This document shows, in pieces, positions 1 to 64,000 of a DNA stretch of 64,000 nucleotides. Each line of letters opens with the position of its first letter. Position 1 is the first letter of the stretch. The stretch comes from Thalassovita aquimarina (GTDB lineage: Bacteria; Pseudomonadota; Alphaproteobacteria; Rhodobacterales; Rhodobacteraceae). Both the position numbers and the translations under genes were made by a program. Where the stretch lies: NCBI RefSeq assembly GCF_018219815.1, contig NZ_JADMKU010000011.1:62001-126000 (forward strand), given 5' to 3'. The notes below the pieces were generated by a model that saw nothing but the letters and a program-made list of their open reading frames with translations, was not told where the DNA came from and did not search any database.

Positions 1-638
1 TGCATGGCGCGCTGGTGCTGCTGACCGCGCAGATCGCCACCGGCCAGTTCGCCGCCCTGCCGCTTTTGATCCTCGCGCTGCTGCACCTGCTGACCGATTG
101 CGTCAAAACCTATGGCGGTTTTGGCGGTCTGGCGGCCTTCCTGACCGATCAGGCCGCGCATCTCGCCACGCTTGTCGGCATCGCCATCTGGGTTCCCGAC
201 CTGTGGGCCAACGGGCTGTGGCCGGCGCTTCTGCCCAGCCCGCTGGCCCCCGCCCTGCCCCACGTCATGGCGATCGTCGCGGGTAGCATCGTCGCGATCC
301 GCGCCGGGGCCTTCGCGATCCAGCTATTGATGCAGGGCCACGCCCTGTCCGACAGCCCCGAAGACGAAGGCCTGCCCGGCGGCGGCGCCACGATCGGGTA
401 TCTGGAAAGGGCGCTGATCCTGCTGCTGGTGCTGACCGGGCAGATCGCCGCGATCGGTTTCCTCGTGGCGGCGAAATCGATCCTGCGCTTCGGCACCATT
501 TCGGGCGACCGCAAGGCCACCGAATATGTCATCATCGGCACCTTGTTCAGTTTCGGTTGGGCGCTTCTGGTGGCATTTGCCACCCAATCGCTGCTTGCGG
601 CGCTGCCACCGCTTGAGATCACCGCCCTGCGGCCCTAG
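1..638 (+). CDS. DUF3307 family membrane protein, 5' end missing
   Basis: The reading frame is open from the first base of the window (codons from base 3 read H-G-A-L-V), so the true start lies upstream and the gene is partial. About 210 residues remain, mostly hydrophobic, with several membrane segments. The visible HGALVLLTAQ start and the multi-spanning layout fit the DUF3307 family of small bacterial membrane proteins, whose function is not established. A GTG at base 15 is only an internal codon of the same frame. It ends 32 bases before the Fe-S protein gene on the same strand, so the two could be cotranscribed. The family call is from memory of the fold pattern and is moderately sure. 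Confidence 0.6.
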   Translation, partial: HGALVLLTAQIATGQFAALPLLILALLHLLTDCVKTYGGFGGLAAFLTDQAAHLATLVGIAIWVPDLWANGLWPALLPSPLAPALPHVMAIVAGSIVAIRAGAFAIQLLMQGHALSDSPEDEGLPGGGATIGYLERALILLLVLTGQIAAIGFLVAAKSILRFGTISGDRKATEYVIIGTLFSFGWALLVAFATQSLLAALPPLEITALRP

Positions 639-670
639 ATTAGAAGATGAACCAAAGACAGGACCCTTCC

Positions 671-1069
671 ATGTTCGGTATCCCCGGCAAACAGGCCGTT
701 ACCATCTCCGACCGCGCGGCGGCGCAGATTTCCAAGCTGATGGCCAAGAACGGCCACCAGGGGTTGCGCATCGGCGTCAAGAAGGGCGGTTGCGCCGGCA
801 TGGAATACACCATGGACTACGCCGACGACATCAACCCCAACGACGAAGTGGTCGAACAGGACGGCGCCCGGGTGATGATCGCGCCGATGGCGCAGATGTT
901 CCTGTTCGGCACCGAAATCGACTATGAGGTGTCGCTGCTGGAATCGGGGTTCAAGTTCAACAATCCGAACGTGACCGAAGCCTGCGGCTGCGGCGAATCG
1001 ATCAAGTTCAAGGATGTCGAGGAACTGGCCGCCGAACAGGCGGACAACGGCGCCCCCCTGCTCAAGTAA
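671..1069 (+). CDS. HesB/IscA-type iron-sulfur cluster assembly protein
   Basis: A 132-residue A-type carrier protein (IscA/SufA/ErpA family) that binds and passes Fe-S clusters to apo-proteins in the cytoplasm. The three family cysteines are visible: one in the KKGGCAGMEY stretch and two in the C-terminal EACGCGES motif. The ATG at 671 is chosen because AGGAC lies 6 bases before it and the protein then begins like its relatives; an in-frame ATG at 647 would add eight residues without a good ribosome site. No suf or isc genes are adjacent, so which subfamily it belongs to (SufA or ErpA-like) cannot be decided here. Confidence 0.88.
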   Translation: MFGIPGKQAVTISDRAAAQISKLMAKNGHQGLRIGVKKGGCAGMEYTMDYADDINPNDEVVEQDGARVMIAPMAQMFLFGTEIDYEVSLLESGFKFNNPNVTEACGCGESIKFKDVEELAAEQADNGAPLLK

Positions 1070-1181
1070 CAAATTCCCCCATTGCCCCTGCGGCTGTTTG
1101 CGCAGCCCCCGCCCCTTGACCTGCGGGTGCATCTGGCAATGATGCGGGCACTCATAATCATAACAAGACAAGGAATCGACG

Positions 1182-1937
1182 ATGCGTCGCAAACTGGCAG
1201 CGGGAAACTGGAAAATGAACGGTCTGAAAGCGGAACTGGACCAGATCGACGCCCTCAAAGCCAGCCACGCCACGCCATCCGTCGACCTGCTGCTCTGCCC
1301 GCCCGCCACGCTGGTGACATCTGCGGCGGCACGGCTGGGCGATCATCCGATGATGATCGGCGGCCAGGATTGCCACATGGAACACAGTGGCGCGTATACC
1401 GGCGACATCTCGGCACCGATGCTGGCCGATGCCGGCGCCCGTGCGGTGATCCTTGGCCATTCGGAGCGCCGCGAAGCGCATGAGGAAAGCGACGAAATGA
1501 TCCGCGCCAAGGCCTCTGCCGCGCACCGGGCCGGGCTGATCACGGTGATCTGTGTCGGCGAATCCCTGGCCCAGCGGGAAGCGGCGAACACGCTCGACAT
1601 CATCGGCGGGCAGCTTTCGGCCTCGGTGCCGGACAATTCGACCGGTGAAAACCTGGTCATCGCCTATGAACCGATCTGGGCCATCGGCACCGGCAAGGTG
1701 CCGACCACCGACCAGATCGGCGAAGTGCATGATTTCATGCGCGACCGGTTGGAACGCCGCTTCGGCGCCGGCGTCGGCCGCTCGACCCGGCTGCTTTACG
1801 GCGGTTCGGTGAAGCCCGGCAATGCCGCGGAAATCTTCGCCGTTTCCAATGTCGACGGCGCGCTGGTTGGCGGCGCCAGCCTGAAGGCTGCGGATTTCTC
1901 GCCGATCATCGAAGCGCTGGAAAACAGCGCGGGCTAA
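1182..1937 (+). CDS. tpiA: Triose-phosphate isomerase
   Basis: Interconverts dihydroxyacetone phosphate and glyceraldehyde 3-phosphate in glycolysis, gluconeogenesis and the Calvin cycle. The 251-residue length is normal. The catalytic set is intact: the Lys in the N-terminal GNWKMNG motif, the His in GHSERR, and the Glu in the AYEPIWAIGTG motif, followed by the phosphate-binding LYGGSVKP and GALVGGASL stretches. It stands alone with a 112-base upstream gap, and a 10-bp inverted repeat follows it. The ATG start has AAGGA 10 bases upstream (acaaggaatcgacg). Confidence 0.97.
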   Translation: MRRKLAAGNWKMNGLKAELDQIDALKASHATPSVDLLLCPPATLVTSAAARLGDHPMMIGGQDCHMEHSGAYTGDISAPMLADAGARAVILGHSERREAHEESDEMIRAKASAAHRAGLITVICVGESLAQREAANTLDIIGGQLSASVPDNSTGENLVIAYEPIWAIGTGKVPTTDQIGEVHDFMRDRLERRFGAGVGRSTRLLYGGSVKPGNAAEIFAVSNVDGALVGGASLKAADFSPIIEALENSAG

Positions 1938-1979
1938 GGCCACGTCAATTTTCCCGTCCCCGTCCATTTTCCCGCCATC

Positions 1980-2011
1980 GTTGCCCGGAGAATTGCGATT
2001 TTCCGGGCAAC
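1980..2011. terminator. Inverted repeat downstream of tpiA
   Basis: Perfect 10-base arms GTTGCCCGGA (1980-1989) and TCCGGGCAAC (2002-2011) around a 12-base loop, 42 bases after the tpiA stop. There is no U-tract, so it may be a processing or stabilising hairpin rather than an intrinsic terminator. Confidence 0.5.
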
Positions 2012-2041
2012 AGTCGTGGCGGGTTTGCACCCTGATCCGAC

Positions 2042-2070
2042 AAAAAACGGCGCCCCGCAGGGCGCCGTTT
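2042..2070 (-). terminator. Intrinsic terminator of the dctPQM operon
   Basis: Arms at 2045-2055 and 2060-2070 (GGCGCCC core) form a perfect 11-bp stem with a CGCA loop. On the minus strand the stem is followed by a run of T (plus-strand A2042-A2047), 19 bases past the dctM stop. Confidence 0.85.
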
Positions 2071-2088
2071 CGCGTTCTTCCGGCCGGA

Positions 2089-3465
2089 TCACTTGGTGAT
2101 GATTTCCGGCCCCATGAAGGTGGTCGGCAACCATGTGCTCAGCGCCGGGATATAAGTCACCATGATCAGGAAAACGAACAGCACCGCCAGGAACGGCATT
2201 GCGGCCCGCACCACCCGCATCATCGGCATCCCCGCCACGCCCGACGTGACGAACAGGTTCAGGCCGACCGGCGGGGTGATCATGCCGATTTCCATGTTCA
2301 CCACCATGATGATGCCCAGATGGATCGGGTCGATCCCCAGTTCGATCGCGATCGGGAACACCAGCGGCGCCACGATCACGATCAGCCCCGAGGGTTCCAT
2401 GAACTGACCGCCGATCAGCAGAATCACGTTGACGATCACCAGGAACATCACCGCGCCGAAGCCCGCTTCCAGCATCGCGCCGGCGATCTGCTGCGGGATC
2501 TGTTCGTCGGTCAGCACGTGCTTGAGGATCAGCGCGTTGGCGATGATGAACATCAGCGTGACCGTCAGCTTGCCCGCCTCGAACAGCGTGTCGCGGGTGT
2601 CGCGGTGGAAAAACGCGGTGATCAGTGCCAGCGGCTTTTCCATCAGCGACAGGTTGCGTTCGCCTTCACCACGGGCCAGCGGCCCCATGTCGCGATAGAC
2701 GAAGCTGGCGATGAAGAAGGCGTAAACCGCCGCCACCGCCGCCGCCTCGGTCGGGGTGAAGATGCCGCCATAGATGCCGCCCAGGATGATCACGATCAGG
2801 AACAGGCCCCAGATCGCGTCCATCCCCGAAGCGAATACCTCGCCCCAGCCCTGCCATTCGCCCTTGGGCAGGTTGCGCAGCCGCGCGATGACATAGATCG
2901 TGGTCATCAGCATGGTGCCCGCCATCAGCCCCGGGATCACCCCGGCCAGGAACATCCGCCCCACCGACACGTCGGTCGCCGACGCATAGACCACCATCAC
3001 GATCGAGGGCGGGATCAGGATGCCCAGGGTACCGGCATTGGCGATAACGCCGGCGGCAAAGTCCTTGGTATAGCCGACCTGGCGCATGCCCGCGATTACG
3101 ATCGATCCGATCGCGACCACCGTGGCCGGACTCGACCCCGACAGCGCCGCGAACAGCATGCAGGCAAAGACGCCCGCGATCGCCAGCCCGCCGTGGAAAT
3201 GCCCCACCACGGCGATGGAAAACCGGATGATCCGCCGCGCCACGCCGCCGGTCGACATGAAGGAAGAGGCCAGGATGAAGAACGGGATCGCCAGAAGCGT
3301 GTAATGCCCCGCCATCGCCTGGAAGAAACTCTGCGCCACCGAGGCCAGCGAGGTATCGCTGAGCGCCAGCAGGAACAGGATGGAGGACAGGCCAAGGCTC
3401 ACCGCGATCGGCACGCCGAGCAGCATCAGGCCGACGACCATGGCAAAAAGAATTGCGACTTCCAT
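2089..3465 (-). CDS. dctM: TRAP transporter large permease (DctM)
   Basis: The 458-residue large membrane subunit of a tripartite ATP-independent periplasmic transporter, which uses a cation gradient to import the ligand delivered by the DctP binding protein. It shows the usual dozen or so hydrophobic segments and the conserved family stretches ILIPPSIVMVVYA and ITPPVGLNLFV. It follows dctQ with a 4-base gap, so translation is probably coupled, and it ends the dctPQM operon before a strong terminator. Substrate cannot be read from this subunit; C4-dicarboxylate is inferred from the adjacent DctB/DctD-type genes. Confidence 0.95.
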   Translation of the reverse strand: MEVAILFAMVVGLMLLGVPIAVSLGLSSILFLLALSDTSLASVAQSFFQAMAGHYTLLAIPFFILASSFMSTGGVARRIIRFSIAVVGHFHGGLAIAGVFACMLFAALSGSSPATVVAIGSIVIAGMRQVGYTKDFAAGVIANAGTLGILIPPSIVMVVYASATDVSVGRMFLAGVIPGLMAGTMLMTTIYVIARLRNLPKGEWQGWGEVFASGMDAIWGLFLIVIILGGIYGGIFTPTEAAAVAAVYAFFIASFVYRDMGPLARGEGERNLSLMEKPLALITAFFHRDTRDTLFEAGKLTVTLMFIIANALILKHVLTDEQIPQQIAGAMLEAGFGAVMFLVIVNVILLIGGQFMEPSGLIVIVAPLVFPIAIELGIDPIHLGIIMVVNMEIGMITPPVGLNLFVTSGVAGMPMMRVVRAAMPFLAVLFVFLIMVTYIPALSTWLPTTFMGPEIITK

Positions 3466-3469
3466 GTGC

Positions 3470-4159
3470 TTAGTCCTCTGCGTTCAGGCTGCGGACGTCT
3501 TCGATGGCGTCCTCTGCTTCGTGGCTGGCGATCAGGCTGTCGGCCTCGCCTTTCATGACGCGCCAGGTGGCCTGCACGAACCGGAACAGCAACAACGAGG
3601 CCCCGATCGGCAGCATCGCGTAGGGGATGAAGCGCGGGATTTTTTCATACGCCTCGCCTTCGTTGATCAGCGGTTCGATCCAGCGCAGCCAGTCCGGCAT
3701 TGGGATGTCGATCACTTCGTACCAGGACCGGTAGGAGGACCGCTTCATTTCCTCGAACCCCAGCGGGAACCAACGCCCCTCGGTCTGGGGCAGGTTGGCG
3801 AAATTCGCCCAGTAATCCCAGGCACCCTTAAGCAGCAGGAAGGCGTAGAGAATGCAAAGCAATCCAGCGGCCACCCCCACCGCCCGGCGCAGACGAGGAT
3901 TGAACAGGGCAATCACCGCGTCCACGCCCAGTTGCGCGGTGACCTTGACCGCGTAGCTCATGCCGAAGAGCACCAGCCAGGCGAACAGGAAGGTGGTCAT
4001 CTCCAGCCCCCAGATCAGCCCGGTATTGAAGCCGTAACGCAGCACGACATTGATGAAGGTAATCAGCGTCATCAAGCCGAGGATCAGCGCAATCGCGGTT
4101 TCCTCGAACTCGTTGACCGCCCGGCCCAGGGCCGATTTCGATGAGTAATGGTGAGACAT
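3470..4159 (-). CDS. dctQ: TRAP transporter small permease (DctQ)
   Basis: The 229-residue small membrane subunit of the TRAP transporter, paired with the large permease downstream. Four hydrophobic segments are visible. An unusually long loop of roughly 90 residues, rich in Trp and Pro (WFPLGFEEMKRSS, WYEVIDIPMPDWL), separates segments three and four; this longer form is common among dicarboxylate-type small permeases. The ATG at 4159 is selected because GGGGGA sits six bases upstream on the minus strand; a longer frame to 4207 lacks a ribosome site and overlaps the spacer. Confidence 0.92.
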   Translation of the reverse strand: MSHHYSSKSALGRAVNEFEETAIALILGLMTLITFINVVLRYGFNTGLIWGLEMTTFLFAWLVLFGMSYAVKVTAQLGVDAVIALFNPRLRRAVGVAAGLLCILYAFLLLKGAWDYWANFANLPQTEGRWFPLGFEEMKRSSYRSWYEVIDIPMPDWLRWIEPLINEGEAYEKIPRFIPYAMLPIGASLLLFRFVQATWRVMKGEADSLIASHEAEDAIEDVRSLNAED

Positions 4160-4239
4160 CCGATCCCCCGTCCCCCGAGTGGATGTGAAAATCCCGGCCC
4201 GCTTCATGGGGGCCGGGACAATTGGCCTGAGCTTCAGGT

Positions 4240-5247
4240 TCAGTGCTTGGCGTTGATCGCCTGTGCCGCGGCGATGTTGTCTTCGCCGACATCACCCTTG
4301 AACTGTTCCCAGACCGGTTTCATCGTGGCGACCCATGCGTCGCGCTGTTCCGGGCTCAGCTGGCGCACGGTGCCGCCGGCGGCGATGATCGCCTGCTTGG
4401 CCTCTTCGTTGACCTTGGTCGATTCCGAATTCCGCGCCGCGGTCACTTCGTCGATGATGGTGGCCAGCTGATCGCGCACGTCGTCCGGCAGGCTGTCCCA
4501 GAAATCGGTCGAGGTCACCAGCAGGTAATCGATGATGCCGTGATTGGTTTCGGTCACGCCATCCTGCACTTCGAAGAACTTCTTGCCGTAGATGTTGGAC
4601 CAGGTGTTTTCCTGACCATCAACAACGCCGGTCTGCAGCGCGCCGTAGACTTCCGAGAACGCCATCGGCTGCGGGCTGCCGCCAAGCGCGGCCATCTGTG
4701 CCTTCAGAACGTCGGAGTTCTGCACCCGGAATTTCAGACCGTTCGCGTCGCTGGGGTTTTCCAGCGGTTTGTTGGCCGACATCTGCTTCATGCCGTTATG
4801 CCAGAAGGCCAGCCCGAGCAGCCCGCGGCGGGTCATCGATTCCTTCATCGCCTGGCCGGTTTCGGAATTCTGAAATTCATCGACCGCGTCGATGTTCTTG
4901 AACATGAAGGGCAGATCGAAGATGCGGAACTTCTTGGTGAACTGTTCGAACTTGGACAGCGACGGCGCGGCCAGTTGCACGTCGCCCTGCAGCATCGCTT
5001 CGAGCACCTGGTTGTCGTTGTAAAGCGTCGAGTTCGGGAAGACCTCCAGGCAGACCTTGCCGTTCATTTCCTCGTTCACGCGCTTTTCCAGAAGCGTCGC
5101 AGCGATGCCTTTCGGGTGCTTGTCGGTGTTGGTCACATGGCTGAACTTGATGACGATTTCGCCTTCGTCGCAGGCGCCCGCGGCCATGACGGCAGAGGCC
5201 GATACGCTCAGCGCCAGAACGGCAGCGGCGGTGGTCAGGAATTTCAT
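4240..5247 (-). CDS. dctP: TRAP transporter periplasmic solute-binding protein (DctP)
   Basis: A 335-residue extracytoplasmic receptor that captures the substrate and hands it to DctQM. The start at 5247 is supported by GGGAGGAG nine bases upstream and by the signal peptide that follows: MKF, a hydrophobic stretch rich in Ala and Leu, then cleavage near VMAAGACDEG. The mature part carries the family pattern (IKFSHVTNTDKHPKG start, QMSANKPLENPSDANGLKFRV near the middle, FSEVYGALQTGVVDGQENTW) including the conserved Arg of LKFRVQ that contacts the substrate carboxylate in this family. It is the first gene of the operon and lies behind a 280-base control region. Confidence 0.95.
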   Translation of the reverse strand: MKFLTTAAAVLALSVSASAVMAAGACDEGEIVIKFSHVTNTDKHPKGIAATLLEKRVNEEMNGKVCLEVFPNSTLYNDNQVLEAMLQGDVQLAAPSLSKFEQFTKKFRIFDLPFMFKNIDAVDEFQNSETGQAMKESMTRRGLLGLAFWHNGMKQMSANKPLENPSDANGLKFRVQNSDVLKAQMAALGGSPQPMAFSEVYGALQTGVVDGQENTWSNIYGKKFFEVQDGVTETNHGIIDYLLVTSTDFWDSLPDDVRDQLATIIDEVTAARNSESTKVNEEAKQAIIAAGGTVRQLSPEQRDAWVATMKPVWEQFKGDVGEDNIAAAQAINAKH

Positions 5248-5437
5248 GTCTGTCTCCTCCCAAGAGATCGTTTGACGTGTGCTTGCACCCCCTCCGGGCG
5301 CGGCATGGGCAACTCTTTCCAATCCGGGGGAACGGCTCAAGAAAAACCGACAATTTCATCCGCAAGCGGGATTATCAATAAAATTTAATAAGTTACGACG
5401 ACATCTCAACCCGCCAAAATATTCTGCAACGCAGCTT

Positions 5438-5455
5438 TGTGCGGTTGCCCGCACA
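5438..5455. promoter_or_regulatory. 18-bp palindromic operator 1 upstream of dctP
   Basis: TGTGCGG-TTGC-CCGCACA: perfect 7-bp arms around four bases. It is 33 bases, about three helical turns, from an identical-armed palindrome, the arrangement expected for a pair of activator dimers. Probably the binding site of the adjacent DctD-type regulator. Confidence 0.75.
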
Positions 5456-5470
5456 GCTTGTGATGGCATT

Positions 5471-5488
5471 TGTGCGGATTTCCGCACA
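5471..5488. promoter_or_regulatory. 18-bp palindromic operator 2 upstream of dctP
   Basis: TGTGCGG-ATTT-CCGCACA, with arms identical to operator 1 and a different central four bases. The pair sits 190 to 240 bases upstream of the dctP start, a typical upstream activator distance. Confidence 0.75.
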
Positions 5489-5527
5489 GCTTCAGACGGC
5501 CTTCACAAGCGAATCCCCTATGCCGCC

Positions 5528-6751
5528 TCAGCGAAATTCCTCGGGCTTGATGCCGTAGCGCGCCAGCTTGTCGTAGAAGGTCTTGCGCGGCAGTTTCAGG
5601 CTCTGGGCGGCGGCGCTGGCGCGGCCATCAGTGCGGCGCAGAGCGGTGATCAGCAGGCTGCGTTCAACCTGCGCCAACTGCTCGGCCAGGCCCAGTTCAC
5701 CACCTCCGTTTTCGGTCTCGCCATGCCCCAGCACGAATCGCATCGCCTCGCTCATCAGGGCGCGCGCATTGCCGGGCCAATCCCGCGCCATCAGCCGCGA
5801 CACCACTTCGGGCGTCACCTCGGGCGTATCCAGCCCCGATTGTTCGGCCGCCTGCGCCACGTATTGGCGGAACATGACCGGGATATCCTCGGGCCGCTCG
5901 GACAGCGACGGGATGCGCACCACCATGACCTCGATCCGGTAGTAAAGATCGGCCTGCAGCCGCCCCTCCTCTACCGCGTTGGACAGATCCTGGGTGCTGC
6001 CCGCGATCAATCGGAATCCCCCCCGTTCCAACGCGTCGATCAATGCCATCTGCGCATCCGGCTGCAGCCCGCCGATATCGTCGAGGAACAGCGTCCCGCC
6101 CTGCGCGGCGGCAACCATTTCCTCCATCTCGGGACGCCCCAGCCCCGGGGCGGCGCGTTTCACGAACGGCCCCTTGGCCGAAGGCGAACACAGATGCACC
6201 ACCTCGGCCACCTTGTAGATCCCCGATCCCGGCGCCCCGGTCACCAGAACATCGGTCCCCGCCCGCGCCGCGGCCCGTACCCGGTCGCGCAAACCTTCGG
6301 ACAGCGCCGACTGACCGTAGAGCATCCGCGCCGCCGGGTCGCCGGTTTCTAGCTGCGCCTTCAGCCGACGGTTTTCCAGCACCATCTCGCGGGTCCTCAT
6401 CGCCCGTTCGATCACCGCCAACAGGTCGGCAGGCGCGCAGGGTTTTTCCAGGAACCCGAAGGCGCCCTTGCGCATCGCGGCGACCGCCATCGGGATATCG
6501 CCTTCGCCGGTCAGCAGAACCACCGGCAATTCGCTATCGACCTCTTGGGTGTATTGCAGCAAGTGAAACCCGTCCCGTCCGGGCATCCGGATGTCGGACA
6601 GGATCACGCCGCCGAACCGGTCCGAAATGTGGTCCTTGGCCTCGATGAAGGATCCGACCGCGATCGGGTCCAGATCGGCCAGTTCCAGCGTCTGGGCCAA
6701 TGCCTCGCGCACCGCCGCATCGTCATCGACCAGCAAAACCTTCCGGGTCAT
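5528..6751 (-). CDS. dctD: DctD-like response regulator lacking GAFTGA and Walker A lysine
   Basis: A 407-residue protein of NtrC/DctD layout: receiver domain (acidic pocket D9-D11, phospho-acceptor D53, K103), AAA+ domain (about 145-370) and a C-terminal Fis-type helix-turn-helix. The AAA+ domain is degenerate. The P-loop reads GAPGSGIY (172-179) with Ile where the catalytic Lys should be. The Walker B end is LFLDD rather than DE. The segment between them is about 20 residues shorter than usual and lacks the GAFTGA loop that contacts sigma-54. It therefore probably activates without sigma-54, as known for GAFTGA-less NtrC of Rhodobacter capsulatus. Its start overlaps the dctB stop by four bases (ATGA). 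Confidence 0.85.
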   Translation of the reverse strand: MTRKVLLVDDDAAVREALAQTLELADLDPIAVGSFIEAKDHISDRFGGVILSDIRMPGRDGFHLLQYTQEVDSELPVVLLTGEGDIPMAVAAMRKGAFGFLEKPCAPADLLAVIERAMRTREMVLENRRLKAQLETGDPAARMLYGQSALSEGLRDRVRAAARAGTDVLVTGAPGSGIYKVAEVVHLCSPSAKGPFVKRAAPGLGRPEMEEMVAAAQGGTLFLDDIGGLQPDAQMALIDALERGGFRLIAGSTQDLSNAVEEGRLQADLYYRIEVMVVRIPSLSERPEDIPVMFRQYVAQAAEQSGLDTPEVTPEVVSRLMARDWPGNARALMSEAMRFVLGHGETENGGGELGLAEQLAQVERSLLITALRRTDGRASAAAQSLKLPRKTFYDKLARYGIKPEEFR

Positions 6752-8499
6752 GCGGCTTCTTCCTCTTGCCAATGGTCCAGTTCCACCGTGAACACCGCTC
6801 CGGAGGGACCGTTCGCGCCACGGATATTGCCGCCGAAACTCTGCACCAATCCGTAGGAAATCGACAGCCCCAGCCCCATGCCCTCGGACGACCCGACGGT
6901 CTTGGTCGAATAGAACGGTTCGAACACCTTGTCGGGTTCCTTGATGCCGGGACCGATGTCATGCACCGACACGGCCAGTTTCGCTCCGATATCGATGCCG
7001 ATACGGATATGCCGGTCGACCTGATCCAGCATCGCGTCGGCGGCATTGTTGATCAGGTTGACGAAAACCTGCGTCAGTCGCACCTCGCCGCCGCGCGCCA
7101 GGATCGGGCCTCCATAAGCGGACGGATCCCAATCCAGCGTCACGTGATCGGCCTTCAGCCGCGCCGCGGTCAGTTCCACCGCCGTGTCGATCACCTGCAC
7201 CAGGTCGACCTTGCCCACCGGTTCACTTTCGTTGCGCGCGAAGGCACGCAGGTTCTTGATGATGCGCGACATCCGCACCGCCAGGTCCGAAACCCGGCGC
7301 AGGTTTTCCGCCGCCTTGTAGGTCTTGCCGCGGATGATGAAGGCAGACCCGTTTTCGGCATATTGCTGAATCGCCATCAGCGGCTGGTTCAACTCGTGGC
7401 TGATCCCCGCGCTCATCTGCCCCAAGGCGCTGAGCTTGCCGGCCTGCACCAGATCGGCCTGCGCCTTCTTCAGCGCCGCCTCGGCGGCGATGCGTTCGGC
7501 GACCTCGTGGCGCAACGCGATGTTGGCCGCGGACAGTTCCTTGGTCCGATCCTGCACCCGGCTTTCCAGCCGGGCATTGGCCTCGGCCAGGGTGCGGCGG
7601 CGTTCGGTGGCAAGGAACAGAAAGGCGCCGAACGCCAGGAACACCCCGGCCACCGCCGCCGCCTGCAGCGCCGCCAGTCGCCGCGCCGGATCGACATCGA
7701 TCAGCGCCTCGGCCCGCATCCCGATGATCGGCAGATCCTTGTAGAGATGAAGCGCCCGGACCGGGACGTAGGGCGACCAATCGGTCAGCCACAGATCATA
7801 GCCGCCGACATGTTGGGTTGCGAAATCCGGATCAGGGCCGTCCGCCGGAGCCAGCCCGCCATCGGCGCGCTGCTTCCAGAACAACAGTTCGCTGCGGTTT
7901 GAAATGAAAACCTCGTTGCGATCGTCGGTGAAAAACACCGTCGGGCGGGCGCCGCGCCATTCGGATTCGACCCGGTCGATGTTGGCCACCACCACCAGAA
8001 CCCCGGCAACCTGTTCCCCGGGACCGAAAATGGGCGCGGCGAAGTAGTAGGTCCGCAGCCCGCTGGATGCGCTGATCCCGTGATGTTCGCCCAGCGCCCC
8101 CTGCAGGGCACGGGTGAAATAGGGCGCCGCCGCCACGTTGGCCGGTTCGGTCGCGTTGGCCGAGGCCAATACCCGCCCCTGCGCATCGGCCAGGAACACA
8201 TCGAGCGCCGCCGTCTTGTCCGCCGACGCGAGCAGCAGGTCGCGCAAGTCCCCGGCATCGCCAACTTGCAGCGCCGTGCGGACCGCCGGGTGATCCGAGG
8301 TCAAAACCGCAAGCTGCTGGTACAGCTGCAACTGCCCGGTCAGCCGGTCGGTGGCCAAAGTCAGGTCCGACTCGCCACGCTGCGCCAGCTGCGCCAGCGC
8401 CTGCACATAACCGTAACGCCAGACCCCTCCGGCAACGGCGACCACGGCCAGCAGGAACAGGATGGCAAGGATCAGACGGCGAAGAAGCGCGGGTTTCAT
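6748..8499 (-). CDS. dctB: DctB-type sensor histidine kinase
   Basis: A 583-residue membrane sensor kinase. A first membrane helix lies at about 7-27, a periplasmic sensory region (PAS/Cache-like, 30-278) follows, and a second helix lies at about 279-298. Next come a coiled-coil linker, the phospho-accepting H368 in the SAGISHELNQPL motif, then the ATPase N box (VNLINNAADAML), G1 (HDIGPGI) and G2 (GMGLGLSISYGL). It should sense an external dicarboxylate and phosphorylate the DctD-like protein encoded immediately downstream with a four-base overlap. It starts 59 bases from the divergent P450 gene, so the two share a very short promoter region. Confidence 0.93.
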   Translation of the reverse strand: MKPALLRRLILAILFLLAVVAVAGGVWRYGYVQALAQLAQRGESDLTLATDRLTGQLQLYQQLAVLTSDHPAVRTALQVGDAGDLRDLLLASADKTAALDVFLADAQGRVLASANATEPANVAAAPYFTRALQGALGEHHGISASSGLRTYYFAAPIFGPGEQVAGVLVVVANIDRVESEWRGARPTVFFTDDRNEVFISNRSELLFWKQRADGGLAPADGPDPDFATQHVGGYDLWLTDWSPYVPVRALHLYKDLPIIGMRAEALIDVDPARRLAALQAAAVAGVFLAFGAFLFLATERRRTLAEANARLESRVQDRTKELSAANIALRHEVAERIAAEAALKKAQADLVQAGKLSALGQMSAGISHELNQPLMAIQQYAENGSAFIIRGKTYKAAENLRRVSDLAVRMSRIIKNLRAFARNESEPVGKVDLVQVIDTAVELTAARLKADHVTLDWDPSAYGGPILARGGEVRLTQVFVNLINNAADAMLDQVDRHIRIGIDIGAKLAVSVHDIGPGIKEPDKVFEPFYSTKTVGSSEGMGLGLSISYGLVQSFGGNIRGANGPSGAVFTVELDHWQEEEAA

Positions 8500-8558
8500 G
8501 GCGTCAACCTAGCGCTCCTGGGCTTGCATTGGCCAGAGGGCTTGGCGAATGTCCCGCC

Positions 8559-9740
8559 ATGCAGGAATTTTCGCAATCGCCCACCGATCCCGATTTCGTC
8601 CAGTCCCCCTACCCGTTCTACGATCGGGCCCGGGCGGACGGCGGCCTGTTTTTCTGGACCGAATACGAGATGCCCTGCGCCGGATCGCACGATCTGGTGA
8701 TGGCGCTGTTCAAGGATCGCCGATTCGGGCGTGAATGCCCGCCCGAATGCGCCCCCGACATTCCCGGCCGGCTGCGTCCGTTTTACGATATCGAAGCGCA
8801 TTCGATGCTTGAACTGGAACCGCCGCGCCACACGCGCCTGCGGTCGCTGGTGCTGCGCGCCTTCACGTCGCGCCGGATCGCGGCTTTGGCACCGGAGATC
8901 GAAACGCTGTGCCACCGCTTGATCGACGATCTGCCCGCGGGCGGCTGCGATTTGCTGCCACATTACGCGACCCGGGTGCCGGTGATCGTGATCTGCCGCC
9001 TACTGGGCGTCCCCGAGGACATGGCCGACCAGCTGCTGGCCTGGTCGAACGCCATGGTGGCGATGTATCAGGCCCGCCGCACGCGGGAAATCGAGGCCGC
9101 CGCGGTGACGGCCAGCCTTGAGTTCCGCGATTTCATCACCGGCTATATCGACACAAGGCGGCAGAGCCCGGCCGACGACCTGATCAGCCAGCTGATCGCC
9201 GCCGAGCAGGATGGCGAGAAGCTCAGCACCGATGAATTGATCACCACCTGCATCCTGCTCTTGAACGCTGGGCACGAAGCAACGGTGCATTCCATCGGCA
9301 ACGCGGTGAAAACGTTGTTGGAAACCGGTACGGACCGGGCGTTCCTCGCCCCGGACAAGGTCGACCGGACGGTGGAGGAATGCCTGCGCTTCGATCCGCC
9401 TTTGCACATGTTCACCCGTTATGCCTATGAAGATATTGAGGTTTCCGGCCACACATTCCGGCGCGGCGATCAGGTGGCTCTGCTGCTGGGGGCGGCGAAC
9501 CGGGACCCGGCCGTCTGGCCCGATCCGAACCGGTTCGACCCGTCGCGCGATATCGTCACCAATGCCGCTTTCGGCGGGGGCCTGCATTTCTGCGTCGGCG
9601 CGCCGCTGGCGCGGCTGGAACTGAAAATCGCCCTGCCGGCGCTGCTCGGACGGTTGCCGGACCTCGCCCTCACCGAGGCGCCGCGCTACGGCGACGTCTA
9701 TCATTTCCACGGGCTCGAGGCGCTGAAGGTGACCTACTGA
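8559..9740 (+). CDS. Cytochrome P450
   Basis: A 393-residue soluble bacterial P450 monooxygenase of unknown substrate. The heme ligand is C345 in FGGGLHFCVGAPLARLE, and the ExxR pair is in EECLRFDPP. The I-helix oxygen-binding motif reads NAGHEATV, so the usual acid-Thr pair is Glu-Ala with the Thr one place later. The ATG at 8559 gives the normal N-terminus; longer frames run into the divergent dctB start. No ferredoxin or reductase gene is next to it, so its redox partners must be encoded elsewhere, unless the ferredoxin-NADP reductase 4 kb downstream serves it. Confidence 0.93.
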   Translation: MQEFSQSPTDPDFVQSPYPFYDRARADGGLFFWTEYEMPCAGSHDLVMALFKDRRFGRECPPECAPDIPGRLRPFYDIEAHSMLELEPPRHTRLRSLVLRAFTSRRIAALAPEIETLCHRLIDDLPAGGCDLLPHYATRVPVIVICRLLGVPEDMADQLLAWSNAMVAMYQARRTREIEAAAVTASLEFRDFITGYIDTRRQSPADDLISQLIAAEQDGEKLSTDELITTCILLLNAGHEATVHSIGNAVKTLLETGTDRAFLAPDKVDRTVEECLRFDPPLHMFTRYAYEDIEVSGHTFRRGDQVALLLGAANRDPAVWPDPNRFDPSRDIVTNAAFGGGLHFCVGAPLARLELKIALPALLGRLPDLALTEAPRYGDVYHFHGLEALKVTY

Positions 9741-9761
9741 CCCACCGCACAAGCCGGGATT

Positions 9762-9781
9762 GCGGCCTTGTTCCGGGCCGG
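9762..9781. repeat. Intergenic repeat copy 1 (hairpin-forming)
   Basis: GCGGCCTTGTTCCGGGCCGG, an imperfect palindrome 22 bases after the P450 stop. Nineteen of its bases recur exactly at 45262-45280, in another gap between converging genes. Confidence 0.55.
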
Positions 9782-9794
9782 GGATTTCCGCCCG

Positions 9795-10091
9795 CTACCC
9801 GGCGCCGTGCCGGTCCAGATGCCCCAGGTCCCGCCCGGGTTCGATCACGTCGCGCAGCCGCTTCTTCAGTTCCTTCGCCTCGGGGAAACCGCCGTCGCGC
9901 TTGCGTTCCCACAACAGCGTCCCGTCCACCCGCACTTCGTAAACGCCGCCGTAACCGGGTTTCAGCGTCACCCCGCCCAGATCTTCGCCGAAGCTCTGCA
10001 GCAGTTCCTGCGCCATCCACCCGGCCCGCAGCAGCCAGTTGCAGCCGGTGCAATATTCAATGGTAACAAGGGGTTTCGGCGCATCGCTCAC
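9795..10091 (-). CDS. SelT/SelW/SelH family (Rdx) thioredoxin-fold protein
   Basis: A 98-residue protein with the Rdx-family redox motif near the N-terminus, here with cysteines only (C14-T-G-C17, followed by NW), and the family stretch VTLKPGYGGVYEVRVDG-like in the middle. Relatives are small thioredoxin-fold proteins of uncertain substrate, thought to have redox roles. Its ATG overlaps the stop of the upstream Lrp-type regulator gene by four bases, so the two are translationally coupled. That pairing suggests a link to sulfur or redox control, but no specific role is shown. Confidence 0.85.
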   Translation of the reverse strand: MSDAPKPLVTIEYCTGCNWLLRAGWMAQELLQSFGEDLGGVTLKPGYGGVYEVRVDGTLLWERKRDGGFPEAKELKKRLRDVIEPGRDLGHLDRHGAG

Positions 10092-10549
10092 AGCGGCAGT
10101 TCCGTCGTCGACTTGATTTCCTCCATCGACAGCAGCGCGGTTATGTTGTTGACCTTCACCTCGGAAATCAGCGCCTGATAGAAGGCGTCATAGGCGCGGG
10201 CGTTCTTCACCCGTACCTTCAGGATATAGTCGATGTCCCCCGCCAGGCGGTGCGCTTCCATCACCTCGGGGCGGTTCTGCAAGGCCCGCAGGAACCGCGC
10301 CTGCCAATCCGCTTCGTGCTCGGTGGTGCGGATCAGCACGAAGAAACAAGCCTCGAAGCCCAGCTTCTCGGCATCCAGAACCACCGTCTGCGGCCCCATG
10401 ATCCCGGCTTCGCGCATCTTTCGGATGCGATTCCACACCGGGGTCTTGGACGACCCGACCTTGCGGGCGATTTCGTCAAGCGACTGGCCTGCATCCTTCT
10501 GCAATTCCGCCAGGATTTTCCGATCCGTCTGATCCATTCGAACCGACAT
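10088..10549 (-). CDS. Lrp/AsnC-family transcriptional regulator
   Basis: A 153-residue regulator: N-terminal winged helix-turn-helix (about 5-55, with SLDEIARKVGSSKTPVWNRIRKM) and C-terminal RAM ligand-binding domain (about 65-145). These proteins bind DNA as octamer-like assemblies and respond to small amino-acid-like ligands. The ATG at 10549 follows AAAGGGGGCGA; an in-frame start at 10567 would place that ribosome site inside the protein. It is divergent from the sulfite reductase operon, with 146 bases between the starts. An AT-rich inverted repeat there makes it a good candidate for that operon's regulator, perhaps sensing cysteine; this is inference. Confidence 0.9.
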   Translation of the reverse strand: MSVRMDQTDRKILAELQKDAGQSLDEIARKVGSSKTPVWNRIRKMREAGIMGPQTVVLDAEKLGFEACFFVLIRTTEHEADWQARFLRALQNRPEVMEAHRLAGDIDYILKVRVKNARAYDAFYQALISEVKVNNITALLSMEEIKSTTELPL

Positions 10550-10646
10550 TTCGCCCCCTTTCGCCACATTGGGACATTGTTTTCAATTTCCGCCGCATTC
10601 GACGGATCAAGTTCTTATTTGTTCCGCGATATAGCGCAATGCGAGG

Positions 10647-10661
10647 AATATTTTCTATATT
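10647..10661. promoter_or_regulatory. Possible Lrp-type operator before the cys operon
   Basis: AATAT-TTTCT-ATATT, a 15-bp inverted repeat of the size and A+T character of Lrp sites, 35 bases before the DUF2849 start and between divergent regulator and cys genes. It also overlaps a possible -10 box (TATATT at 10656-10661). Confidence 0.35.
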
Positions 10662-10695
10662 ACATCTCAAGTCAACCAAAGGAAAAGGCCCAGAC

Positions 10696-10998
10696 ATGGC
10701 ACGTCCCTTTACGCCCAAAGTCATCACCGCCAACGCCCTGCTGGAAGGCGACGTCGTTTATTTCACCGCGAATGACGACTGGTCGCCGATGCTGTGCGAC
10801 GCCGAGGTGATCGAGGACGAGGCCCATGCCCAGCTGCGCCTGCTGGAGGCCGAGCGCCAACAGGCGCGGATCGTCGGCGCCTACCTGGCCGACGTGACCA
10901 AGGGCCCCAACGGCCCCGAACCCACCCATTTCCGCGAGGATTTCCGCCGCAGCGGTCCCTCGAACTACTTCCACGGCAAACAGGCGGAGCTGAACTGA
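10696..10998 (+). CDS. DUF2849 protein, first gene of the sulfite reductase operon
   Basis: A 100-residue protein that starts MARPFTPKVITANALLEGDV and is of the DUF2849 type, a short family regularly found just before cysI in alphaproteobacteria. Biochemical function is not known to me; its position suggests a helper for sulfite reductase. The ATG at 10696 lies behind AAAGGAAAAGG. Its stop overlaps the cysI start by one base (TGATG), so the two are coupled. Confidence 0.85.
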   Translation: MARPFTPKVITANALLEGDVVYFTANDDWSPMLCDAEVIEDEAHAQLRLLEAERQQARIVGAYLADVTKGPNGPEPTHFREDFRRSGPSNYFHGKQAELN

Positions 10999-12665
10999 TG
11001 TATCGCTATAACGATTTCGATGACGCCTTTCTGGCCAAGCGCAACGCACAGTTCCGCGCCCAGGTGCAGCGCCGCATCGACGAATCCCTGACCGAGGACG
11101 AATTCCGCCCGCTGCGGCTGATGAACGGGCTCTACCTGCAACTGCATGCCTATATGCTGCGGGTCGCCATTCCCTATGGCACGCTCAGCGCCGACCAGAT
11201 GCGCCAACTGGCGCTGATCGCCGACAAGTTCGACAAGGGCTACGGCCATTTCACCACCCGTCAGAACATCCAGTACAACTGGCCCAAACTGCCCGAAGTG
11301 CCCGATATCCTCGATGCGCTGGCTGAGGTGAACCTGCACGCGATCCAGACCAGCGGGAACACCATCCGCAACGTGACCGCCGATCACTTCGCCGGTGCCG
11401 CGGCGGATGAAATCGCCGATCCCCGCCCGGTGGCGGAACTGATCCGGCAATGGTCCACCGATCACCCGGAATTCCAGTTCCTGCCGCGCAAGTTCAAGAT
11501 CGCCATCACCGGGTCACCCAACGACCGCGCGGTGACCCGCGCGCACGACATCGGGCTGCGCATGGTCGAACGAGACGGCGAAGCGGGCTTCGAGGTGATC
11601 GTCGGCGGCGGCCTGGGCCGCACGCCCGTCGTCGGCAAGGTGATCCGCGATTTCCTGCCGCGCGCCGATCTGCTTCCCTATCTCGAGGCGATCGTGTCGG
11701 TCTACAACACGCTCGGACGGCGCGACAACAAGTACAAGGCGCGGATCAAGATCACCGTCAATGAAAACGGGCTGGACGCGGTGCGCGACAAGGTCGAGGC
11801 CCGGTTCAACGAATTGCGGCCGCTGTTCAAGGGCGTCGATCAGGACCTTCTGGCACAGATCGAGGCGCATTTCGCCGCCCCCGGTTTCGTTGCCCGCGAC
11901 GAAGCCCCCTATGAACTCGCCTATGCCAACGATCCCGTTTTCCGCTCTTGGGCCGACACCAACCTCGCCGCCCACAAAGCGCCCGGTTACGCCATCGTGT
12001 CGATTTCGCTCAAGGCGCATGGCCAGACCCCGGGCGATGCGACCAGCGACCAGATGCGGCTGATGGCCGATCTGGCCGAGCGCTACGGGTACGGCGAACT
12101 GCGCATCAGCCACGAACAGAACGTGATCCTGCCGCATGTGCACAAGGCCGACCTGCCCGCGCTGCACGCGGCGCTGAAGGAACAGGATCTGGCGACGGCC
12201 AATATCGGGCTGATCAGCGATATCATCGCCTGCCCCGGCATGGACTACTGCGCCCTTGCCACGGCCCGGTCGATCCCGGTGGCGCAGCAGATCGCCGAAC
12301 GGTTCGACGCCTTGAAGCTGGAACACGACATCGGTCCGCTGAAGATCAAGATCTCGGGCTGCATCAATGCCTGCGGGCATCACCATGTCGGCCATATCGG
12401 CATTCTCGGGCTCGACCGTGCGGGGGTGGAAAACTACCAGATCACCCTGGGCGGCGACGGCACCGAGGACGCGGTGATCGGTCAGCGCACCGGCCCCGGC
12501 TTCGCCTATGACGAAATCACCGACGCGATCGAAAGAATCATCCGCACCTACCTGGAGCTGCGCGAGGATGACGGCGAAGCCTTCCTGGCCGCATATCGCC
12601 GGCTCGGGGCGGACCCGTTCAAAGCTGCGCTTTACCCGGAGGCCGCGAAGAAAAATGCCGCTTGA
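10998..12665 (+). CDS. cysI: Assimilatory sulfite/nitrite reductase, siroheme type
   Basis: A 555-residue siroheme and [4Fe-4S] enzyme that reduces sulfite to sulfide with six electrons. Two ferredoxin-like half-domains and two siroheme-binding repeats are visible. The four cluster cysteines are C412 and C418 (CPGMDYC) and C455 and C459 (CINAC followed by GHHH). The operon (cysH downstream, APS-reducing type) favours sulfite over nitrite as substrate. The ATG at 10998 is chosen for the one-base overlap with DUF2849; a longer frame runs through that gene. The gene overlaps cysH by 11 bases. No siroheme synthase (cysG) gene is adjacent, although one often accompanies this operon. Confidence 0.93.
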   Translation: MYRYNDFDDAFLAKRNAQFRAQVQRRIDESLTEDEFRPLRLMNGLYLQLHAYMLRVAIPYGTLSADQMRQLALIADKFDKGYGHFTTRQNIQYNWPKLPEVPDILDALAEVNLHAIQTSGNTIRNVTADHFAGAAADEIADPRPVAELIRQWSTDHPEFQFLPRKFKIAITGSPNDRAVTRAHDIGLRMVERDGEAGFEVIVGGGLGRTPVVGKVIRDFLPRADLLPYLEAIVSVYNTLGRRDNKYKARIKITVNENGLDAVRDKVEARFNELRPLFKGVDQDLLAQIEAHFAAPGFVARDEAPYELAYANDPVFRSWADTNLAAHKAPGYAIVSISLKAHGQTPGDATSDQMRLMADLAERYGYGELRISHEQNVILPHVHKADLPALHAALKEQDLATANIGLISDIIACPGMDYCALATARSIPVAQQIAERFDALKLEHDIGPLKIKISGCINACGHHHVGHIGILGLDRAGVENYQITLGGDGTEDAVIGQRTGPGFAYDEITDAIERIIRTYLELREDDGEAFLAAYRRLGADPFKAALYPEAAKKNAA

Positions 12666-13395
12666 AGCCCCCCTGTCCCCGGTGGATGACCGCGTCGCGC
12701 ATCTGAACCGGCGCTACCAGCATCATGCTGCCAGTGCCGTGTTGAAACGCGCCCTGTCCGATCCGCAGGTCGGCCGCATCGCGATGGTCAGCTCCTTCGG
12801 CGCCGAAAGCGTCGTGCTTCTGCACATGGTGGCGCAGATCGATCGCACCGTCCCGGTCCTGTTCATCGACACCCAGATGCTGTTTGCCGAAACGCTGGAC
12901 TACCAGCACGAGGTGGCGCAGTGGCTGGGCCTGACCGATGTCCGCACCATCCGCGCCGACAAGGTGGCGCTGCAGGCCGAAGACCCCTACGGCGCGCTGC
13001 ATCTGCGCGACACCGACGCCTGCTGCGACCTGCGCAAGACGCGGCCGCTGGAAAAGGCGCTCGGCCCGTTCGACGCCTGGATTACCGGGCGCAAGCGGTT
13101 CCAGGGTGCCACTCGCGCCAGCCTCGATTTCTTCGAAAACGAGGACGACAAGCGCATCAAGGTCAACCCGCTGGCCCATTGGGACAAGCAGGATGTGCAG
13201 GACTACATGATCAACAACCGGCTGCCGCGGCATCCGCTGGTGGCCAAGGGCTATCCCTCGATCGGCTGTAAACCCTGCACCTCGCCGGTGAAGGATGGCG
13301 AAGACGAACGCGCGGGCCGCTGGCGCGGCAGCGAAAAGGTGGAATGCGGCATCCACATGGTGGATGGCAAGATGGTAAGAACAGGAGCGGCGTGA
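12655..13395 (+). CDS. cysH: Adenylyl-sulfate (APS) reductase, CysH family
   Basis: A 246-residue reductase that converts activated sulfate to sulfite with thioredoxin. It has the nucleotide-binding SFGAES motif and the APS-type cysteine set: C123-C124 (DACCDLRK) and C205-x2-C208 (GCKPC) to hold a [4Fe-4S] cluster, and the catalytic C231 in the C-terminal ECGIH motif. The double pair of cysteines marks it as an APS rather than PAPS reductase. It overlaps cysI by 11 bases and the DUF934 gene by one base, showing tight coupling. Confidence 0.94.
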   Translation: MPLEAPLSPVDDRVAHLNRRYQHHAASAVLKRALSDPQVGRIAMVSSFGAESVVLLHMVAQIDRTVPVLFIDTQMLFAETLDYQHEVAQWLGLTDVRTIRADKVALQAEDPYGALHLRDTDACCDLRKTRPLEKALGPFDAWITGRKRFQGATRASLDFFENEDDKRIKVNPLAHWDKQDVQDYMINNRLPRHPLVAKGYPSIGCKPCTSPVKDGEDERAGRWRGSEKVECGIHMVDGKMVRTGAA

Positions 13396-13805
13396 TGAGC
13401 GTGATCGTGACCGACAACGGCTTTCAGGCCGATGACTTTGACGGCGATATCGTCGCCCTTGCCGAGGCGGCCGAAGGGGCCGTCGCGGTGGAACTGGCCC
13501 CCGATGCCGATCCCCAAGCATTGGCGGGCCGGTTACCCACCCTGCAGCTGATCGCGGTGGAGTTCCCCAGCTTCGCCGACGGGCGCGGTTTCACCACCGC
13601 GCGACAATTGCGGCTGATGGGTTTCACCGGCCGGCTGCGCGCCCGGGGCCACGTGATTTCCGACCAGTACGCGATGGCCCGCCGCTCGGGCTTCGACGAA
13701 GTGGAAATCAGCGATGACCTGGCCGCGCGCCAGCCCGAGACGGAGTGGAAATTCCGCGCCGATTGGGACCGCCACGACTATCAGGCGCGGCTGCGCGCGG
13801 GTTGA
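13395..13805 (+). CDS. DUF934 protein of the sulfur assimilation operon
   Basis: A 136-residue protein of the DUF934 type, with the characteristic FPSFADGRGFTTARQLR and GHVISDQ stretches. These proteins are almost always encoded beside cysI/cysH in proteobacteria and are thought to assist sulfite reduction, but the activity is not established. The ATG at 13395 overlaps the cysH stop (TGATG). It is the last tightly linked gene of the operon; a 78-base gap follows. Confidence 0.88.
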   Translation: MSVIVTDNGFQADDFDGDIVALAEAAEGAVAVELAPDADPQALAGRLPTLQLIAVEFPSFADGRGFTTARQLRLMGFTGRLRARGHVISDQYAMARRSGFDEVEISDDLAARQPETEWKFRADWDRHDYQARLRAG

Positions 13806-13883
13806 AACCGCGAACAGCCCTTTCATCTGACATGGATCAAAGCTAACTGGGGAGTGCCGGTTTACTGACCGGCCTGAAACACA

Positions 13884-14738
13884 ATGACCGAGATGACCAC
13901 CGTGACCGAAGCCGCAGCCCCTGCGCCCAAACTGCCCACCCTGCCCGATGCCCAGACCGTGACGGAGGTCAAGCATTGGACCGACCGCCTGTTTTCGTTC
14001 CGCTGCACCCGGCCCGCATCGCTGAGGTTCCGCTCGGGCGAATTCGTCATGATCGGCCTGATGGGCGACCCGGATCCGAAGACGGGCAAGCAGAAACCGC
14101 TCTTGCGCGCCTATTCCATCGCCTCGCCCAGCTGGGACGAGGAACTGGAATTCTATTCGATCAAGGTGCCCGACGGCCCGCTGACGTCGAAGCTGCAGCA
14201 TATCCAAGTGGGTGACGAGATCATCCTGCGCCCGAAACCCGTCGGTACGCTGGTGCATGACGCGCTGCTGCCCGGCAAACGGATCTGGTTCTTCGCCACC
14301 GGCACCGGCTTTGCGCCCTTCGCCTCGCTGCTGCGCGAACCGCAGACCTATGAGGACTACGACGAGGTGATCATCACCCATACCTGCCGCGAAGTGGGCG
14401 AACTGCAATATGGCCACGAACTGATCGAATCGCTGAAGCATGACGAACTGCTGAACGAGCTCATCGGCGAAGGCTTCTGGAAGAAGATCAAGTATTACCC
14501 CACCACCACCCGCGAGGAGAGCCCCAAGATGGGCCGCATCACCGACCTGATGCGCTCGGGCAAGGTGTTCGAGGATCTGGGCGTACCGCCGATCAACCCG
14601 CAGGACGACCGCGCGATGGTCTGCGGCAACCTTGCCTTCAACCTCGACATCAAGGACCTGCTGGAAAGCTACGGGCTGGAAGAAGGCGCCAATTCGAAGC
14701 CGGCGCAATACGTGGTGGAAAAGGCATTCCTGGACTGA
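13884..14738 (+). CDS. fpr: Ferredoxin/flavodoxin-NADP+ reductase
   Basis: A 284-residue FAD enzyme passing electrons between NADPH and ferredoxin. It shows the FAD-binding RAYSIASPSWDEELEFYSIKV region, the NADP-binding ATGTGFAPFASLLRE motif, and the bacterial-type C-terminus VVEKAFLD. It follows the cys operon on the same strand and could supply reduced ferredoxin to the sulfite reductase; alphaproteobacterial Fpr is also an oxidative stress protein. The ATG at 13884 has no strong ribosome site, and a second ATG at 13893 is possible. Confidence 0.92.
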   Translation: MTEMTTVTEAAAPAPKLPTLPDAQTVTEVKHWTDRLFSFRCTRPASLRFRSGEFVMIGLMGDPDPKTGKQKPLLRAYSIASPSWDEELEFYSIKVPDGPLTSKLQHIQVGDEIILRPKPVGTLVHDALLPGKRIWFFATGTGFAPFASLLREPQTYEDYDEVIITHTCREVGELQYGHELIESLKHDELLNELIGEGFWKKIKYYPTTTREESPKMGRITDLMRSGKVFEDLGVPPINPQDDRAMVCGNLAFNLDIKDLLESYGLEEGANSKPAQYVVEKAFLD

Positions 14739-14792
14739 TCCGGGGACTGATCCGGGGGCCTATCGCCCGCATCCCAGTTTACGACCGGAAAT

Positions 14793-14832
14793 AAAAAAGC
14801 GCCGCGCACTTGCATGCGCGGCGCTTCATTTT
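14793..14832. terminator. Bidirectional intrinsic terminator
   Basis: Perfect 9-bp stem GCGCCGCGC (14799-14807) / GCGCGGCGC (14816-14824) with A6 before and TTCATTTTTT after. It lies between converging fpr and the Ala/Glu-repeat gene and can serve both. Confidence 0.88.
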
Positions 14833-14843
14833 TCAGACCGGGA

Positions 14844-15497
14844 TCACAACCCCAGCTTGGCCCGGGCCGCTTGCAGCGCCACTTTCAGCAGCTCGGGATT
14901 GTCCTTGGCCTGCTCGATCGCCGTCTTGGTCGCCATCTTGGTCGCCGCGTCCAGATCGGAAGCCTCGACATACTCCAGCGCCTTGTCCAAGGCGAAGCCA
15001 TCCACCGTGAAGAGGTCCGCGGGATCGCTGAGTTCAGGTGCTTCGGCGGCGGTTTCTTCGGTCGCCTCGGGGCTGGCTTCCATCGCGCCGTCCGCAGCTT
15101 CCTCCGCGGCGCCAGCCGCTTCGGTGGCGCTCTGGACGGCGTCTTTCACGGCCTGCTCGGCAGCGTCGGCAGCATCTTCCACAACCTGTTCGGCCGCCTC
15201 GCTGGCGTCCTCGACAGCGGTTTCAACCGCGTCCTGGGCCGATTCCGCTGCATCCTCGACAGCGTCCTGGGCTATCTCAGCCGCGCCTTGCGCCGTGTCC
15301 TGCATCTCTTCCACCGCGTCTTCGACCAGCGCGGGCTCGGCGATTTCCGCACCCGTTTCCGGAGCGTCAACCGGGGTTTCAACCACCGGAGACGTCACCA
15401 CCGGGGTTATGTCATTGTCCATCTGGGGTTTCACGAATACGAAATAGGCCGCAGCGACCGCGATTGCCGCCAGCACCAGCCAAATCACGTTTTTCAT
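14844..15497 (-). CDS. Membrane-anchored Ala/Glu-rich repeat protein of unknown function
   Basis: A 217-residue protein not assigned to a named family. One membrane helix (about 4-22, VIWLVLAAIAVAAAYFVFV) is followed by a Pro/Thr/Val-rich stretch, then about 100 residues of degenerate repeats built on D/E-A-V/A-E/Q-D-A-A units. These should form a long acidic amphipathic helix or coiled coil. A more complex C-terminal 60 residues ends KVALQAARAKLGL. The ATG at 15497 follows GGGAAAG. It is monocistronic. The low-complexity helix resembles surfactant-like or envelope-spanning helices, but no function is claimed. Confidence 0.75.
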   Translation of the reverse strand: MKNVIWLVLAAIAVAAAYFVFVKPQMDNDITPVVTSPVVETPVDAPETGAEIAEPALVEDAVEEMQDTAQGAAEIAQDAVEDAAESAQDAVETAVEDASEAAEQVVEDAADAAEQAVKDAVQSATEAAGAAEEAADGAMEASPEATEETAAEAPELSDPADLFTVDGFALDKALEYVEASDLDAATKMATKTAIEQAKDNPELLKVALQAARAKLGL

Positions 15498-15680
15498 AAC
15501 AACTTTCCCTTTCTTTCCCGGGTCGGTCTTCAACCCGTTTCTTGCAGGCCCCTCAGATGCCGCTCAACCGCGGCCGGAACAAGGGCGAAAGCGCCGAAAT
15601 TAAAAGCATGAGCAAGGAATTGCCGCTTGAAGTAGCCGGGCGCAATCGTTACCTTACACCCTCGAATTCGCCAATTATTG

Positions 15681-15696
15681 AAGGATCAAAACCATA
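15681..15696 (+). promoter_or_regulatory. Ribosome site and ATA initiation codon of infC
   Basis: AAGGA at 15681-15685, eight bases, then ATA at 15694-15696. The in-frame TGA at 15679-15681 overlaps the ribosome site and excludes any start further upstream. Confidence 0.85.
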
Positions 15697-16239
15697 GCCC
15701 GCAGACCTCATAACGCGCCCCCGACGCGCGACACCGGCCCCCGCGTCAACGACCGCATTCGTGCCCCCGAAGTACGCCTGATCGGCGCCGAGGGCGAAAA
15801 TGTCGGTGTCGTGACCCCTGCCCGTGCCATGGCCATGGCTGAAGAGGCTGGCCTGGACCTGGTGGAGATTTCGCCCAACGCCACGCCGCCCGTGTGCAAG
15901 ATCATGGACTTCGGCAAGTTCAAGTACGAACAGCAGAAGCGGGAATCCGAGGCGCGGAAAAAGCAGAAGATCATCGAAGTCAAAGAGGTCAAGTTCCGCC
16001 CCAACACCGATACGCACGACTATCAGGTCAAGATGCGTAACGTGGTGAAGTTCCTGGAAAACGGCGACAAGGTGAAAATCACCCTGCGTTTCCGTGGCCG
16101 CGAAATGGCGCACCAGAACCTGGGACGTCAACTGCTTGAGCGGGTCGCCGAGGATATCAAGGAAATCGGCAAGGTCGAGAACATGCCGAAGATGGAAGGC
16201 CGCCAGATGATCATGATGATCGGGCCGCTGACCAAGTAA
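15694..16239 (+). CDS. infC: Translation initiation factor IF-3, ATA start codon
   Basis: A 181-residue IF-3 that binds the 30S subunit, keeps subunits apart and checks start codons. Both domains are present: N-terminal ([22 protein letters not shown]) and C-terminal ([30 protein letters not shown]). The frame is closed by TGA at 15679. The next ATG in frame lies at 15829, deep inside the conserved domain. The only candidate matching the family N-terminus (ARRPHN) is ATA at 15694, preceded by AAGGA eight bases upstream. A rare start codon on infC is the basis of autoregulation in Escherichia coli (AUU there), so similar control is likely. Confidence 0.95.
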
Positions 16240-16272
16240 GCCGACCAGTCAATCCGGGCCCTGCCCGCGTTG

Positions 16273-16314
16273 AACGCCCCCGGGGTTGGCAAACCCCTTG
16301 GGGGCGTTTTCTTT
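16273..16314 (+). terminator. Intrinsic terminator of infC
   Basis: AACGCCCCC (16273-16281) pairs with GGGGGCGTT (16300-16308), with an inner GGGG/CCCC pairing, followed by TTCTTT. It is 33 bases after the infC stop. Confidence 0.8.
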
Positions 16315-16483
16315 GCCCCTCCCCCGCCGGCAGCGAGCAACCGAGTGGAATTGTCGCGAGTATCCCCCCGAACGTGGCGGAAAATGTCGCGCCCCCTTGC
16401 CCTCGGCCCCTATATGTTGCACCACAACTGTCGGAACCTCTGGTTCCGCGACGCATGAGTTATTTGATAAGGCAGACGGCACG

Positions 16484-17455
16484 ATGGACAGCACAGCAAA
16501 ACCGACCGAAGACATTTCCGTCCGCGACGTATTCGGCTTCGATACCGATATGGTCGTGAAGGGCTTTGCCGAGCGCAGCGACCGCGTGCCCGAGGTCGAT
16601 CACACCTACAAATTCGATCCTGACACCACGCTGGCTATCCTCGCGGGCTTCGCGCGCAATCGCCGGGTGATGATCCAAGGCTATCACGGCACCGGCAAAT
16701 CGACCCATATCGAACAGGTCGCGGCGCGGCTGAACTGGCCCTGTGTTCGGGTCAACCTCGACAGCCATATCAGCCGGATCGACCTGATCGGCAAGGACGC
16801 GATCAAGCTGAAAGACGGCAAGCAGGTGACCGAGTTCAACGAAGGTATCCTGCCCTGGGCCTTGCGCAACCCGACCGCGATCGTGTTCGACGAATATGAT
16901 GCCGGCCGCGCCGATGTGATGTTCGTGATCCAGCGCGTTCTGGAACATGACGGCAAGCTGACGCTTCTGGACCAGAACGAAGTGATCACCCCGAATCCCT
17001 ATTTCCGCCTGTTCGCCACCGCCAACACCGTTGGCCTGGGCGACACCACGGGCCTGTATCACGGGGTGCAGCAGATCAACCAGGCGCAGATGGACCGCTG
17101 GTCGCTGGTCGCGACGCTGAACTACCTGTCGCATGACGCCGAAACCATGATCGTTCTGGGCAAGGCGCCGCATTTCAACACCGAAAAGGGCCGCAAGACC
17201 GTCAGCCAGATGGTGACGCTGGCCGACCTGACCCGCACCGCCTTCATGAACGGCGAGCTTTCCACCGTGATGAGCCCGCGGACCGTGATCAACTGGGCCT
17301 GGAACACCGAGATCTTCCGCAATGTCGGTTATGCCTTCCGCCTGACCTTCCTCAACAAATGCGACGAACTGGAGCGCCAGACTGTGGCCGAGTTCTATCA
17401 GCGCTGCTTCGACGAGGAACTGCCGGAAAGCGCTGCCAGCATGGCGGTTTCCTAA
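16484..17455 (+). CDS. cobS: Aerobic cobaltochelatase subunit CobS
   Basis: A 323-residue AAA+ (MoxR-like) ATPase. With CobT it forms the motor complex that drives CobN to insert cobalt into hydrogenobyrinate a,c-diamide in aerobic cobalamin synthesis. Visible motifs are the P-loop GYHGTGKST (about 67-75), Walker [17 protein letters not shown], and sensor-1 ATANT. The ATG at 16484 gives the normal [13 protein letters not shown]-type N-terminus; the open frame upstream is spurious. It is separated from cobT by one small gene and an intrinsic terminator, so the two may not always be made from one transcript. Confidence 0.95.
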
Positions 17456-17477
17456 AGGCCGCCATAAGGCGCAGCGA

Positions 17478-17507
17478 AAGCCCCGCGATTTGCGGGGCTT
17501 TTTTTGT
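17478..17507 (+). terminator. Intrinsic terminator after cobS
   Basis: AGCCCCGC (17479-17486) / GCGGGGCT (17492-17499) with a GATTT loop and seven T residues, 24 bases after the cobS stop. Confidence 0.9.
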
Positions 17508-17681
17508 TGTCCCCCGCACCGGCGAATGGATCATGCGGCATAAGGCGCCGTGGTGGCGGGCCGGAAACACGACCCAACCCAACGCGCATATCCGGGCAAA
17601 GCACCTGGCGCCCCCCCCGATCGCCGGCAATTTTCAAAACGCCTTCGTGATTGGCGATATTTGTGCCATAATGATTGAATT

Positions 17682-18077
17682 ATGGGCGCTTTGAAAACTT
17701 TTCTTTTCCCGCTCGCGCTGACGGCAGCGGCCGGTTCTCCTCCCTCTCCGGCCGATGCCGCAGCACCTCTGGACCAGGTGCGGATTTTCGCCACCTGCAC
17801 CGGACGGTTATCGGCTCAGATGGAGTATCAGTGGATGTTCGACGGCCCCGGCTCCGAGGTGACCGAAACCACCCGCGCCGCGCTGATCGACATCCTTGAT
17901 GCCATCGTGCCCGCCGATGCGGGCCCCGAGGTGCTGCATTGGCGGATCGAGGCGAAAGCGGCCCAGGCGGCATTGCTGGACCGGGCGGTATTCAACTCAG
18001 ATCGCGATGACGCGCAAATGGCCCAACGGATCGCCCGGCGCCAGATCGACGCCTGCCGGGCCCTGCTTTTGGGCTGA
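17682..18077 (+). CDS. Small secreted protein of unknown function between cobS and cobT
   Basis: A 131-residue unknown protein. It begins with a signal-peptide-like stretch (MGALKTFLFPLALTAAAG, likely cleavage near ADAA), so it is probably exported. Two cysteines (FATCTGR and IDACRALL) could form a disulfide. The remainder is helical and Ala/Asp/Arg rich. No family is recognised. It lies on the same strand as cobS and cobT, 226 bases after cobS and 74 bases before cobT. A cobalamin-related role is suggested only by position. Confidence 0.65.
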   Translation: MGALKTFLFPLALTAAAGSPPSPADAAAPLDQVRIFATCTGRLSAQMEYQWMFDGPGSEVTETTRAALIDILDAIVPADAGPEVLHWRIEAKAAQAALLDRAVFNSDRDDAQMAQRIARRQIDACRALLLG

Positions 18078-18151
18078 ACGCCGCTGCGGAAGGTGCCATG
18101 GGACAGATTCCCGCCTTGCCTTTTCCGCCGGGGACGTGATTTATCAATCTC

Positions 18152-20026
18152 ATGAAGAAACCGTCCGACAATCCCGCCGATCCGTTCAAGAAGGCCCTCG
18201 CCGAAGCGACCAAGGTGATGGCCGACGATCCGGAACTCAACGTGGCCTATTCGGTCGATCCAGCGGGACTCGCGGGCGACACGATGCGGCTGCCGCAGGT
18301 CAGCCGCCGGATGACGAAAGACGAGGTGCTGCTGGCGCGCGGCACTGCCGACGCCCTGGCGATGCAGCGCCGCTATCATGACGACGCGACCCATGCGCGT
18401 TACGCGCCGCCGGGTGACATGGCGCGCAACCTGTACGAGGCGATGGAAACCGCCCGCTGCGAAGCGATGGGCGCGCGCGACATGCCCGGCACCGCCAGCA
18501 ATATCGACGTGAAGATGGAAGCCGAGGCGCGCCGCGCCGGCTATGACCAGATCACCCAGCCCGCCGATGCGCCGCTGGCGGCCGCCGCTGGATATCTTGT
18601 CCGTCACCTTGCCACCGGGCGCGATCTTCCCCCTGCCTGCGACAACGTGATGGAACTGTGGCGCGGCTTCATCGAAAATCAGGCTGGCGATACGCTGGAA
18701 AGCCTGCAGGACAAGCTGTCCGATCAGGCCGAATTCGCCCGTTTCGCACGCCAGGTGATCGATGATCTGGGCTATGGCGACCAGCTGGGCGAAGACCCCG
18801 ACCAGCACGACGAAGATCAGCAGGACGACGCCGAGGAAGAGGCCGAAGACCAGCCTGAACCCGACAGCACCGGTCAGGACGACCAGGACGATCAGGATGC
18901 CGACGCGGAACCGGAACGGTCGCAGGACGAAACCCAGGATACATCCGAGGCCGAAGTCAGCATGGACGAGATGGCCGAGGACGAAATGTCCGAGGAAACC
19001 GAACTGCCCGAGGGCGAGGCGCCGCTGGAACCGCCGCCCCCGCCGGTCTCCGAGGCAGATCCGAATTACACCGTCTACGAATCCGGCTTCGACGAGGAAA
19101 TCCTCGCCGAGGAATTGGCCGAACCGGCCGAGTTGGAACGTCTGCGCGCCTATCTGGATCAGCAGCTGGAACCGCTGAAGGGCGCGGTCAGCCGGCTGGC
19201 CAACAAGCTGCAACGCCGCTTGCAGGCACAGCAGAGCCGGTCCTGGTTGTTTGACATGGAAGAAGGCATCCTCGATGCCGGGCGCTTGGCGCGGGTCGTC
19301 GCCAATCCGACGACGCCGCTCAGCTTCAAGGTCGAAAAGGATACCGAGTTCCGCGACACCGTCGTGACGCTGCTCTTGGACAATTCCGGGTCGATGCGCG
19401 GCCGTCCGATTTCCATTGCGGCGATCTGTGCCGATGTTCTGGCCTCGACGCTGGAACGCTGCGACGTGAAGGTCGAGGTTCTGGGCTTCACCACCCGCGC
19501 CTGGAAAGGCGGGCAGAGCCGTGAAAAATGGCTGGCCGAAGGCCGCCCGCAACAGCCCGGGCGGCTGAACGACCTGCGCCACATCATCTACAAGAAGGCC
19601 GACTCGCCGATGCGGCGGACCAAGGCCAACCTGGGCCTGATGATGAAGGAAGGTCTGCTGAAGGAAAACATCGACGGCGAGGCGCTGGAATGGGCGCATC
19701 GGCGGATGCTGGCGCGGCCCGAGCAGCGCAAGATCCTGATGGTGATTTCCGACGGCGCGCCGGTGGACGATTCGACCTTGTCGGTGAATCCCGCGAACTA
19801 CCTGGAAAAACACCTGCGCGACGTGATCGCGATGGTGGAAAAGCGCAAGCAGGTCGAACTGATCGCCATCGGCATCGGCCATGACGTGACGCGTTATTAC
19901 CAGCACGCGGTGACGATCACCGATGCCGAACAGCTGGCCGGTGCGATGACCGAGCAGCTGGCCGGTCTGTTCGATCACGACCCCCGCGCCCGGGCGCGGA
20001 TGATCGGCATCAAGAAAGCCAGCTGA
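18152..20026 (+). CDS. cobT: Aerobic cobaltochelatase subunit CobT
   Basis: A 624-residue partner of CobS in the cobalt-inserting complex. The N-terminal domain (to about 205) is followed by a very acidic linker (about 206-305, runs of D/E/Q) and a C-terminal von Willebrand A domain with the MIDAS motif D-N-S-G-S-M starting at D410. The linker-MIDAS design mirrors magnesium chelatase subunit D. The ATG at 18152 gives the normal [16 protein letters not shown] start. CobN is not in the window. Length and motifs are normal for alphaproteobacteria. Confidence 0.95.
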
Positions 20027-20043
20027 ACGGGCGTTGCCCGAAT

Positions 20044-20074
20044 GCGCGCCCGTTTCGGGCGCGCTTCATTTTTT
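20044..20074 (+). terminator. Intrinsic terminator of cobT
   Basis: Perfect 9-bp stem GCGCGCCCG (20044-20052) / CGGGCGCGC (20056-20064), TTT loop, then TTCATTTTTT, 17 bases after the cobT stop. Confidence 0.88.
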
Positions 20075-20216
20075 CAGGAAAATGGCCTTGCCGGTCCTTC
20101 GGGATTTGCACGCTGCAAACGGGTAATTTCGCCAAGATGAAAGCCGTTCGCGGCTTGGGGTTGTGTCCGGCAACGGAAACGCGTTGTCTGGGCCTGTGTA
20201 ATTTTTGGGGGGCAGA

Positions 20217-22019
20217 ATGTTCCAATCCTTCGAAGAAACCGCCGAACCGGCACAAGGGGCGGCGCGGCTGGCGATGCTGCGCGACGCGATGGCGGAGGAC
20301 GGTCTGACCGGGTTCCTGGTGCCGCGCGCCGATCTGCATCAGGGCGAATACGTCGCCCCGCGCGACGGCCGGCTGGCATGGCTCACCGGCTTCACCGGCT
20401 CGGCCGGTTTCTGCGCCGCGCTGCTGCAGGCGGCGGGGGTGTTCATCGACGGGCGTTATCGCACCCAGGTCAAGGCCCAGGTCGATACCGATCATTTCAC
20501 CCCGGTGCCGTGGCCGGAAACCCGGCTGCAGGACTGGTTGCGGGAAAACCTGCCCGCCGGCGGCGTTGTCGGCTTCGATCCATGGCTGCACACCGCCGAG
20601 GAGATCGACAAGCTGGAAACGGGATTGCAGGGCAGCGCTGTGGAACTGCGCCCCGCGCGCAACCTGATCGATGCGATCTGGCCCGACCAACCGGAAGCCC
20701 CGCTGGGCAAGGTGTTCGTCTATCCCGATGAAATGGCCGGTGAAAGCCACGCCAAGAAACGCGCCCGGCTGGCCGAGAGGTTACAACAGGACGAGCAGCG
20801 GGCGGCCGTGATCACCCTGCCCGATTCCATTGCCTGGCTGCTGAACATCCGCGGCAGCGACATTCCCCGCAACCCGGTGCCGCATGCCCTGGCCATCCTG
20901 CATGACAGCGGGCATCTGACATTGTTCATCGAGGCGGCCAAGCTGGACGACGACGTGCGGGCGCATCTGGGCAAGGACATCACCGTCAGGCCGCCCACCG
21001 CCTTCGCCGCCGCGCTGCGCTCGCTGACCGGCCCGGTCCGGGTCGACAAGGGATCGGCGCCGTTGCAGGTGTCGCGCGAATTGCGCGAGGCCGGTGTGGA
21101 CATCGCCTGGGGCGAAGATCCCTGCATCCTGCCCAAGGCCAGCAAGAACCTTACCGAAATCGCCAACACCGAGGAAGCGCATCTGCTGGACGCCGCCGCG
21201 ATGTGCGAATTCCTGTGCTGGTTCGATGCCCAGCCCGCCGGCAGCCTGACCGAAATCGACGTGGTGGAACATCTCGAAGGCTGCCGCCGCGCCACCAACG
21301 CGTTGCGCGATATCAGCTTCGACACCATCGCAGGCACCGGCCCGAACGGAGCCGTGATCCATTACCGGGTGACTCGGCAAAGCAATGCCCGGCTGCAGGC
21401 CGGCCAGCTGATCGTCGTCGACAGCGGCGGGCAATATCTGAACGGAACCACAGACATCACCCGCACCCTGCCGGTCGGAGACGTGGGGGACGAGGAAAAG
21501 GCATGCTTCACCCGCGTGTTGCAGGGCATGATCGGGATTTCGCGGCTGCGTTTCCCCGCCGGATTGGCCGGGCGCGATATCGACGCCATCGCGCGCGCCC
21601 CGCTGTGGCAGGCGGGGCTGGATTACAATCACGGCACCGGCCACGGGGTCGGCGTGTTCCTGTGCGTGCATGAAGGGCCGCAGCGGATCAGCCGGGTGTC
21701 GGAAGTGGCGCTGAAACCGGGCATGATCCTGTCCAACGAACCAGGATATTACCGCGAAGGCGCCTTCGGCATCCGTATCGAGAACCTGATCGTCGTCGAA
21801 GCGGCGCCCGACCTTCCCGGCGCTGACGACCGCGAGATGCTGGATTTCAAGACGCTGACATGGGTGCCGATCGACCGCCGTCTGATCCTGCCCGAAATGC
21901 TGAGCGCGGGGGAACGCGACTGGATCAATGCCTATCACGCTGCGTGCCGCGACAAAATCGGCCCTCGGCTTGGCGAGGCTGCGCGGCTATGGTTGCGCAA
22001 CGCCACCGAACCGCTGTGA
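20217..22019 (+). CDS. M24-family aminopeptidase P (Xaa-Pro aminopeptidase)
   Basis: A 600-residue cytosolic metallopeptidase that removes the N-terminal residue before proline. It has two creatinase-like N-terminal domains and the pita-bread catalytic domain. The five metal ligands are visible: Asp in VVDSGGQY, Asp in TTDITRT, His in GTGHGVG, Glu in LSNEPGYY, Glu in IRIENL. The long three-domain form is the eukaryote-like type common in alphaproteobacteria. The ATG at 20217 follows GGGGGG; a start four codons earlier would overlap that site. Confidence 0.93.
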   Translation: MFQSFEETAEPAQGAARLAMLRDAMAEDGLTGFLVPRADLHQGEYVAPRDGRLAWLTGFTGSAGFCAALLQAAGVFIDGRYRTQVKAQVDTDHFTPVPWPETRLQDWLRENLPAGGVVGFDPWLHTAEEIDKLETGLQGSAVELRPARNLIDAIWPDQPEAPLGKVFVYPDEMAGESHAKKRARLAERLQQDEQRAAVITLPDSIAWLLNIRGSDIPRNPVPHALAILHDSGHLTLFIEAAKLDDDVRAHLGKDITVRPPTAFAAALRSLTGPVRVDKGSAPLQVSRELREAGVDIAWGEDPCILPKASKNLTEIANTEEAHLLDAAAMCEFLCWFDAQPAGSLTEIDVVEHLEGCRRATNALRDISFDTIAGTGPNGAVIHYRVTRQSNARLQAGQLIVVDSGGQYLNGTTDITRTLPVGDVGDEEKACFTRVLQGMIGISRLRFPAGLAGRDIDAIARAPLWQAGLDYNHGTGHGVGVFLCVHEGPQRISRVSEVALKPGMILSNEPGYYREGAFGIRIENLIVVEAAPDLPGADDREMLDFKTLTWVPIDRRLILPEMLSAGERDWINAYHAACRDKIGPRLGEAARLWLRNATEPL

Positions 22020-22082
22020 CACAGGCCTGTTACAAACAGGGTTCACAGCGATTTGGAAATTGATGACATGAGGGAGAGCGAG

Positions 22083-22424
22083 ATGAGCGATATCACGATC
22101 CGCAAGGCTGAAGGCACTTGGGTTGTTCGGGCCGGCGGAGCCGTACTGGGCGAAACCAAAAATGCGCTGGAGCTGAGCGAGGGATCGCTTGCGCCGGTGA
22201 TCTATTTCCCGCGCAAGGATGTGGCGATGCCCTTCCTCGACAAGACCGATCGGGTCACCACCTGCCCACACAAGGGCGAAGCAAGCTACTATTCCATCGT
22301 CACCAAGAGCACGACACTGGAAAACGCCGCCTGGTCCTACGAGGATCCCAAGGCGGATGTGACGAAGATCAAGGACTACCTGGCCTTCTACCCGTCGGAA
22401 ACTCTGGCCGTCGAACGGGTCTGA
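22083..22424 (+). CDS. DUF427 domain protein
   Basis: A 113-residue protein of the DUF427 family, with the typical [25 protein letters not shown] and AAWSYEDP stretches. The family is a compact beta fold of unknown biochemical role. The ATG at 22083 follows GGGAGAGCGAG; two earlier in-frame ATGs (22053, 22068) lack such a site. It precedes the SDR/DoxX gene by 11 bases on the same strand, so the two are likely an operon with DUF2269. Confidence 0.88.
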
Positions 22425-22435
22425 GCGGAAGCGTC

Positions 22436-23728
22436 ATGAAGGCGGTGGTCTTGGGGGGCTACGGGCTGATCGGATCGGCCGTGATGCGCGCGCTGGCCGC
22501 GGCCGGGTTCGATGTGACCGGCGTCGGACGATCGGCGGCGGCGGCGCGGCGGATGGGGCCGGGGTTCAACTGGATCCTGCGCGACATTTCTTCGGTCGAA
22601 ACGCCCGAATGGCGGAATGTGCTTCGCGATGCCGACGTCGTGGTCAATGCGGCGGGTGCCTTACAGGATGGCGGACGCGACGACCTGACCGCCATTCACG
22701 AAACCGCCATTGGTCGGATTGCCGCCGCGCTGGAGGGCACTGCGACGCGCGTGGTGCAGATTTCCGCCGCCGGTGTCGGGCCTCACGCCTCGACCGAATT
22801 CTTCCGTTCCAAAGAGCGTGGGGACGCGATCCTGCAGTCATCGGGGCTGGATCATGTGATCCTGCGACCGGTCCTGGTAATCGGCCCCGCCGCCTATGGC
22901 GGTACGGCTTTGCTGCGCGCGGCGGCGGCGATCCCGTTGATCGGGCTGCAGATCTTGCCAGGCGCGCAGGTTCAGACCGTGGCGCTCGATGATCTGGCAC
23001 GCGCGGTGGTGCTGGCGGCACAGGGCGCGATCACGCCCGGCACCGTTGCCGATCTGACCGAGGCGGAAAGCCGCAGTTTTCCCGAACTGGTGCAGACGGT
23101 CAGGCGCTGGCAGGGCAGGCCCGATCCGAAAATGCGCCTGCGGCTGCCCGGTGTCTTGCTGAAAGCATCCTCTGCCATGGCCGATCTACTGGGTCATCTG
23201 GGTTGGCGCGCGCCGCTGCGCAGCACCGCGATCCGTGCGCTGTCGGACGGGATCGCGGGCGATCCGGGTGCTTGGCAGGCGGCGGGCGGGTTCCGCTGCC
23301 GGTCGCTCGACGAAACGCTGGCGGCGCTGCCCTCCACCGTACAGGAACGCTGGTTCGCGCGGATGTTCCTGCTGTTTCCCCTGCTGATCCTGCTGCTGGC
23401 GCTGTTCTGGGTCCCGTCGGGCGCGATCGGGTTGATCCGGTTCGACGCCGCCGTCGCGGTGCTGACCGAGCGGGGCGTGGCAATGGGCCCCGCCCAGGGC
23501 GCGGTCGCCCTTGGTGCACTGGTCGATCTGGTACTGGGCCTTGCGGTCCTGTCACGGCGCTGGCTGCGCCCGGGCCTGATCGGCATGATCGCCGTTTCGC
23601 TGGGATACCTGATCTGCGGCACGGTCCTGACCCCGGATATCTGGACCGACCCGCTGGGCCCCTTCGTCAAGGTGCTGCCCGGGATCGGGTTAGCGCTTGC
23701 CGTGCTTGGACTAACGGATGACCGATGA
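22436..23728 (+). CDS. NAD(P)-binding SDR-type protein fused to a DoxX-like membrane domain
   Basis: A 430-residue two-part protein. The first 300 residues are an atypical short-chain dehydrogenase/NmrA-like fold with the nucleotide-binding GGYGLIGSAVMRAL motif; the usual Tyr-x3-Lys catalytic pair is not obvious, so it may bind the cofactor without classical dehydrogenase activity. The last 120 residues hold four hydrophobic segments of DoxX-like type (LLFPLLILLLALFW onward). The stop overlaps the DUF2269 start by four bases (ATGA), coupling two membrane proteins. Substrate and role are unknown. Confidence 0.8.
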   Translation: MKAVVLGGYGLIGSAVMRALAAAGFDVTGVGRSAAAARRMGPGFNWILRDISSVETPEWRNVLRDADVVVNAAGALQDGGRDDLTAIHETAIGRIAAALEGTATRVVQISAAGVGPHASTEFFRSKERGDAILQSSGLDHVILRPVLVIGPAAYGGTALLRAAAAIPLIGLQILPGAQVQTVALDDLARAVVLAAQGAITPGTVADLTEAESRSFPELVQTVRRWQGRPDPKMRLRLPGVLLKASSAMADLLGHLGWRAPLRSTAIRALSDGIAGDPGAWQAAGGFRCRSLDETLAALPSTVQERWFARMFLLFPLLILLLALFWVPSGAIGLIRFDAAVAVLTERGVAMGPAQGAVALGALVDLVLGLAVLSRRWLRPGLIGMIAVSLGYLICGTVLTPDIWTDPLGPFVKVLPGIGLALAVLGLTDDR

Positions 23729-24192
23729 CGTATGAATTGCTGAGATACCTGCACGTGATCGGGGCGACAGTGCTGCTGGGCACCGGGGCGGGAATCGCCT
23801 TCTTCATGGTGATATCGAACCGAAGCGGCAACCCCGCCCTGGTCTCCCATGTCGCCGGGATCGTGGTGCTGGCCGATACCCTGTTCACCGCCACCGCCGC
23901 CATTGCGCAGCCGATCACCGGTTATCTTCTGGCGCGTGCCGCCGGATACTCCCTGTTCGAAGGCTGGGTGGCCATTTCTCTGCTGCTCTATCTATTTGTC
24001 GGCGCGTTCTGGCTGCCGGTGGTCTGGATGCAGATCCGTATGCGCAACCTGGCGCGCGACGCGTGGTATCAGGGCAGCTCCCTGCCCAAGGCCTATCACC
24101 GGCTTTACCGGCTTTGGTTCGCCTGCGGTTTCCCGGCGTTTTTCGCGGTGCTGGCCATTGTCTGGCTGATGCTGGAAAAGCCCACCTTCTGA
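23725..24192 (+). CDS. DUF2269 integral membrane protein
   Basis: A 155-residue protein with four predicted membrane helices. The pattern ELLRYLHVIGATVLLGTGAG and the conserved His/Arg positions fit DUF2269. Function is unknown. It begins inside the end of the SDR/DoxX gene (ATGA) and its stop lies six bases from the converging ClC gene. Together DUF427, SDR/DoxX and DUF2269 look like one transcription unit. Confidence 0.85.
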   Translation: MTYELLRYLHVIGATVLLGTGAGIAFFMVISNRSGNPALVSHVAGIVVLADTLFTATAAIAQPITGYLLARAAGYSLFEGWVAISLLLYLFVGAFWLPVVWMQIRMRNLARDAWYQGSSLPKAYHRLYRLWFACGFPAFFAVLAIVWLMLEKPTF

Positions 24193-24198
24193 TCCGGA

Positions 24199-25887
24199 TC
24201 AGCTGTGTTCCTCGGCCGCGGTCGCGGCCAGGGCGCTGTTATAGGTCTTCAGCGCGTCGACGTGGAACAGCGCGCCGTGCAATTCGCGATCTCCGGCGCG
24301 GTCGGGGCGGCCCACCACCGGGATGAAGGGCACGCCGGCCTTGTCGAACAGGGGCATCGCCTCTTCCAGCGTCGCCTCGCCGTCGATGAAGATGCCGTCC
24401 TCGATCATTTCTTCGCAGCGGGTTAGGTCCGCCGCGCCCGGATCGTCGGGGCGGCGCATCAACGTGGCGGCGCGGAACATCGCCAGCAGGTAGGCCTGCG
24501 GCCCGGCGGCTAGGTGCACCCCGCGCCGTTCGAGCTGTGTCAGGAAGAACGACCGGTCGACCAGCCGCGAGGCCAGCGCGGTCGACAGCGACACCGCCAC
24601 CATCACCGCCAGGCCGGTCTGCCAGTCGCCGGTCAATTCGAACACGATCATGGTGGTGGAAATCGGCGCCCCCAGCACGGCGGCGGCCACCGCCCCCATG
24701 CCCGCCAGCGCGTAAAGCGTGTGCGATCCCGATACTTCGGGGAAAATGCCGGTGGCGATCAACCCGAAGGCCAGCCCGGTCAGCGCCCCGATCATCATCG
24801 AGGGTGAAAACATCCCGCCCCCCATCCGGCCCGCCATGGTGATCGCCACCGCGATCACCTTGATCACGGCAAAGGCGATGGCCTGCCAAAGAATGATCTG
24901 CCCGGTCAGCGTCACCGAGGTGGTTTCGTACCCGACCCCAATGATATGCGGGAACCAGATCGCGATAGCGCCCAGCAGCGCCCCCGCCACAGCCGGACGC
25001 AGCCAGCGCGGCAGGCCGGTGCGTTCCTCGATCGCGTTGCCCAGATCCTCGGCAAAAAAGACCGAGCGCATCAGGATGCTGGCCACCAATCCGCAAACCA
25101 GCCCCAGCAACACGAAGGCGGGCAATTCGACGTAGAATTCCAGGACGTTGCCTGGCGGCAGGTGAAATTCGGTGATGCCGCCATATTCCAGCCGGTTGAT
25201 GATCGTGCCGGCGACGCTGGCAATGACGATCGGCGCGAAAGCATGCACCGCGAAATGGCGCAGCACCACCTCGAGCGCGAACAATGCCCCGGCGATCGGG
25301 GCATTGAAACTGGCCGACACCGCTGCGGCGACGGCACAGCCCAGCAGGTCGCGCCCGGTGATGCCATCGGCGCCGATCCATTTGCTGGCCCGGCTGGCGA
25401 TCACCGCCGCCATATGCACCACCGGGCCTTCGCGACCGGTCGATCCGCCGGTGCTGAGGGTGACGAAAGACGCGAAAGCCGAGGCGATCCCTTCGCGGGT
25501 TTCCACCCGACCGTCCTGCATCGCCGCCCCTTCGACCACATCGGCCACCGACCGCACGCGGGCATCCGGGGTGAAAATATGCAGGACCAGCCCGGTCACC
25601 AGCCCCCCAAGGACAGGCAGCGTCAGCACCCAGTACCACGGCAGGGTTTCGGCGAAGCTTTGCAGGTGCAGGATGTCGTCGGTGCCATAGAGATAGGCCT
25701 GCAGGGTTTCGATCCCCTTGCGGAAAAACAGCGCCGCAAAGCCCGCGGTGGCGCCGATCAGCGCCGCCAGAAGCCAGAACCGGACCTGGCTTTGCCCGCT
25801 GCTGCGCACCAGCCGAACCGGATCGGCAAAGGACCTGAGCCAGGCCCCCGTCAGCTTCGCCAGGTGGGTGGTGATCCGCTCCGCCAT
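24199..25887 (-). CDS. ClC-family chloride channel/transporter with CBS-like tail
   Basis: A 562-residue membrane protein of the ClC family, which moves chloride, or exchanges chloride for protons. The GREGP motif (GGSTGREGPVVH) carrying the gating glutamate is present, as is GAPIAGALFALEV-like helix F/G sequence. After the membrane domain (about 35-455) the tail includes CBS-type sequence near GIFIDGEATLEEAMPLFDKAGVPFIPVV. The N-terminal filter motif is degenerate (RSVADVVEG instead of GSGIPE). It converges with DUF2269 and diverges from the FAD dehydrogenase. Confidence 0.92.
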   Translation of the reverse strand: MAERITTHLAKLTGAWLRSFADPVRLVRSSGQSQVRFWLLAALIGATAGFAALFFRKGIETLQAYLYGTDDILHLQSFAETLPWYWVLTLPVLGGLVTGLVLHIFTPDARVRSVADVVEGAAMQDGRVETREGIASAFASFVTLSTGGSTGREGPVVHMAAVIASRASKWIGADGITGRDLLGCAVAAAVSASFNAPIAGALFALEVVLRHFAVHAFAPIVIASVAGTIINRLEYGGITEFHLPPGNVLEFYVELPAFVLLGLVCGLVASILMRSVFFAEDLGNAIEERTGLPRWLRPAVAGALLGAIAIWFPHIIGVGYETTSVTLTGQIILWQAIAFAVIKVIAVAITMAGRMGGGMFSPSMMIGALTGLAFGLIATGIFPEVSGSHTLYALAGMGAVAAAVLGAPISTTMIVFELTGDWQTGLAVMVAVSLSTALASRLVDRSFFLTQLERRGVHLAAGPQAYLLAMFRAATLMRRPDDPGAADLTRCEEMIEDGIFIDGEATLEEAMPLFDKAGVPFIPVVGRPDRAGDRELHGALFHVDALKTYNSALAATAAEEHS

Positions 25888-25967
25888 TGCCTCTTCTCTG
25901 CGTTTTCGCCCTTTTCGCGCCTATCCCCTTGGCCTAGGTTCGCAACAACGAATACCGGAGGCCGAAA

Positions 25968-27341
25968 ATGACGATCCAACGCGCCCTTGAAGAACTTTCT
26001 TCCTTACTAGGCCAACGCCTGAGCCGCTCCAAGTCCGATCTTGAACAACATGGGGCGTCGGAAACGCATTTTCCGCTGACCCCGCCCGATGCGGTCGCCT
26101 ATCCCGAAAGCACCGAAGAGGTGTCGGAGATCGTGAAAATCTGCGCCCGCAACGGCTGCCCAGTGGTGGGCTGGGGTGCGGGCACCTCGCTGGAAGGACA
26201 GGCACAGGCGTTCCAGGGCGGCATCTCGGTGGATTTCCGCAACATGAACAAGGTGTTGCAGGTCAATCCCGAAGACATGGATGTCAGCGTTCAGCCCGGC
26301 ATCACCCGCGAGGACCTGAACACCGAGCTGCGCGCGACGGGGCTGTTTTTCCCGGTCGATCCCGGCGCCAACGCCTCGATCGGCGGCATGGCCTCGACCC
26401 GGGCCAGCGGCACTACGGCGGTCCGCTATGGCACCATGCGCGACAACGTGCTGGGGCTCGAGGTGGTGCTGGCCGACGGGCGGGTCATCCGCACCGGCAC
26501 GCGGGCACGGAAATCTTCGGCGGGGTATGACCTGACCGGCCTGTTCGTCGGCGCCGAGGGTACCTTGGGGTTGATCACCGAACTGACGCTGCGGCTGCAG
26601 GGCCAGCCCGAGGCGGTGACGGCGGCGGTCTGCGCTTTTGATACGCTCGACGACGCGGTGCAGGCGGTGATCACCACGATCCAGATGGGAATCCCGATGG
26701 CGCGGATCGAATTCGTGGACGAGGCGACGGCGGCGGCCTTCAACGGGTATTCGGGATCCGACATGCCGCTGTGCCCGCATCTGATGGTGGAATTCCACGG
26801 TTCTGAGTCCGGCGTGCAGGAACAGGCCGAAGCGTTCGGCGAAATCGTCGCCGATCACGGCGGCAAGGGGTTCGAATGGGCCACCAGGCCCGAGGACCGC
26901 AACGCGCTGTGGAAGATGCGCCATCACGCCCATTGGGCGGTTCTGGCCTCGAAACCCGGGGCGAAGGCTTTGGTCACCGATATCTGCGTGCCGATTTCCC
27001 GGCTCGCCGACGCGGTCAACGAAACCCGCGCCGATATCGATGCCTCGCCGATCACCGGGCCGATCCTGGGTCATGTGGGCGATGGCAATTTCCACGCGAT
27101 CCTGCTGTTCGATGAAGAAAATCCCGAAGAGGTTCAGGCGGTCGAGGATCTGTCGCACCGGATGGTCGAAAGATCGCTGGCGATGGGCGGCACCGCGACC
27201 GGCGAACACGGCATCGGGGTCGGCAAAAGGAAATACATGGAGGCCGAACACGGCGCGGCGTGGGACGTGATGGGCGATGTGAAACAGGCGCTCGATCCGC
27301 AGGGCATCATGAACCCGGGCAAGATGCTGCGCGGGAATTGA
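25968..27341 (+). CDS. FAD-linked oxidase, D-lactate/glycolate dehydrogenase family
   Basis: A 457-residue flavoenzyme of the GlcD/Dld type. The PCMH FAD-binding domain shows VVGWGAGTSLEGQ, VDPGANASIGGMASTRASGTTAVRYGTMRDNV and FVGAEGTLGLITELTLRL. The C-terminal part shows HVGDGNFHAILLFD and GTATGEHGIGVGKRKYM, where the His residues contact the hydroxy acid. It most likely oxidises D-lactate or a similar 2-hydroxy acid and passes electrons to a cytochrome or quinone. The partner subunits GlcE/GlcF are not adjacent, favouring a single-subunit cytochrome-linked enzyme. Confidence 0.88.
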   Translation: MTIQRALEELSSLLGQRLSRSKSDLEQHGASETHFPLTPPDAVAYPESTEEVSEIVKICARNGCPVVGWGAGTSLEGQAQAFQGGISVDFRNMNKVLQVNPEDMDVSVQPGITREDLNTELRATGLFFPVDPGANASIGGMASTRASGTTAVRYGTMRDNVLGLEVVLADGRVIRTGTRARKSSAGYDLTGLFVGAEGTLGLITELTLRLQGQPEAVTAAVCAFDTLDDAVQAVITTIQMGIPMARIEFVDEATAAAFNGYSGSDMPLCPHLMVEFHGSESGVQEQAEAFGEIVADHGGKGFEWATRPEDRNALWKMRHHAHWAVLASKPGAKALVTDICVPISRLADAVNETRADIDASPITGPILGHVGDGNFHAILLFDEENPEEVQAVEDLSHRMVERSLAMGGTATGEHGIGVGKRKYMEAEHGAAWDVMGDVKQALDPQGIMNPGKMLRGN

Positions 27342-27396
27342 GCGGTTAACCGTGCTGTCCCGAGGCCCCTTGGCACGATCGTCCCGCTCAGAAAAA

Positions 27397-27432
27397 GCCC
27401 CCGCTCGGCCTGAAGCCGGGCGGGTGTTCTGT
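27397..27432. terminator. Hairpin between converging FAD dehydrogenase and recN
   Basis: CCCGCTCGGC pairs with GCCGGGCGGG across a CTGAA loop, with one G-T pair, followed on the plus strand by TGTTCTGTTT. It is a plausible terminator for the plus-strand gene. Confidence 0.5.
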
Positions 27433-27460
27433 TTCAAGCGACCGGTTGCGTTGAGACGGC

Positions 27461-29113
27461 TTAAGACGACGCCAGCAGTGCCCTTGCTGCGCCACGCGCT
27501 TCCTCGGTGATCGTGTCGCCGGCGACCATGCGAGCGATCTCGTCGATCCGCTCGTCTGCGCCCAAGGGCACGACGGTCGAGGTCGTCACATCGTCCTCGA
27601 CCCGTTTTTCCACCCGCCAGTGATGCGCGCCCAACGCCGCCACCTGCGGCGAATGGGTGACGACCAGAACCTGCGCGCCCGAGGCCAGGTCGGCCAGCCG
27701 TCGGCCCACCGCGTCGGCTGTGGCGCCCCCTACCCCGCGGTCGATTTCGTCGAAGATCATCGTCACGCCCGATTGCTTCTGATGCAGGCTGACCTTCAGC
27801 GCCAGCAGGAAGCGGCTGAGTTCCCCGCCCGAGGCGATCTTGGCCAGCGGCCCCGACGGAGCGCCGGGATTGGTGGCGACGGTGAAGGCCACCGCGTCGC
27901 GCCCGTCCGGACCGGGATCGGAATCGGCAATCTCGGTGGTGAACACAGCGCGTTCCATCTTCAGCGGCGCCAGTTCCGCCGCGACCGCCTTGTCCAGCCG
28001 TCCCGCCGCCTCGCGCCGCGCCGTGCTCAGCGCCCCGGCGGCCTTGTCATAAGATGACTCGGCTTCCGCCAACGCCTGCTGCAACGCCGCCAGGTCGGCA
28101 TCGCCCCGGTCCAGCGCCGCCAACCGGGTGCGAAGGTCTGCGGCGAAACCGCCCAGATCGTCCGGCGCCACGCCGTGTTTGCGTGCCAATCCACGGATGG
28201 CGAACAGCCTCTCCTCGGTCTGTTCCAGTTCATGCGGGTTGAAATTCAGCCCCTCCAGCGCGGTTTCCACCCCCTGCACCGCATCGCCCAATTCGTTGAA
28301 GGCGCGGCCAAGCGCGTCGATAGCGCCGTCCAGCGCGCCCTCGGCCTTTTCCGAAGCCCCTTCCAGCCAGCGCAGCGCGTCACCCATCGCGCCCTCGGCG
28401 CCCTCGCCCGACAGCGCCTGCAGCGCGCGCGCCACGTCTTCGCGGATACGCTCGGCGCCCTGCATCTGGCGGCGGCGGCTGTCGAGTTCCACCTCCTCGC
28501 CCGGCTGCGGGTCAAGCTGGTCCAACTCGCCCACCGCGTGACGCAGGAAATCCTCCTCCGCGCGCATCTCGGACAGCGCCGCCTCGGCCTGCGCCAAGTC
28601 CTTGCGCGCCTGCGCCAAGAAGCGCCAGGCCGTGCGCGTGGCGTCCTGCAGATCGGGATAAGCGCCGAAAGCATCCAGCAGCACCCGGTGCCCCTTGGGG
28701 TCCAGCAGCCCGCGGTCATCGTGCTGGCCATGCAGTTCGATCAGGGTTTCCGACAGGTTGCGCAGCACCTCGCCGGAACAGCGCCGATCATTGACCCAGG
28801 CGGTCTTGCGGCCGTCCTTGCTGTTGACCCGGCGCAGGATCAACTCCTCGCCGCCGGGCAGGCCGGCCTCTTCCAGAACGCCGTGGGCAGCGTGGCCGTC
28901 GGGCAGTTCGAACACCGCCACCACCTCGCCCTGATCGGCGCCAGAGCGGACCAGTTCCGCCCGCCCGCGCCAGCCCAGCACGAAACCCAAGCTGTCCAGC
29001 AGGATCGATTTGCCCGCCCCGGTTTCCCCGGTCAGAACGTTCAGACCCGGCTGGAAATCCAGATCCAGCCTGTCGATGATCAGCATGTCGCGGATTTCAA
29101 GCGCGCGCAGCAT
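27461..29113 (-). CDS. recN: DNA repair protein RecN
   Basis: A 550-residue SMC-like ATPase acting at double-strand breaks. The N-terminal half carries Walker A (GETGAGKS), the long middle is predicted coiled coil, and the C-terminal half has the ABC signature (KIASGGELSRFLLALK) and Walker B (TMIFDEIDRGVGG). The length is normal. It lies 27 bases downstream of bamD on the minus strand, and the order lpxC-bamD-recN at the end of the dcw cluster is typical of Rhodobacterales. Confidence 0.96.
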   Translation of the reverse strand: MLRALEIRDMLIIDRLDLDFQPGLNVLTGETGAGKSILLDSLGFVLGWRGRAELVRSGADQGEVVAVFELPDGHAAHGVLEEAGLPGGEELILRRVNSKDGRKTAWVNDRRCSGEVLRNLSETLIELHGQHDDRGLLDPKGHRVLLDAFGAYPDLQDATRTAWRFLAQARKDLAQAEAALSEMRAEEDFLRHAVGELDQLDPQPGEEVELDSRRRQMQGAERIREDVARALQALSGEGAEGAMGDALRWLEGASEKAEGALDGAIDALGRAFNELGDAVQGVETALEGLNFNPHELEQTEERLFAIRGLARKHGVAPDDLGGFAADLRTRLAALDRGDADLAALQQALAEAESSYDKAAGALSTARREAAGRLDKAVAAELAPLKMERAVFTTEIADSDPGPDGRDAVAFTVATNPGAPSGPLAKIASGGELSRFLLALKVSLHQKQSGVTMIFDEIDRGVGGATADAVGRRLADLASGAQVLVVTHSPQVAALGAHHWRVEKRVEDDVTTSTVVPLGADERIDEIARMVAGDTITEEARGAARALLASS

Positions 29114-29140
29114 CCAGCCTCTCCCGATCGGACCGCCCGG

Positions 29141-29989
29141 TCAGAGCCATTGCCCCTTGATCATCTGGCGATAGACCTTGCTCAGCCAGTTGTCGCCCCG
29201 CGCCTTCATTTCCAGTCCCTTCCCGGTCAGCAGCCGGTAGCTGTCCTCGTACCAGTCGGTGGAGCGGAAATTGTGGCCCAGGATCGCGCCGGCGGTCTGC
29301 GCCTCGTCGGTCAGGCCCAGCGACAGGTAGGCTTCGACCAACCGGTGCAGCGCTTCGGCGGTGTGGCTGGTGGTCTGGAAATCCTCGACCACGGCGCGGA
29401 ACCGGTTGATCGCGGCGGCGAAGTGGTCACGGCGCAGGTAATACCGGCCGATTTCCATTTCCTTGGCCGCCAGGTGGTCGAAGGCCAGGTCGAATTTCAG
29501 AATCGCCGAACGGGCGTATTCGCTGTCGGGATAGCGTTCGATCACCGTGCGCAACGCCTGCAGCGCCTGGAAGGTCAGGCCCTGGTCGCGGCCGACTTCG
29601 TCGATCTGGTCGTAATAGCTCAGCGCCAGCAGATACTGAGCATAGGAGGCATCGTCGTCGGTCGGATAGAAATCGATGTAACGCTGTGCGGCAGCCCGGC
29701 TGTTTTCGTAGTCCTTGTCCTGATGATAGGAATAGGCCTGCATGATCAGCGCCCGCTTGGCCCAGTCGGAATAGGGGTAAAGCCGTTCGATTTCGGAAAA
29801 GAAGAACGCCGCCCGTTCCGGCCGCTTGCGGTCCAGCTCGAATTCGGCGCGCCCGAAAATCTGTTCGGCGGTGTAATCTTCAAGCGGAACTTCTCCGCGT
29901 TCAATCTTCCCCTGCCCGCTGCATCCGGCCAACAGCCCGACCAGTAGAAGAACACCGATCACCCTTTTGCGCGATCCGCCACCTGTCAT
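29141..29989 (-). CDS. bamD: Outer membrane assembly lipoprotein BamD
   Basis: A 282-residue lipoprotein of the beta-barrel assembly machine, which inserts outer membrane proteins together with BamA. A lipoprotein signal ends in LLAGC, with C23 as the acylated residue. Tetratricopeptide-like repeats follow (AEFELDRKRPERAAFFFSEIE and RYIDFYPTDDDASYAQYLLALSYYDQI). The ATG at 29989 follows GAGGGTGAGA and leads straight into the signal; an earlier frame start at 30025 would bury it. The gene lies between lpxC and recN. Confidence 0.94.
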   Translation of the reverse strand: MTGGGSRKRVIGVLLLVGLLAGCSGQGKIERGEVPLEDYTAEQIFGRAEFELDRKRPERAAFFFSEIERLYPYSDWAKRALIMQAYSYHQDKDYENSRAAAQRYIDFYPTDDDASYAQYLLALSYYDQIDEVGRDQGLTFQALQALRTVIERYPDSEYARSAILKFDLAFDHLAAKEMEIGRYYLRRDHFAAAINRFRAVVEDFQTTSHTAEALHRLVEAYLSLGLTDEAQTAGAILGHNFRSTDWYEDSYRLLTGKGLEMKARGDNWLSKVYRQMIKGQWL

Positions 29990-30115
29990 TACTGTCTCAC
30001 CCTCGTCTGGACCGTTCGGGGTCATCGCGACCCATTGCTTGATCCGGTCCTAGCACAGAAAATCGCGCTGCAAAACGGCTTTGGACGGATTTCTGCGCCT
30101 GACGCGCAGTCGTGA

Positions 30116-31072
30116 TCAGGCGACCGCGGGGATCTCTGCCAAATGGACGCCGACACCGGGCAGACGCGCCATCAAATCGGCATCGCATTCGACCATGCGG
30201 AAGGCATCGGGGCGCGCGAAAAGCGCCCGCAAAAGATCATTGGTCAGCGCGTGACCGGCGCGGTGGCCGGTGTAACGGCCGATCAGCGGCGCCCCGGCCA
30301 GTGCCAAGTCGCCAAGCGCATCAAGCATCTTGTGGCGGACCGGTTCATCGGCGCGGCGCAGCCCGCCCGGGCTCAGCACCTTTTCACCATCGACCACCAC
30401 CGCGTTTTCCAGCGTCCCGCCAAGGGCCAGGCCGTTTTCACGCATCGCGTCGACATCGGCCTGCCGGCAGAAGGTTCGGCAATCGCAAAGTTCGCGCACG
30501 AAGCTGCCATTGCCCATGTTCAGTGATTTCTGCTGCACACCGATCGCCGCGTCGGCGAAATCGATGTGGAAATCGATCTGCAATTCATCATGCGGTTCCA
30601 GACGCGCCCAGGCCTCGCCACGGCTCACTTCGACAGGCTGTAGAATCTTGATCGCGCGCACCGGTTCGGCCTGCTGCCGCAGCCCCTTGTAGAGGATACC
30701 GCGCACGAAACTGGCCGCGCTGCCGTCGAGGATCGGAACCTCGGGACCATCGACATCGATCAGCGCGTTATGCACGCCGCAGCCTGCCAGCGCCGCCATG
30801 ATATGTTCGATGGTGGAAACCGTGACCCCTGCGTCGTTTTCGATCAGGGTGCAGAGCGGCGACTGATTCACCACGTCCCAACGGGCAGGCACCATCGCAT
30901 CCTTGAACAGAACGTCGGTCCGGCGGAACCAGATGCCATGATCGGCCGTCGCGGGCCGCACAATCATGCGCACCGGTTTTCCCGAGTGCAATCCGACGCC
31001 GGTGAATGTGACCGGTCCTTTGAGCGTAGTCTGCAAGATAGTCCCCAATATCGTCGATGCGTCTTTGAGCAC
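30116..31072 (-). CDS. lpxC: UDP-3-O-acyl-N-acetylglucosamine deacetylase
   Basis: A 318-residue zinc enzyme that makes the committed step of lipid A synthesis. The zinc and catalytic residues are in TVSTIEHIMAAL, in RHKMLDALGDL (His and Asp) and in the HRAGHALTN motif near the C-terminus. The start MLKDASTILGTILQTTLKGPVTFTGVGLHSG is normal. It lies 171 bases after ftsZ on the minus strand, separated from it by a terminator, so it probably has its own promoter. Confidence 0.96.
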   Translation of the reverse strand: MLKDASTILGTILQTTLKGPVTFTGVGLHSGKPVRMIVRPATADHGIWFRRTDVLFKDAMVPARWDVVNQSPLCTLIENDAGVTVSTIEHIMAALAGCGVHNALIDVDGPEVPILDGSAASFVRGILYKGLRQQAEPVRAIKILQPVEVSRGEAWARLEPHDELQIDFHIDFADAAIGVQQKSLNMGNGSFVRELCDCRTFCRQADVDAMRENGLALGGTLENAVVVDGEKVLSPGGLRRADEPVRHKMLDALGDLALAGAPLIGRYTGHRAGHALTNDLLRALFARPDAFRMVECDADLMARLPGVGVHLAEIPAVA

Positions 31073-31190
31073 CGCGCGATTGTCCTACCCCCCGTCATTA
31101 GTATGCTCAACTCAATCTTTGTAACGTACTGAAACATGGCTGAGGGCAATGGGCCGAAAATTGCCCATTTGCGTGATAAACCACTGTTTA

Positions 31191-31225
31191 TAAAAGAAAA
31201 AGGCCGCCCGAAGGCGGCCTTTTCC
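31191..31225 (-). terminator. Intrinsic terminator of ftsZ
   Basis: AAAAGGCCGCC (31198-31208) / GGCGGCCTTTT (31213-31223) with a CGAA loop. On the minus strand the stem is followed by TTTTCTTTTATAAA, 20 bases past the ftsZ stop. Confidence 0.9.
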
Positions 31226-31243
31226 TTGATCTTTAACTTCGCG

Positions 31244-32869
31244 TCAATTGGCCTGACGACGCAGGAAGGCGGGGATTTCGATCCGCTCCTGATCGGGGTC
31301 CGCCTCGGGCTGGGCCATCGATTGCTGGGTACGCATCTGCGGTTGCTGACGGGCCGGTTGCGCCGGTGCCGCGCTTTCGTGACCGTGGCCGGTCATGCGG
31401 TTGATCAGAGAATTAAGACCGAAACGGCCGCCCTGCTGTTCCTGGCTCGGGGCCTGCTGCGGCTGCTGCCGTTGCTGAGTCTGCTGGGCCTGCGACGACG
31501 GCACCTTCTGCACTGCCGCCTGCAACCGGGCCAAGGCTTCATCCGACGGCTGTCCGGCGGGCCGTGCCTTGGGCGCGACATAGCTTTCCAGCGCTTCGGG
31601 TTCGGCGTTCAGCGCGTCGGGCTGCGGATTGAATTCGGCCACTTGCGGCTGATAGGCCGGCGGCGGCAGATCGCCCTCGGCTTCGTATTCTTCCTCGAAG
31701 ATGTCTTCCATCTGGTCTTCGGCAGCGGCACGCTGCGCGTCCAGATCCTCGAACAGGCTCGGCTCGGCGGGGGCGTCCTGAGCAGCCTGTGCCACCGGGG
31801 CCTGCTGTTCGGCGACCGGCGCGGGCTGCGCTTCGGCGCTGACCGTCTGGGTCAGCGGCGCGGCCATGGTGCGGCGCGGCACCGGCATGTCGGCATGGGC
31901 TTCGCTGGCATCGATGCCGGTGGCGACCACGCTGACGCGCATGCCACCCTCAAGTTCGGTGTCCAGAGTCGAACCGACGATGATATTGGCGTCTGCATCC
32001 ACTTCTTCGCGGATGCGGTTGGCCGCTTCATCCAGTTCGAACAGGGTCAGGTCGTGCCCCCCGGTGATGTTGATCAGAACGCCCTTGGCGCCTTTCAGGC
32101 TGATTTCGTCCAGCAGCGGGTTGGCGATGGCTTTTTCCGCCGCCTGGATGGCGCGATCTTCGCCATTGGCTTCGCCGGTGCCCATCATCGCCTTGCCCAT
32201 CTCGTCCATCACCGCGCGAACGTCGGCGAAGTCGAGGTTGATCAGGCCCGGACGGACCATCAGGTCGGTCACGCCCTTCACGCCCTGGTACAGCACGTCG
32301 TCCGCCATCGAGAAGGCTTCGGTGAAGGTGGTTTTTTCGTTGGCCAGGCGGAACAGGTTCTGGTTCGGGATAATAATCAGCGTGTCGACCATCTTCTGCA
32401 GCGTATCAACGCCTTCCTCGGCCTGGCGCATCCGCTTGGCGCCTTCGAACTGGAACGGCTTGGTCACGACGCCGACGGTGAGAACGCCCAGTTCCCGCGC
32501 CGCTTGCGCGATGATCGGGGCCGCGCCGGTGCCGGTGCCGCCGCCCATGCCGGCGGTGATGAAGCACATGTGCGCCCCGGCCAGCTGATCGACGATCTGT
32601 TCGATGCTTTCCTCGGCCGCCGCCGCGCCGACGCTGGCCCGCGCCCCTGCGCCCAGGCCCTCGGTGACCTTCACGCCGAGCTGGATGCGGCTGGTGGCGT
32701 GCGATTGCTGCAACGCCTGCGCGTCGGTGTTGGCAACCACGAAGTCGACGCCGCTAAGTTCCTTCTCGATCATGTTATTCACAGCGTTGCCGCCAGCACC
32801 GCCGACGCCAAACACAGTGATACGGGGTTTCAAATCGTCGTGCCCGGGCACCGAAAGGTTCAATGTCAT
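31244..32869 (-). CDS. ftsZ: Cell division protein FtsZ
   Basis: A 541-residue tubulin-like GTPase that forms the division ring. The GTP-binding tubulin signature GMGGGTGTG lies at about 107-115, with the NxxD catalytic-loop region further on ([16 protein letters not shown]). The globular part ends near residue 320. It is followed by a long Pro/Gln/Ala-rich linker of about 210 residues, characteristic of alphaproteobacteria, and the conserved tip [10 protein letters not shown], which binds FtsA and other partners. The ATG at 32869 gives [21 protein letters not shown]. It has a 416-base upstream region and an own terminator, so it is transcribed at least partly on its own. Confidence 0.96.
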
Positions 32870-33285
32870 GGATCTGTCCGCCTGATGTTGTGACCCGCGT
32901 TCGCGGTTTTTCTGCCTATTACCGTCGATGGTAACGAGAACCAACCCATGCGTCATCAAAAAAACGCAGAATTGCCACGAAATATGGGCAAAAATGGTCG
33001 CGCATCTGCGGGATCTTGCCGATCCCCCACAGATTTAGCGGATTTACATCCGCACACCACAAGACGCCAAGATCGCGCGGCCCGATAGCTGCGTTGCGAT
33101 CCATTGCGATGATGTTTGGAGGGCCTGCCCGGTCCTCGTTATCCCCACCTTTTCCCGGTGGTTATCCACAGCGTAGCGCAGATCACACCGGGCGTCATCC
33201 CCTTTTCGGGAAGATTTGGCAGTTCAGATTGTTGTCGCGCCATTCTGCCTGCTGCAGGACAAGACCACCACAATCCCGAACACAA
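32870..33285 (-). promoter_or_regulatory. Upstream region of ftsZ
   Basis: A 416-base gap between ftsZ and the unknown gene after ftsA. It contains three short inverted repeats: TTACC-GTCGAT-GGTAA (32919-32934), GGGATC-TTGCC-GATCCC (33010-33026) and GCGGAT-TTAC-ATCCGC (33038-33053). It also contains one perfect and one near-perfect DnaA box (33162-33170 and 33139-33147). No full CtrA site (TTAA-N7-TTAA) was seen. Confidence 0.6.
33139..33170 (+). promoter_or_regulatory. DnaA box pair upstream of ftsZ
   Basis: TTATCCCCA (33139-33147, one mismatch) and TTATCCACA (33162-33170, exact consensus) in the same orientation, 23 bases apart, about 290 bases before the ftsZ start. Confidence 0.6.
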
Positions 33286-33664
33286 TCAATCTATCCTCTC
33301 GAAGGAATAATCCGACACGATCGCCAACATCTGGAACCCGACGCTTTCATCCAGCGAGACAAGATAACCGCTCTCGGGGAGACCGTTGGCAAGCCCATTG
33401 AAACGATTGCCGCCCATACGCACGAATGCGGCCTCGACATCCTTTGGCTCCACCGCTTTCAGGTCGCTGACCTCCACTCTGAATACGACATTCTGCGGCA
33501 ATGTGAAATTGCTGCCCAGAAACTCACGAACCCCGGAAAGGACAAGCTCACAGCGATCCCCCTTGGGGCCTCTGAACTGCAAGCTTACCCCCCTCGTCCA
33601 GATCGACTTTGCTCAATTCATAATCGTGGAGAGGCAGAACTGCTTCCGGTGCGGACCAGGCCAT
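33286..33664 (-). pseudogene. Unknown gene after ftsA, broken by 1-nt shift in a G tract
   Basis: An ATG at 33664, five bases after the ftsA stop and behind GGTGAG, opens a frame reading MAWSAPEAVLPLHDYELSKVD that stops after 38 codons. A second frame of 98 codons continues with protein-like sequence (REFLGSNFTLPQNVVFRVEV to SDYSFERID) to 33286. Removing one base from the six-G run (plus-strand C33588-C33593) joins the two into a 125-residue protein. Alternatively the second frame could start at TTG 33582 behind that same G run. Base composition is lower in G+C than the flanking division genes. No family is recognised. A real frameshift, slippage-based switching and a sequencing error are all possible. 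Confidence 0.65.
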
Positions 33665-33669
33665 ACGGC

Positions 33670-35004
33670 TCACCAGTTATCCTTGAACCACTTCACCGCG
33701 CGTTTGATTGAGCGCGCCGGGTAGCGGTCGACCGGCAGGTCGAAATCCCACCATTCGTCCTGCGGGTGGGCGGCGAACAGGCACATGCCCACGGCGCTGG
33801 CGAATCCCGGCCCCGTCGCGGCCTGCGGCAACCCGTGGACGCGCAGTGGCCGACCCAGGCGGACCTGCTGGCCCAGGATCTTGCTGGCCAGCCCGTCGAG
33901 CCCGGGGATCTGGCTGCTGCCGCCGGTCAGAACGATCTGCTGGCTCGGCAGGTGTTCGAACCCGGCAGCATCCAGACGCGCCCGCACCTCTTCGAGGATT
34001 TCCTCGACCCGCGGGCGCATGATGCCGATCAGCTCGGCCCGGCTGACCGAACGGCGGTCATGTTCCCAGTCGCCGGTATCGCCACCGGTTTCGATCATTT
34101 CACGGTCGTCCATGCCGGTGGCGACGACGCCGCCATAGAAGGTCTTGATCCGCTCGGCGGTGGCGTGGGGCACCGACAGGCCCATCGAGATATCGCCGGT
34201 CACGTGATCGCCGCCCATGCGCACGCTGTCGGCATAGATCATGTGTTTCTTCATGAAGATCGAAATGCTGGTGGCGCCGCCGCCCATGTCGATACAGGCT
34301 GCGCCAAGTTCCTGTTCGTCCTCGACCAGCGCCGAGATGCCCGACACATAGGCCGAGCTGGCGATCCCGGCCAGTTCCATGTCGCAGCGCTTGACGCAAT
34401 GGGCTAGGTTCTGCACCGCCGCCGCGTCAACGGTCAGCATGTGCATGTCGGTGGACAGCGTGTTGCCCAGCTGGCCGCGCGGGTCGCTGAGGCCCGAGCG
34501 ATGATCCAGCGCGAAATTGACCGGCTGGGCATGCAGAACCTCGCGCCCCATGCCGTAATCGGGTACGTCGCAGGCCGACAACACGCGGCTGATATCCTGT
34601 TCGGAAACGATCTGATCCTCGACCTCGATCTCGCCGGTCAGGCCGTAACTGCGCGGTTCGGCCCCGGCGAAACAGGCGATGACGTGATCGACGCGGATAT
34701 TGGCCATCTTCTGCGCAGCCTGCAACGCGGTGCGGATGGCGCGTTCGGTTTCCGGCATGGCGCTGATTTCGCCGAATTTCACCCCGCGCGACCGGGTCGT
34801 CGCGGCGCCGATCACCCGGAATCCGGCCTGCCCGGCCAGCGGCCCCACCCCGTCGCTTTCGAACCCGCGATCGGTGCCGTCGAAGCGCAGTACGAGACAG
34901 GCGATCTTGGAACTGCCGACATCGAGGATGGCCACAACGCCCCTTTGCATCGCCGCCTGACGCATCGCCCGCATTGCCCGTTGGGATTCGTAAAGTTCAA
35001 TCAT
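33670..35004 (-). CDS. ftsA: Cell division protein FtsA
   Basis: A 444-residue actin-like ATPase that anchors FtsZ to the membrane. Actin-fold motifs are visible: AILDVGSSKIACLVLR (phosphate 1), AACIDMGGGATSISIF (phosphate 2) and QIVLTGGSSQIPGLDGLA (adenosine). The C-terminus (ARSIKRAVKWFKDNW) is the conserved amphipathic membrane-targeting helix. It starts four bases after ftsQ, so the two are coupled. The gap from ftsA to ftsZ is unusually long because of an inserted unknown gene and a 416-base regulatory region. Confidence 0.95.
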   Translation of the reverse strand: MIELYESQRAMRAMRQAAMQRGVVAILDVGSSKIACLVLRFDGTDRGFESDGVGPLAGQAGFRVIGAATTRSRGVKFGEISAMPETERAIRTALQAAQKMANIRVDHVIACFAGAEPRSYGLTGEIEVEDQIVSEQDISRVLSACDVPDYGMGREVLHAQPVNFALDHRSGLSDPRGQLGNTLSTDMHMLTVDAAAVQNLAHCVKRCDMELAGIASSAYVSGISALVEDEQELGAACIDMGGGATSISIFMKKHMIYADSVRMGGDHVTGDISMGLSVPHATAERIKTFYGGVVATGMDDREMIETGGDTGDWEHDRRSVSRAELIGIMRPRVEEILEEVRARLDAAGFEHLPSQQIVLTGGSSQIPGLDGLASKILGQQVRLGRPLRVHGLPQAATGPGFASAVGMCLFAAHPQDEWWDFDLPVDRYPARSIKRAVKWFKDNW

Positions 35005-35008
35005 GCCG

Positions 35009-35863
35009 TCAGTCCTTGAAACCGATCTTGTTTATTTGCCACCACTGCTCGACAGCGGCTTCGTTCATCCTGATGGTCGGGCGGCTGCCAATCCGCATAT
35101 CGACCATCGCCAGGTCGCGCGCCATCACGTCCTGCGCCTGGTGCAGCGCGATCACCCGTTCGAGCGCCTGAACCGGCTGGTTCTCGGGCAGCAGGATGCG
35201 CTGCCCGCGATCCAAAACCAGATCCCAACGCCGTTCGCCGATCCGTACCAACCCGCGCAGCCGCGTCCGCAGCGGCCCCGCCGCCCGGAACAGCGCCAAC
35301 GCCTCGGGCACCGCCCGGTCGGCGCCGTCGCCCGCGATCAGTGGCAGCTCGGCGTGATCCGCCCGCGCCCCGGCCTGACGGACATAGAACCCATGTTCGT
35401 CCAGCAGCGCCACCCCATCCGCGTCGCGCCACAGGATCGCCGGCACCCGTTCAACCACGTCGACCTGCAACACGCCGCCGGGCCGGACCCGGATGGACAC
35501 ATCCCTGACCGCGGGCAGCTCCGCGATGGTCGCACGCATGTTGTCGAGGTCCAGATCGAAGGAACTGACCGGGAAATCGATCGGGGTGATTTCACGGATA
35601 TCCTCGGCCACGCTGGTGCCGGCGCCGTCGATCGCCATCAGCTTGACCATGAATTCGGGCCGGGTCTGGATTTCGTTGCGGATATCGACCAGCCACAACC
35701 GCAGCGCATCGCGGTTGTCCTGCTGGGAAAAATAGATCATCGCGCCGACAAAGGCCGCCGTCAACGGCAGCCCGACCCGGATCAGCGTCCGGAACAGCGG
35801 CGTCAGCATCAGCCGCTGCAACCTGTAGGACCAGCGCGACGGCGCCGGATCGGGGCGGGTCAC
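35009..35863 (-). CDS. ftsQ: Cell division protein FtsQ
   Basis: A 284-residue bitopic division protein of the FtsQ/DivIB family. A short cytoplasmic N-terminus precedes one membrane helix (TLIRVGLPLTAAFVGAMIYFS-like, about residues 26-46). A periplasmic POTRA domain (VSSFDLDLDNMRATIAELPAVRDVSIRVRPGGVLQVDVVER) and the FtsQ domain follow. The start chosen is GTG at 35863, which overlaps the ddl stop as GTGA; an upstream TTG at 35875 is a weaker alternative. The open frame further upstream belongs to ddl on the same strand. Confidence 0.9.
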   Translation of the reverse strand: MTRPDPAPSRWSYRLQRLMLTPLFRTLIRVGLPLTAAFVGAMIYFSQQDNRDALRLWLVDIRNEIQTRPEFMVKLMAIDGAGTSVAEDIREITPIDFPVSSFDLDLDNMRATIAELPAVRDVSIRVRPGGVLQVDVVERVPAILWRDADGVALLDEHGFYVRQAGARADHAELPLIAGDGADRAVPEALALFRAAGPLRTRLRGLVRIGERRWDLVLDRGQRILLPENQPVQALERVIALHQAQDVMARDLAMVDMRIGSRPTIRMNEAAVEQWWQINKIGFKD

Positions 35864-36774
35864 CTGTTGCAAGACGCATCCTCCACCAGCCAGCGGCAAA
35901 GCTGGCCGAAGCTGATCCCTGCCGCCTGCGCCTGTTCCGGGCTGAGCGAGGTCGGCGTCATCCCCGGCTGGGTGTTGGTTTCCAGCAGGTAAAGACCGTC
36001 GAGGCCGCGCGCCTCGTCCCAGCGGAAATCGGTGCGGCTCAGCCCCTTGCAGCCAAGCGCATGATGCGCGCGCAGGGCATAATCGAGGCAGGCGTCGAAA
36101 ATGACCTTCGGGATGTCGGCGGGCACAATGTGGCGCGATCCGCCCTCGGAATACTTGGCGTGGTAATCGTACCAACCCTCGGAATAGATATCGGTGACGG
36201 TCAGCGCGCGGTCGCCCATCACCGTCGCGGTCAGTTCGCGCCCCGGCACGTATTCCTCGACCATCACGGTGTCGGGCATGTCATCGGACAATTGCGGCGG
36301 GCTGTTGGCGGCTTCGTGCACGATATAGACGCCGACGCTCGATCCCTCGTTATAGGGTTTGACCACGTAGGGCGGCGCCATCACGTGGTGCGCGCCGACC
36401 TCCGCCTTGCTGGCCAGGACGCTGGGCACCACCGGCAGGCCGGCGTCGCGGTAGACCTGCTTCGACCGTTCCTTGTCCATCGCGATGGCCGAGGCCAGAA
36501 CCCCGGAATGGGTATAGGGTATGCGCATCCATTCCAGCATCCCCTGCACGCAGCCGTCTTCGCCCCAGCGGCCATGCAGGGCGTTGAACACCACATCGGG
36601 TTTGAGATCATCAAGGCGCATGGCAAGATCGCGGCCCGCATCGACCTCGATCACTTCGAATCCTTCTTCCCGGAGCGCCGCGACGCATTCACGTCCGGTT
36701 GCCAGCGACACCTCGCGTTCAGCCGAGGGGCCACCCATCAACACTGCAACTACCGGGCTTGTCCTGCTCGACAT
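35860..36774 (-). CDS. ddl: D-alanine--D-alanine ligase
   Basis: A 304-residue ATP-grasp enzyme joining two D-alanines for peptidoglycan. Motifs: MGGPSAEREVSLATG, the ATP-binding PYVVKPYNEGSSVGV, and the C-terminal LLETNTQPGMT. The ATG at 36774 gives a normal N-terminus; an open frame further upstream contains a hairpin sequence and is not coding. It lies between murB and ftsQ, the usual alphaproteobacterial order, and overlaps ftsQ by four bases. Confidence 0.95.
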   Translation of the reverse strand: MSSRTSPVVAVLMGGPSAEREVSLATGRECVAALREEGFEVIEVDAGRDLAMRLDDLKPDVVFNALHGRWGEDGCVQGMLEWMRIPYTHSGVLASAIAMDKERSKQVYRDAGLPVVPSVLASKAEVGAHHVMAPPYVVKPYNEGSSVGVYIVHEAANSPPQLSDDMPDTVMVEEYVPGRELTATVMGDRALTVTDIYSEGWYDYHAKYSEGGSRHIVPADIPKVIFDACLDYALRAHHALGCKGLSRTDFRWDEARGLDGLYLLETNTQPGMTPTSLSPEQAQAAGISFGQLCRWLVEDASCNR

Positions 36775-36796
36775 ACCCAAACTGTGCCTCAAATTT

Positions 36797-36819
36797 GACC
36801 GCTTGAGCGGTCTTTTTGC
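36797..36819 (+). terminator. Plus-strand hairpin with T tract between murB and ddl
   Basis: GACCGC-TTGA-GCGGTC followed by TTTTTGCTTTG on the plus strand. Both neighbouring genes are on the minus strand, so if it terminates, it stops antisense transcription through the cluster. On the minus strand it has only an AAATTT tail. Confidence 0.5.
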
Positions 36820-36869
36820 TTTGTTATATGGGCCTTTGGGCCCTGCCTGCATGCGCCTTTCGCGGACGC

Positions 36870-37799
36870 TTATTCCGGGGCCGGTTCACCGACCCGCATG
36901 ATTTCCCACTCTAGCGTGATCCCGCTGTTTTCGTAAACCTTTTTTCGCACCTCTTCCCCAAGGCCCTCGAGGTCCGCGGCGGTGGCATCGCCGGTGTTGA
37001 TCAGGAAATTGGAATGCTTCTCGCTCATCTGCGCGCCGCCCTTGCGGGCGCCGCGCATACCGGCGTCGTCGATCACTTTCCACGCCTTCAGGTCATGCAC
37101 GTCATCGGCGCGTCCGGTGCTGGAAAACCCGGCCGGGTTGCGGAAAGTACTGCCCGCGCTGCGGTCCTTGGTCGGCTGGGTCTCGTCGCGCTTCTTCAGC
37201 TGCGCCGCCATCCGGTCGGCCAGCGCTTCGGGATCGCCCTGCGGCGCCTCAAACGTCGCCTCAACCAGAACCCAGCCTTCGGGCAGGTCGGTTTGGCGGT
37301 ATTCGAACTTCATGTCTTCGGGACCCAGCTCGACCAGTTCGCCCTGCTGCGTCACCGCCTTGGCGCTGACGAAGACATCCGCCGTATAGGTCCCGTAGCA
37401 GCCCGCATTCATCTTCACCGCCCCGCCGATACTGCCCGGAATGGTGCGCAGGAAGGTCAGGTCCAGCCCCGCCTCGGCCGCCTTCTTCGCTACATGCGCA
37501 TCGAGCGCCGCAACGCCCGCCGTGACCCGGTTGCCTTCGATCTCGATCCCGTTGAAACCGCGCCCCAGCCGGATCACCACCGCCCGCAACCCGCCATCGC
37601 GCACGATCAGGTTGCTGCCGACCCCCATCGGGAAGACCGGGATATCGGGATCGAGCGCGCGCAGGAAATCCTGCAGATCGGCCAGATCGGCAGGCTGGAA
37701 CAGCACATCCGCCGGACCGCCGACACGCAGCCAGGTCAGGTCCGACAGGGGTTTGTCCTGCGTCAGCCGCCCGCGCACTTCCGGCAAGTTCTTGATCAT
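36870..37799 (-). CDS. murB: UDP-N-acetylenolpyruvoylglucosamine reductase
   Basis: A 309-residue FAD enzyme that makes UDP-N-acetylmuramate. FAD-binding parts are visible ([51 protein letters not shown]). The proton-donating Ser lies in AGSTFRNP and the C-terminal Glu in [11 protein letters not shown]. The ATG at 37799 follows AAGGGCGCGAAG; a frame start at 37856 has no ribosome site. It is the first gene of the murB-ddl-ftsQ-ftsA run, and a large hairpin precedes it. Confidence 0.95.
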
Positions 37800-37877
37800 C
37801 TTCGCGCCCTTGAGTTCGTTTGAAAGCGTCTTAAAGACAAATCCCGACAGGGGCAAACCCCTCTCCGCCTTGTCGCG

Positions 37878-37922
37878 CCCGCCCCATGAGGCGGGCGGGA
37901 AACGCCCGCCTCATGGGGCGGG
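37878..37922. repeat. Perfect 20-bp inverted repeat before murB
   Basis: Arms CCCGCCCCATGAGGCGGGCG (37878-37897) and its exact complement (37903-37922) flank a five-base GGAAA loop. Each arm is itself partly self-complementary (CCCGCC/GGCGGG), so a cruciform or alternative folds are possible. It lies in the 224-base gap between DUF2484 and murB and has no T tract. Confidence 0.85.
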
Positions 37923-38023
37923 GTGGGCGCTGCCAATCGCAAGCGATCGGCTGGAAATCCTCCAAGAGAGCCCTCTGGACGCTTGCGGATCAGATCAATA
38001 GCTTCGGATTTAGGAACTACGTC

Positions 38024-38281
38024 CTATCCACGCCCCAGCTTCCGTGCGATCCATCTAGCAAGGTAAATCAACGGCCAGCGCAGCACCGACATTGCGCCGG
38101 CCAACACCAGAAGCCCCCACCAAATACCGTGCTGATAGATCACGAGTCCCAGGATCGGCAGCCCCGCCGCGATCAGCGCATAGGCTTGCGGCCAATGACT
38201 GCGGCGGCTGGGCAGCATGGCCAGGATATTGGCCAGCACGAACCACAGGCAGGCAAGCGACGCCGACAGGGTCACACCCAC
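38024..38281 (-). CDS. DUF2484 small membrane protein
   Basis: An 85-residue protein with three hydrophobic segments, resembling DUF2484, a short family seen in Rhodobacteraceae next to murB. Function unknown. The GTG at 38281 overlaps the end of the APC permease gene by ten bases; a second GTG at 38275 is possible. A Trp/Arg-rich C-terminus (LARWIARKLGRG) would face the cytoplasm. Confidence 0.75.
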   Translation of the reverse strand: MGVTLSASLACLWFVLANILAMLPSRRSHWPQAYALIAAGLPILGLVIYQHGIWWGLLVLAGAMSVLRWPLIYLARWIARKLGRG

Positions 38282-39459
38282 GGCTCCAGCGTCACGGCCA
38301 GCGCCGCCAGCGATCCCAGCAGCCCCAGCACCGGCACCACCGTCGGCACGCGGAAGCTCGCGTCAGGCACGCGCCGCTTCAGCAGGATCAGCGCCAGGTT
38401 CACCAGCACGAAAACCCCCAGCAGGATGGTCGAGGTCGCCTCGGCCAATGTCGCCAGCGGCAGGAGCAGGGCCCCGGCAACCACCGCGATCCCGATCAGG
38501 ACGCTGGCCAGAACCGGGGTTCCGAAACGCGAACCGGCATGATGGAAGATGGCCAGAAACCGCGTGCGGCGGCCCAGTCCGAACAGGACCCGGCTGACCA
38601 TCACAATCTGCGCCAGCACCCCGTTCAGCGCCGCCGCCACCGCGATCGCCGACAGCACGACGACAGAACCGTCCGTGTTCGCCTGCCAGACCAGAACCAG
38701 GGGCTTTTCGCTGGCCGCCAGGTCGGCCAGCGGCACGGCGCGCACCGCAGCGATCGCGACCAGCGCATAGACCAGGCTGGTGATGCCAAGCGACAGCAGG
38801 ATCGCGCGCGGCATGGTCCGGGTTGGGTTGTCGACCTCCTCGGCCATGTTGACGATATCCTCGAAGCCGATGAAGGCGAAGAAGGCCAGAACCGCCCCGG
38901 CGCCGATACCGCTCCAGACCGGATCGGCGGGCAGGTTGAAATCGGGCGTCGGTTCGGCCCCTGCCCCGGCCCAGATCACCAACCCCAGCCCGATCAGTTC
39001 GACCGCGGTGAACACCGCCGCCACGCTGAGGCTTTCCAACACGCCCAGCACCGCGATCAGGGTCAACACCGCGCCCAGCCCGATCACAACCCAGTCGAAC
39101 GGGAGATCGACGATGGAAATCAGGTATCCGGCCCCGCCGCGCAGCACCGCCGCCGCCGACACCGATCCGGCCGCCACGATGGCCAGACCGACCAGAATCC
39201 CCAGCCATTGCGCCTTGAACCCCTGCGCGACGAAGGCCGCCTCGCCCGCCGCTTCCGGCAGCCGGGTGGAAAATTCGGCATAGCTGAACGCGGTCGGCGC
39301 GGCGATCAGCCCGGCGATGACGAAGGCCAGCGGCGACCAGATCCCGGCCTCGGCCACCACCGCGCCGACCAGCACGTAGATGCCCGCCCCGACCATGACG
39401 CCGACGCCATAGGCGGTCAGCAGCCCCAGTCCGATCCGTCGCTTCAGCCCGTCGCTCAC
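38272..39459 (-). CDS. APC-family amino acid/amine permease
   Basis: A 395-residue membrane transporter of the amino acid-polyamine-organocation superfamily, with about 11-12 membrane helices. The first helix motif GVGVMVGAGIYVLVGAV contains the unwound GAGIY substrate-site region, and FFAFIGFEDIVNMAEEVDNPTRTMP is the conserved loop after helix 6. The substrate cannot be deduced. It interrupts the dcw order between murC and murB and shares ten bases with DUF2484. Confidence 0.88.
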   Translation of the reverse strand: MSDGLKRRIGLGLLTAYGVGVMVGAGIYVLVGAVVAEAGIWSPLAFVIAGLIAAPTAFSYAEFSTRLPEAAGEAAFVAQGFKAQWLGILVGLAIVAAGSVSAAAVLRGGAGYLISIVDLPFDWVVIGLGAVLTLIAVLGVLESLSVAAVFTAVELIGLGLVIWAGAGAEPTPDFNLPADPVWSGIGAGAVLAFFAFIGFEDIVNMAEEVDNPTRTMPRAILLSLGITSLVYALVAIAAVRAVPLADLAASEKPLVLVWQANTDGSVVVLSAIAVAAALNGVLAQIVMVSRVLFGLGRRTRFLAIFHHAGSRFGTPVLASVLIGIAVVAGALLLPLATLAEATSTILLGVFVLVNLALILLKRRVPDASFRVPTVVPVLGLLGSLAALAVTLEPWV

Positions 39460-39572
39460 GCCCTGCCTTCTCTGTTCTTCAAATACTCAACCGGTTCTCG
39501 CCGTTTCATCCGTCGCGATCATGCCCGATCCTGCGCCGCGTGCAAAGCCGGGCCATTCCGGTCAGCTATGGA

Positions 39573-40129
39573 TCAAGATGCAGCCGCCTTCCGCGGTCCG
39601 GCCCACAGCGCATAAAACCAGAAGGCGCAAATCGGGAAAACCATGTTCAGCAGCGTCGAAAACATCGGGAAAATAGGAAAGAACAAGAACCGCGAAAGAT
39701 CTCTGAGTTGCCCTCGATAATCCTCAAGGGAACCTAGAAAAAGCGTTTCAGCCACCAACCACAAGAAAAACAGCATCATGGCGAAATAGCGTCGAGGCGT
39801 GATGGTTTTTCCTATTGCACTGCGATTTTCTGTCGGGGCGTAGCGCGCGTAAAACGCATAGAAATAGAATGGGAAAAAAGAATGATCCCGGTCAGTGAAG
39901 CAAGATAGTAGCCGATGCTGATCGGCGAATAGATCAACAACTCCGTGATACGTTTCCCGATGAGCCAGGCTTCTGAAAGGCTGGCGATCATCGCCTCGGA
40001 GAGCAGTTGTGAAAATAGATAACCAACTAGCAGGTTGTAAAAGGCACCAAGCACCCACAGCGTGAGGATTGTACGGTTGGAAATCCCACGACCGTCTACG
40101 AAATCCTCGGGTGATAGAACTCTGCCCAT
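39573..40129 (-). pseudogene. Unknown multi-pass membrane protein, broken by 1-nt shift in a T tract
   Basis: The ATG at 40129 follows AAGGTTGTGTA and opens a frame (MGRVLSPEDFVDGRG onward) with two clear hydrophobic helices up to SLTGIILF. It is then lost at a run of six T on the minus strand (plus-strand A39874-A39879). Adding one T continues into a second frame with more hydrophobic helices (FFPFYFYAFYARYAP to ALWAGPRKAAAS), giving 185 residues and probably four helices. The total span is one base short of a multiple of three. Base composition is clearly richer in A+T than the mur genes on both sides, which points to acquired DNA. No family is recognised. Confidence 0.7.
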
Positions 40130-40157
40130 TACACAACCTTGAGTTTCTATCTCTTTG

Positions 40158-41555
40158 TCACCCTTTCAACCGCTCCGGCAACCGGTTGGCCCAGGCGCTG
40201 ATCGTCCCGGCGCCAAGGCAGACGACCATGTCGCCCGGCCGGGCCTGTTCACGCACCAGTCGTTCCAGGTCGCCCTCGGAACAGACCGCGCGGGCGTCGC
40301 GGTGGCCGTGGCGGATCAGGCCTGCGACCAGATCGTCGCGGCTGGCGCCCTCGATCGGGTCCTCGCCGGCGGCGAAAACCTCGGCGATCCCCACGACATC
40401 GGCATCGTTGAAACAGCTGCAGAAATCGTCGAACAGCGAATGCAGACGGGAATAACGATGCGGCTGGTGCACCGCGATGACGCGGCCCTCGGTGGCCTGT
40501 CGCGCGGCTTTCAGCACGGCGGCGATTTCCACCGGGTGGTGGCCGTAATCGTCGATGATGCTGACGCCGTCCACTTCGCCGACCCTGGTGAAGCGGCGGT
40601 TGACGCCCTTGAACCCGGCCAGCGCGTCGCGGATTTCATCCGTCTTCATGCCCAGATGCCGCGCCACCGCCACCGCGGCCAGCGCGTTCGACACGTTGTG
40701 ATCGCCCGGCATCGGCAGCATGCAGTCCTCGATCACCAGATTCTCGGCCTGCAGCGCGATGTCGAAATGCGCCACACCCGCCTTGTAGGTCAGGTTGATC
40801 GCGCGCACATCGGCCTGCGCGTTGAAACCAAAGGTGGTGACGCGACGATCGGTGATCTTGCCCACCAGCGCCTGCACCTCGGGGTGATCGGTGCAGCACA
40901 CGGCAAGGCCGTAAAACGGGATGTTGGACACGAAATCGAGGAACCCCTTGCGCAGGTTTTCGATCGTGCCCCAGTGTTCCATGTGTTCGGGGTCGATATT
41001 GGTGACGATGGCGATGGTCGCGGGCAGCCGGTTGAAGGTGCCGTCGCTTTCGTCGGCCTCCACCACCATCCAGTCGGATGCGCCGACCCGCGCGTTCGAC
41101 CCGTAGGCGTGAATGATGCCGCCGTTGATCACGGTCGGATCGACCCCGCCCGCATCCAGAAGCGTCGCCACCATCGTCGTCGTCGTGGTCTTCCCGTGGG
41201 TGCCGGCGACGGCGACGTTGGATTTCAGCCGCATCAGTTCGGCCAGCATTTCGGCCCGGCGCACCACCGGCAGGCCCATCCGGCGCGCTTCGTCCAGTTC
41301 CGGGTTGCCCGGTTTGATGGCGGATGAAATCACCACCACCTCGGCGCCTTCAAGGTTCTCGGCGCGCTGGCCTTTGTGGATTACCGCGCCCATCGCGGCC
41401 AGTCGGTCGGTGATTTTCGAGGTCTTGAGGTCGCTGCCCTGAACGCTGTACCCAAGGTTCAGCAGCACCTCGGCAATGCCGGACATGCCAATGCCGCCGA
41501 TGCCGACGAAATGGATCGGACCGATATCGACGGGAAGTTTGGTTGCCGCACTCAT
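40158..41555 (-). CDS. murC: UDP-N-acetylmuramate--L-alanine ligase
   Basis: A 465-residue Mur ligase adding L-alanine to UDP-MurNAc. The N-terminal Rossmann motif is [18 protein letters not shown], the ATP loop [11 protein letters not shown], and the C-terminal domain has [10 protein letters not shown] and HQPHRYSR. Its start overlaps murG by four bases, so murG-murC are coupled. Length and motifs are normal. Confidence 0.97.
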
Positions 41556-42649
41556 GACTTGCCTTTCTCTGCCAGCGCTTCGACCATCGCGCTCAATTCC
41601 TGCGCCGCGTCGGGCTTGCCGCGCGACAGCGCCGCCTGCGCCATCATGCTGGCGCCCCGCGGGTTCGACAGCACCGTGGCTATCTGCTCTGTCAGGGTGG
41701 GAACATCAAGCCGGTTTTCCGGAATCAGGATCGCTCCGCCCGCATCGACCAGCCCGCGCGCGTTGGCGCTCTGGTGATCGCCGGTGGCGGCAGCGAAGGG
41801 GATCAGGATCGACGGACGGCCGATGACGCTGATATCGGCGACGCTCGATGCGCCGGAACGGCTGATCACCAGCTGCGCCTCGCTCATCCGGGTCGGCACG
41901 TCGTGGAAAAACGGCTGCACGTCGGCCGCGATGCCTTCATTGGCATAGAATTGCGCGACCCGTTCGCCGTCTTCGTCGCGGGCCTGATGGGCGACGCGGA
42001 TATTGGCCAGCATCGGTTCGGGCAGCGCGGCGATGGCGGCGGGCACCACGTCGGACAGGATGCGCGCGCCCTGACTGCCGCCGATGACGAGGATCGACAT
42101 CGGATAATCGCCCGGCGCGATGTAGCCCGCCCCGGCGCGGTCCAGCACCGCGGCGCGCACCGGGTTGCCCACATGATGGCCTTCGACCCCTTCAGGCAGC
42201 GTGGTCGGCCAGGTGCCGCAGGCGATGTCATCGACATGCTTGGCAAACAGCTTGTTGACCCGGCCCAGCACGCCGTTCTGTTCATGGATCATCCGTGGCA
42301 GGCGCAACAGCGTGGCCGCGGCCAGCGCCGGGATCGACGGATAGCCGCCAAAGCCCACCACCACCGCGGGCCGGTCGCGCAGCATCCGCGCGGTCATGCC
42401 CGCGACGCCGCCCAGGATACGAAAAGGCACCAGCGCCTTTGCCAGCACCCCACCACGGGCGAAGGTGGCGCTCGATACCTGTTCGATTTCGACGGTGTGC
42501 GGAAAGCCGCCGGTATAGCGCGCGCCGCGCGCGTCGGTGGACAGTTTCACCCGCCAGCCCTTGCGCAGCATGACCTCGGCCAGCGCCTGGGCGGGGAACA
42601 TGTGCCCGCCGGTGCCGCCGGCAGCGATAACGAGAAGCGGAGCGGTCAT
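41552..42649 (-). CDS. murG: Lipid II synthase MurG
   Basis: A 365-residue glycosyltransferase that adds N-acetylglucosamine to lipid I on the inner membrane face. The three G-rich loops are visible: [12 protein letters not shown] near the N-terminus, [15 protein letters not shown], and the nucleotide-binding [13 protein letters not shown]. The C-terminal [20 protein letters not shown] region binds the donor. It follows ftsW by 100 bases; that gap holds a short GGCC-rich hairpin and no gene. Confidence 0.96.
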
Positions 42650-42749
42650 CTATGGCCTCCTGCCCGGCCCCGAAGGGCCGGAAACTTGCAATATTTCGTG
42701 GTGTTGTCTTCTAAAGAAAACGCATTCGCGTTGAAACGGATTTCGCGGC

Positions 42750-43916
42750 TCACCGCATGTGCCCGCGCAGGATATCGCCGATCTGCCCCTGCGGCCGGGT
42801 GCGGGTGAAGGCCAGAAGCATCCCCACCGCGATACCGCCCGCGATCAACGACGATCCGCCGTAGCTGACGAAGGGCAGCGTCATCCCCTTGGCGGGCAGC
42901 AGCCGCACCGCCACCCCCATGTTGATAAGCGCCTGCACGCAGAACATCGCCGCCAGCCCGGTGCCCGCCAGCCGGATGAACGGATCGCGTTCCTTCACCA
43001 GCCGGTAGAAGGACCGCAGAACGATCATGGTGAACAGCGCCAGGATGATCAGCACCAGCACCAGACCGTATTCCTCGGCCGCGACGGCGATGATGAAATC
43101 GGTATGGGCATCGGGCAGCGACCATTTCACCTCGCCCTCGCCGACGCCGACGCCGAGGAACCCGCCCTCGCGGATCGCCTTGGTGGCGTATCCCAGCTGC
43201 GTGGTGGGGTCGATATCGGGGTTCAGGAACCCGTCGATCCGGCGCGCGAAGTGTTCCGATTTGCTATAGGCGAAGGTCCCCGCCAGCACCACCATCCCGG
43301 CCATCCCCACCAGCAGCAGGATCGGCGCACCGGCGACGAAATACATCACGCCCCAGGCGAACAGGATCAGCGACGCCTGACCGAAATCGGGCTGCAGCGC
43401 CAGAATGAACACGATGAAGACGGTCAGGAAGAACGACCACAGCCGCCCTGGCGGCCCGTTGATTTCCTGCGCAGAGGCCAGCAACCACGCCGCCACGACG
43501 ACGAAACCGGGCTTGAGGAATTCCGACGGCTGGATGGAGGCGAAGCCCAACGAATACCAGCGCACCGCACCCTTGCCGAAATCGGTCCCGAACAGCGGCA
43601 GCGCCAGCACCGCCAGCAGCGACACCGCAAAGCCGATCACCGCCAGCCGGCGCACCAGCGTCGGCGACATCATCGAGGTGATGAACATCGCGGTCAAAGC
43701 GACACCGCCGAAAAACGCCTGCCTTTCGACGTAATGGAACGGTCCGAAGCCGTTCTTTTCCGCCAGCGGCGGCGAGGCGGCAAAGCCCAGCAGCAACCCG
43801 ACCCCGAACAGGATCAGGATGCAGGACATCGTCCATTTGTCGATCGTCCGCCACCATTTGGGAAGAACCGGTTCCACGTCCCTTGCCGGGGCGGAGCCAT
43901 GCACCATTGCCGTCAT
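42750..43916 (-). CDS. ftsW: Division-specific peptidoglycan glycosyltransferase FtsW
   Basis: A 388-residue SEDS-family membrane protein with ten predicted helices that polymerises lipid II at the septum together with FtsI. Family motifs: GAVRWYSLGFASIQPSEFLKPGF, ALQPDFGQASLI (with the catalytic Asp region), and PFVSYGGSSLIAGGIAVGMLLA near the end. It begins the ftsW-murG-murC unit and is divergent from the flavoprotein gene, so the promoter should lie in the 144-base gap 43917-44060. Confidence 0.95.
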   Translation of the reverse strand: MTAMVHGSAPARDVEPVLPKWWRTIDKWTMSCILILFGVGLLLGFAASPPLAEKNGFGPFHYVERQAFFGGVALTAMFITSMMSPTLVRRLAVIGFAVSLLAVLALPLFGTDFGKGAVRWYSLGFASIQPSEFLKPGFVVVAAWLLASAQEINGPPGRLWSFFLTVFIVFILALQPDFGQASLILFAWGVMYFVAGAPILLLVGMAGMVVLAGTFAYSKSEHFARRIDGFLNPDIDPTTQLGYATKAIREGGFLGVGVGEGEVKWSLPDAHTDFIIAVAAEEYGLVLVLIILALFTMIVLRSFYRLVKERDPFIRLAGTGLAAMFCVQALINMGVAVRLLPAKGMTLPFVSYGGSSLIAGGIAVGMLLAFTRTRPQGQIGDILRGHMR

Positions 43917-44060
43917 CGGATTACTGCCGTTACTGCCTCTGTCATCGCCCCTTTTCGGGGTCTGCGATCAGTCTAACGCGAATGTGATTCGCTGACCAGC
44001 GTTTTGAATGGCCTCAGGCCCGGACTTGCCAAAACCCGCCATTTCGGGCAGGCCCCCGCC

Positions 44061-45242
44061 ATGCAATTCGAAACGATCATCCTTGGCGCCGGAGCAGCCG
44101 GCATGATGTGCGCGATCCATGCCGGACGCGACGTGCTGGTGCTCGACCATGCCAAGGCGCCGGGCGAAAAGATCCGCATCTCGGGCGGCGGGCGCTGCAA
44201 TTTTACCAACATGCACGCGGGCCCGGGCAATTTCCTGAGTGCGAACCCGCATTTCGCCAAATCGGCGCTGGCGCGCTACACGCAGTGGGATTTCCTCGAC
44301 CTCATCGGGAAACACGGCATTGCGTGGCACGAAAAGACGCTGGGGCAATTGTTCTGCGACGACAGCGCAAAACAGATCGTGGCGATGCTTCTGGACGAAA
44401 TGGCCAAAGCGGGCGCGACGATGTGGCTGCGCACCGCGATCACATCGGTCGAGAAGAGCGAAGACGGCTTCCGGCTGCAGATCGAAAGCGAGGGCAAGCG
44501 CAAGACCGTAACCTGCCGCAATCTGGTGGTGGCGACGGGCGGCAAATCGATCCCCAAGATGGGGGCGACCGGGCTTGCCTATGACATCGCGCGGCAATTC
44601 GGGCTTTCGATCACCGAAACGCGCCCGGGCCTGGTGCCGCTGACCTTCCCCGACGGGCGGTTTTCGGGCCTGTCGGGCGTGTCGCTGCCGGTGCGGGTGA
44701 TCTGCAACGGGGCGAGCTTCGACGAGGCGATGTTGTTCACCCATCGCGGGCTGTCGGGACCTGCGATATTGCAAATCTCCTCCTACTGGCGCGAAGGCGA
44801 TGCGATCCGCATCAACCTGTTCCCCAATTCCGACCCGTTCGAAGCACTGCGCACCCAACGGCAGCAAGCCGGGCGCAAGAACCTGTCGACGGTGCTGGCG
44901 CAGATGCTGCCCTCACGGCTGGCCGATTATCTGGCGGGCGAGTGGAAGCTGAACGGCAATCTGGCCGATCAGGGCGACGCGGCGCTTACCGCGCTTTGCG
45001 ACCGGCTGACCGGGTGGGACTTGGTTCCGACCGGATCGGAAGGCTACCGCACCGCCGAGGTGACGCTGGGCGGGGTGGATACCGACGGGTTGTCGTCAAA
45101 GACGATGATGGCGAAGGATGTGCCGGGGCTCTATTTCATCGGCGAATGCGTCGACGTGACCGGCTGGCTCGGCGGCTACAATTTCCAATGGGCGTGGTCA
45201 TCGGGGTTCGCGGCGGGCACCTCCATTGCCGCGCAGAGGTAG
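44061..45242 (+). CDS. HI0933-family flavoprotein (NAD(P)/FAD-dependent oxidoreductase)
   Basis: A 393-residue FAD protein of the HI0933/BaiN-like family. The FAD motif is ILGAGAAGMMCAIHAG with the following RISGGGRCNFTN, then VVATGGKSIPKMGATG, and the C-terminal FIGECVDVTGWLGGYNFQWAWSSG. The substrate is not known; some relatives reduce double bonds or act on modified nucleosides. The ATG at 44061 gives MQFETIILGAG; a frame start at 44004 only adds non-conserved residues. It runs opposite to the surrounding dcw genes. Confidence 0.9.
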   Translation: MQFETIILGAGAAGMMCAIHAGRDVLVLDHAKAPGEKIRISGGGRCNFTNMHAGPGNFLSANPHFAKSALARYTQWDFLDLIGKHGIAWHEKTLGQLFCDDSAKQIVAMLLDEMAKAGATMWLRTAITSVEKSEDGFRLQIESEGKRKTVTCRNLVVATGGKSIPKMGATGLAYDIARQFGLSITETRPGLVPLTFPDGRFSGLSGVSLPVRVICNGASFDEAMLFTHRGLSGPAILQISSYWREGDAIRINLFPNSDPFEALRTQRQQAGRKNLSTVLAQMLPSRLADYLAGEWKLNGNLADQGDAALTALCDRLTGWDLVPTGSEGYRTAEVTLGGVDTDGLSSKTMMAKDVPGLYFIGECVDVTGWLGGYNFQWAWSSGFAAGTSIAAQR

Positions 45243-45260
45243 CGCTGGCCCGGTGGCCTG

Positions 45261-45280
45261 CCGGCCTTGTTCCGGGCCGG
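45261..45280. repeat. Intergenic repeat copy 2 (hairpin-forming)
   Basis: CCGGCCTTGTTCCGGGCCGG, 18 bases after the flavoprotein stop and before a converging gene. Nineteen bases match 9763-9781 exactly. Confidence 0.55.
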
Positions 45281-45287
45281 AAATTCC

Positions 45288-45959
45288 TCAGTCCCCCGAT
45301 CCCCCCTCCCCGATCAGTTCCGCCGCTTCGTCCAGCAGCCGCACCACCTCCTCGTCTAGGGTCTGGCCGAAATCAACGTAATGCAGCCCGATGGCCTGGA
45401 ACGGATATGGCGTTGACAGGCAGATCACCTCGTCCACCTCGCCCCGCAAGTCCTCGACCACATCTTCGGGCGCCACCGGCACCGCCAGCACCAGCTTCGC
45501 CGGATCACGCTTGCGCACCGCTTTCAGAGATGCCCGCGTGGTCGCCCCGGTGGCGATACCGTCATCCACAACGATCGCGGTGCGGCCCTTGATCGGCACC
45601 TGCGCGCGACCGCTCAGGTAAACCCCGCGGCGACGGCGGATTTCCTCCAGCCGCGATTTCGACATCTGCTCGATATCCTCGTCCGTCAGGCCAAGCGCGA
45701 GCATGATGCCTTCGTTCGTCACGATCTGCGGATCGTCGCCATTGACCACCGCCGCGACTGCCAGTTCCTGCTGCCCCGGCGCGCCGATCTTGCGCACCAT
45801 CACAAGGTCCAAGGGCACCTTCAAAGCGCGCACCACCTCGATCGCCACCGGCACGCCGCCGCGCGGCAGCGCCAGAACCACCGGGTCGTCGTAGTTCCTT
45901 TCCGCCAGCACTTCGGCCAGGGCCTTGCCCGCCTCGGTACGATTGAGAAAACGGCTCAT
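45288..45959 (-). CDS. Phosphoribosyltransferase-family protein
   Basis: A 223-residue type I phosphoribosyltransferase fold. The PRPP-binding motif is AIVVDDGIATGATTRAS. The N-terminal VVLALPRGGVPVAIEVVRAL and DLVMVRKIGAPGQQELAVAAV stretches mark the subgroup commonly encoded next to dienelactone-hydrolase-like genes. The actual reaction is unknown. The ATG at 45959 overlaps the upstream hydrolase gene by four bases. Confidence 0.85.
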   Translation of the reverse strand: MSRFLNRTEAGKALAEVLAERNYDDPVVLALPRGGVPVAIEVVRALKVPLDLVMVRKIGAPGQQELAVAAVVNGDDPQIVTNEGIMLALGLTDEDIEQMSKSRLEEIRRRRGVYLSGRAQVPIKGRTAIVVDDGIATGATTRASLKAVRKRDPAKLVLAVPVAPEDVVEDLRGEVDEVICLSTPYPFQAIGLHYVDFGQTLDEEVVRLLDEAAELIGEGGSGD

Positions 45960-46600
45960 TGCTGATCCCCCTTGGTGAAATGCCTCTCGAACCAATCGCC
46001 CGCCAGGTCGATCACCTGGTCCAGCGTGCCCGGTTCCTCGAACAGGTGGGTGGCGCCCGGCACGATCTGAATCTCATGCGGGCAAGTCATCTGCGCCGCC
46101 GCCGTCTCATTGAGGTCGATCACCGGCCCGTCGTGCCCACCCACGATCATCAGCACCGGCGCGCGCACCTGCGGCAGGACCTGCCCGGCAAGATCGGGCC
46201 GCCCACCGCGCGACACCACGCTGGCGAACCGATCCGGAGCTTCGGCCGCCGCGACCAGGGCCGCCGCCGCCCCCGTGCTCGACCCGAACAGGGCCACCTG
46301 CAGGTCGGCCAATCCCGGCTGGACCATCGCCCAGTCGACCGCCTCGACCATCCGCCTGCCCAGAAGCGGGATGTCGAAAACGTTGGCCCGATCCATCGCC
46401 TCCTCTTCGCTTAGCAGGTCGAACAGCAGGGTGGCGATGCCGCGTTGTCCCAGAGCTTCGGCGACGTGATTGTTTCGCGGGCTGCGCCGGCTGCTGCCCG
46501 CACCATGAGCAAAAATCACCAGCCCGATCGGATCGTCGGGCACACGCAAGATCCCTTCCAGCTGTTTCGGGCCGACCGAAACGATCTCCTGCTGCGCCAT
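45956..46600 (-). CDS. Alpha/beta hydrolase (dienelactone hydrolase-like)
   Basis: A 214-residue alpha/beta hydrolase. The nucleophile elbow is LFGSSTGAAAA (G-x-S-x-G with Ser), the acid is in MIVGGHDGPV, and the His is in VPGATHLFEEPG. The ATG at 46600 follows AAGGGGGGAAC exactly at the normal distance; a longer frame to 46696 would bury that site. It is coupled to the phosphoribosyltransferase gene. The pair is found together in many proteobacteria, sometimes fused, but the substrate is unknown. Confidence 0.87.
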   Translation of the reverse strand: MAQQEIVSVGPKQLEGILRVPDDPIGLVIFAHGAGSSRRSPRNNHVAEALGQRGIATLLFDLLSEEEAMDRANVFDIPLLGRRMVEAVDWAMVQPGLADLQVALFGSSTGAAAALVAAAEAPDRFASVVSRGGRPDLAGQVLPQVRAPVLMIVGGHDGPVIDLNETAAAQMTCPHEIQIVPGATHLFEEPGTLDQVIDLAGDWFERHFTKGDQQ

Positions 46601-46739
46601 GTTCCCCCCTTCGCCGCCTGCAGCGGCCCATCCTGAGTGGCAATGCTTGGGAACAGGATGGCGGATCGCGAAAGGGGCGTCTTTGACCGAGGTCATGTCG
46701 CAAGCGGCCCGAGACAGCGGCGCTTTGCGCCATCAAGCA

Positions 46740-46768
46740 GCGCCCGACCGCCCATACGGGCGGGCGCT
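46740..46768 (-). terminator. GC-rich hairpin downstream of murD
   Basis: GCGCCCG (46740-46746) pairs with CGGGCGC (46761-46767), with a further CCGCCC/GGGCGG-type pairing inside. It lies about 92 bases past the murD stop. It has no strong T tract, so it is only a weak terminator candidate. Confidence 0.4.
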
Positions 46769-46859
46769 TCTTCACTGTTTGCGCGCTACCGAAACGCCGG
46801 AAGTGGCGGATGGGTCCACTGCCAATCACGCAGGGTGGTGCGCCCATCCGCGGTCGGGG

Positions 46860-48263
46860 TCACCCCGCCAGCGCCGCTTTCACGCAGGCAGTGAAATCCT
46901 CACCACGCTGTTCGAAATTGTCGTATTGATCGAAACTCGCCGCCGCCGGGGCCAGCAGCACCGTGTCGCCCTCTTCCGCATCTTCCATCGCACGGGCGAC
47001 CGCACGTTCCATCGTCGTACAGACCTCGGCTTCGCAGCCATCGAGCAGCAGCGCGAACTGCGCCGCCTCGCGCCCGATCACGTAGGCCTTCTTCACCGAT
47101 CCCAATGCGTCCAGCAACGGCCCAAGCCCGCCTTCCTTCTGCAGCCCGCCGCAGATCCAGCGGATGTTCGGAAACGCCCGCAACGCCTTTTCTGCACTGT
47201 CCACGTTGGTCGCCTTGCTGTCGTTGACGAAGCGGACACCACCTTCATCGGCGATGGTCTGACCGCGATGGGGCAGCCCGGCAAAGCTCTGGAACGCCGC
47301 TTCGATCACGCGCGGCGCAAGCCCCAGCGTGCGACAGGCGGCATAGGCGGCGCAGGCGTTCTGGTGGTTATGCGCCCCGGGCAGCCCGGTGATGCCACGC
47401 AGGTCGATCGATCCGGCCTGCCGGCCCTTGCGGTATTCGCTGAGGAACCCCTTGCGGGCAAAAACGTTCCAGCTCGGGCCGGTCAGTTTTGTCCCGGCAG
47501 ACACCCGGATCACCCGGTCGTCCGCCGCGCCCTGCCCCATCTGGTTGGCAAGGTAACGGCCTTCGTTTTCGTCCACCCCGACGACGGCGCGATCCGGCCC
47601 GCCCTCGGCAAACAGCCGGCGTTTGGCGGCGAAATAGCCGCCGATGCCGCCATGCCGGTCCAGGTGATCGGGCGACAGGTTGGTGAAGACCGCGATATCG
47701 GGGGTCAGCGCGCGCGCCAGGTCGGTCTGGTAGCTCGAGAGTTCCAGCACGATCACCTCGCCGTCGACGGGCGGTTCGATGTCCAGCACCCCGCGCCCGA
47801 TATTGCCCGCCAGCTGCGCCGGCTTGCCCGCCTCGCACAGGATGTGATGGATCAGCGCCGAGGTGGTGGATTTTCCGTTCGACCCGGTCACCGCGATCAC
47901 CCGCGGCGGCGTGTCGTAGTGATCCCAGTCGCCCGCCCCCAGCGAGCGGAAAAACAGCCCGATATCGTTGTCCACCGGCACGCCCGCGTCCCAGGCGGCG
48001 GCGACCACCTTGTTCGGTTCGGGGTAGAGATGCGGAATGCCCGGGCTGACCACCAGACATACGATATCGTCGAAGGCGCCCGCGCGCATCAGGTCGCGGG
48101 TCTCGAACCCTTCGGCCTCGGCCTTGCCGCGCGCATCCGGGTTGTCGTCCCAGCAAACCGGGATCGCGCCACCGGCCTGCAACGCCCGCGCCGCCGCCAG
48201 CCCCGACCGGCCCAGCCCCAGAACCGCCACCCGGCGCGTTTCAAATCCCGTGACAGGTATCAT
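46860..48263 (-). CDS. murD: UDP-N-acetylmuramoylalanine--D-glutamate ligase
   Basis: A 467-residue Mur ligase that adds D-glutamate. It has the N-terminal Rossmann motif [18 protein letters not shown], the ATP loop [14 protein letters not shown], and C-terminal [20 protein letters not shown] (the DSKATN motif of MurD). It follows mraY after 136 bases. It ends the first dcw segment; the next dcw gene, ftsW, is almost 3 kb further on, behind inserted genes. Confidence 0.96.
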
Positions 48264-48399
48264 GCCCTATTCCCCAACTCTCACCGCCCCTGCGTTTCCT
48301 TCTGACCCTTTTCCGCGCGGCGCGCACGCCCGAGGAGTGGGCAAAGGCCCGCGACGAAACAGAACTGCGCGCGCAGGCGCGCACAGCCAAACAGCCGCC

Positions 48400-49482
48400 T
48401 CAGCGCACCTTCAGCGTCGCCAGCCCGATCATCGCCAGGATCAGCGCGATGATCCAGAACCGGATCACGATCTGCGGCTCGGCCCAGCCCTTTTTCTCGT
48501 AATGGTGATGGATCGGCGCCATCAGGAACACCCGCTTGCCTGTGCGCTTGAAATACAGGACCTGAATGATCACGCTCAGCGCCTCGACCACGAACAAGCC
48601 GCCGACGATGGCCAGAACGATTTCGTGCTTGGTCGCCACCGCGATCGCACCGAGCGCCCCGCCCAGGGCCAGCGACCCGGTGTCCCCCATGAAGACGGCC
48701 GCCGGCGGCGCGTTGTACCACAGGAAGCCCAGCCCCCCACCGACCAGACCGGCGACAAAGACCAGGATCTCACCGGTGCCGGGCACGTAGTGCACGTCCA
48801 GATATTCGGTGAAGTCGACCCGGCCCACCGCATAGGCGATGATGCCCAGGGCGGTTGCGGCGATCATCACCGGCATGATCGCCAGCCCGTCGAGACCGTC
48901 GGTCAGGTTCACCGCGTTGGCAGCGCCCACGACCACGATCATCGCGAACGGGATAAAGATCAGCCCCAGATTGATCAGCGTATCCTTGAACACCGGCAGC
49001 GCCAGCCGGTATTGCAGTGCCTCGGGATGGTAAACCGTGGCCCAGTACCCGGCGATGCCGGCGATCGCGAAGCCCAAGAGCAGCCGCAGCTTGCCCGGCA
49101 CACCCTTGGTATTCTGCTTGCTGACCTTGGCGTAATCGTCGGCAAACCCGATCAGCCCGAAGGCCAGGGTGACGAACAGCACCAGCCAGACGAAGGGATT
49201 GTCGAGCCGCGCCCACAGGATCGTCGAGGTCATCAGCGCCCCCACGATCAAGAGCCCGCCCATCGTCGGCGTGCCGGCCTTGACGAAATGCCCCTCGGGG
49301 CCGTCGTCGCGGATCGGCTGGCCCTTGCCCTGACGCTTGCGCAGCACGTTGATCAGCGGCCGCCCGAAGATGAAGCCGAAGATCAGCGCGGTCATGAAAG
49401 CGCCGCCCGAGCGGAAGGTGATGTAGCGAAACAGGTTGAAGAAGTCGCCACCGTCCGAAAGCTCGGTCAACCAGAAAAGCAT
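48400..49482 (-). CDS. mraY: Phospho-N-acetylmuramoyl-pentapeptide transferase
   Basis: A 360-residue ten-helix membrane enzyme that makes lipid I by moving the sugar-pentapeptide onto undecaprenyl phosphate. The catalytic Asp motifs are [10 protein letters not shown] and [14 protein letters not shown], and the basic loop [15 protein letters not shown] is intact. It is three bases downstream of murF on the minus strand, consistent with one operon. Confidence 0.97.
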
Positions 49483-49485
49483 ATG

Positions 49486-50928
49486 TTACGCCCCTTGTTC
49501 AGATGAGGGCGCGGCATGGCCCAGTTTTCGGATCGCGTCAACAACCTTGGAGACTTTCGATCCCTTCGACCCCTTCACCAGCACAACATCGCCGGCATCG
49601 ACCAGCCGATGCGTCCGTTCGACCATCTTGCCAGCGGTTTCGGTCCAGTCGCCGCGCCGCCCGGCCGGAAGCCGTTCCCAGAGCATGCGCATGCGCGGCC
49701 CGACGCAGTGGATCACGTCAATATCGGCAAGGAAAGGCAGCTCGGCCAGATCCTCGTGCATCTGGTTCTCGTCCTCGCCCAGTTCCAGCATGTCGCCCAG
49801 GATCGCCACGCGGCGGCCCTTGCTGACGCGTCCGATACCGTCCCGGGGATGGGCCGCGGCCAGCACTTCCAGCGCCGCCGCCATCGAGGTCGGATTGGCG
49901 TTGAAGGCGTCGTCGATCAGGTCGATCGCCTGTTCCTCAACCGCCGGATCAAGCCGTATGCGTTCGCGGATGCCACGCCCCGCCGGCGGCTGCCACCGGG
50001 CGATGTCGGAGGCGGCCATCGTCGTATCCAGCCGCAGCGCGTGGATCACCGCCAGAACCCCCATCGCGTTGACCGCGAAATGCCGCCCAGCGGCCATGAT
50101 CTTGAACAGGACCGGGCTGCGCCAGCGGCGGCCCTCGGCGACGGTGACGTCATCTACCAGCTGGATCTTGGTCAGGCGGTGATGGTTGCGCCTGCCTTCG
50201 CCAAAGGTGATCAGTCGCGCCCCGCGCGCCCGCGCCGCTGCCTCGAGGATCGGCGCGGTGTCCAGATCGCCGTTGGTGACGGCCGTCCCGCCCGGTTCCA
50301 GCCCGTCGAAAATCGCCGCTTTTTCGCGTGCGATGCCGTCGATATCTTCGAAGGCTTCCAGATGGGCGGCGGCGACGGTGGTGATCATCGCCACATGCGG
50401 GCGCGCCATGCGCGCCAGCGGGGAAATTTCACCGGGGTGGTTCATGCCGATCTCAATCACCGCGAAATCGGTGTCGCGCGGCATCCGCGCCAAGGTCAGC
50501 GGCACCCCCCAGTGGTTGTTGTAACTGGCCTCGGCGGCGTGGGTCTTGCCCTGCCCGCCCAGCACGATGCGCAGCATTTCCTTGGTCGAGGTCTTGCCGA
50601 CCGACCCGGTGACAGCGACGATCCTGGCCTTGGTGCGGGCGCGGGCGGCGCGGCCCATGTCCTCCAGCGCTTTCAGAACATCCGGCACGATCAGCAAGGG
50701 CGCGTCCTGCGCCACGCCGTCGGGCCGGTGGGTTACCAAGGCCGCCGCCGCGCCCTGTTCCAGTGCCTGCGCCACGAAGTCATGCCCGTCCCGCGCCGCC
50801 TTCAGGGCGACGAACAGGTCGCCGGGCCGCAACGTGCGGGTGTCGATCGACACGCCGTCGGCCTGCCAGTCGGTGGTCGCGCGTCCGCCGGTGGCCCGGG
50901 CGGCCTCGCTCGCGGTCCACAGGGTCAT
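49486..50928 (-). CDS. murF: UDP-N-acetylmuramoyl-tripeptide--D-alanyl-D-alanine ligase
   Basis: A 480-residue Mur ligase completing the pentapeptide. The ATP loop is VTGSVGKTSTKEML, followed by ASYNNHWGVPLTLARM and the DDAFNANPTSM motif of MurF. It overlaps murE by four bases and mraY follows after three. Confidence 0.97.
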   Translation of the reverse strand: MTLWTASEAARATGGRATTDWQADGVSIDTRTLRPGDLFVALKAARDGHDFVAQALEQGAAAALVTHRPDGVAQDAPLLIVPDVLKALEDMGRAARARTKARIVAVTGSVGKTSTKEMLRIVLGGQGKTHAAEASYNNHWGVPLTLARMPRDTDFAVIEIGMNHPGEISPLARMARPHVAMITTVAAAHLEAFEDIDGIAREKAAIFDGLEPGGTAVTNGDLDTAPILEAAARARGARLITFGEGRRNHHRLTKIQLVDDVTVAEGRRWRSPVLFKIMAAGRHFAVNAMGVLAVIHALRLDTTMAASDIARWQPPAGRGIRERIRLDPAVEEQAIDLIDDAFNANPTSMAAALEVLAAAHPRDGIGRVSKGRRVAILGDMLELGEDENQMHEDLAELPFLADIDVIHCVGPRMRMLWERLPAGRRGDWTETAGKMVERTHRLVDAGDVVLVKGSKGSKVSKVVDAIRKLGHAAPSSEQGA

Positions 50929-52421
50929 GCCATGCCTCCGTCCAGCGCCGAGACTGCGACGCTGGCCTGTTCTGCATCGTCGAAGGGATAGACCACGTCG
51001 CCCACCACCTGGCCGCTTTCGTGGCCCTTACCGGCGATCAGCAACGCGTCGCCCGGCCCAAGCGCATCGACGCCGCGCAGGATCGCCTCGGCCCGGTCGC
51101 CGACCTCAAGCGCCTCGGGGCAGCCCATCATCACGTCCTGTCGGATCGCGGCGGGGTCTTCGCTGCGCGGGTTGTCGTCGGTCACGATCACAAGATCGGC
51201 GTTTTCCGCCGCCGCCTGACCCATCAACGGCCGCTTGGTCCGGTCGCGGTCGCCGCCCGCGCCCACCACCGCCACCAGCCGCCCCATCACATGCGGGCGC
51301 AGCGCCTTCAGAGCGGTTTTCACCGCGTCGGGCGTATGGGCATAATCCACGAACACGGCCGCGCCGTTGGCCCGCGTCGCGGCCAGCTGCATCCGGCCGC
51401 GCACCGTGCCCAAATGCGGCAGGGTTTCGAACACCCGCTCGGCATTGGCTCCCGCACCGATCACCAGTCCGGCGGCCAGCAGCACGTTTTCCGCCTGGAA
51501 GCCGCCGATTAATGGCAGCCGGACAAGATGCGATATGCCATTGAAGCCAAAGCGGATTTCCTGCGACGTAGCATCGAAGCGCTGCCCCTGCAGTTGCAGG
51601 TCGGCCAGCGGCAAGCGCCCGACGCGGATCACCCTTTGGCCGCGTTCGATGGCCAGTCCGGCGATATCCTGACCGCGCGGATCGTCGATATTGACGACCG
51701 CGACGCCGTCCTCGGGCAGAACCCGGGTGAACAGCCCCGCCTTGGCGCGGAAATAATCGTCGAACGAGGCGTGGTAGTCGAGGTGATCCTGGGTGAAATT
51801 GGTGAACCCCGCCGCCTTCAGGTGAACCCCGTCCAGTCGCCGTTGCGCCAGCCCGTGGCTCGAGGCCTCCATCGCGGCATGGGTGATGCCTGCATCGGCG
51901 CAGGCGGCCAGCATCCGGTGCAGGGTGATCGGTTCCGGCGTGGTATGATGCAGCGGCGCCCGGTAGGCGCCTTCGACTCCGGTGGTGCCCAGGTTGACCG
52001 CGTCAAAGCCCAGTTCCGTCCAGATCTGCCGCGCGAAGGTGGCGACCGAGGTTTTGCCGTTGGTGCCGGTGACGGCGACCATGGTGGCGGGCTGTGCCCC
52101 GAACCACAAGGCGGCGGAATAGGCCAGCGTCTGGCGCGGATCCTCGGCCACGATCAGGGCGGCGTCGCTGCGCGACAGGGCACCGCTGGCGATCCGCGCG
52201 CCCTCTGCATCGGTCAGGATGGCGTCGGCCCCCATTTCCAGCGCGGTTTCGATGAAACTTGCGCCGTGGACCTTGGTCCCCGGCAATGCCGCAAACAGAT
52301 ACCCCTTGCGCACCTCGCGGCTGTCCACCGCCAGCCCGGCAATGAACGGATTGCGCCCGCCCTGGGCGGTCAGCCCCAGTTCACCCAGCGACTTTCCCTG
52401 TGTGTTGCCCTGCTCTGCCAT
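50925..52421 (-). CDS. murE: UDP-MurNAc-tripeptide ligase (meso-diaminopimelate adding)
   Basis: A 498-residue Mur ligase. ATP loop VTGTNGKTSVATFARQ. The C-terminal DNPRSEDP motif is the one that selects meso-diaminopimelate over lysine, as expected in a Gram-negative cell. The Lys for carbamylation and the FTQDHLDYHASFDDYF stretch are present. It lies 17 bases after ftsI. Confidence 0.97.
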   Translation of the reverse strand: MAEQGNTQGKSLGELGLTAQGGRNPFIAGLAVDSREVRKGYLFAALPGTKVHGASFIETALEMGADAILTDAEGARIASGALSRSDAALIVAEDPRQTLAYSAALWFGAQPATMVAVTGTNGKTSVATFARQIWTELGFDAVNLGTTGVEGAYRAPLHHTTPEPITLHRMLAACADAGITHAAMEASSHGLAQRRLDGVHLKAAGFTNFTQDHLDYHASFDDYFRAKAGLFTRVLPEDGVAVVNIDDPRGQDIAGLAIERGQRVIRVGRLPLADLQLQGQRFDATSQEIRFGFNGISHLVRLPLIGGFQAENVLLAAGLVIGAGANAERVFETLPHLGTVRGRMQLAATRANGAAVFVDYAHTPDAVKTALKALRPHVMGRLVAVVGAGGDRDRTKRPLMGQAAAENADLVIVTDDNPRSEDPAAIRQDVMMGCPEALEVGDRAEAILRGVDALGPGDALLIAGKGHESGQVVGDVVYPFDDAEQASVAVSALDGGMA

Positions 52422-52438
52422 CTTGCGCCTTTCCCGGC

Positions 52439-54223
52439 TTAGTTCGATGTCAGGGTTATATCAGCAAGGGTGGCGGGTTCAATCTCGGGGCGCAGGCCCA
52501 ACAGCGGCGCGACGCGGCGGATCATTTCGGCGGCAACCGGCACGGCGGTCCAGCCCGCGGTGCGGCGCGGTTTGTCGCCGGAGTTCTCGGACGGTTCGTC
52601 CAGCGTCACCACCAGGACATATTGCGGATCATGCGCCGGGAACATCGAGGCGAAATTCGCGATCACCCGGTCTTCGTAATATCCGCCGCCGTTTTCCTTG
52701 GGCTTGTCGGCGGTGCCGGTTTTTCCGGCCACCGCATAACCCGGCACATCGCCGAAGCTGGCGGTGCCCTCGGTGACCACCTTGCGCAGCATCTGACGCG
52801 CGGCGCGGGCGGTCTGGGATGACATCACCCGGGGACCCAGTTGCGCCGCGTCCTGCTTCAGCAGGGTCGGTTTGACACTGGTGCCGCCATTGGCAATGAC
52901 GGCGTATGCGGCGGCCAAATGCATCGGCGTCGCCGACAGGCCATGCCCGTAGGAAATCGTCATCGTCGACAGTTCCGACCAATTCGGCGGCAACAGCGGC
53001 ACGCCGCCGCCCGCCTCGGTCAGTTCCACCGGGGTGGCCTCGAAAAAGCCAAGACGGCGCAGGAAATCCTTCTGCCGCTCCACACCGATTTCCTGCGCCA
53101 CCCTGGCGCTGCCGATATTGGACGACTTCACGATGACCTTGGTCAGGCTCATTTCCTTGCCGTAATAATGGTAATCGCGGATCCGGAATTTGCCCCAACG
53201 CAGCGGACCACGGGTGTCGATCACGCTGTCGGGGCGGGCCAGGCCCAGTTCCATCGCCTGCGCCGCCGCGAAGATCTTGAAGGTCGATCCCAGTTCGTAG
53301 ACCCCCTGCACAGCGCGGTTGAACAGCGGGCTGTCCGCGGCATGACCCTGGGTCGGCGGGCGCGGCCGGTCGTTGGGATCGAAATCGGGCAATGACACCA
53401 GCGACAGGATTTCGCCGGTATGCACATCCATCAGAACCGCTGCAGCGCCCTTGGCATTCATCAGCTTCATGCCGCCGTAAAGCACCTGCTCCGCTGCCGC
53501 CTGCACCGACAGATCCAGCGACAGTTTAAGCGCCTTGCCCTCGTTGGACGGGTCACGCAGCATGCCATCGAAACGGCGCTCGACCCCGGCGACGCCGATC
53601 ACCTCGGCGGCGTGTACGCCTTCGCGCCCGAACCCGGCCCCGCCCAGCACATGGGCAGCGAGCCGCCCGTTTGGATAAAGCCGCATTTCGCGCGGGCCGA
53701 ACATCAGGCCGGGATCGCCGATATCATGCACCGCCTGTTTCTGTTCAGGGCTCAACTTCTTGCGAATCCACAGGAATTTGCGCTTCCCGGTGAAGTCTTT
53801 CAGCAGCTTTTCACGCTCTAGGTCAGGGAAGATGCGCGCCAGTTCGGTGGCGGCATGTTCCGGGTCGATCATCTGCGGCGGCTGGGCGTAAAGCGAATAG
53901 GTTTCCAGGTTGGTGGCCAAGATACGTCCCTGCCGGTCGACGATATCGGCGCGTTGCGCCACGATGGCGGCGCCGGCGGCGCTGGCGCGCGGCTCGGACG
54001 GTTCGGACGCCGACAACATCGCCATGCGCCCGCCCACCGCCGAAAAGGCACAAAGGAAAAACAGCCCCAGCACCAGCAGGCGGCCTTCGGCGCGCTGCCG
54101 GGCGCGGTCGCGCATTTCCTCGTGCCGCAACCGGATATTTTCTCGCTCGATCGCGTCGGGGTTTTCGCCCTTCTGGCGGGCTTCGAGGATGCGGGCCAGC
54201 GGGCGCAGCGGGGTCCGGATCAT
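52439..54223 (-). CDS. ftsI: Division-specific penicillin-binding protein FtsI (PBP3)
   Basis: A 594-residue transpeptidase that crosslinks septal peptidoglycan. A long basic cytoplasmic N-terminus (about 48 residues) precedes the single membrane helix (LLVLGLFFLCAFSAVGG). The PBP dimerisation domain (RADIVDRQGRILATNLETYSLYA) and the transpeptidase domain follow. Active-site motifs are GSTFK (the nucleophile Ser), SSN and KTGTAD. The ATG at 54223 overlaps the ftsL stop by one base (TGATG). Confidence 0.96.
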   Translation of the reverse strand: MIRTPLRPLARILEARQKGENPDAIERENIRLRHEEMRDRARQRAEGRLLVLGLFFLCAFSAVGGRMAMLSASEPSEPRASAAGAAIVAQRADIVDRQGRILATNLETYSLYAQPPQMIDPEHAATELARIFPDLEREKLLKDFTGKRKFLWIRKKLSPEQKQAVHDIGDPGLMFGPREMRLYPNGRLAAHVLGGAGFGREGVHAAEVIGVAGVERRFDGMLRDPSNEGKALKLSLDLSVQAAAEQVLYGGMKLMNAKGAAAVLMDVHTGEILSLVSLPDFDPNDRPRPPTQGHAADSPLFNRAVQGVYELGSTFKIFAAAQAMELGLARPDSVIDTRGPLRWGKFRIRDYHYYGKEMSLTKVIVKSSNIGSARVAQEIGVERQKDFLRRLGFFEATPVELTEAGGGVPLLPPNWSELSTMTISYGHGLSATPMHLAAAYAVIANGGTSVKPTLLKQDAAQLGPRVMSSQTARAARQMLRKVVTEGTASFGDVPGYAVAGKTGTADKPKENGGGYYEDRVIANFASMFPAHDPQYVLVVTLDEPSENSGDKPRRTAGWTAVPVAAEMIRRVAPLLGLRPEIEPATLADITLTSN

Positions 54224-54567
54224 CACAGCCCCCCGCGCGACGACACGTCCACCGGATCGGTGATGACGAAGTTCGAGGTCTGCACCGGATAGGCGACCTG
54301 ATCGGCTTTGCCGAACTGTTCCGGCGCCAACGGCAGCAGCCCCAGCCGGTCGAAATTGATCTCGGCCAGTTCGCGCAGCCGGTCGGGACGGTTGAGATAG
54401 GCCCATTCGGCCCTGAGCATCGCCAGACGCGACCGGGTGCGGCCGATCTGGGCCTGCAGGCCTTCGGTCCGGTCCAGCGCCGCCTGGGTCTTGTAGTTTT
54501 CCTGATAGGCCCAGAAGGCCAGCCCGATCACGGACAGGGCGGTCACGATATAGAAAAAGCTACGCAT
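54223..54567 (-). CDS. ftsL: Cell division protein FtsL
   Basis: A 114-residue bitopic protein: a short N-terminus, one membrane helix (FYIVTALSVIGLAFWAYQ), then a coiled-coil region with LNRPDRLRELAEINFDRLGLLPL, the conserved FtsL end that contacts FtsQ and FtsB partners. Size and position between rsmH and ftsI are diagnostic. Sequence conservation in this family is low, so position carries weight. Confidence 0.92.
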   Translation of the reverse strand: MRSFFYIVTALSVIGLAFWAYQENYKTQAALDRTEGLQAQIGRTRSRLAMLRAEWAYLNRPDRLRELAEINFDRLGLLPLAPEQFGKADQVAYPVQTSNFVITDPVDVSSRGGL

Positions 54568-54570
54568 TGC

Positions 54571-55560
54571 TCACTTCCCCTTCAGCATCGGCATGCCCAG
54601 CCCCTTTCGGTCGCAGGGCCCCGCCGGAGCATCGGTGCGAATACCCACCCGCAGCTTTGCGCTGCGCGAGCGCGGATTTTCTTCCAGTTCCTGATCGTCC
54701 GGACCAATGGCCTTGCGGCTTTTCAGGATGAACTGTGCCGCGACTTCCTGTTGTTCCGGCGCGTAACGGCTGCCGCGGCCACCGCCGCCCGATCGCTGCT
54801 GGAAGAACCGCTTCACCATCCGGTCCTCGATCGAATGGAAGGTGACGACGGCCAGCTGCCCACCTGGTTTCAACGCCCGTTCGGCGGCTTCAAGCCCGCC
54901 GATCAATTCGCCATATTCGTCGTTCACCGCGATGCGCAGCGCCTGGAAGGAACGCGTCGCGGGATGCGACTGCCCAGGCTTGGAGCGCGGCAGGCAGCCT
55001 TCGATGATCCCGGCCAGGCGCAGGGTGGTGGTGATCGGCTCGATGGCGCGTTCGCGCAGGATCGCCTTGGCGATGCGGCGGCTGGCGCGTTCTTCGCCGT
55101 AATGGAACAGGATATCGGCCAGATCGCTTTCACTCGCCTCGTTGACGATATCGGCGGCGGAGCGCCCTTCCTGACTCATCCGCATGTCGAGCGGGCCATC
55201 CTTCATGAAGGAAAAGCCGCGTTCGGCCATGTCGAGCTGCATCGAGCTGACCCCGAGGTCCAGAACCACGCCATCAAGGTCGGAACCGTATTCATCAAGC
55301 CGTGAAAACACCCCCTGGACGAGTTCCAGGCGATCGCCGTACTGACCAGCCCAGGGCGCGGCCATTTCAAAGGCGAGCGGATCGCGGTCGACGCCGATCA
55401 CCTTGTCGGCGCCCGCCTCCAGCAATGCGCGGGTATAGCCGCCGGCGCCGAAGGTGCCGTCAAGCCAGATACCGGAAACCGGCGACACCGCCTTGATCAG
55501 CGGGCGCAGCAATACGGGAATATGCGGGGCGTTGCCGGAGCTCGGGACCGTGTCGGTCAT
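54571..55560 (-). CDS. rsmH: 16S rRNA (cytosine1402-N4)-methyltransferase
   Basis: A 329-residue SAM-dependent methyltransferase that modifies C1402 in the ribosomal P site. The N-terminal [15 protein letters not shown], the SAM motif [31 protein letters not shown] and [16 protein letters not shown] are all present. The ATG at 55560 lies one base after the mraZ stop, so translation is coupled. Confidence 0.97.
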
Positions 55561-55561
55561 A

Positions 55562-56065
55562 TCAAGCCCCCTCCACACCATCCAGCAGCGTCAACGGATC
55601 GAAATCATCGTCCTGCCCGGCGAGGAAATCGTCGATTTCGGCGGCTTCCTCGGCGGCATAGGTATCGGCGTTCCAGATCTCGAAGTAATCGCCCATCGCG
55701 ACCATTACAGCCTCGCCTTCCAGCCCGATCTGTTCGCGCCGTTCCTTCGGCAGAACGATGCGGCCGTCACGGTCAATCTCGGTTTCCAGCGACTTGCCAA
55801 GGATCATCCGGCTGGCGACCTGGCGCTGTTTCGATCCGCGCGGCAAGGCCTTGATGTCTGCTTCGATCTCGGCCATCGCCTCGATCGTGTAGGCGTGCAG
55901 ACAGCCCTTCAGATGCGGACCGTAAAGAACGACCATGCGCGGATTGGGATTTTGCGGGAAGTCCGGGTCGCCGTCTTCGAGCACACGGCGAAAAGCAGCA
56001 GGGATCGACATCCGACCCTTGCCGTCAACCTTCTGGCTGAACTCGCCTCTGAAACTCAGACCCAC
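55562..56065 (-). CDS. mraZ: Transcriptional regulator MraZ
   Basis: A 167-residue protein with two AbrB-like half-domains ([23 protein letters not shown] and [21 protein letters not shown]), which assemble into a ring and bind direct repeats upstream of the dcw cluster. The start is GTG at 56065 (MGLSFRGEF). It is the first gene of the cluster behind an unusually long leader with an RNA terminator and repeats, all of which could be its targets. Confidence 0.95.
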
Positions 56066-56120
56066 TGTCTTGGCCCGTCCCTTTGTTGCCCGCCCAGGCT
56101 TGTTGGCGCCGACCGCAAGG

Positions 56121-56170
56121 TTCCGAAAACGAAACGGCGGATTGAGCTGCTGCCACTGCCCAATCCGCCG
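56121..56170 (-). terminator. Intrinsic terminator inside the mraZ leader
   Basis: Read on the minus strand, CGGCGGATTG (56170-56161) pairs perfectly with CAATCCGCCG (56144-56135), followed by TTTCGTTTTC. It lies 56-70 bases upstream of the mraZ GTG, so full-length cluster mRNA must read through it. Confidence 0.85.
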
Positions 56171-56353
56171 CCCTCGTCCCGCCTTGCGGGGTGTCCAGCT
56201 GCGCGCGCCACCTGGGGGGATGTCTGCTCGCTCGCGCGCCGGATCTCTCTATCTCGATGAAAGCGAGTGCCTGTATGAAACCTGACTTGGGATTTTCGCG
56301 GGGTCTTGTTGCCCCTTATTGTTCCCGCCCTCATCGTGTGAACTAGAGATGCC

Positions 56354-56383
56354 ATGGGAATTCATGGAAATCAATAGGAATTT
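56354..56383 (+). repeat. Three 10-base direct repeats in the mraZ leader
   Basis: ATGGGAATTC, ATGGAAATCA and ATAGGAATTT follow one another without gaps. Written as TGGGA-N5-TGGAA-N5-TAGGA they resemble the TGGGN repeats with 5-base spacers bound by MraZ in Escherichia coli, though on the strand opposite to mraZ. Confidence 0.45.
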
Positions 56384-56442
56384 TCCCCGCGACTCGGCGA
56401 TTCACGGTTTTAACAGCAATATACCGGTCAGGGAAAGCGTTG

Positions 56443-56458
56443 AATTATGGCCATAATT
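56443..56458. promoter_or_regulatory. 16-bp perfect palindrome upstream of mraZ
   Basis: AATTATGGCCATAATT, fully self-complementary. It lies just downstream of a possible minus-strand -10 box (TATAAG, 56464-56469), the position of a repressor operator. Confidence 0.5.
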
Positions 56459-56525
56459 TGGCACTTATAGAATCACCAATCGCGCCAACCACAATATCTA
56501 GACGACTTCCGGCAGCGACCGACGC

Positions 56526-56540
56526 TCCCATAAAGTCCCA
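56526..56540 (-). promoter_or_regulatory. TGGGA-N5-TGGGA pair upstream of mraZ
   Basis: On the minus strand TGGGA-CTTTA-TGGGA, exactly the spacing of MraZ sites (TGGGN every ten bases), in the same orientation as mraZ but about 460 bases before it. Confidence 0.45.
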
Positions 56541-56890
56541 AAAAATTTTTAGCATACCCCTCGCATCCATGCCATTCGGGACAGTTCCGCATGAAAGCCC
56601 CCAGGATTTACCCGGAAATTCCCGATGCAGATGCGTGCGCGCACCCACCAAACCCCAACCCACCGCCCCTGCCGGACCGGCCGACACACTCCTTTCCCAT
56701 GATTTCCCAGAGGCGGCCGCAGAACGGGAATTTCACCCCGATCGCCCCGAAAACCGCCTATACTCAAGGCCGCTGAAGTTTCCGCTTCTCTTTCGCCGCA
56801 AAACCGGATAGGTCGCACGGCTTATTCATGCGGCCCGCCCTTTTCCGGCCCTTCGGGACTGTCGCCACCGCCAAGGACATCTATTCCGAC

Positions 56891-58939
56891 ATGACGCTTC
56901 CCTCTGACATTCCTGCGGCGCTGGCCGAGGCGCTGGCCACGCGCGGCTATGACACGCTGACCCCTGTGCAACAGGAAATGATCCGCCCCGACCTGGCCGA
57001 AAGCGACCTGCTGGTGTCGGCGCAGACCGGATCGGGCAAAACCGTGGGCTTCGGGCTGGCGCTGGCGCCGACCCTGCTGCAGGACACTGACCGCCTGCCC
57101 TTCGCGGCGGCACCGCTGGCGCTGATCATCGCGCCGACGCGGGAACTGGCACTGCAGGTGCGGCGCGAATTCGAATGGCTTTATGCCGGCACCGGCGCGA
57201 CACTGGCCTCCTGCGTCGGCGGCATGGACATGCGCACCGAAAAGCGGGCACTGGAACGCGGCGCGCATATCGTGGTCGGCACCCCGGGCCGGCTGCGCGA
57301 CCATATTCAGCGCAACAGCATCGACCTGTCGGCAATCCGCGCCGTGGTGCTGGACGAAGCCGACGAAATGCTGGATCTGGGCTTTGCCGAGGATCTGGAA
57401 TTCATCCTCGGCACCGCGCCCGACACCCGCCGCACGCTGATGTTTTCCGCCACCGTCCCGCGCGAAATCGAACGGCTGTCGAAAAATTTCATGCGCGACG
57501 ATGCCGAGCGGGTGAAAACCACCTCGGCCACGCCGCAGCACAGCGATATCGAATACCGCGCCTTCACCGCCCAGCCCGAAGCGACCGAGGGCGCGGTGAT
57601 CAACGCGCTGCGTTACTATGATGCGGAAAACGCCATCGTGTTCTGCAACACCCGCGCGATGGTGAACCGGCTGACCGCGCGACTATCGAACCGCGGCTTC
57701 CAGGTGGTGGCGCTGTCGGGCGAACTGAGCCAGAGCGAACGCAGCCACGCATTGCAGTCGATGCGCGACGGCCGCGCCCGGGTTTGCGTGGCGACCGACG
57801 TGGCGGCGCGCGGCATCGACCTGCCGAAGCTCGACCTGGTGGTGCATGCCGAATTGCCGACCGGTTCGGAAACCCTGCTGCACCGCTCGGGCCGGACGGG
57901 CCGCGCCGGGCGCAAGGGCGTGTCGGCGCTGATCGTCACCCATCGCAGCCACAAGAAGGCCGACCGGCTGTTGCGCTTTGCCAAGGTCAAGGCCGAGTGG
58001 GGCCCGCCGCCCTCGGCCGATGACGTGCGCGCAAAGGACCGCGAACGGATGCTGGCCGATCCGGTCTGGACCGATCCCGCTCCCGAGGCGCTGCAGGATT
58101 TCATCCAGACCCTGACCGAAACCTTCAGCCCGGAACAACTGGCCAAGGCCTATCTGGCGATCTACGAGACCCGCCATTCCGCGCCCGAAGACCTGTCGGT
58201 GCCGGAGAAAACGGAAAAGCGCGAACGCGTGCCGTTCGGCCCCTCGGCCTGGATCGGACTGACCATCGGGCAGTCCGACCGCGCCGAAGCCCGCTGGCTG
58301 CTGCCGATGCTGTGCCGCGCCGGCGAAATCGGCAAGGACGATATCGGCGCGATCCGCATCCAGGACAAGGAAACCTTCGTCGAAATGAAGGCCCCCGCGC
58401 GGGAACGCTTCCTGGACAAGATCGGCGCCGAAGCGGTCCTGGAACAGGGCATCCGGGTGATCCCGCTGGACAGCGCCCCCGACCTGCCCGCGCGCGCCGC
58501 GCCGAAGCCGGGTGCGCGTGCCAAGCGGGTCTGGGACAAGCCTGAAGGCAAAGGTCCGCGTGACAAGCCTTACAAGAAGCGCGACGAGTCGTATAAAAAG
58601 CGCGACGACGAGGTGCATGCCCCGCGCAAACCCCGCGCCAAGGCCGATGACCGCGACGTCGCCGACAAGCCGCGCGCCAAGAAGAAATGGGACAAGCCGG
58701 CAGGAGGGGAGAAACCCGCCTACAAGGACAAACCCGCCCACAAGGGCAAACCGGCCCACAAGGGAAAACCCGGCGGCAAGCCCGGCAAGCCGGAGGGCGG
58801 CGCCAAACCGGCCGCCCGCGCGTCGACCTTCAAGAAAGGGGCAAGCGATCCCTCCGCCCGCATGGGCAAAGGCAAGCCCAAGCGCCGCAGCGCGGCCCCC
58901 GGTCGCGGACCCGACGCGATGCCCCGGCGGCAGAAATAA
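56891..58939 (+). CDS. DEAD-box RNA helicase with DbpA-type domain and Lys-rich tail
   Basis: A 682-residue ATP-dependent RNA helicase (DeaD/CsdA/DbpA group). Motifs in order: Q motif (YDTLTPVQQEMI), SAQTGSGKT, PTRELALQ, GTPGRLRDH, VLDEADEML, MFSATVP, then helicase C motifs VATDVAARGIDLPKLDLVVH and HRSGRTGRAGRKG. After it comes a DbpA-like RNA-binding domain (about 465-540). The final 140 residues are Lys/Pro/Gly-rich and disordered, with a repeated KPAHKG unit. The ATG at 56891 gives MTLPSDIPAALAEAL. Such helicases assist ribosome assembly and cold adaptation. Confidence 0.93.
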   Translation: MTLPSDIPAALAEALATRGYDTLTPVQQEMIRPDLAESDLLVSAQTGSGKTVGFGLALAPTLLQDTDRLPFAAAPLALIIAPTRELALQVRREFEWLYAGTGATLASCVGGMDMRTEKRALERGAHIVVGTPGRLRDHIQRNSIDLSAIRAVVLDEADEMLDLGFAEDLEFILGTAPDTRRTLMFSATVPREIERLSKNFMRDDAERVKTTSATPQHSDIEYRAFTAQPEATEGAVINALRYYDAENAIVFCNTRAMVNRLTARLSNRGFQVVALSGELSQSERSHALQSMRDGRARVCVATDVAARGIDLPKLDLVVHAELPTGSETLLHRSGRTGRAGRKGVSALIVTHRSHKKADRLLRFAKVKAEWGPPPSADDVRAKDRERMLADPVWTDPAPEALQDFIQTLTETFSPEQLAKAYLAIYETRHSAPEDLSVPEKTEKRERVPFGPSAWIGLTIGQSDRAEARWLLPMLCRAGEIGKDDIGAIRIQDKETFVEMKAPARERFLDKIGAEAVLEQGIRVIPLDSAPDLPARAAPKPGARAKRVWDKPEGKGPRDKPYKKRDESYKKRDDEVHAPRKPRAKADDRDVADKPRAKKKWDKPAGGEKPAYKDKPAHKGKPAHKGKPGGKPGKPEGGAKPAARASTFKKGASDPSARMGKGKPKRRSAAPGRGPDAMPRRQK

Positions 58940-58940
58940 C

Positions 58941-58969
58941 AAAAGGCGGCCTCACCGGGCCGCCTTTTT
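58941..58969 (+). terminator. Intrinsic terminator of the helicase gene
   Basis: AAAAGGCGGCC (58941-58951) / GGCCGCCTTTTT (58958-58969), two bases after the helicase stop. It can also work toward mrp on the minus strand. Confidence 0.9.
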
Positions 58970-59000
58970 CCTTTCCACGCTGCCGGAGCGGCAGAGCAGC

Positions 59001-60071
59001 TTACGCCATGCCGCCCTTGACTAACCGGTCGGCCAGACGGGCATAGGCATCGGCCATCGCCCCTTCCCCGGCCGCGACCGGCGTGCCGCCATCACCGGCA
59101 AGCCGGGTATCTAGATCGATCGGCAATTGCGCCAGCAAGGGCACGCCCAGCTTTTCGGCCTCGGTTGCGACACCGCCATGACCGAAGATATGCGCCTCGT
59201 GGCCGCATTCGGGACAATGGAAGCTGGACATGTTTTCCACCAGCCCGAGGATCGGCGTCTTCAGCGTATTGAACATGTCGATCGCCTTGCGTGCGTCCAG
59301 CAGCGCCACGTCCTGCGGCGTCGACACGATGATCGCCCCGGTCAGCACCGCGCGCTGACACAGGGTCAGCTGCACGTCGCCGGTGCCCGGCGGCAGATCG
59401 ACGATCAGCACGTCCAGTTCGCCCCAGTTCACCTGCCCCAGCATCTGCTGCAGCGCCCCCATCAGCATCGGACCGCGCCAGATCACCGCCTTGTCGGGGT
59501 CCAGCATCAGCCCGATCGACATCAGGGTAACACCATGCGCATGCAGCGGTTCGATGGTCTTGCCGTCGGGGCTGGCGGGGCGCTTGCTGACGCCCATCAT
59601 CCGGGGCTGCGATGGCCCGTATATGTCAGCGTCCAGCAGCCCCACCTTGCGGCCCTGTTTTGCCAGCGCCACGGCGAGGTTCGACGACACGGTGGATTTG
59701 CCCACCCCGCCCTTGCCGGACCCGACCACGAGGATCCGGTCGACACCGGCCGGTTTCAGCGGTTCGGCCTGCGGCTTGGGATGGCCGCCGACTTTCAGGC
59801 TTGGCGCCGGCTTCTGCGGCGCCGGGCCATGAGCGGTCAGCGCCACGGTGACCGACGACACGCCGTCAAGCGACGCCACGCAGCGTTCGGCGGCGGCGCG
59901 CAGCGGCTCCATCGCCCGGGCCGCGTCGGGATCAGGCGCCTCGATGACGAAACGAACCGTGTCGTTCTCGATGCTCAGCGCCCGCAGCATGTCGCGCGAC
60001 ACCAAGGTGCCGCCATCCGGCAGCTCGATCTGTTCCAGTGCCGATTCTATTTTTTCCCGCGTGATTGCCAT
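59001..60071 (-). CDS. mrp: Mrp/NBP35-family Fe-S cluster carrier ATPase
   Basis: A 356-residue P-loop ATPase (ApbC/Mrp) that binds and delivers Fe-S clusters. The N-terminal DUF59-like domain (about 1-90) is followed by the deviant Walker A GSGKGGVGKST, DADIYGPSQPRMMG, DLPPGTGDVQLTLCQ, and the cluster-binding CxxC in FHCPECGHEAHIFG. The ATG at 60071 follows AAGGAG at the right distance. It is single, divergent from the DUF1127 gene. Confidence 0.95.
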   Translation of the reverse strand: MAITREKIESALEQIELPDGGTLVSRDMLRALSIENDTVRFVIEAPDPDAARAMEPLRAAAERCVASLDGVSSVTVALTAHGPAPQKPAPSLKVGGHPKPQAEPLKPAGVDRILVVGSGKGGVGKSTVSSNLAVALAKQGRKVGLLDADIYGPSQPRMMGVSKRPASPDGKTIEPLHAHGVTLMSIGLMLDPDKAVIWRGPMLMGALQQMLGQVNWGELDVLIVDLPPGTGDVQLTLCQRAVLTGAIIVSTPQDVALLDARKAIDMFNTLKTPILGLVENMSSFHCPECGHEAHIFGHGGVATEAEKLGVPLLAQLPIDLDTRLAGDGGTPVAAGEGAMADAYARLADRLVKGGMA

Positions 60072-60375
60072 GCCCATCTCCTTAACGATTCGTCGCACTA
60101 GAGGGCGGTTTTGCGGCGGATACAAGCCCCGGGCGCAAGCCCCCACATGCCAGTTTCCCGCAATTACCCTGCGAAAGCAGCAGCGACAAAGTGCCTTGTG
60201 CTTACCGATTGGTCAAAATTTTCGGCACCTTGAGAATAGGTCAGTATTGCGTATGCATTTCCTGCATAGCTGCATTGCAGCATCGGGCGTTGTGCAAGCG
60301 CAGCAAAAGGACCAGATATGGCACAACAAAACGAAACGCGCCTTCACAGGCTGCCTCAAACGGAAAGATACGACA
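60072..60375 (+). promoter_or_regulatory. Upstream region of the DUF1127-hairpin array locus
   Basis: A 304-base gap between divergent mrp and the DUF1127 gene. It holds the mrp ribosome site, a possible heat-shock-sigma-type promoter (TTGAGA at 60230-60235, 16 bases, TATGCA at 60252-60257, uncertain), and a 29-codon upstream open frame (60318-60407) with its own ribosome site. In R. sphaeroides the matching locus is driven by RpoHI/RpoHII. Confidence 0.35.
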
Positions 60376-60407
60376 ATGGCTACTGCATCCGATATCCGCG
60401 CCCATAA
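60318..60407 (+). CDS. Possible 29-codon upstream ORF overlapping the DUF1127 start
   Basis: ATG at 60318, six bases after AAGGA (60307-60311), reads MAQQNETRLHRLPQTERYDN and nine more codons to TAA at 60405. The frame differs from that of the DUF1127 gene and overlaps its first 32 bases. The ribosome site is better than that of the downstream gene. It could be a leader peptide controlling or coupling translation, or chance. Confidence 0.4.
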   Translation: MAQQNETRLHRLPQTERYDNGYCIRYPRP

Positions 60408-60594
60408 CGGTGGTATTGCCGATCGCATCGCCGCCTTCTTCACCGAAGTGGGCGTGCGCTACGCCCGCTACAAAGCCTACCGCGAGACGCTGAACGAACT
60501 GGCAAGCCTGGGTGACCGCGAACTGCGCGATCTCGGCCTGTGCCGCTCGCAGCTGCGCTCGGTGGCCTACGAACACGCCTACGGCGAGAACTGA
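60376..60594 (+). CDS. DUF1127 small protein, CcaF1-like
   Basis: A 72-residue basic protein with the DUF1127 core (YKAYRETLNELASLGDRELRDLGLCRSQLRSVAY). Small DUF1127 proteins with this Arg-rich helix can bind RNA; CcaF1 of Rhodobacter sphaeroides (71 residues) does so and is encoded directly before the CcsR sRNAs. Here too an array of CCTCCTCCC hairpins begins ten bases after the stop, so the protein and the RNAs would come from one transcript. The ATG at 60376 follows GGAAAG. The symbol ccaF1 is not assigned because orthology was not tested. Confidence 0.9.
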   Translation: MATASDIRAHNGGIADRIAAFFTEVGVRYARYKAYRETLNELASLGDRELRDLGLCRSQLRSVAYEHAYGEN

Positions 60595-60604
60595 TTTCAC
60601 GGAT

Positions 60605-60635
60605 CAGAAGCGCTCTCCTCCTCCCTGCGCTTCTG
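60605..60635 (+). ncRNA. Array hairpin 1
   Basis: Stem CAGAAGCGC/GCGCTTCTG, 13-base loop TCTCCTCCTCCCT with the motif at 60617-60625. The stem can extend past a GGAT bulge by TTTCAC (60595-60600, directly after the gene) with GTGAAA (60635-60640). Confidence 0.85.
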
Positions 60636-60642
60636 TGAAATG

Positions 60643-60676
60643 GCGGTGACATCCTCCTCCTCCCTGATGTCGCCGC
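60643..60676 (+). ncRNA. Array hairpin 2
   Basis: 11-bp stem GCGGTGACATC/GATGTCGCCGC with one G-U pair; 12-base loop CTCCTCCTCCCT, motif 60656-60664. Confidence 0.85.
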
Positions 60677-60685
60677 ACCAAATTC

Positions 60686-60700
60686 GGGCCTGATCAGCCC
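60686..60700 (+). ncRNA. Motif-less small hairpin between array hairpins 2 and 3
   Basis: GGGCCTGATCAGCCC is nearly self-complementary and fills the longest interval of the array (66 bases between motifs). It may be a decayed unit or a processing signal. Confidence 0.35.
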
Positions 60701-60709
60701 AAAGAGATG

Positions 60710-60740
60710 CGCAACCTCTCTCCTCCTCCCCGAGGTTGCG
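60710..60740 (+). ncRNA. Array hairpin 3
   Basis: 9-bp stem CGCAACCTC/GAGGTTGCG; 13-base loop TCTCCTCCTCCCC, motif 60722-60730. Confidence 0.85.
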
Positions 60741-60749
60741 TTGTCAAGA

Positions 60750-60786
60750 GCGGCGGTCCCCCCTCCTCCTCCCTGGGGATCGCCGC
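60750..60786 (+). ncRNA. Array hairpin 4
   Basis: 12-bp stem GCGGCGGTCCCC/GGGGATCGCCGC with one G-U pair; 13-base loop CCTCCTCCTCCCT, motif 60765-60773 and a second overlapping CCTCCTCC register. Confidence 0.85.
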
Positions 60787-60805
60787 GCCTGACATACATA
60801 TTCGA

Positions 60806-60833
60806 CGGGATCCCTCCTCCTCCCTGGATCCCG
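60806..60833 (+). ncRNA. Array hairpin 5
   Basis: 8-bp stem CGGGATCC/GGATCCCG; 12-base loop CTCCTCCTCCCT, motif 60816-60824. Confidence 0.85.
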
Positions 60834-60845
60834 ATCGTTGCCAAG

Positions 60846-60883
60846 AGCGGTGATCCTTCTTCTCCTCCCTTTGGGTCACCGCT
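60846..60883 (+). ncRNA. Array hairpin 6 (variant motif)
   Basis: 11-bp stem AGCGGTGATCC/GGGTCACCGCT with one G-U pair; 16-base loop TTCTTCTCCTCCCTTT carrying TCTCCTCCC (60861-60869), one base away from the consensus. Confidence 0.8.
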
Positions 60884-60895
60884 TCTTGCACCGAA

Positions 60896-60929
60896 TACCG
60901 CGGCCCCCTCCTCCCTTGGGTCGCCGGTA
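60896..60929 (+). ncRNA. Array hairpin 7
   Basis: Stem TACCGCGGCCC/GGGTCGCCGGTA with one bulge and one G-U pair; 11-base loop CCTCCTCCCTT, motif 60907-60915. Confidence 0.8.
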
Positions 60930-60934
60930 CAAAG

Positions 60935-60976
60935 ACGGCGGCGCCCCTCCTCCCTTGGCGCCGCCGTTTTTTATTT
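60935..60976 (+). terminator. Array hairpin 8, intrinsic terminator
   Basis: Perfect 11-bp stem ACGGCGGCGCC/GGCGCCGCCGT; 11-base loop CCTCCTCCCTT, motif 60946-60954; then TTTTTATTTT. It ends both the array and the DUF1127 transcript. Confidence 0.92.
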
Positions 60977-61211
60977 TCCGTCACCCTGTTTCGGGCGCGA
61001 CAATCACTTTGGATAGCTGAACGCGCCGGCCCTGCCCGGACACAAGGGTCCACTGCCGTGTCGGGCCCTCATCAAAGGGTCCCCTGATCGCGGTGTCCGG
61101 GATGGTCACACGATGTAGCGGAACAATGCCCGGCCGCGGCGCCGAGCATGGCGCCCGGCAACCGGTACGGGATTTCTGGGCACAGACTATGCGCGCCGTT
61201 TCAAACCACCG
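60977..61211. other. Non-coding gap between hairpin array and uvrD
   Basis: 235 bases after the array terminator and downstream of the converging uvrD stop. GC-rich self-complementary stretches are present (for example CCGCGGCGCC near 61133), but no gene or clear signal was seen. Confidence 0.4.
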
Positions 61212-63557
61212 TCAAAACGGCACGTCGTCGGCGCCGGTCACGAACCGCGCCACCACCTTTTTCACCCCGGCCTTTTCGAAATCGACCTCGAGCTTGTCGC
61301 CCTCGATCCCGATAATCGCGCCATAGCCGAACTTTTGGTGAAACACCCGTTCGCCGACCGTGTGGGCGCTGACCGCGTCAAGATCGATTACCGTGTTGCG
61401 GGTTTCACGCGGCTGGCTGACCGGGCGGGCGGAACTGCGCGATTGCATCCGTTTCCAGCCCGGCGAGTTGTAGACATTGGCCTCCGACGCGCGGGTTTCG
61501 ATGCCCGACTGCACCGGCGCCGCCGCGCCGTAGCCGCCACCATAGAGCCCCGGCGGGGTCAGCACCTCGACATGTTCCTCGGGCAACTCATCAATGAAGC
61601 GCGACGGCAGTTGCGATTGCCACTGGCCGAAGACGCGGCGGTTGCCGGCGAAGGAAATGGTGCAAATCTCCTCGGCCCTCGTGATGCCGACATAGGCGAG
61701 GCGGCGTTCTTCCTCCAGCCCCTTGAGGCCGGTTTCGTCCATCGAGCGTTGCGACGGGAACAGCCCGTCTTCCCAGCCCGGCAGGAACACGGCGGGGAAT
61801 TCCAGCCCCTTGGCCGCGTGCAGGGTCATGATCGACACCTTGGCGCCGTCATCGCCCTTGTCATTGTCCATGATCAGCGCCACGTGTTCGAGGAAGCCAG
61901 CAAGGTTTTCGAACTGTTCCAGCGCCTTGACCAGTTCCTTTAAGTTTTCCAGACGGCCCGGTGCCTCCGGCGTCTTGTCGTTCTGCCACATGGCGGTGTA
62001 GCCGGATTCGTCGAGGATGATCTCGGCCAGTTCCATGTGGGTGAGATCGGGATCGCCCGCCATCCGGCCCCAACGGTCGATGCCGTCGATCAGCAGGGCC
62101 AGTTCCTTGGCGCCCTTGCCGCCGAGGCCCTTTTCGTCGAGCAGGATTCGCGCGCCTTCGACCAGCGGAACACCGTTGGACCGCGCCGCCATCTGGATTT
62201 TCTGCTGCGCCTTGTCGCCAAGGCCGCGCTTGGGGGTGTTCACGATCCGCTCGAAGGCCAGATCGTCGGTGGGGCTGACCACGACGCGGAAATAGGCCAT
62301 CGCGTCGCGAATCTCCATCCGCTCGTAAAAGCGCGGCCCGCCGATGACGCGATAGGGCAAGCCGATGGTCAGGAAGCGATCCTCGAAGGCGCGCATCTGA
62401 TGCGAGGCACGGACCAGAATCGCGATATCATCCAGATCGAACGGGCGCATGCCGCGTGTACCGCTTTGCATCGCCTCGATCTCCTCGCCGATCCAGCGGG
62501 CTTCTTCCTCGCCGTCCCAATGGCCGATCAGGCGAACCTTTTCGCCATGTTCGGATTCGGTCCAGAGCGTTTTGCCCAAACGCCCCTCATTGCCCGAAAT
62601 CACGTTCGAAGCGGCGGCCAGGATATGCGGGGTCGACCGGTAATTCTGCTCCAGCCGAACCACCTGCGCGCCGGGAAAATCCTTTTCGAACCGCAGGATA
62701 TTGCCCACTTCTGCACCGCGCCAGCCATAGATAGACTGATCGTCGTCTCCGACGCAGCAGATATTCTTGTGCCCGCCCGCCAGCAGCCGCAGCCACAGGT
62801 ATTGGGCCACGTTGGTATCCTGATATTCGTCGACAAGGATGTATTTGAACCAGCGGCGGTATTGCGCCAGCACGTCGTCGTGCTGCTGGAAGATCGTCAC
62901 CATGTGCAGCAGCAGGTCGCCGAAATCGGTGGCGTTCAATTCGCGCAACCGGGTCTGGTACTGGGTGTAAAGCTCGATCCCGCGGCCATTGAATGCCCCG
63001 GCCTCGGCCCCCGGCACGTTTTCCGGCGTCCAGGCGCGGTTTTTCCAGTGATCGATGATCCCGGCCAGTTGCCGCGCGGGCCAGCGCTTGTCGTCGATAT
63101 TGTTGGCCGCGATCAGCTGTTTCAGCAGCCTGATCTGGTCGTCGGTGTCCAGAATGGTGAAGTTCGACTTCAACCCCACCAACTCGGCATGACGGCGCAA
63201 CAGCTTGACGCAGATCGCGTGGAAGGTGCCGAGCCACGGCATGCCCTCGACCGCCTGGCCCAGCATCCGACCGACGCGCTCCTTCATTTCCCGCGCTGCC
63301 TTGTTGGTGAAGGTGACCGAGAGGATCTCGTTCGGTTGCGCCCGGCCGGTGTTGAGCAAGTGCACGATCCGCGCGGTCAGCGCCTTGGTCTTGCCCGTGC
63401 CGGCGCCCGCCAGCATCAGGACGGGACCATCCAGCGCCTCGACCGCGGCGCGCTGCGCCGGGTTCAGTTCATCCAGATAGGGCGCCGGCCGCGCCGCCAT
63501 GGCGCGGGCCGACAGCGAGGCGCCTTCGAAGGCGTCATTTTCGTCGAAACTGCTCAT
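61212..63557 (-). CDS. uvrD: ATP-dependent DNA helicase UvrD/PcrA
   Basis: A 781-residue superfamily 1A helicase used in nucleotide excision and mismatch repair. Motifs in order: Walker A AGAGTGKTKALTARI, LSVTFTNKAAREMKERV, LVDEYQDTNVAQYLWL, GDDDQSIYGWRGAEVGNI, LEQNYRSTPHIL, IMTLHAAKGLEFPAVFLPGWEDGLFP and AYVGITRAEE. A C-terminal Tudor-like domain (about 715-781, GERVFHQKFGYGAIIGIEGDKLEVDFEKAG) binds RNA polymerase in relatives. The ATG at 63557 is preferred over a TTG three codons earlier. Confidence 0.95.
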   Translation of the reverse strand: MSSFDENDAFEGASLSARAMAARPAPYLDELNPAQRAAVEALDGPVLMLAGAGTGKTKALTARIVHLLNTGRAQPNEILSVTFTNKAAREMKERVGRMLGQAVEGMPWLGTFHAICVKLLRRHAELVGLKSNFTILDTDDQIRLLKQLIAANNIDDKRWPARQLAGIIDHWKNRAWTPENVPGAEAGAFNGRGIELYTQYQTRLRELNATDFGDLLLHMVTIFQQHDDVLAQYRRWFKYILVDEYQDTNVAQYLWLRLLAGGHKNICCVGDDDQSIYGWRGAEVGNILRFEKDFPGAQVVRLEQNYRSTPHILAAASNVISGNEGRLGKTLWTESEHGEKVRLIGHWDGEEEARWIGEEIEAMQSGTRGMRPFDLDDIAILVRASHQMRAFEDRFLTIGLPYRVIGGPRFYERMEIRDAMAYFRVVVSPTDDLAFERIVNTPKRGLGDKAQQKIQMAARSNGVPLVEGARILLDEKGLGGKGAKELALLIDGIDRWGRMAGDPDLTHMELAEIILDESGYTAMWQNDKTPEAPGRLENLKELVKALEQFENLAGFLEHVALIMDNDKGDDGAKVSIMTLHAAKGLEFPAVFLPGWEDGLFPSQRSMDETGLKGLEEERRLAYVGITRAEEICTISFAGNRRVFGQWQSQLPSRFIDELPEEHVEVLTPPGLYGGGYGAAAPVQSGIETRASEANVYNSPGWKRMQSRSSARPVSQPRETRNTVIDLDAVSAHTVGERVFHQKFGYGAIIGIEGDKLEVDFEKAGVKKVVARFVTGADDVPF

Positions 63558-63641
63558 ACCCGCCAATCTAGCGCGGGTGACGGACGAGATAAAGAGACGT
63601 TCTTATTCTGTTCTTCAGCTTTTCTCTCCGCCGCAGCGGAC

Positions 63642-63712
63642 ATGGGGGCGCTGCCCCCTCTGGGCCGTTGGCCCATTCACCCCCGGGATATTTTTTGAAC
63701 AGAAGAAGATTG
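63642..63712. repeat. Rhodobacterales-type intergenic repeat
   Basis: GGGGGCGCTGCCCCC (63645-63659, perfect palindrome with a one-base centre), then GGGCC/GGCCC pairing and CCCCCGGGATATTTTTTGAA. I recall this combination, a GGGGGCGCTGCCCCC stem followed by CCCCGGGATATTT, as a frequent intergenic element in Rhodobacteraceae genomes. Only one copy is in this window, so repetition is from memory, not seen here. Confidence 0.5.
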
Positions 63713-63753
63713 GATATCTGGACAAATCCCCGCCACCGATTGCTAATGCGGGC

Positions 63754-64000
63754 ATGGATTTGCATCGGAAATACCCCGCGATCAGCGACCTGAAGGCCCG
63801 CGCCCGGCGGCGGATGCCCTGGTTCGTGTTCGAATACCTCGACAGTGCCACCGGAGTAGAGGCCGCACAGGCACGCAACCGCGCCAAGCTGGACGAGGTG
63901 GTGCTGATGCCCTCGATCCTGCATGGCGAAATGGAACCGGACCTGTCGGTGGACCTGTTCGGGAAAAACCTGCCGTTGCCCTTCGGGGTCAGCCCGGTGG
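63754..64000 (+). CDS. FMN-dependent alpha-hydroxy-acid dehydrogenase, 3' end missing
   Basis: The first 82 residues of a member of the LldD/glycolate oxidase family, cut by the window end. The start MDLHRKYPAISDLKARARRRMPWFVFEYLDSA and PLPFGVSPV match the N-terminal part of the FMN barrel of L-lactate dehydrogenases. The catalytic His/Arg residues lie beyond the window, so the substrate cannot be judged. The ATG at 63754 is the first in frame after the intergenic repeat. Confidence 0.88.
   Translation, partial: MDLHRKYPAISDLKARARRRMPWFVFEYLDSATGVEAAQARNRAKLDEVVLMPSILHGEMEPDLSVDLFGKNLPLPFGVSPV

Follow-up and report, generated by a model that had tools for sequence, protein, structure and literature searches.

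A DUF1127 gene followed by an eight-hairpin RNA array in Thalassovita aquimarina resembles the ccaF1-CcsR1-4 locus

Behind a small DUF1127 gene of Thalassovita aquimarina stands a row of hairpins that present almost the same C-rich loop eight times over. What kind of locus is this, into how many RNA units does the array divide, and what might these units do? We addressed these questions in a 64,000-nucleotide stretch of the genome, hereafter called the window, and in related genomes. Our preferred answer, to which we assign a probability of roughly 0.7, is that the locus is the local version of ccaF1-CcsR1-4 and gives rise to four processed sRNAs that silence GGGAGGAG-type genes under stress. 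The layout can be read directly from the DNA, and that it is transcribed we infer.

Anatomy of the locus

The region contains the following features, with positions numbered from the first letter of the window.

59001-60101, minus strand: apbC/mrp, divergent flank and conserved neighbour (Pfam ParA/NUBPL, E 2.2e-97)
60235-60304, plus strand: conserved block upstream of the DUF1127 gene, a candidate promoter/operator with the inverted repeat TATGCATttCTGCATA (alignment of nine genus genomes)
60376-60594, plus strand: CcaF1-like DUF1127 gene, 72 amino acids (PF06568, E 1.5e-12, 47.4 bits against a cut-off of 23.3)
60601-60681, plus strand: CcsR-like module 1, with hairpins 1 (60605-60635) and 2 (60643-60676); RF02791 positions 1-83 of 83, 40.4 bits, E 2.9e-8
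60706-60791, plus strand: CcsR-like module 2, with hairpins 3 (60709-60741) and 4 (60742-60794); RF02791 1-83 of 83, 35.5 bits, E 8.4e-7
60798-60887, plus strand: CcsR-like module 3, with hairpins 5 (60806-60833) and 6 (60839-60890, loop UCUCCUCCC); RF02791 1-83 of 83, 40.5 bits, E 2.8e-8
60893-60972, plus strand: CcsR-like module 4, with hairpins 7 (60900-60924) and 8 (60931-60971, with its T tract the terminator); RF02791 1-83 of 83, 40.5 bits, E 2.7e-8
61212-63566, minus strand: uvrD/pcrA helicase, convergent flank and conserved neighbour (Pfam UvrD)

An NCBIfam search with the DUF1127 protein returned no family at E 0.001. The genome carries four DUF1127 genes, and only the one in the window has an array within about 1.5 kb; the other three were therefore rejected as array hosts. 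Upstream of the window gene, the block of about 70 bp at 60235-60304 is strongly conserved in the genus. No sigma-70-type site was found in the region upstream of the gene, and an RpoH promoter was likewise not established there.

The eight stem-loops span 60605-60971, and the first loop motif lies 23 nt from the stop codon of the DUF1127 gene. All eight hairpins have an open loop with CUCCUCCC. A sequence-only reading of this DNA had described a common 9-base loop, and this holds for seven of the eight hairpins, which carry the full CCUCCUCCC, but not for copy 6, which reads UCUCCUCCC. The motif CTCCTCCC occurs in the array at 60618, 60657, 60723, 60766, 60817, 60862, 60908 and 60947, always on the plus strand and always within a hairpin (7-18 pairs each), with loop-to-loop distances of 39, 66, 43, 51, 45, 46 and 39. 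The window as a whole has 10 copies where 2.26 would be expected and where none of 100 shuffles exceeds 7, a density beyond chance.

Structure and its conservation

The array folds at -182.1 kcal/mol, whereas shuffled versions reach -118.2 on average (sd 5.2; z -12.4), and none of 100 shuffles is as good. The loop 8-mers are exposed, with a mean probability of being unpaired of at least 0.999. The stems of hairpins 1-8 score 24, 28, 25, 42, 22, 33, 19 and 39, values that 0 to 3% of placements in shuffled flanks attain. Nine arrays from the genus could be aligned to a structure of 87 pairs, in which 94.7% of 768 cells pair; since this alignment also supplied the structure, the percentage is favoured. 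Pairs changed on both sides number 32, against 16.9 in shuffles and at most 11 with slid partners, and cells changed on both sides number 73, against 24.7 and at most 16. Further pair types in this alignment show no excess over shuffles (65 versus 64.9). The comparison of folds with shuffles, the stem-score placements and the compensatory changes rule out a chance C-rich repeat. Folding, covariation and loop accessibility thus bear out the eight hairpins that had been proposed behind the DUF1127 gene, together with the proposal that their stems are compensated around a fixed, exposed loop.

Two details of the initial description require adjustment. The stems had been called unrelated, and they are indeed divergent, but not wholly so: weak and strong stems alternate, and a GCGG stretch recurs in the 5' arm of the second hairpin of each pair. 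The array had also been said to end in a terminator. A terminator is present, but not as an extra element, since it is the eighth hairpin itself (a 15-pair stem followed by TTTTTT); a simple terminator scan missed it because its loop of 11 exceeds the limit of 8 set in the scan. At least four T residues follow the last stem of the array in each of the nine genus genomes.

Eight hairpins form four units

The Rfam CcsR1 model (RF02791) is 83 nt long, comprises two hairpins and has a gathering score of 65.3. Its full-length matches tile the window array four times, and all four (40.4, 35.5, 40.5 and 40.5 bits) remain below the gathering score; the Rfam scan of the window returned no family at or above its own gathering score. 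As positive controls we took two Cereibacter arrays. In C. johrii the model gives 106.2 bits for the first module and 39.4-46.6 for its three sisters, and in C. ovatus the first module scores 83.8 and the others 40.4-48.1. The sister modules of Cereibacter are therefore also below 65.3 (39.4-48.1), so that the cut-off sets CcsR1 apart even from the modules next to it. Three window modules (40.4-40.5 bits) fall within the range of these sisters and one (35.5) just below it. On eight array-free loci the model gave no match at E 0.01.

The pairwise alternation extends beyond the window. In 92 of 104 arrays that have four or more hairpins, even hairpins are on average stronger than odd ones, and the mean stem scores over all arrays are 29.7 and 23.1, respectively (Wilcoxon 2e-14); when the pairing is shifted by one step the difference reverses and is positive in only 19 of 97 arrays. 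GCGG-type 5' arms are found in 346 of 473 even hairpins versus 117 of 506 odd ones, and the median hairpin spacing is 40 within pairs and 51 between pairs. RSs0680a, later named CcsR1, has two stem-loops according to section 2.7 of PMC3927594. Because RF02791 fits four times at full length, RSs0680a has two stem-loops and the hairpins alternate pairwise, we count the eight hairpins as four units. The sequence-only reading had counted eight units rather than the four of R. sphaeroides, a count that mistakes hairpins for modules, as C. johrii likewise has eight hairpins. Its suggestion that the high copy number points to an unusual dosage fails for the same reason, C. johrii having equally eight hairpins and four CcsR1 matches, and an exceptional eight-copy expansion is ruled out by these matches together with the hairpin counts of relatives and the C. 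johrii array.

Relationship to known RNAs

The window locus resembles ccaF1-CcsR1-4 (RSP_6037-RSs0680a-d, RF02791) in its DUF1127 gene directly upstream, its two-hairpin modules with CCUCCUCCC loops, its gene neighbourhood and its 3' terminator. With the C. johrii (L147) and C. ovatus (L150) loci it shares both the apbC and uvrD flanks and the eight hairpins in four modules. Judged by sequence and gene order, it is a syntenic relative of ccaF1-CcsR1-4 and a member of an already described arrangement, because the C. johrii locus combines eight hairpins, four CcsR1 matches and the same apbC and uvrD flanks. The link to CcaF1-CcsR1-4 and the cuckoo RNAs had been drawn at the outset, and the RF02791 fits and common flanks confirm it. 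There are also differences. All window modules score below the RF02791 gathering score, a longer loop, CUCCUCCUCCC, is present in five of the eight window copies, and the DUF1127 protein is only 42% identical to the 71-amino-acid protein of G083, a genome that we call R. sphaeroides-like for its 100% identical reaction centre H subunit. The C. johrii protein is 99% identical to that of G083.

A scan for loci in named genomes gave 66 loci, and a named-genome profile scan with an alignment of 21 DUF1127 sequences revealed no conserved stretch. Within flanks of at most 2.5 kb, apbC accompanies 54 of the 66 loci, uvrD 39, and both 35. A DUF1127 ORF lies directly upstream of the array at 40 of 48 loci (three of the eight without one hold fewer than two strict hairpins) and at all 13 array loci that were added later.

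As in cuckoo RNAs, adjacent hairpins of the window array have variable, compensated stems and CCUCCUCCC loops (seven of eight in full, and all eight with CUCCUCCC). Reinkensmeier and Giegerich are said to have described, in 2015, cuckoo RNAs with two to four hairpins each; the window array would offer eight in a row if unprocessed and two per module if processed. DUF1127 genes with CcsR-like sRNAs constitute the CIN1 locus, as cited in PMC10253847. The array also resembles alpha-r14/NfeR1 of Sinorhizobium (RF02344), which has repeated hairpins with the same anti-Shine-Dalgarno loop. This model gives two matches over the array, at 47.1 and 41 bits, below its gathering score of 58.8. It passes in a genus relative (L036 in G001, 60.1 versus 58.8), where the CcsR1 model fails, so that assignment to a single family is not clear-cut. 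According to PMC10746234, NfeR1 consists of three hairpins and is transcribed from a promoter of its own; the window array, unlike this independent three-hairpin sRNA gene, is the eight-hairpin tail of a DUF1127 gene.

Candidate target genes

The anti-Shine-Dalgarno character of the loop had been recognized from the start, and it stands. Identity with the anti-Shine-Dalgarno core of 16S rRNA, which had also been claimed, is an overstatement, since the 16S 3' end presumably shares only CCUCCU with the array loop. The window's genome contains 31 instances of GGGAGGAG ahead of a start codon, versus 10 for the reversed pattern. An excess of this kind is present in eight of nine genus genomes, G007 having none (26 versus 28); because GGGAGGAG is a good Shine-Dalgarno sequence anyway, the excess is weakened as evidence for targeting. 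Starts preceded by TAAGGAGG show no excess (15 versus 14 reversed). Removing three second starts, one match antisense to the array, three without a usable ORF and one without a locus left 23 sites, of which 22 were run against Pfam (L089, 56 amino acids, was left out; L063 and L086 gave no family).

Four of the 24 DctP genes in this genome have GGGAGGAG at the start (hypergeometric 6e-6 to 8e-6, assuming 4000-4300 genes and with the family picked after the matches had been seen). One of them lies in the window:

5254-5261, minus strand: GGGAGGAG Shine-Dalgarno of a DctP gene (coding region about 4243-5247; Pfam DctP, E 1.6e-107), a candidate target

According to Pfam, further GGGAGGAG starts belong to two other solute-binding proteins, PaaA, a FadL-type porin, an AMP ligase, acetyl-CoA synthetase (acs), an acyl-CoA dehydrogenase, a thiolase, an FGGY kinase and a CO-dehydrogenase FAD-subunit-type gene. 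A response regulator, a T3SS/flagellar-type ATPase and a short-chain dehydrogenase are off this theme. The share of solute-binding proteins does not differ significantly between GGGAGGAG and TAAGGAGG starts, either in this genome (6 of 23 versus 0 of 14, p 0.065) or in three genomes together (13 of 79 versus 0 of 14, p 0.20). One of the 15 TAAGGAGG matches (L217) was left out of the Pfam scan. For the two added genomes, G008 contributed 23 sites (27 matches less one in the array and three second starts) and G005 33 (36 less one in the array and two second starts); 34 of these 56 were scanned with Pfam, some were named by identity, and the rest were counted as not solute-binding. Seven of the 23 own sites have a counterpart with the same site in G008 that is 83-96% identical, and two have clear ones in G005, a sharing for which common ancestry alone could account.

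Over 400 heuristically called genes, the pairing energy between loop and ribosome site has a median of -9.2 kcal/mol and a best 1% of -18.2, whereas the 23 GGGAGGAG sites pair at -16.7 to -23.4. In G008 and G005, pdhA has a GGGAGGAG site; in the window's genome, it has a variant that can still pair. This variant pairs with the loop at -21.2 kcal/mol, a value that one of the 400 called genes reaches, that one being antisense to the array. Across nine genus genomes pdhA pairing ranges from -13.2 to -22.4, and in three genomes outside the genus from -11.1 to -16.9; it is weak in R. sphaeroides-like G083 (-12.4) and in G206 (-11.1). The short list of candidates (DctP genes, acs, pdhA, the CO-dehydrogenase-type gene, the thiolase and the acyl-CoA dehydrogenase) is partly reminiscent of the influence on C1 metabolism and pyruvate dehydrogenase that has been reported for CcsR.

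The window contains two CTCCTCCC copies besides those of the array. One is the complement of the DctP Shine-Dalgarno at 5254-5261. The other, at 17737, sits in a 12-pair hairpin near the apparent start of a coding region; lone and without an array, it was rejected as part of the system and is probably due to chance.

Proposed function and alternatives

On our preferred reading, a single transcript would contain the DUF1127 mRNA, whose 3' UTR would consist of four two-hairpin RNAs closed by the intrinsic terminator. By analogy with R. sphaeroides, RNase E acting with the DUF1127 protein would cut the linkers and release sRNAs of about 80 nt. The two CUCCUCCC loops of each sRNA could then base-pair with Shine-Dalgarno sites of the GGGAGGAG type and thereby prevent translation, and under stress the predicted targets, genes for uptake and for carbon and CoA metabolism, would be repressed. 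The stems, serving only to present the loop and protect the RNA, could change freely provided that pairing is kept. Comparable steps have been published. For the R. sphaeroides locus, co-transcription, an RpoHI/RpoHII promoter and RNase E processing are reported (PMC10253847), with involvement of CcaF1 in the cutting (PMC10253847, PMC8307010, PMC8625941, PMC7866481); CcsR RNAs target flhR and affect pyruvate dehydrogenase (PMC8307010, PMC8625941); and the identical loops of NfeR1 base-pair at the translation start of mRNAs and so silence them (PMC10746234).

Many identical loops exposed on variable stems would also suit a sponge in the style of CsrB/RsmZ, in which the loops titrate other, G-rich RNAs or a protein that binds RNA, be it the DUF1127 protein, Hfq or another protein with a preference for C-rich sequence, and mRNA silencing is secondary. 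The range of 0 to 26 hairpins among loci is compatible with such a role, as is the report that CcaF1 binds RNA and affects CcsR levels (PMC10253847). We nevertheless consider a sponge unlikely, since the two-hairpin layout fits processed sRNAs (RF02791), the NfeR1 loops act by base pairing with mRNA (PMC10746234), and the DUF1127 protein may instead work by protein contacts, as has been reported for Salmonella YjiS and in Agrobacterium (PMC12501420). The decoy or titration role that had been suggested for the loops, whether directed at ribosome sites or at a protein, is accordingly possible but less supported than direct pairing with mRNA ribosome sites as in NfeR1. If the eight loops were instead generic anti-Shine-Dalgarno decoys that act on all mRNAs and slow overall translation, the CCUCCU that we take them to share with the 16S tail would be their basis; we give this hardly any credence, because most ribosome sites pair poorly with the loop (median -9.2, as compared with -16.7 to -23.4 at the 23 sites with GGGAGGAG).

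The position of the array directly behind the stop codon, with the terminator included, could alternatively indicate a role in cis, the hairpins stabilizing or terminating the DUF1127 mRNA or setting its turnover and the loop being kept for contact with Rho or an RNase. In S. meliloti, C-rich codons of a different DUF1127 gene have been proposed as a Rho site (PMC12218461). Strongly structured RNA is a poor substrate for Rho, and a purely local role is hard to reconcile with a loop that is fixed across many genera while the stems drift, and with four matches to the model of a trans-acting sRNA (RF02791), and we regard it as very improbable. Trans-acting sRNAs released from a DUF1127 transcript thus remain our preferred reading. 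It connects this genome with an already studied stress circuit and sets the number of units right.

Copy number among relatives

Hairpin numbers were determined at 116 loci, nearly all selected for holding an array or a DUF1127 relative; the loci are not one per species (for instance, two are from C. johrii and two from G021), and some are cut by contig ends. The commonest number is 8, found at 24 loci of which seven belong to the window's genus, followed by 10 (22 loci), with a range of 0-26; the hairpin rule of this count is looser than the strict rule, so that counts for a locus can differ (18 versus 26 at L095). Among the 66 named loci, 10 hairpins (19 loci) are ahead of 8 (10 loci). Within the window's genus, seven genomes have 8 hairpins, one has 10 and one has 7. 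Eight hairpins in four pairs are also present in C. johrii, Luteovulum (Cereibacter) azotoformans and C. ovatus, and C. changlensis has 13. In G083 we found 14 hairpins and seven CcsR1 matches, one not full length, with five modules as near-identical 114-bp repeats; seven modules against the four published would reflect either another strain, a close species or an incomplete published count.

In a wider sample of the family, 335 of 394 genomes contain one or more pairs of CTCCTCCC copies at hairpin spacing and 59 have none; single pairs may be due to chance because a reversed control also matches in some genomes. The largest number of such pairs is 25, in G196. The window's genome holds 67 copies of CTCCTCCC, 59 of them outside the array, and hairpins were checked at those within the loci analysed. 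No copy-number survey of such arrays was found among the titles and abstracts of the matches listed, and we make no claim to priority.

The locus, its flanks and the paired-hairpin layout are therefore widespread in the family while copy number varies freely, so that natural arrays can be compared to test for effects of sRNA dosage. From the range of 0 to 26 hairpins per locus and the near-identical 114-bp or 140-bp repeats of some genomes, one may speculate that tandem gain and loss of modules acts as a dosage dial, the number of loops per DUF1127 message setting the strength of a shared regulon family-wide. We hold this to be doubtful; if true, the regulon would consist of TRAP/ABC uptake genes and genes that supply acetyl-CoA.

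Several individual loci deserve mention. Loop pairs with the same motif lie outside the main array at L034 (G004:C28), where no DUF1127 gene was found upstream, and on three contigs of G071 (C16, C17 and C62); these are possibly stand-alone cuckoo-type sRNAs. The largest array, L095 (G196:C1:334000-338000), has 26 hairpins by the looser rule and 18 by the strict one, and contains tandem repeats of about 140 bp that hold three loops. Genome G021 has two DUF1127 genes, each followed by an array of its own (L096 and L097).
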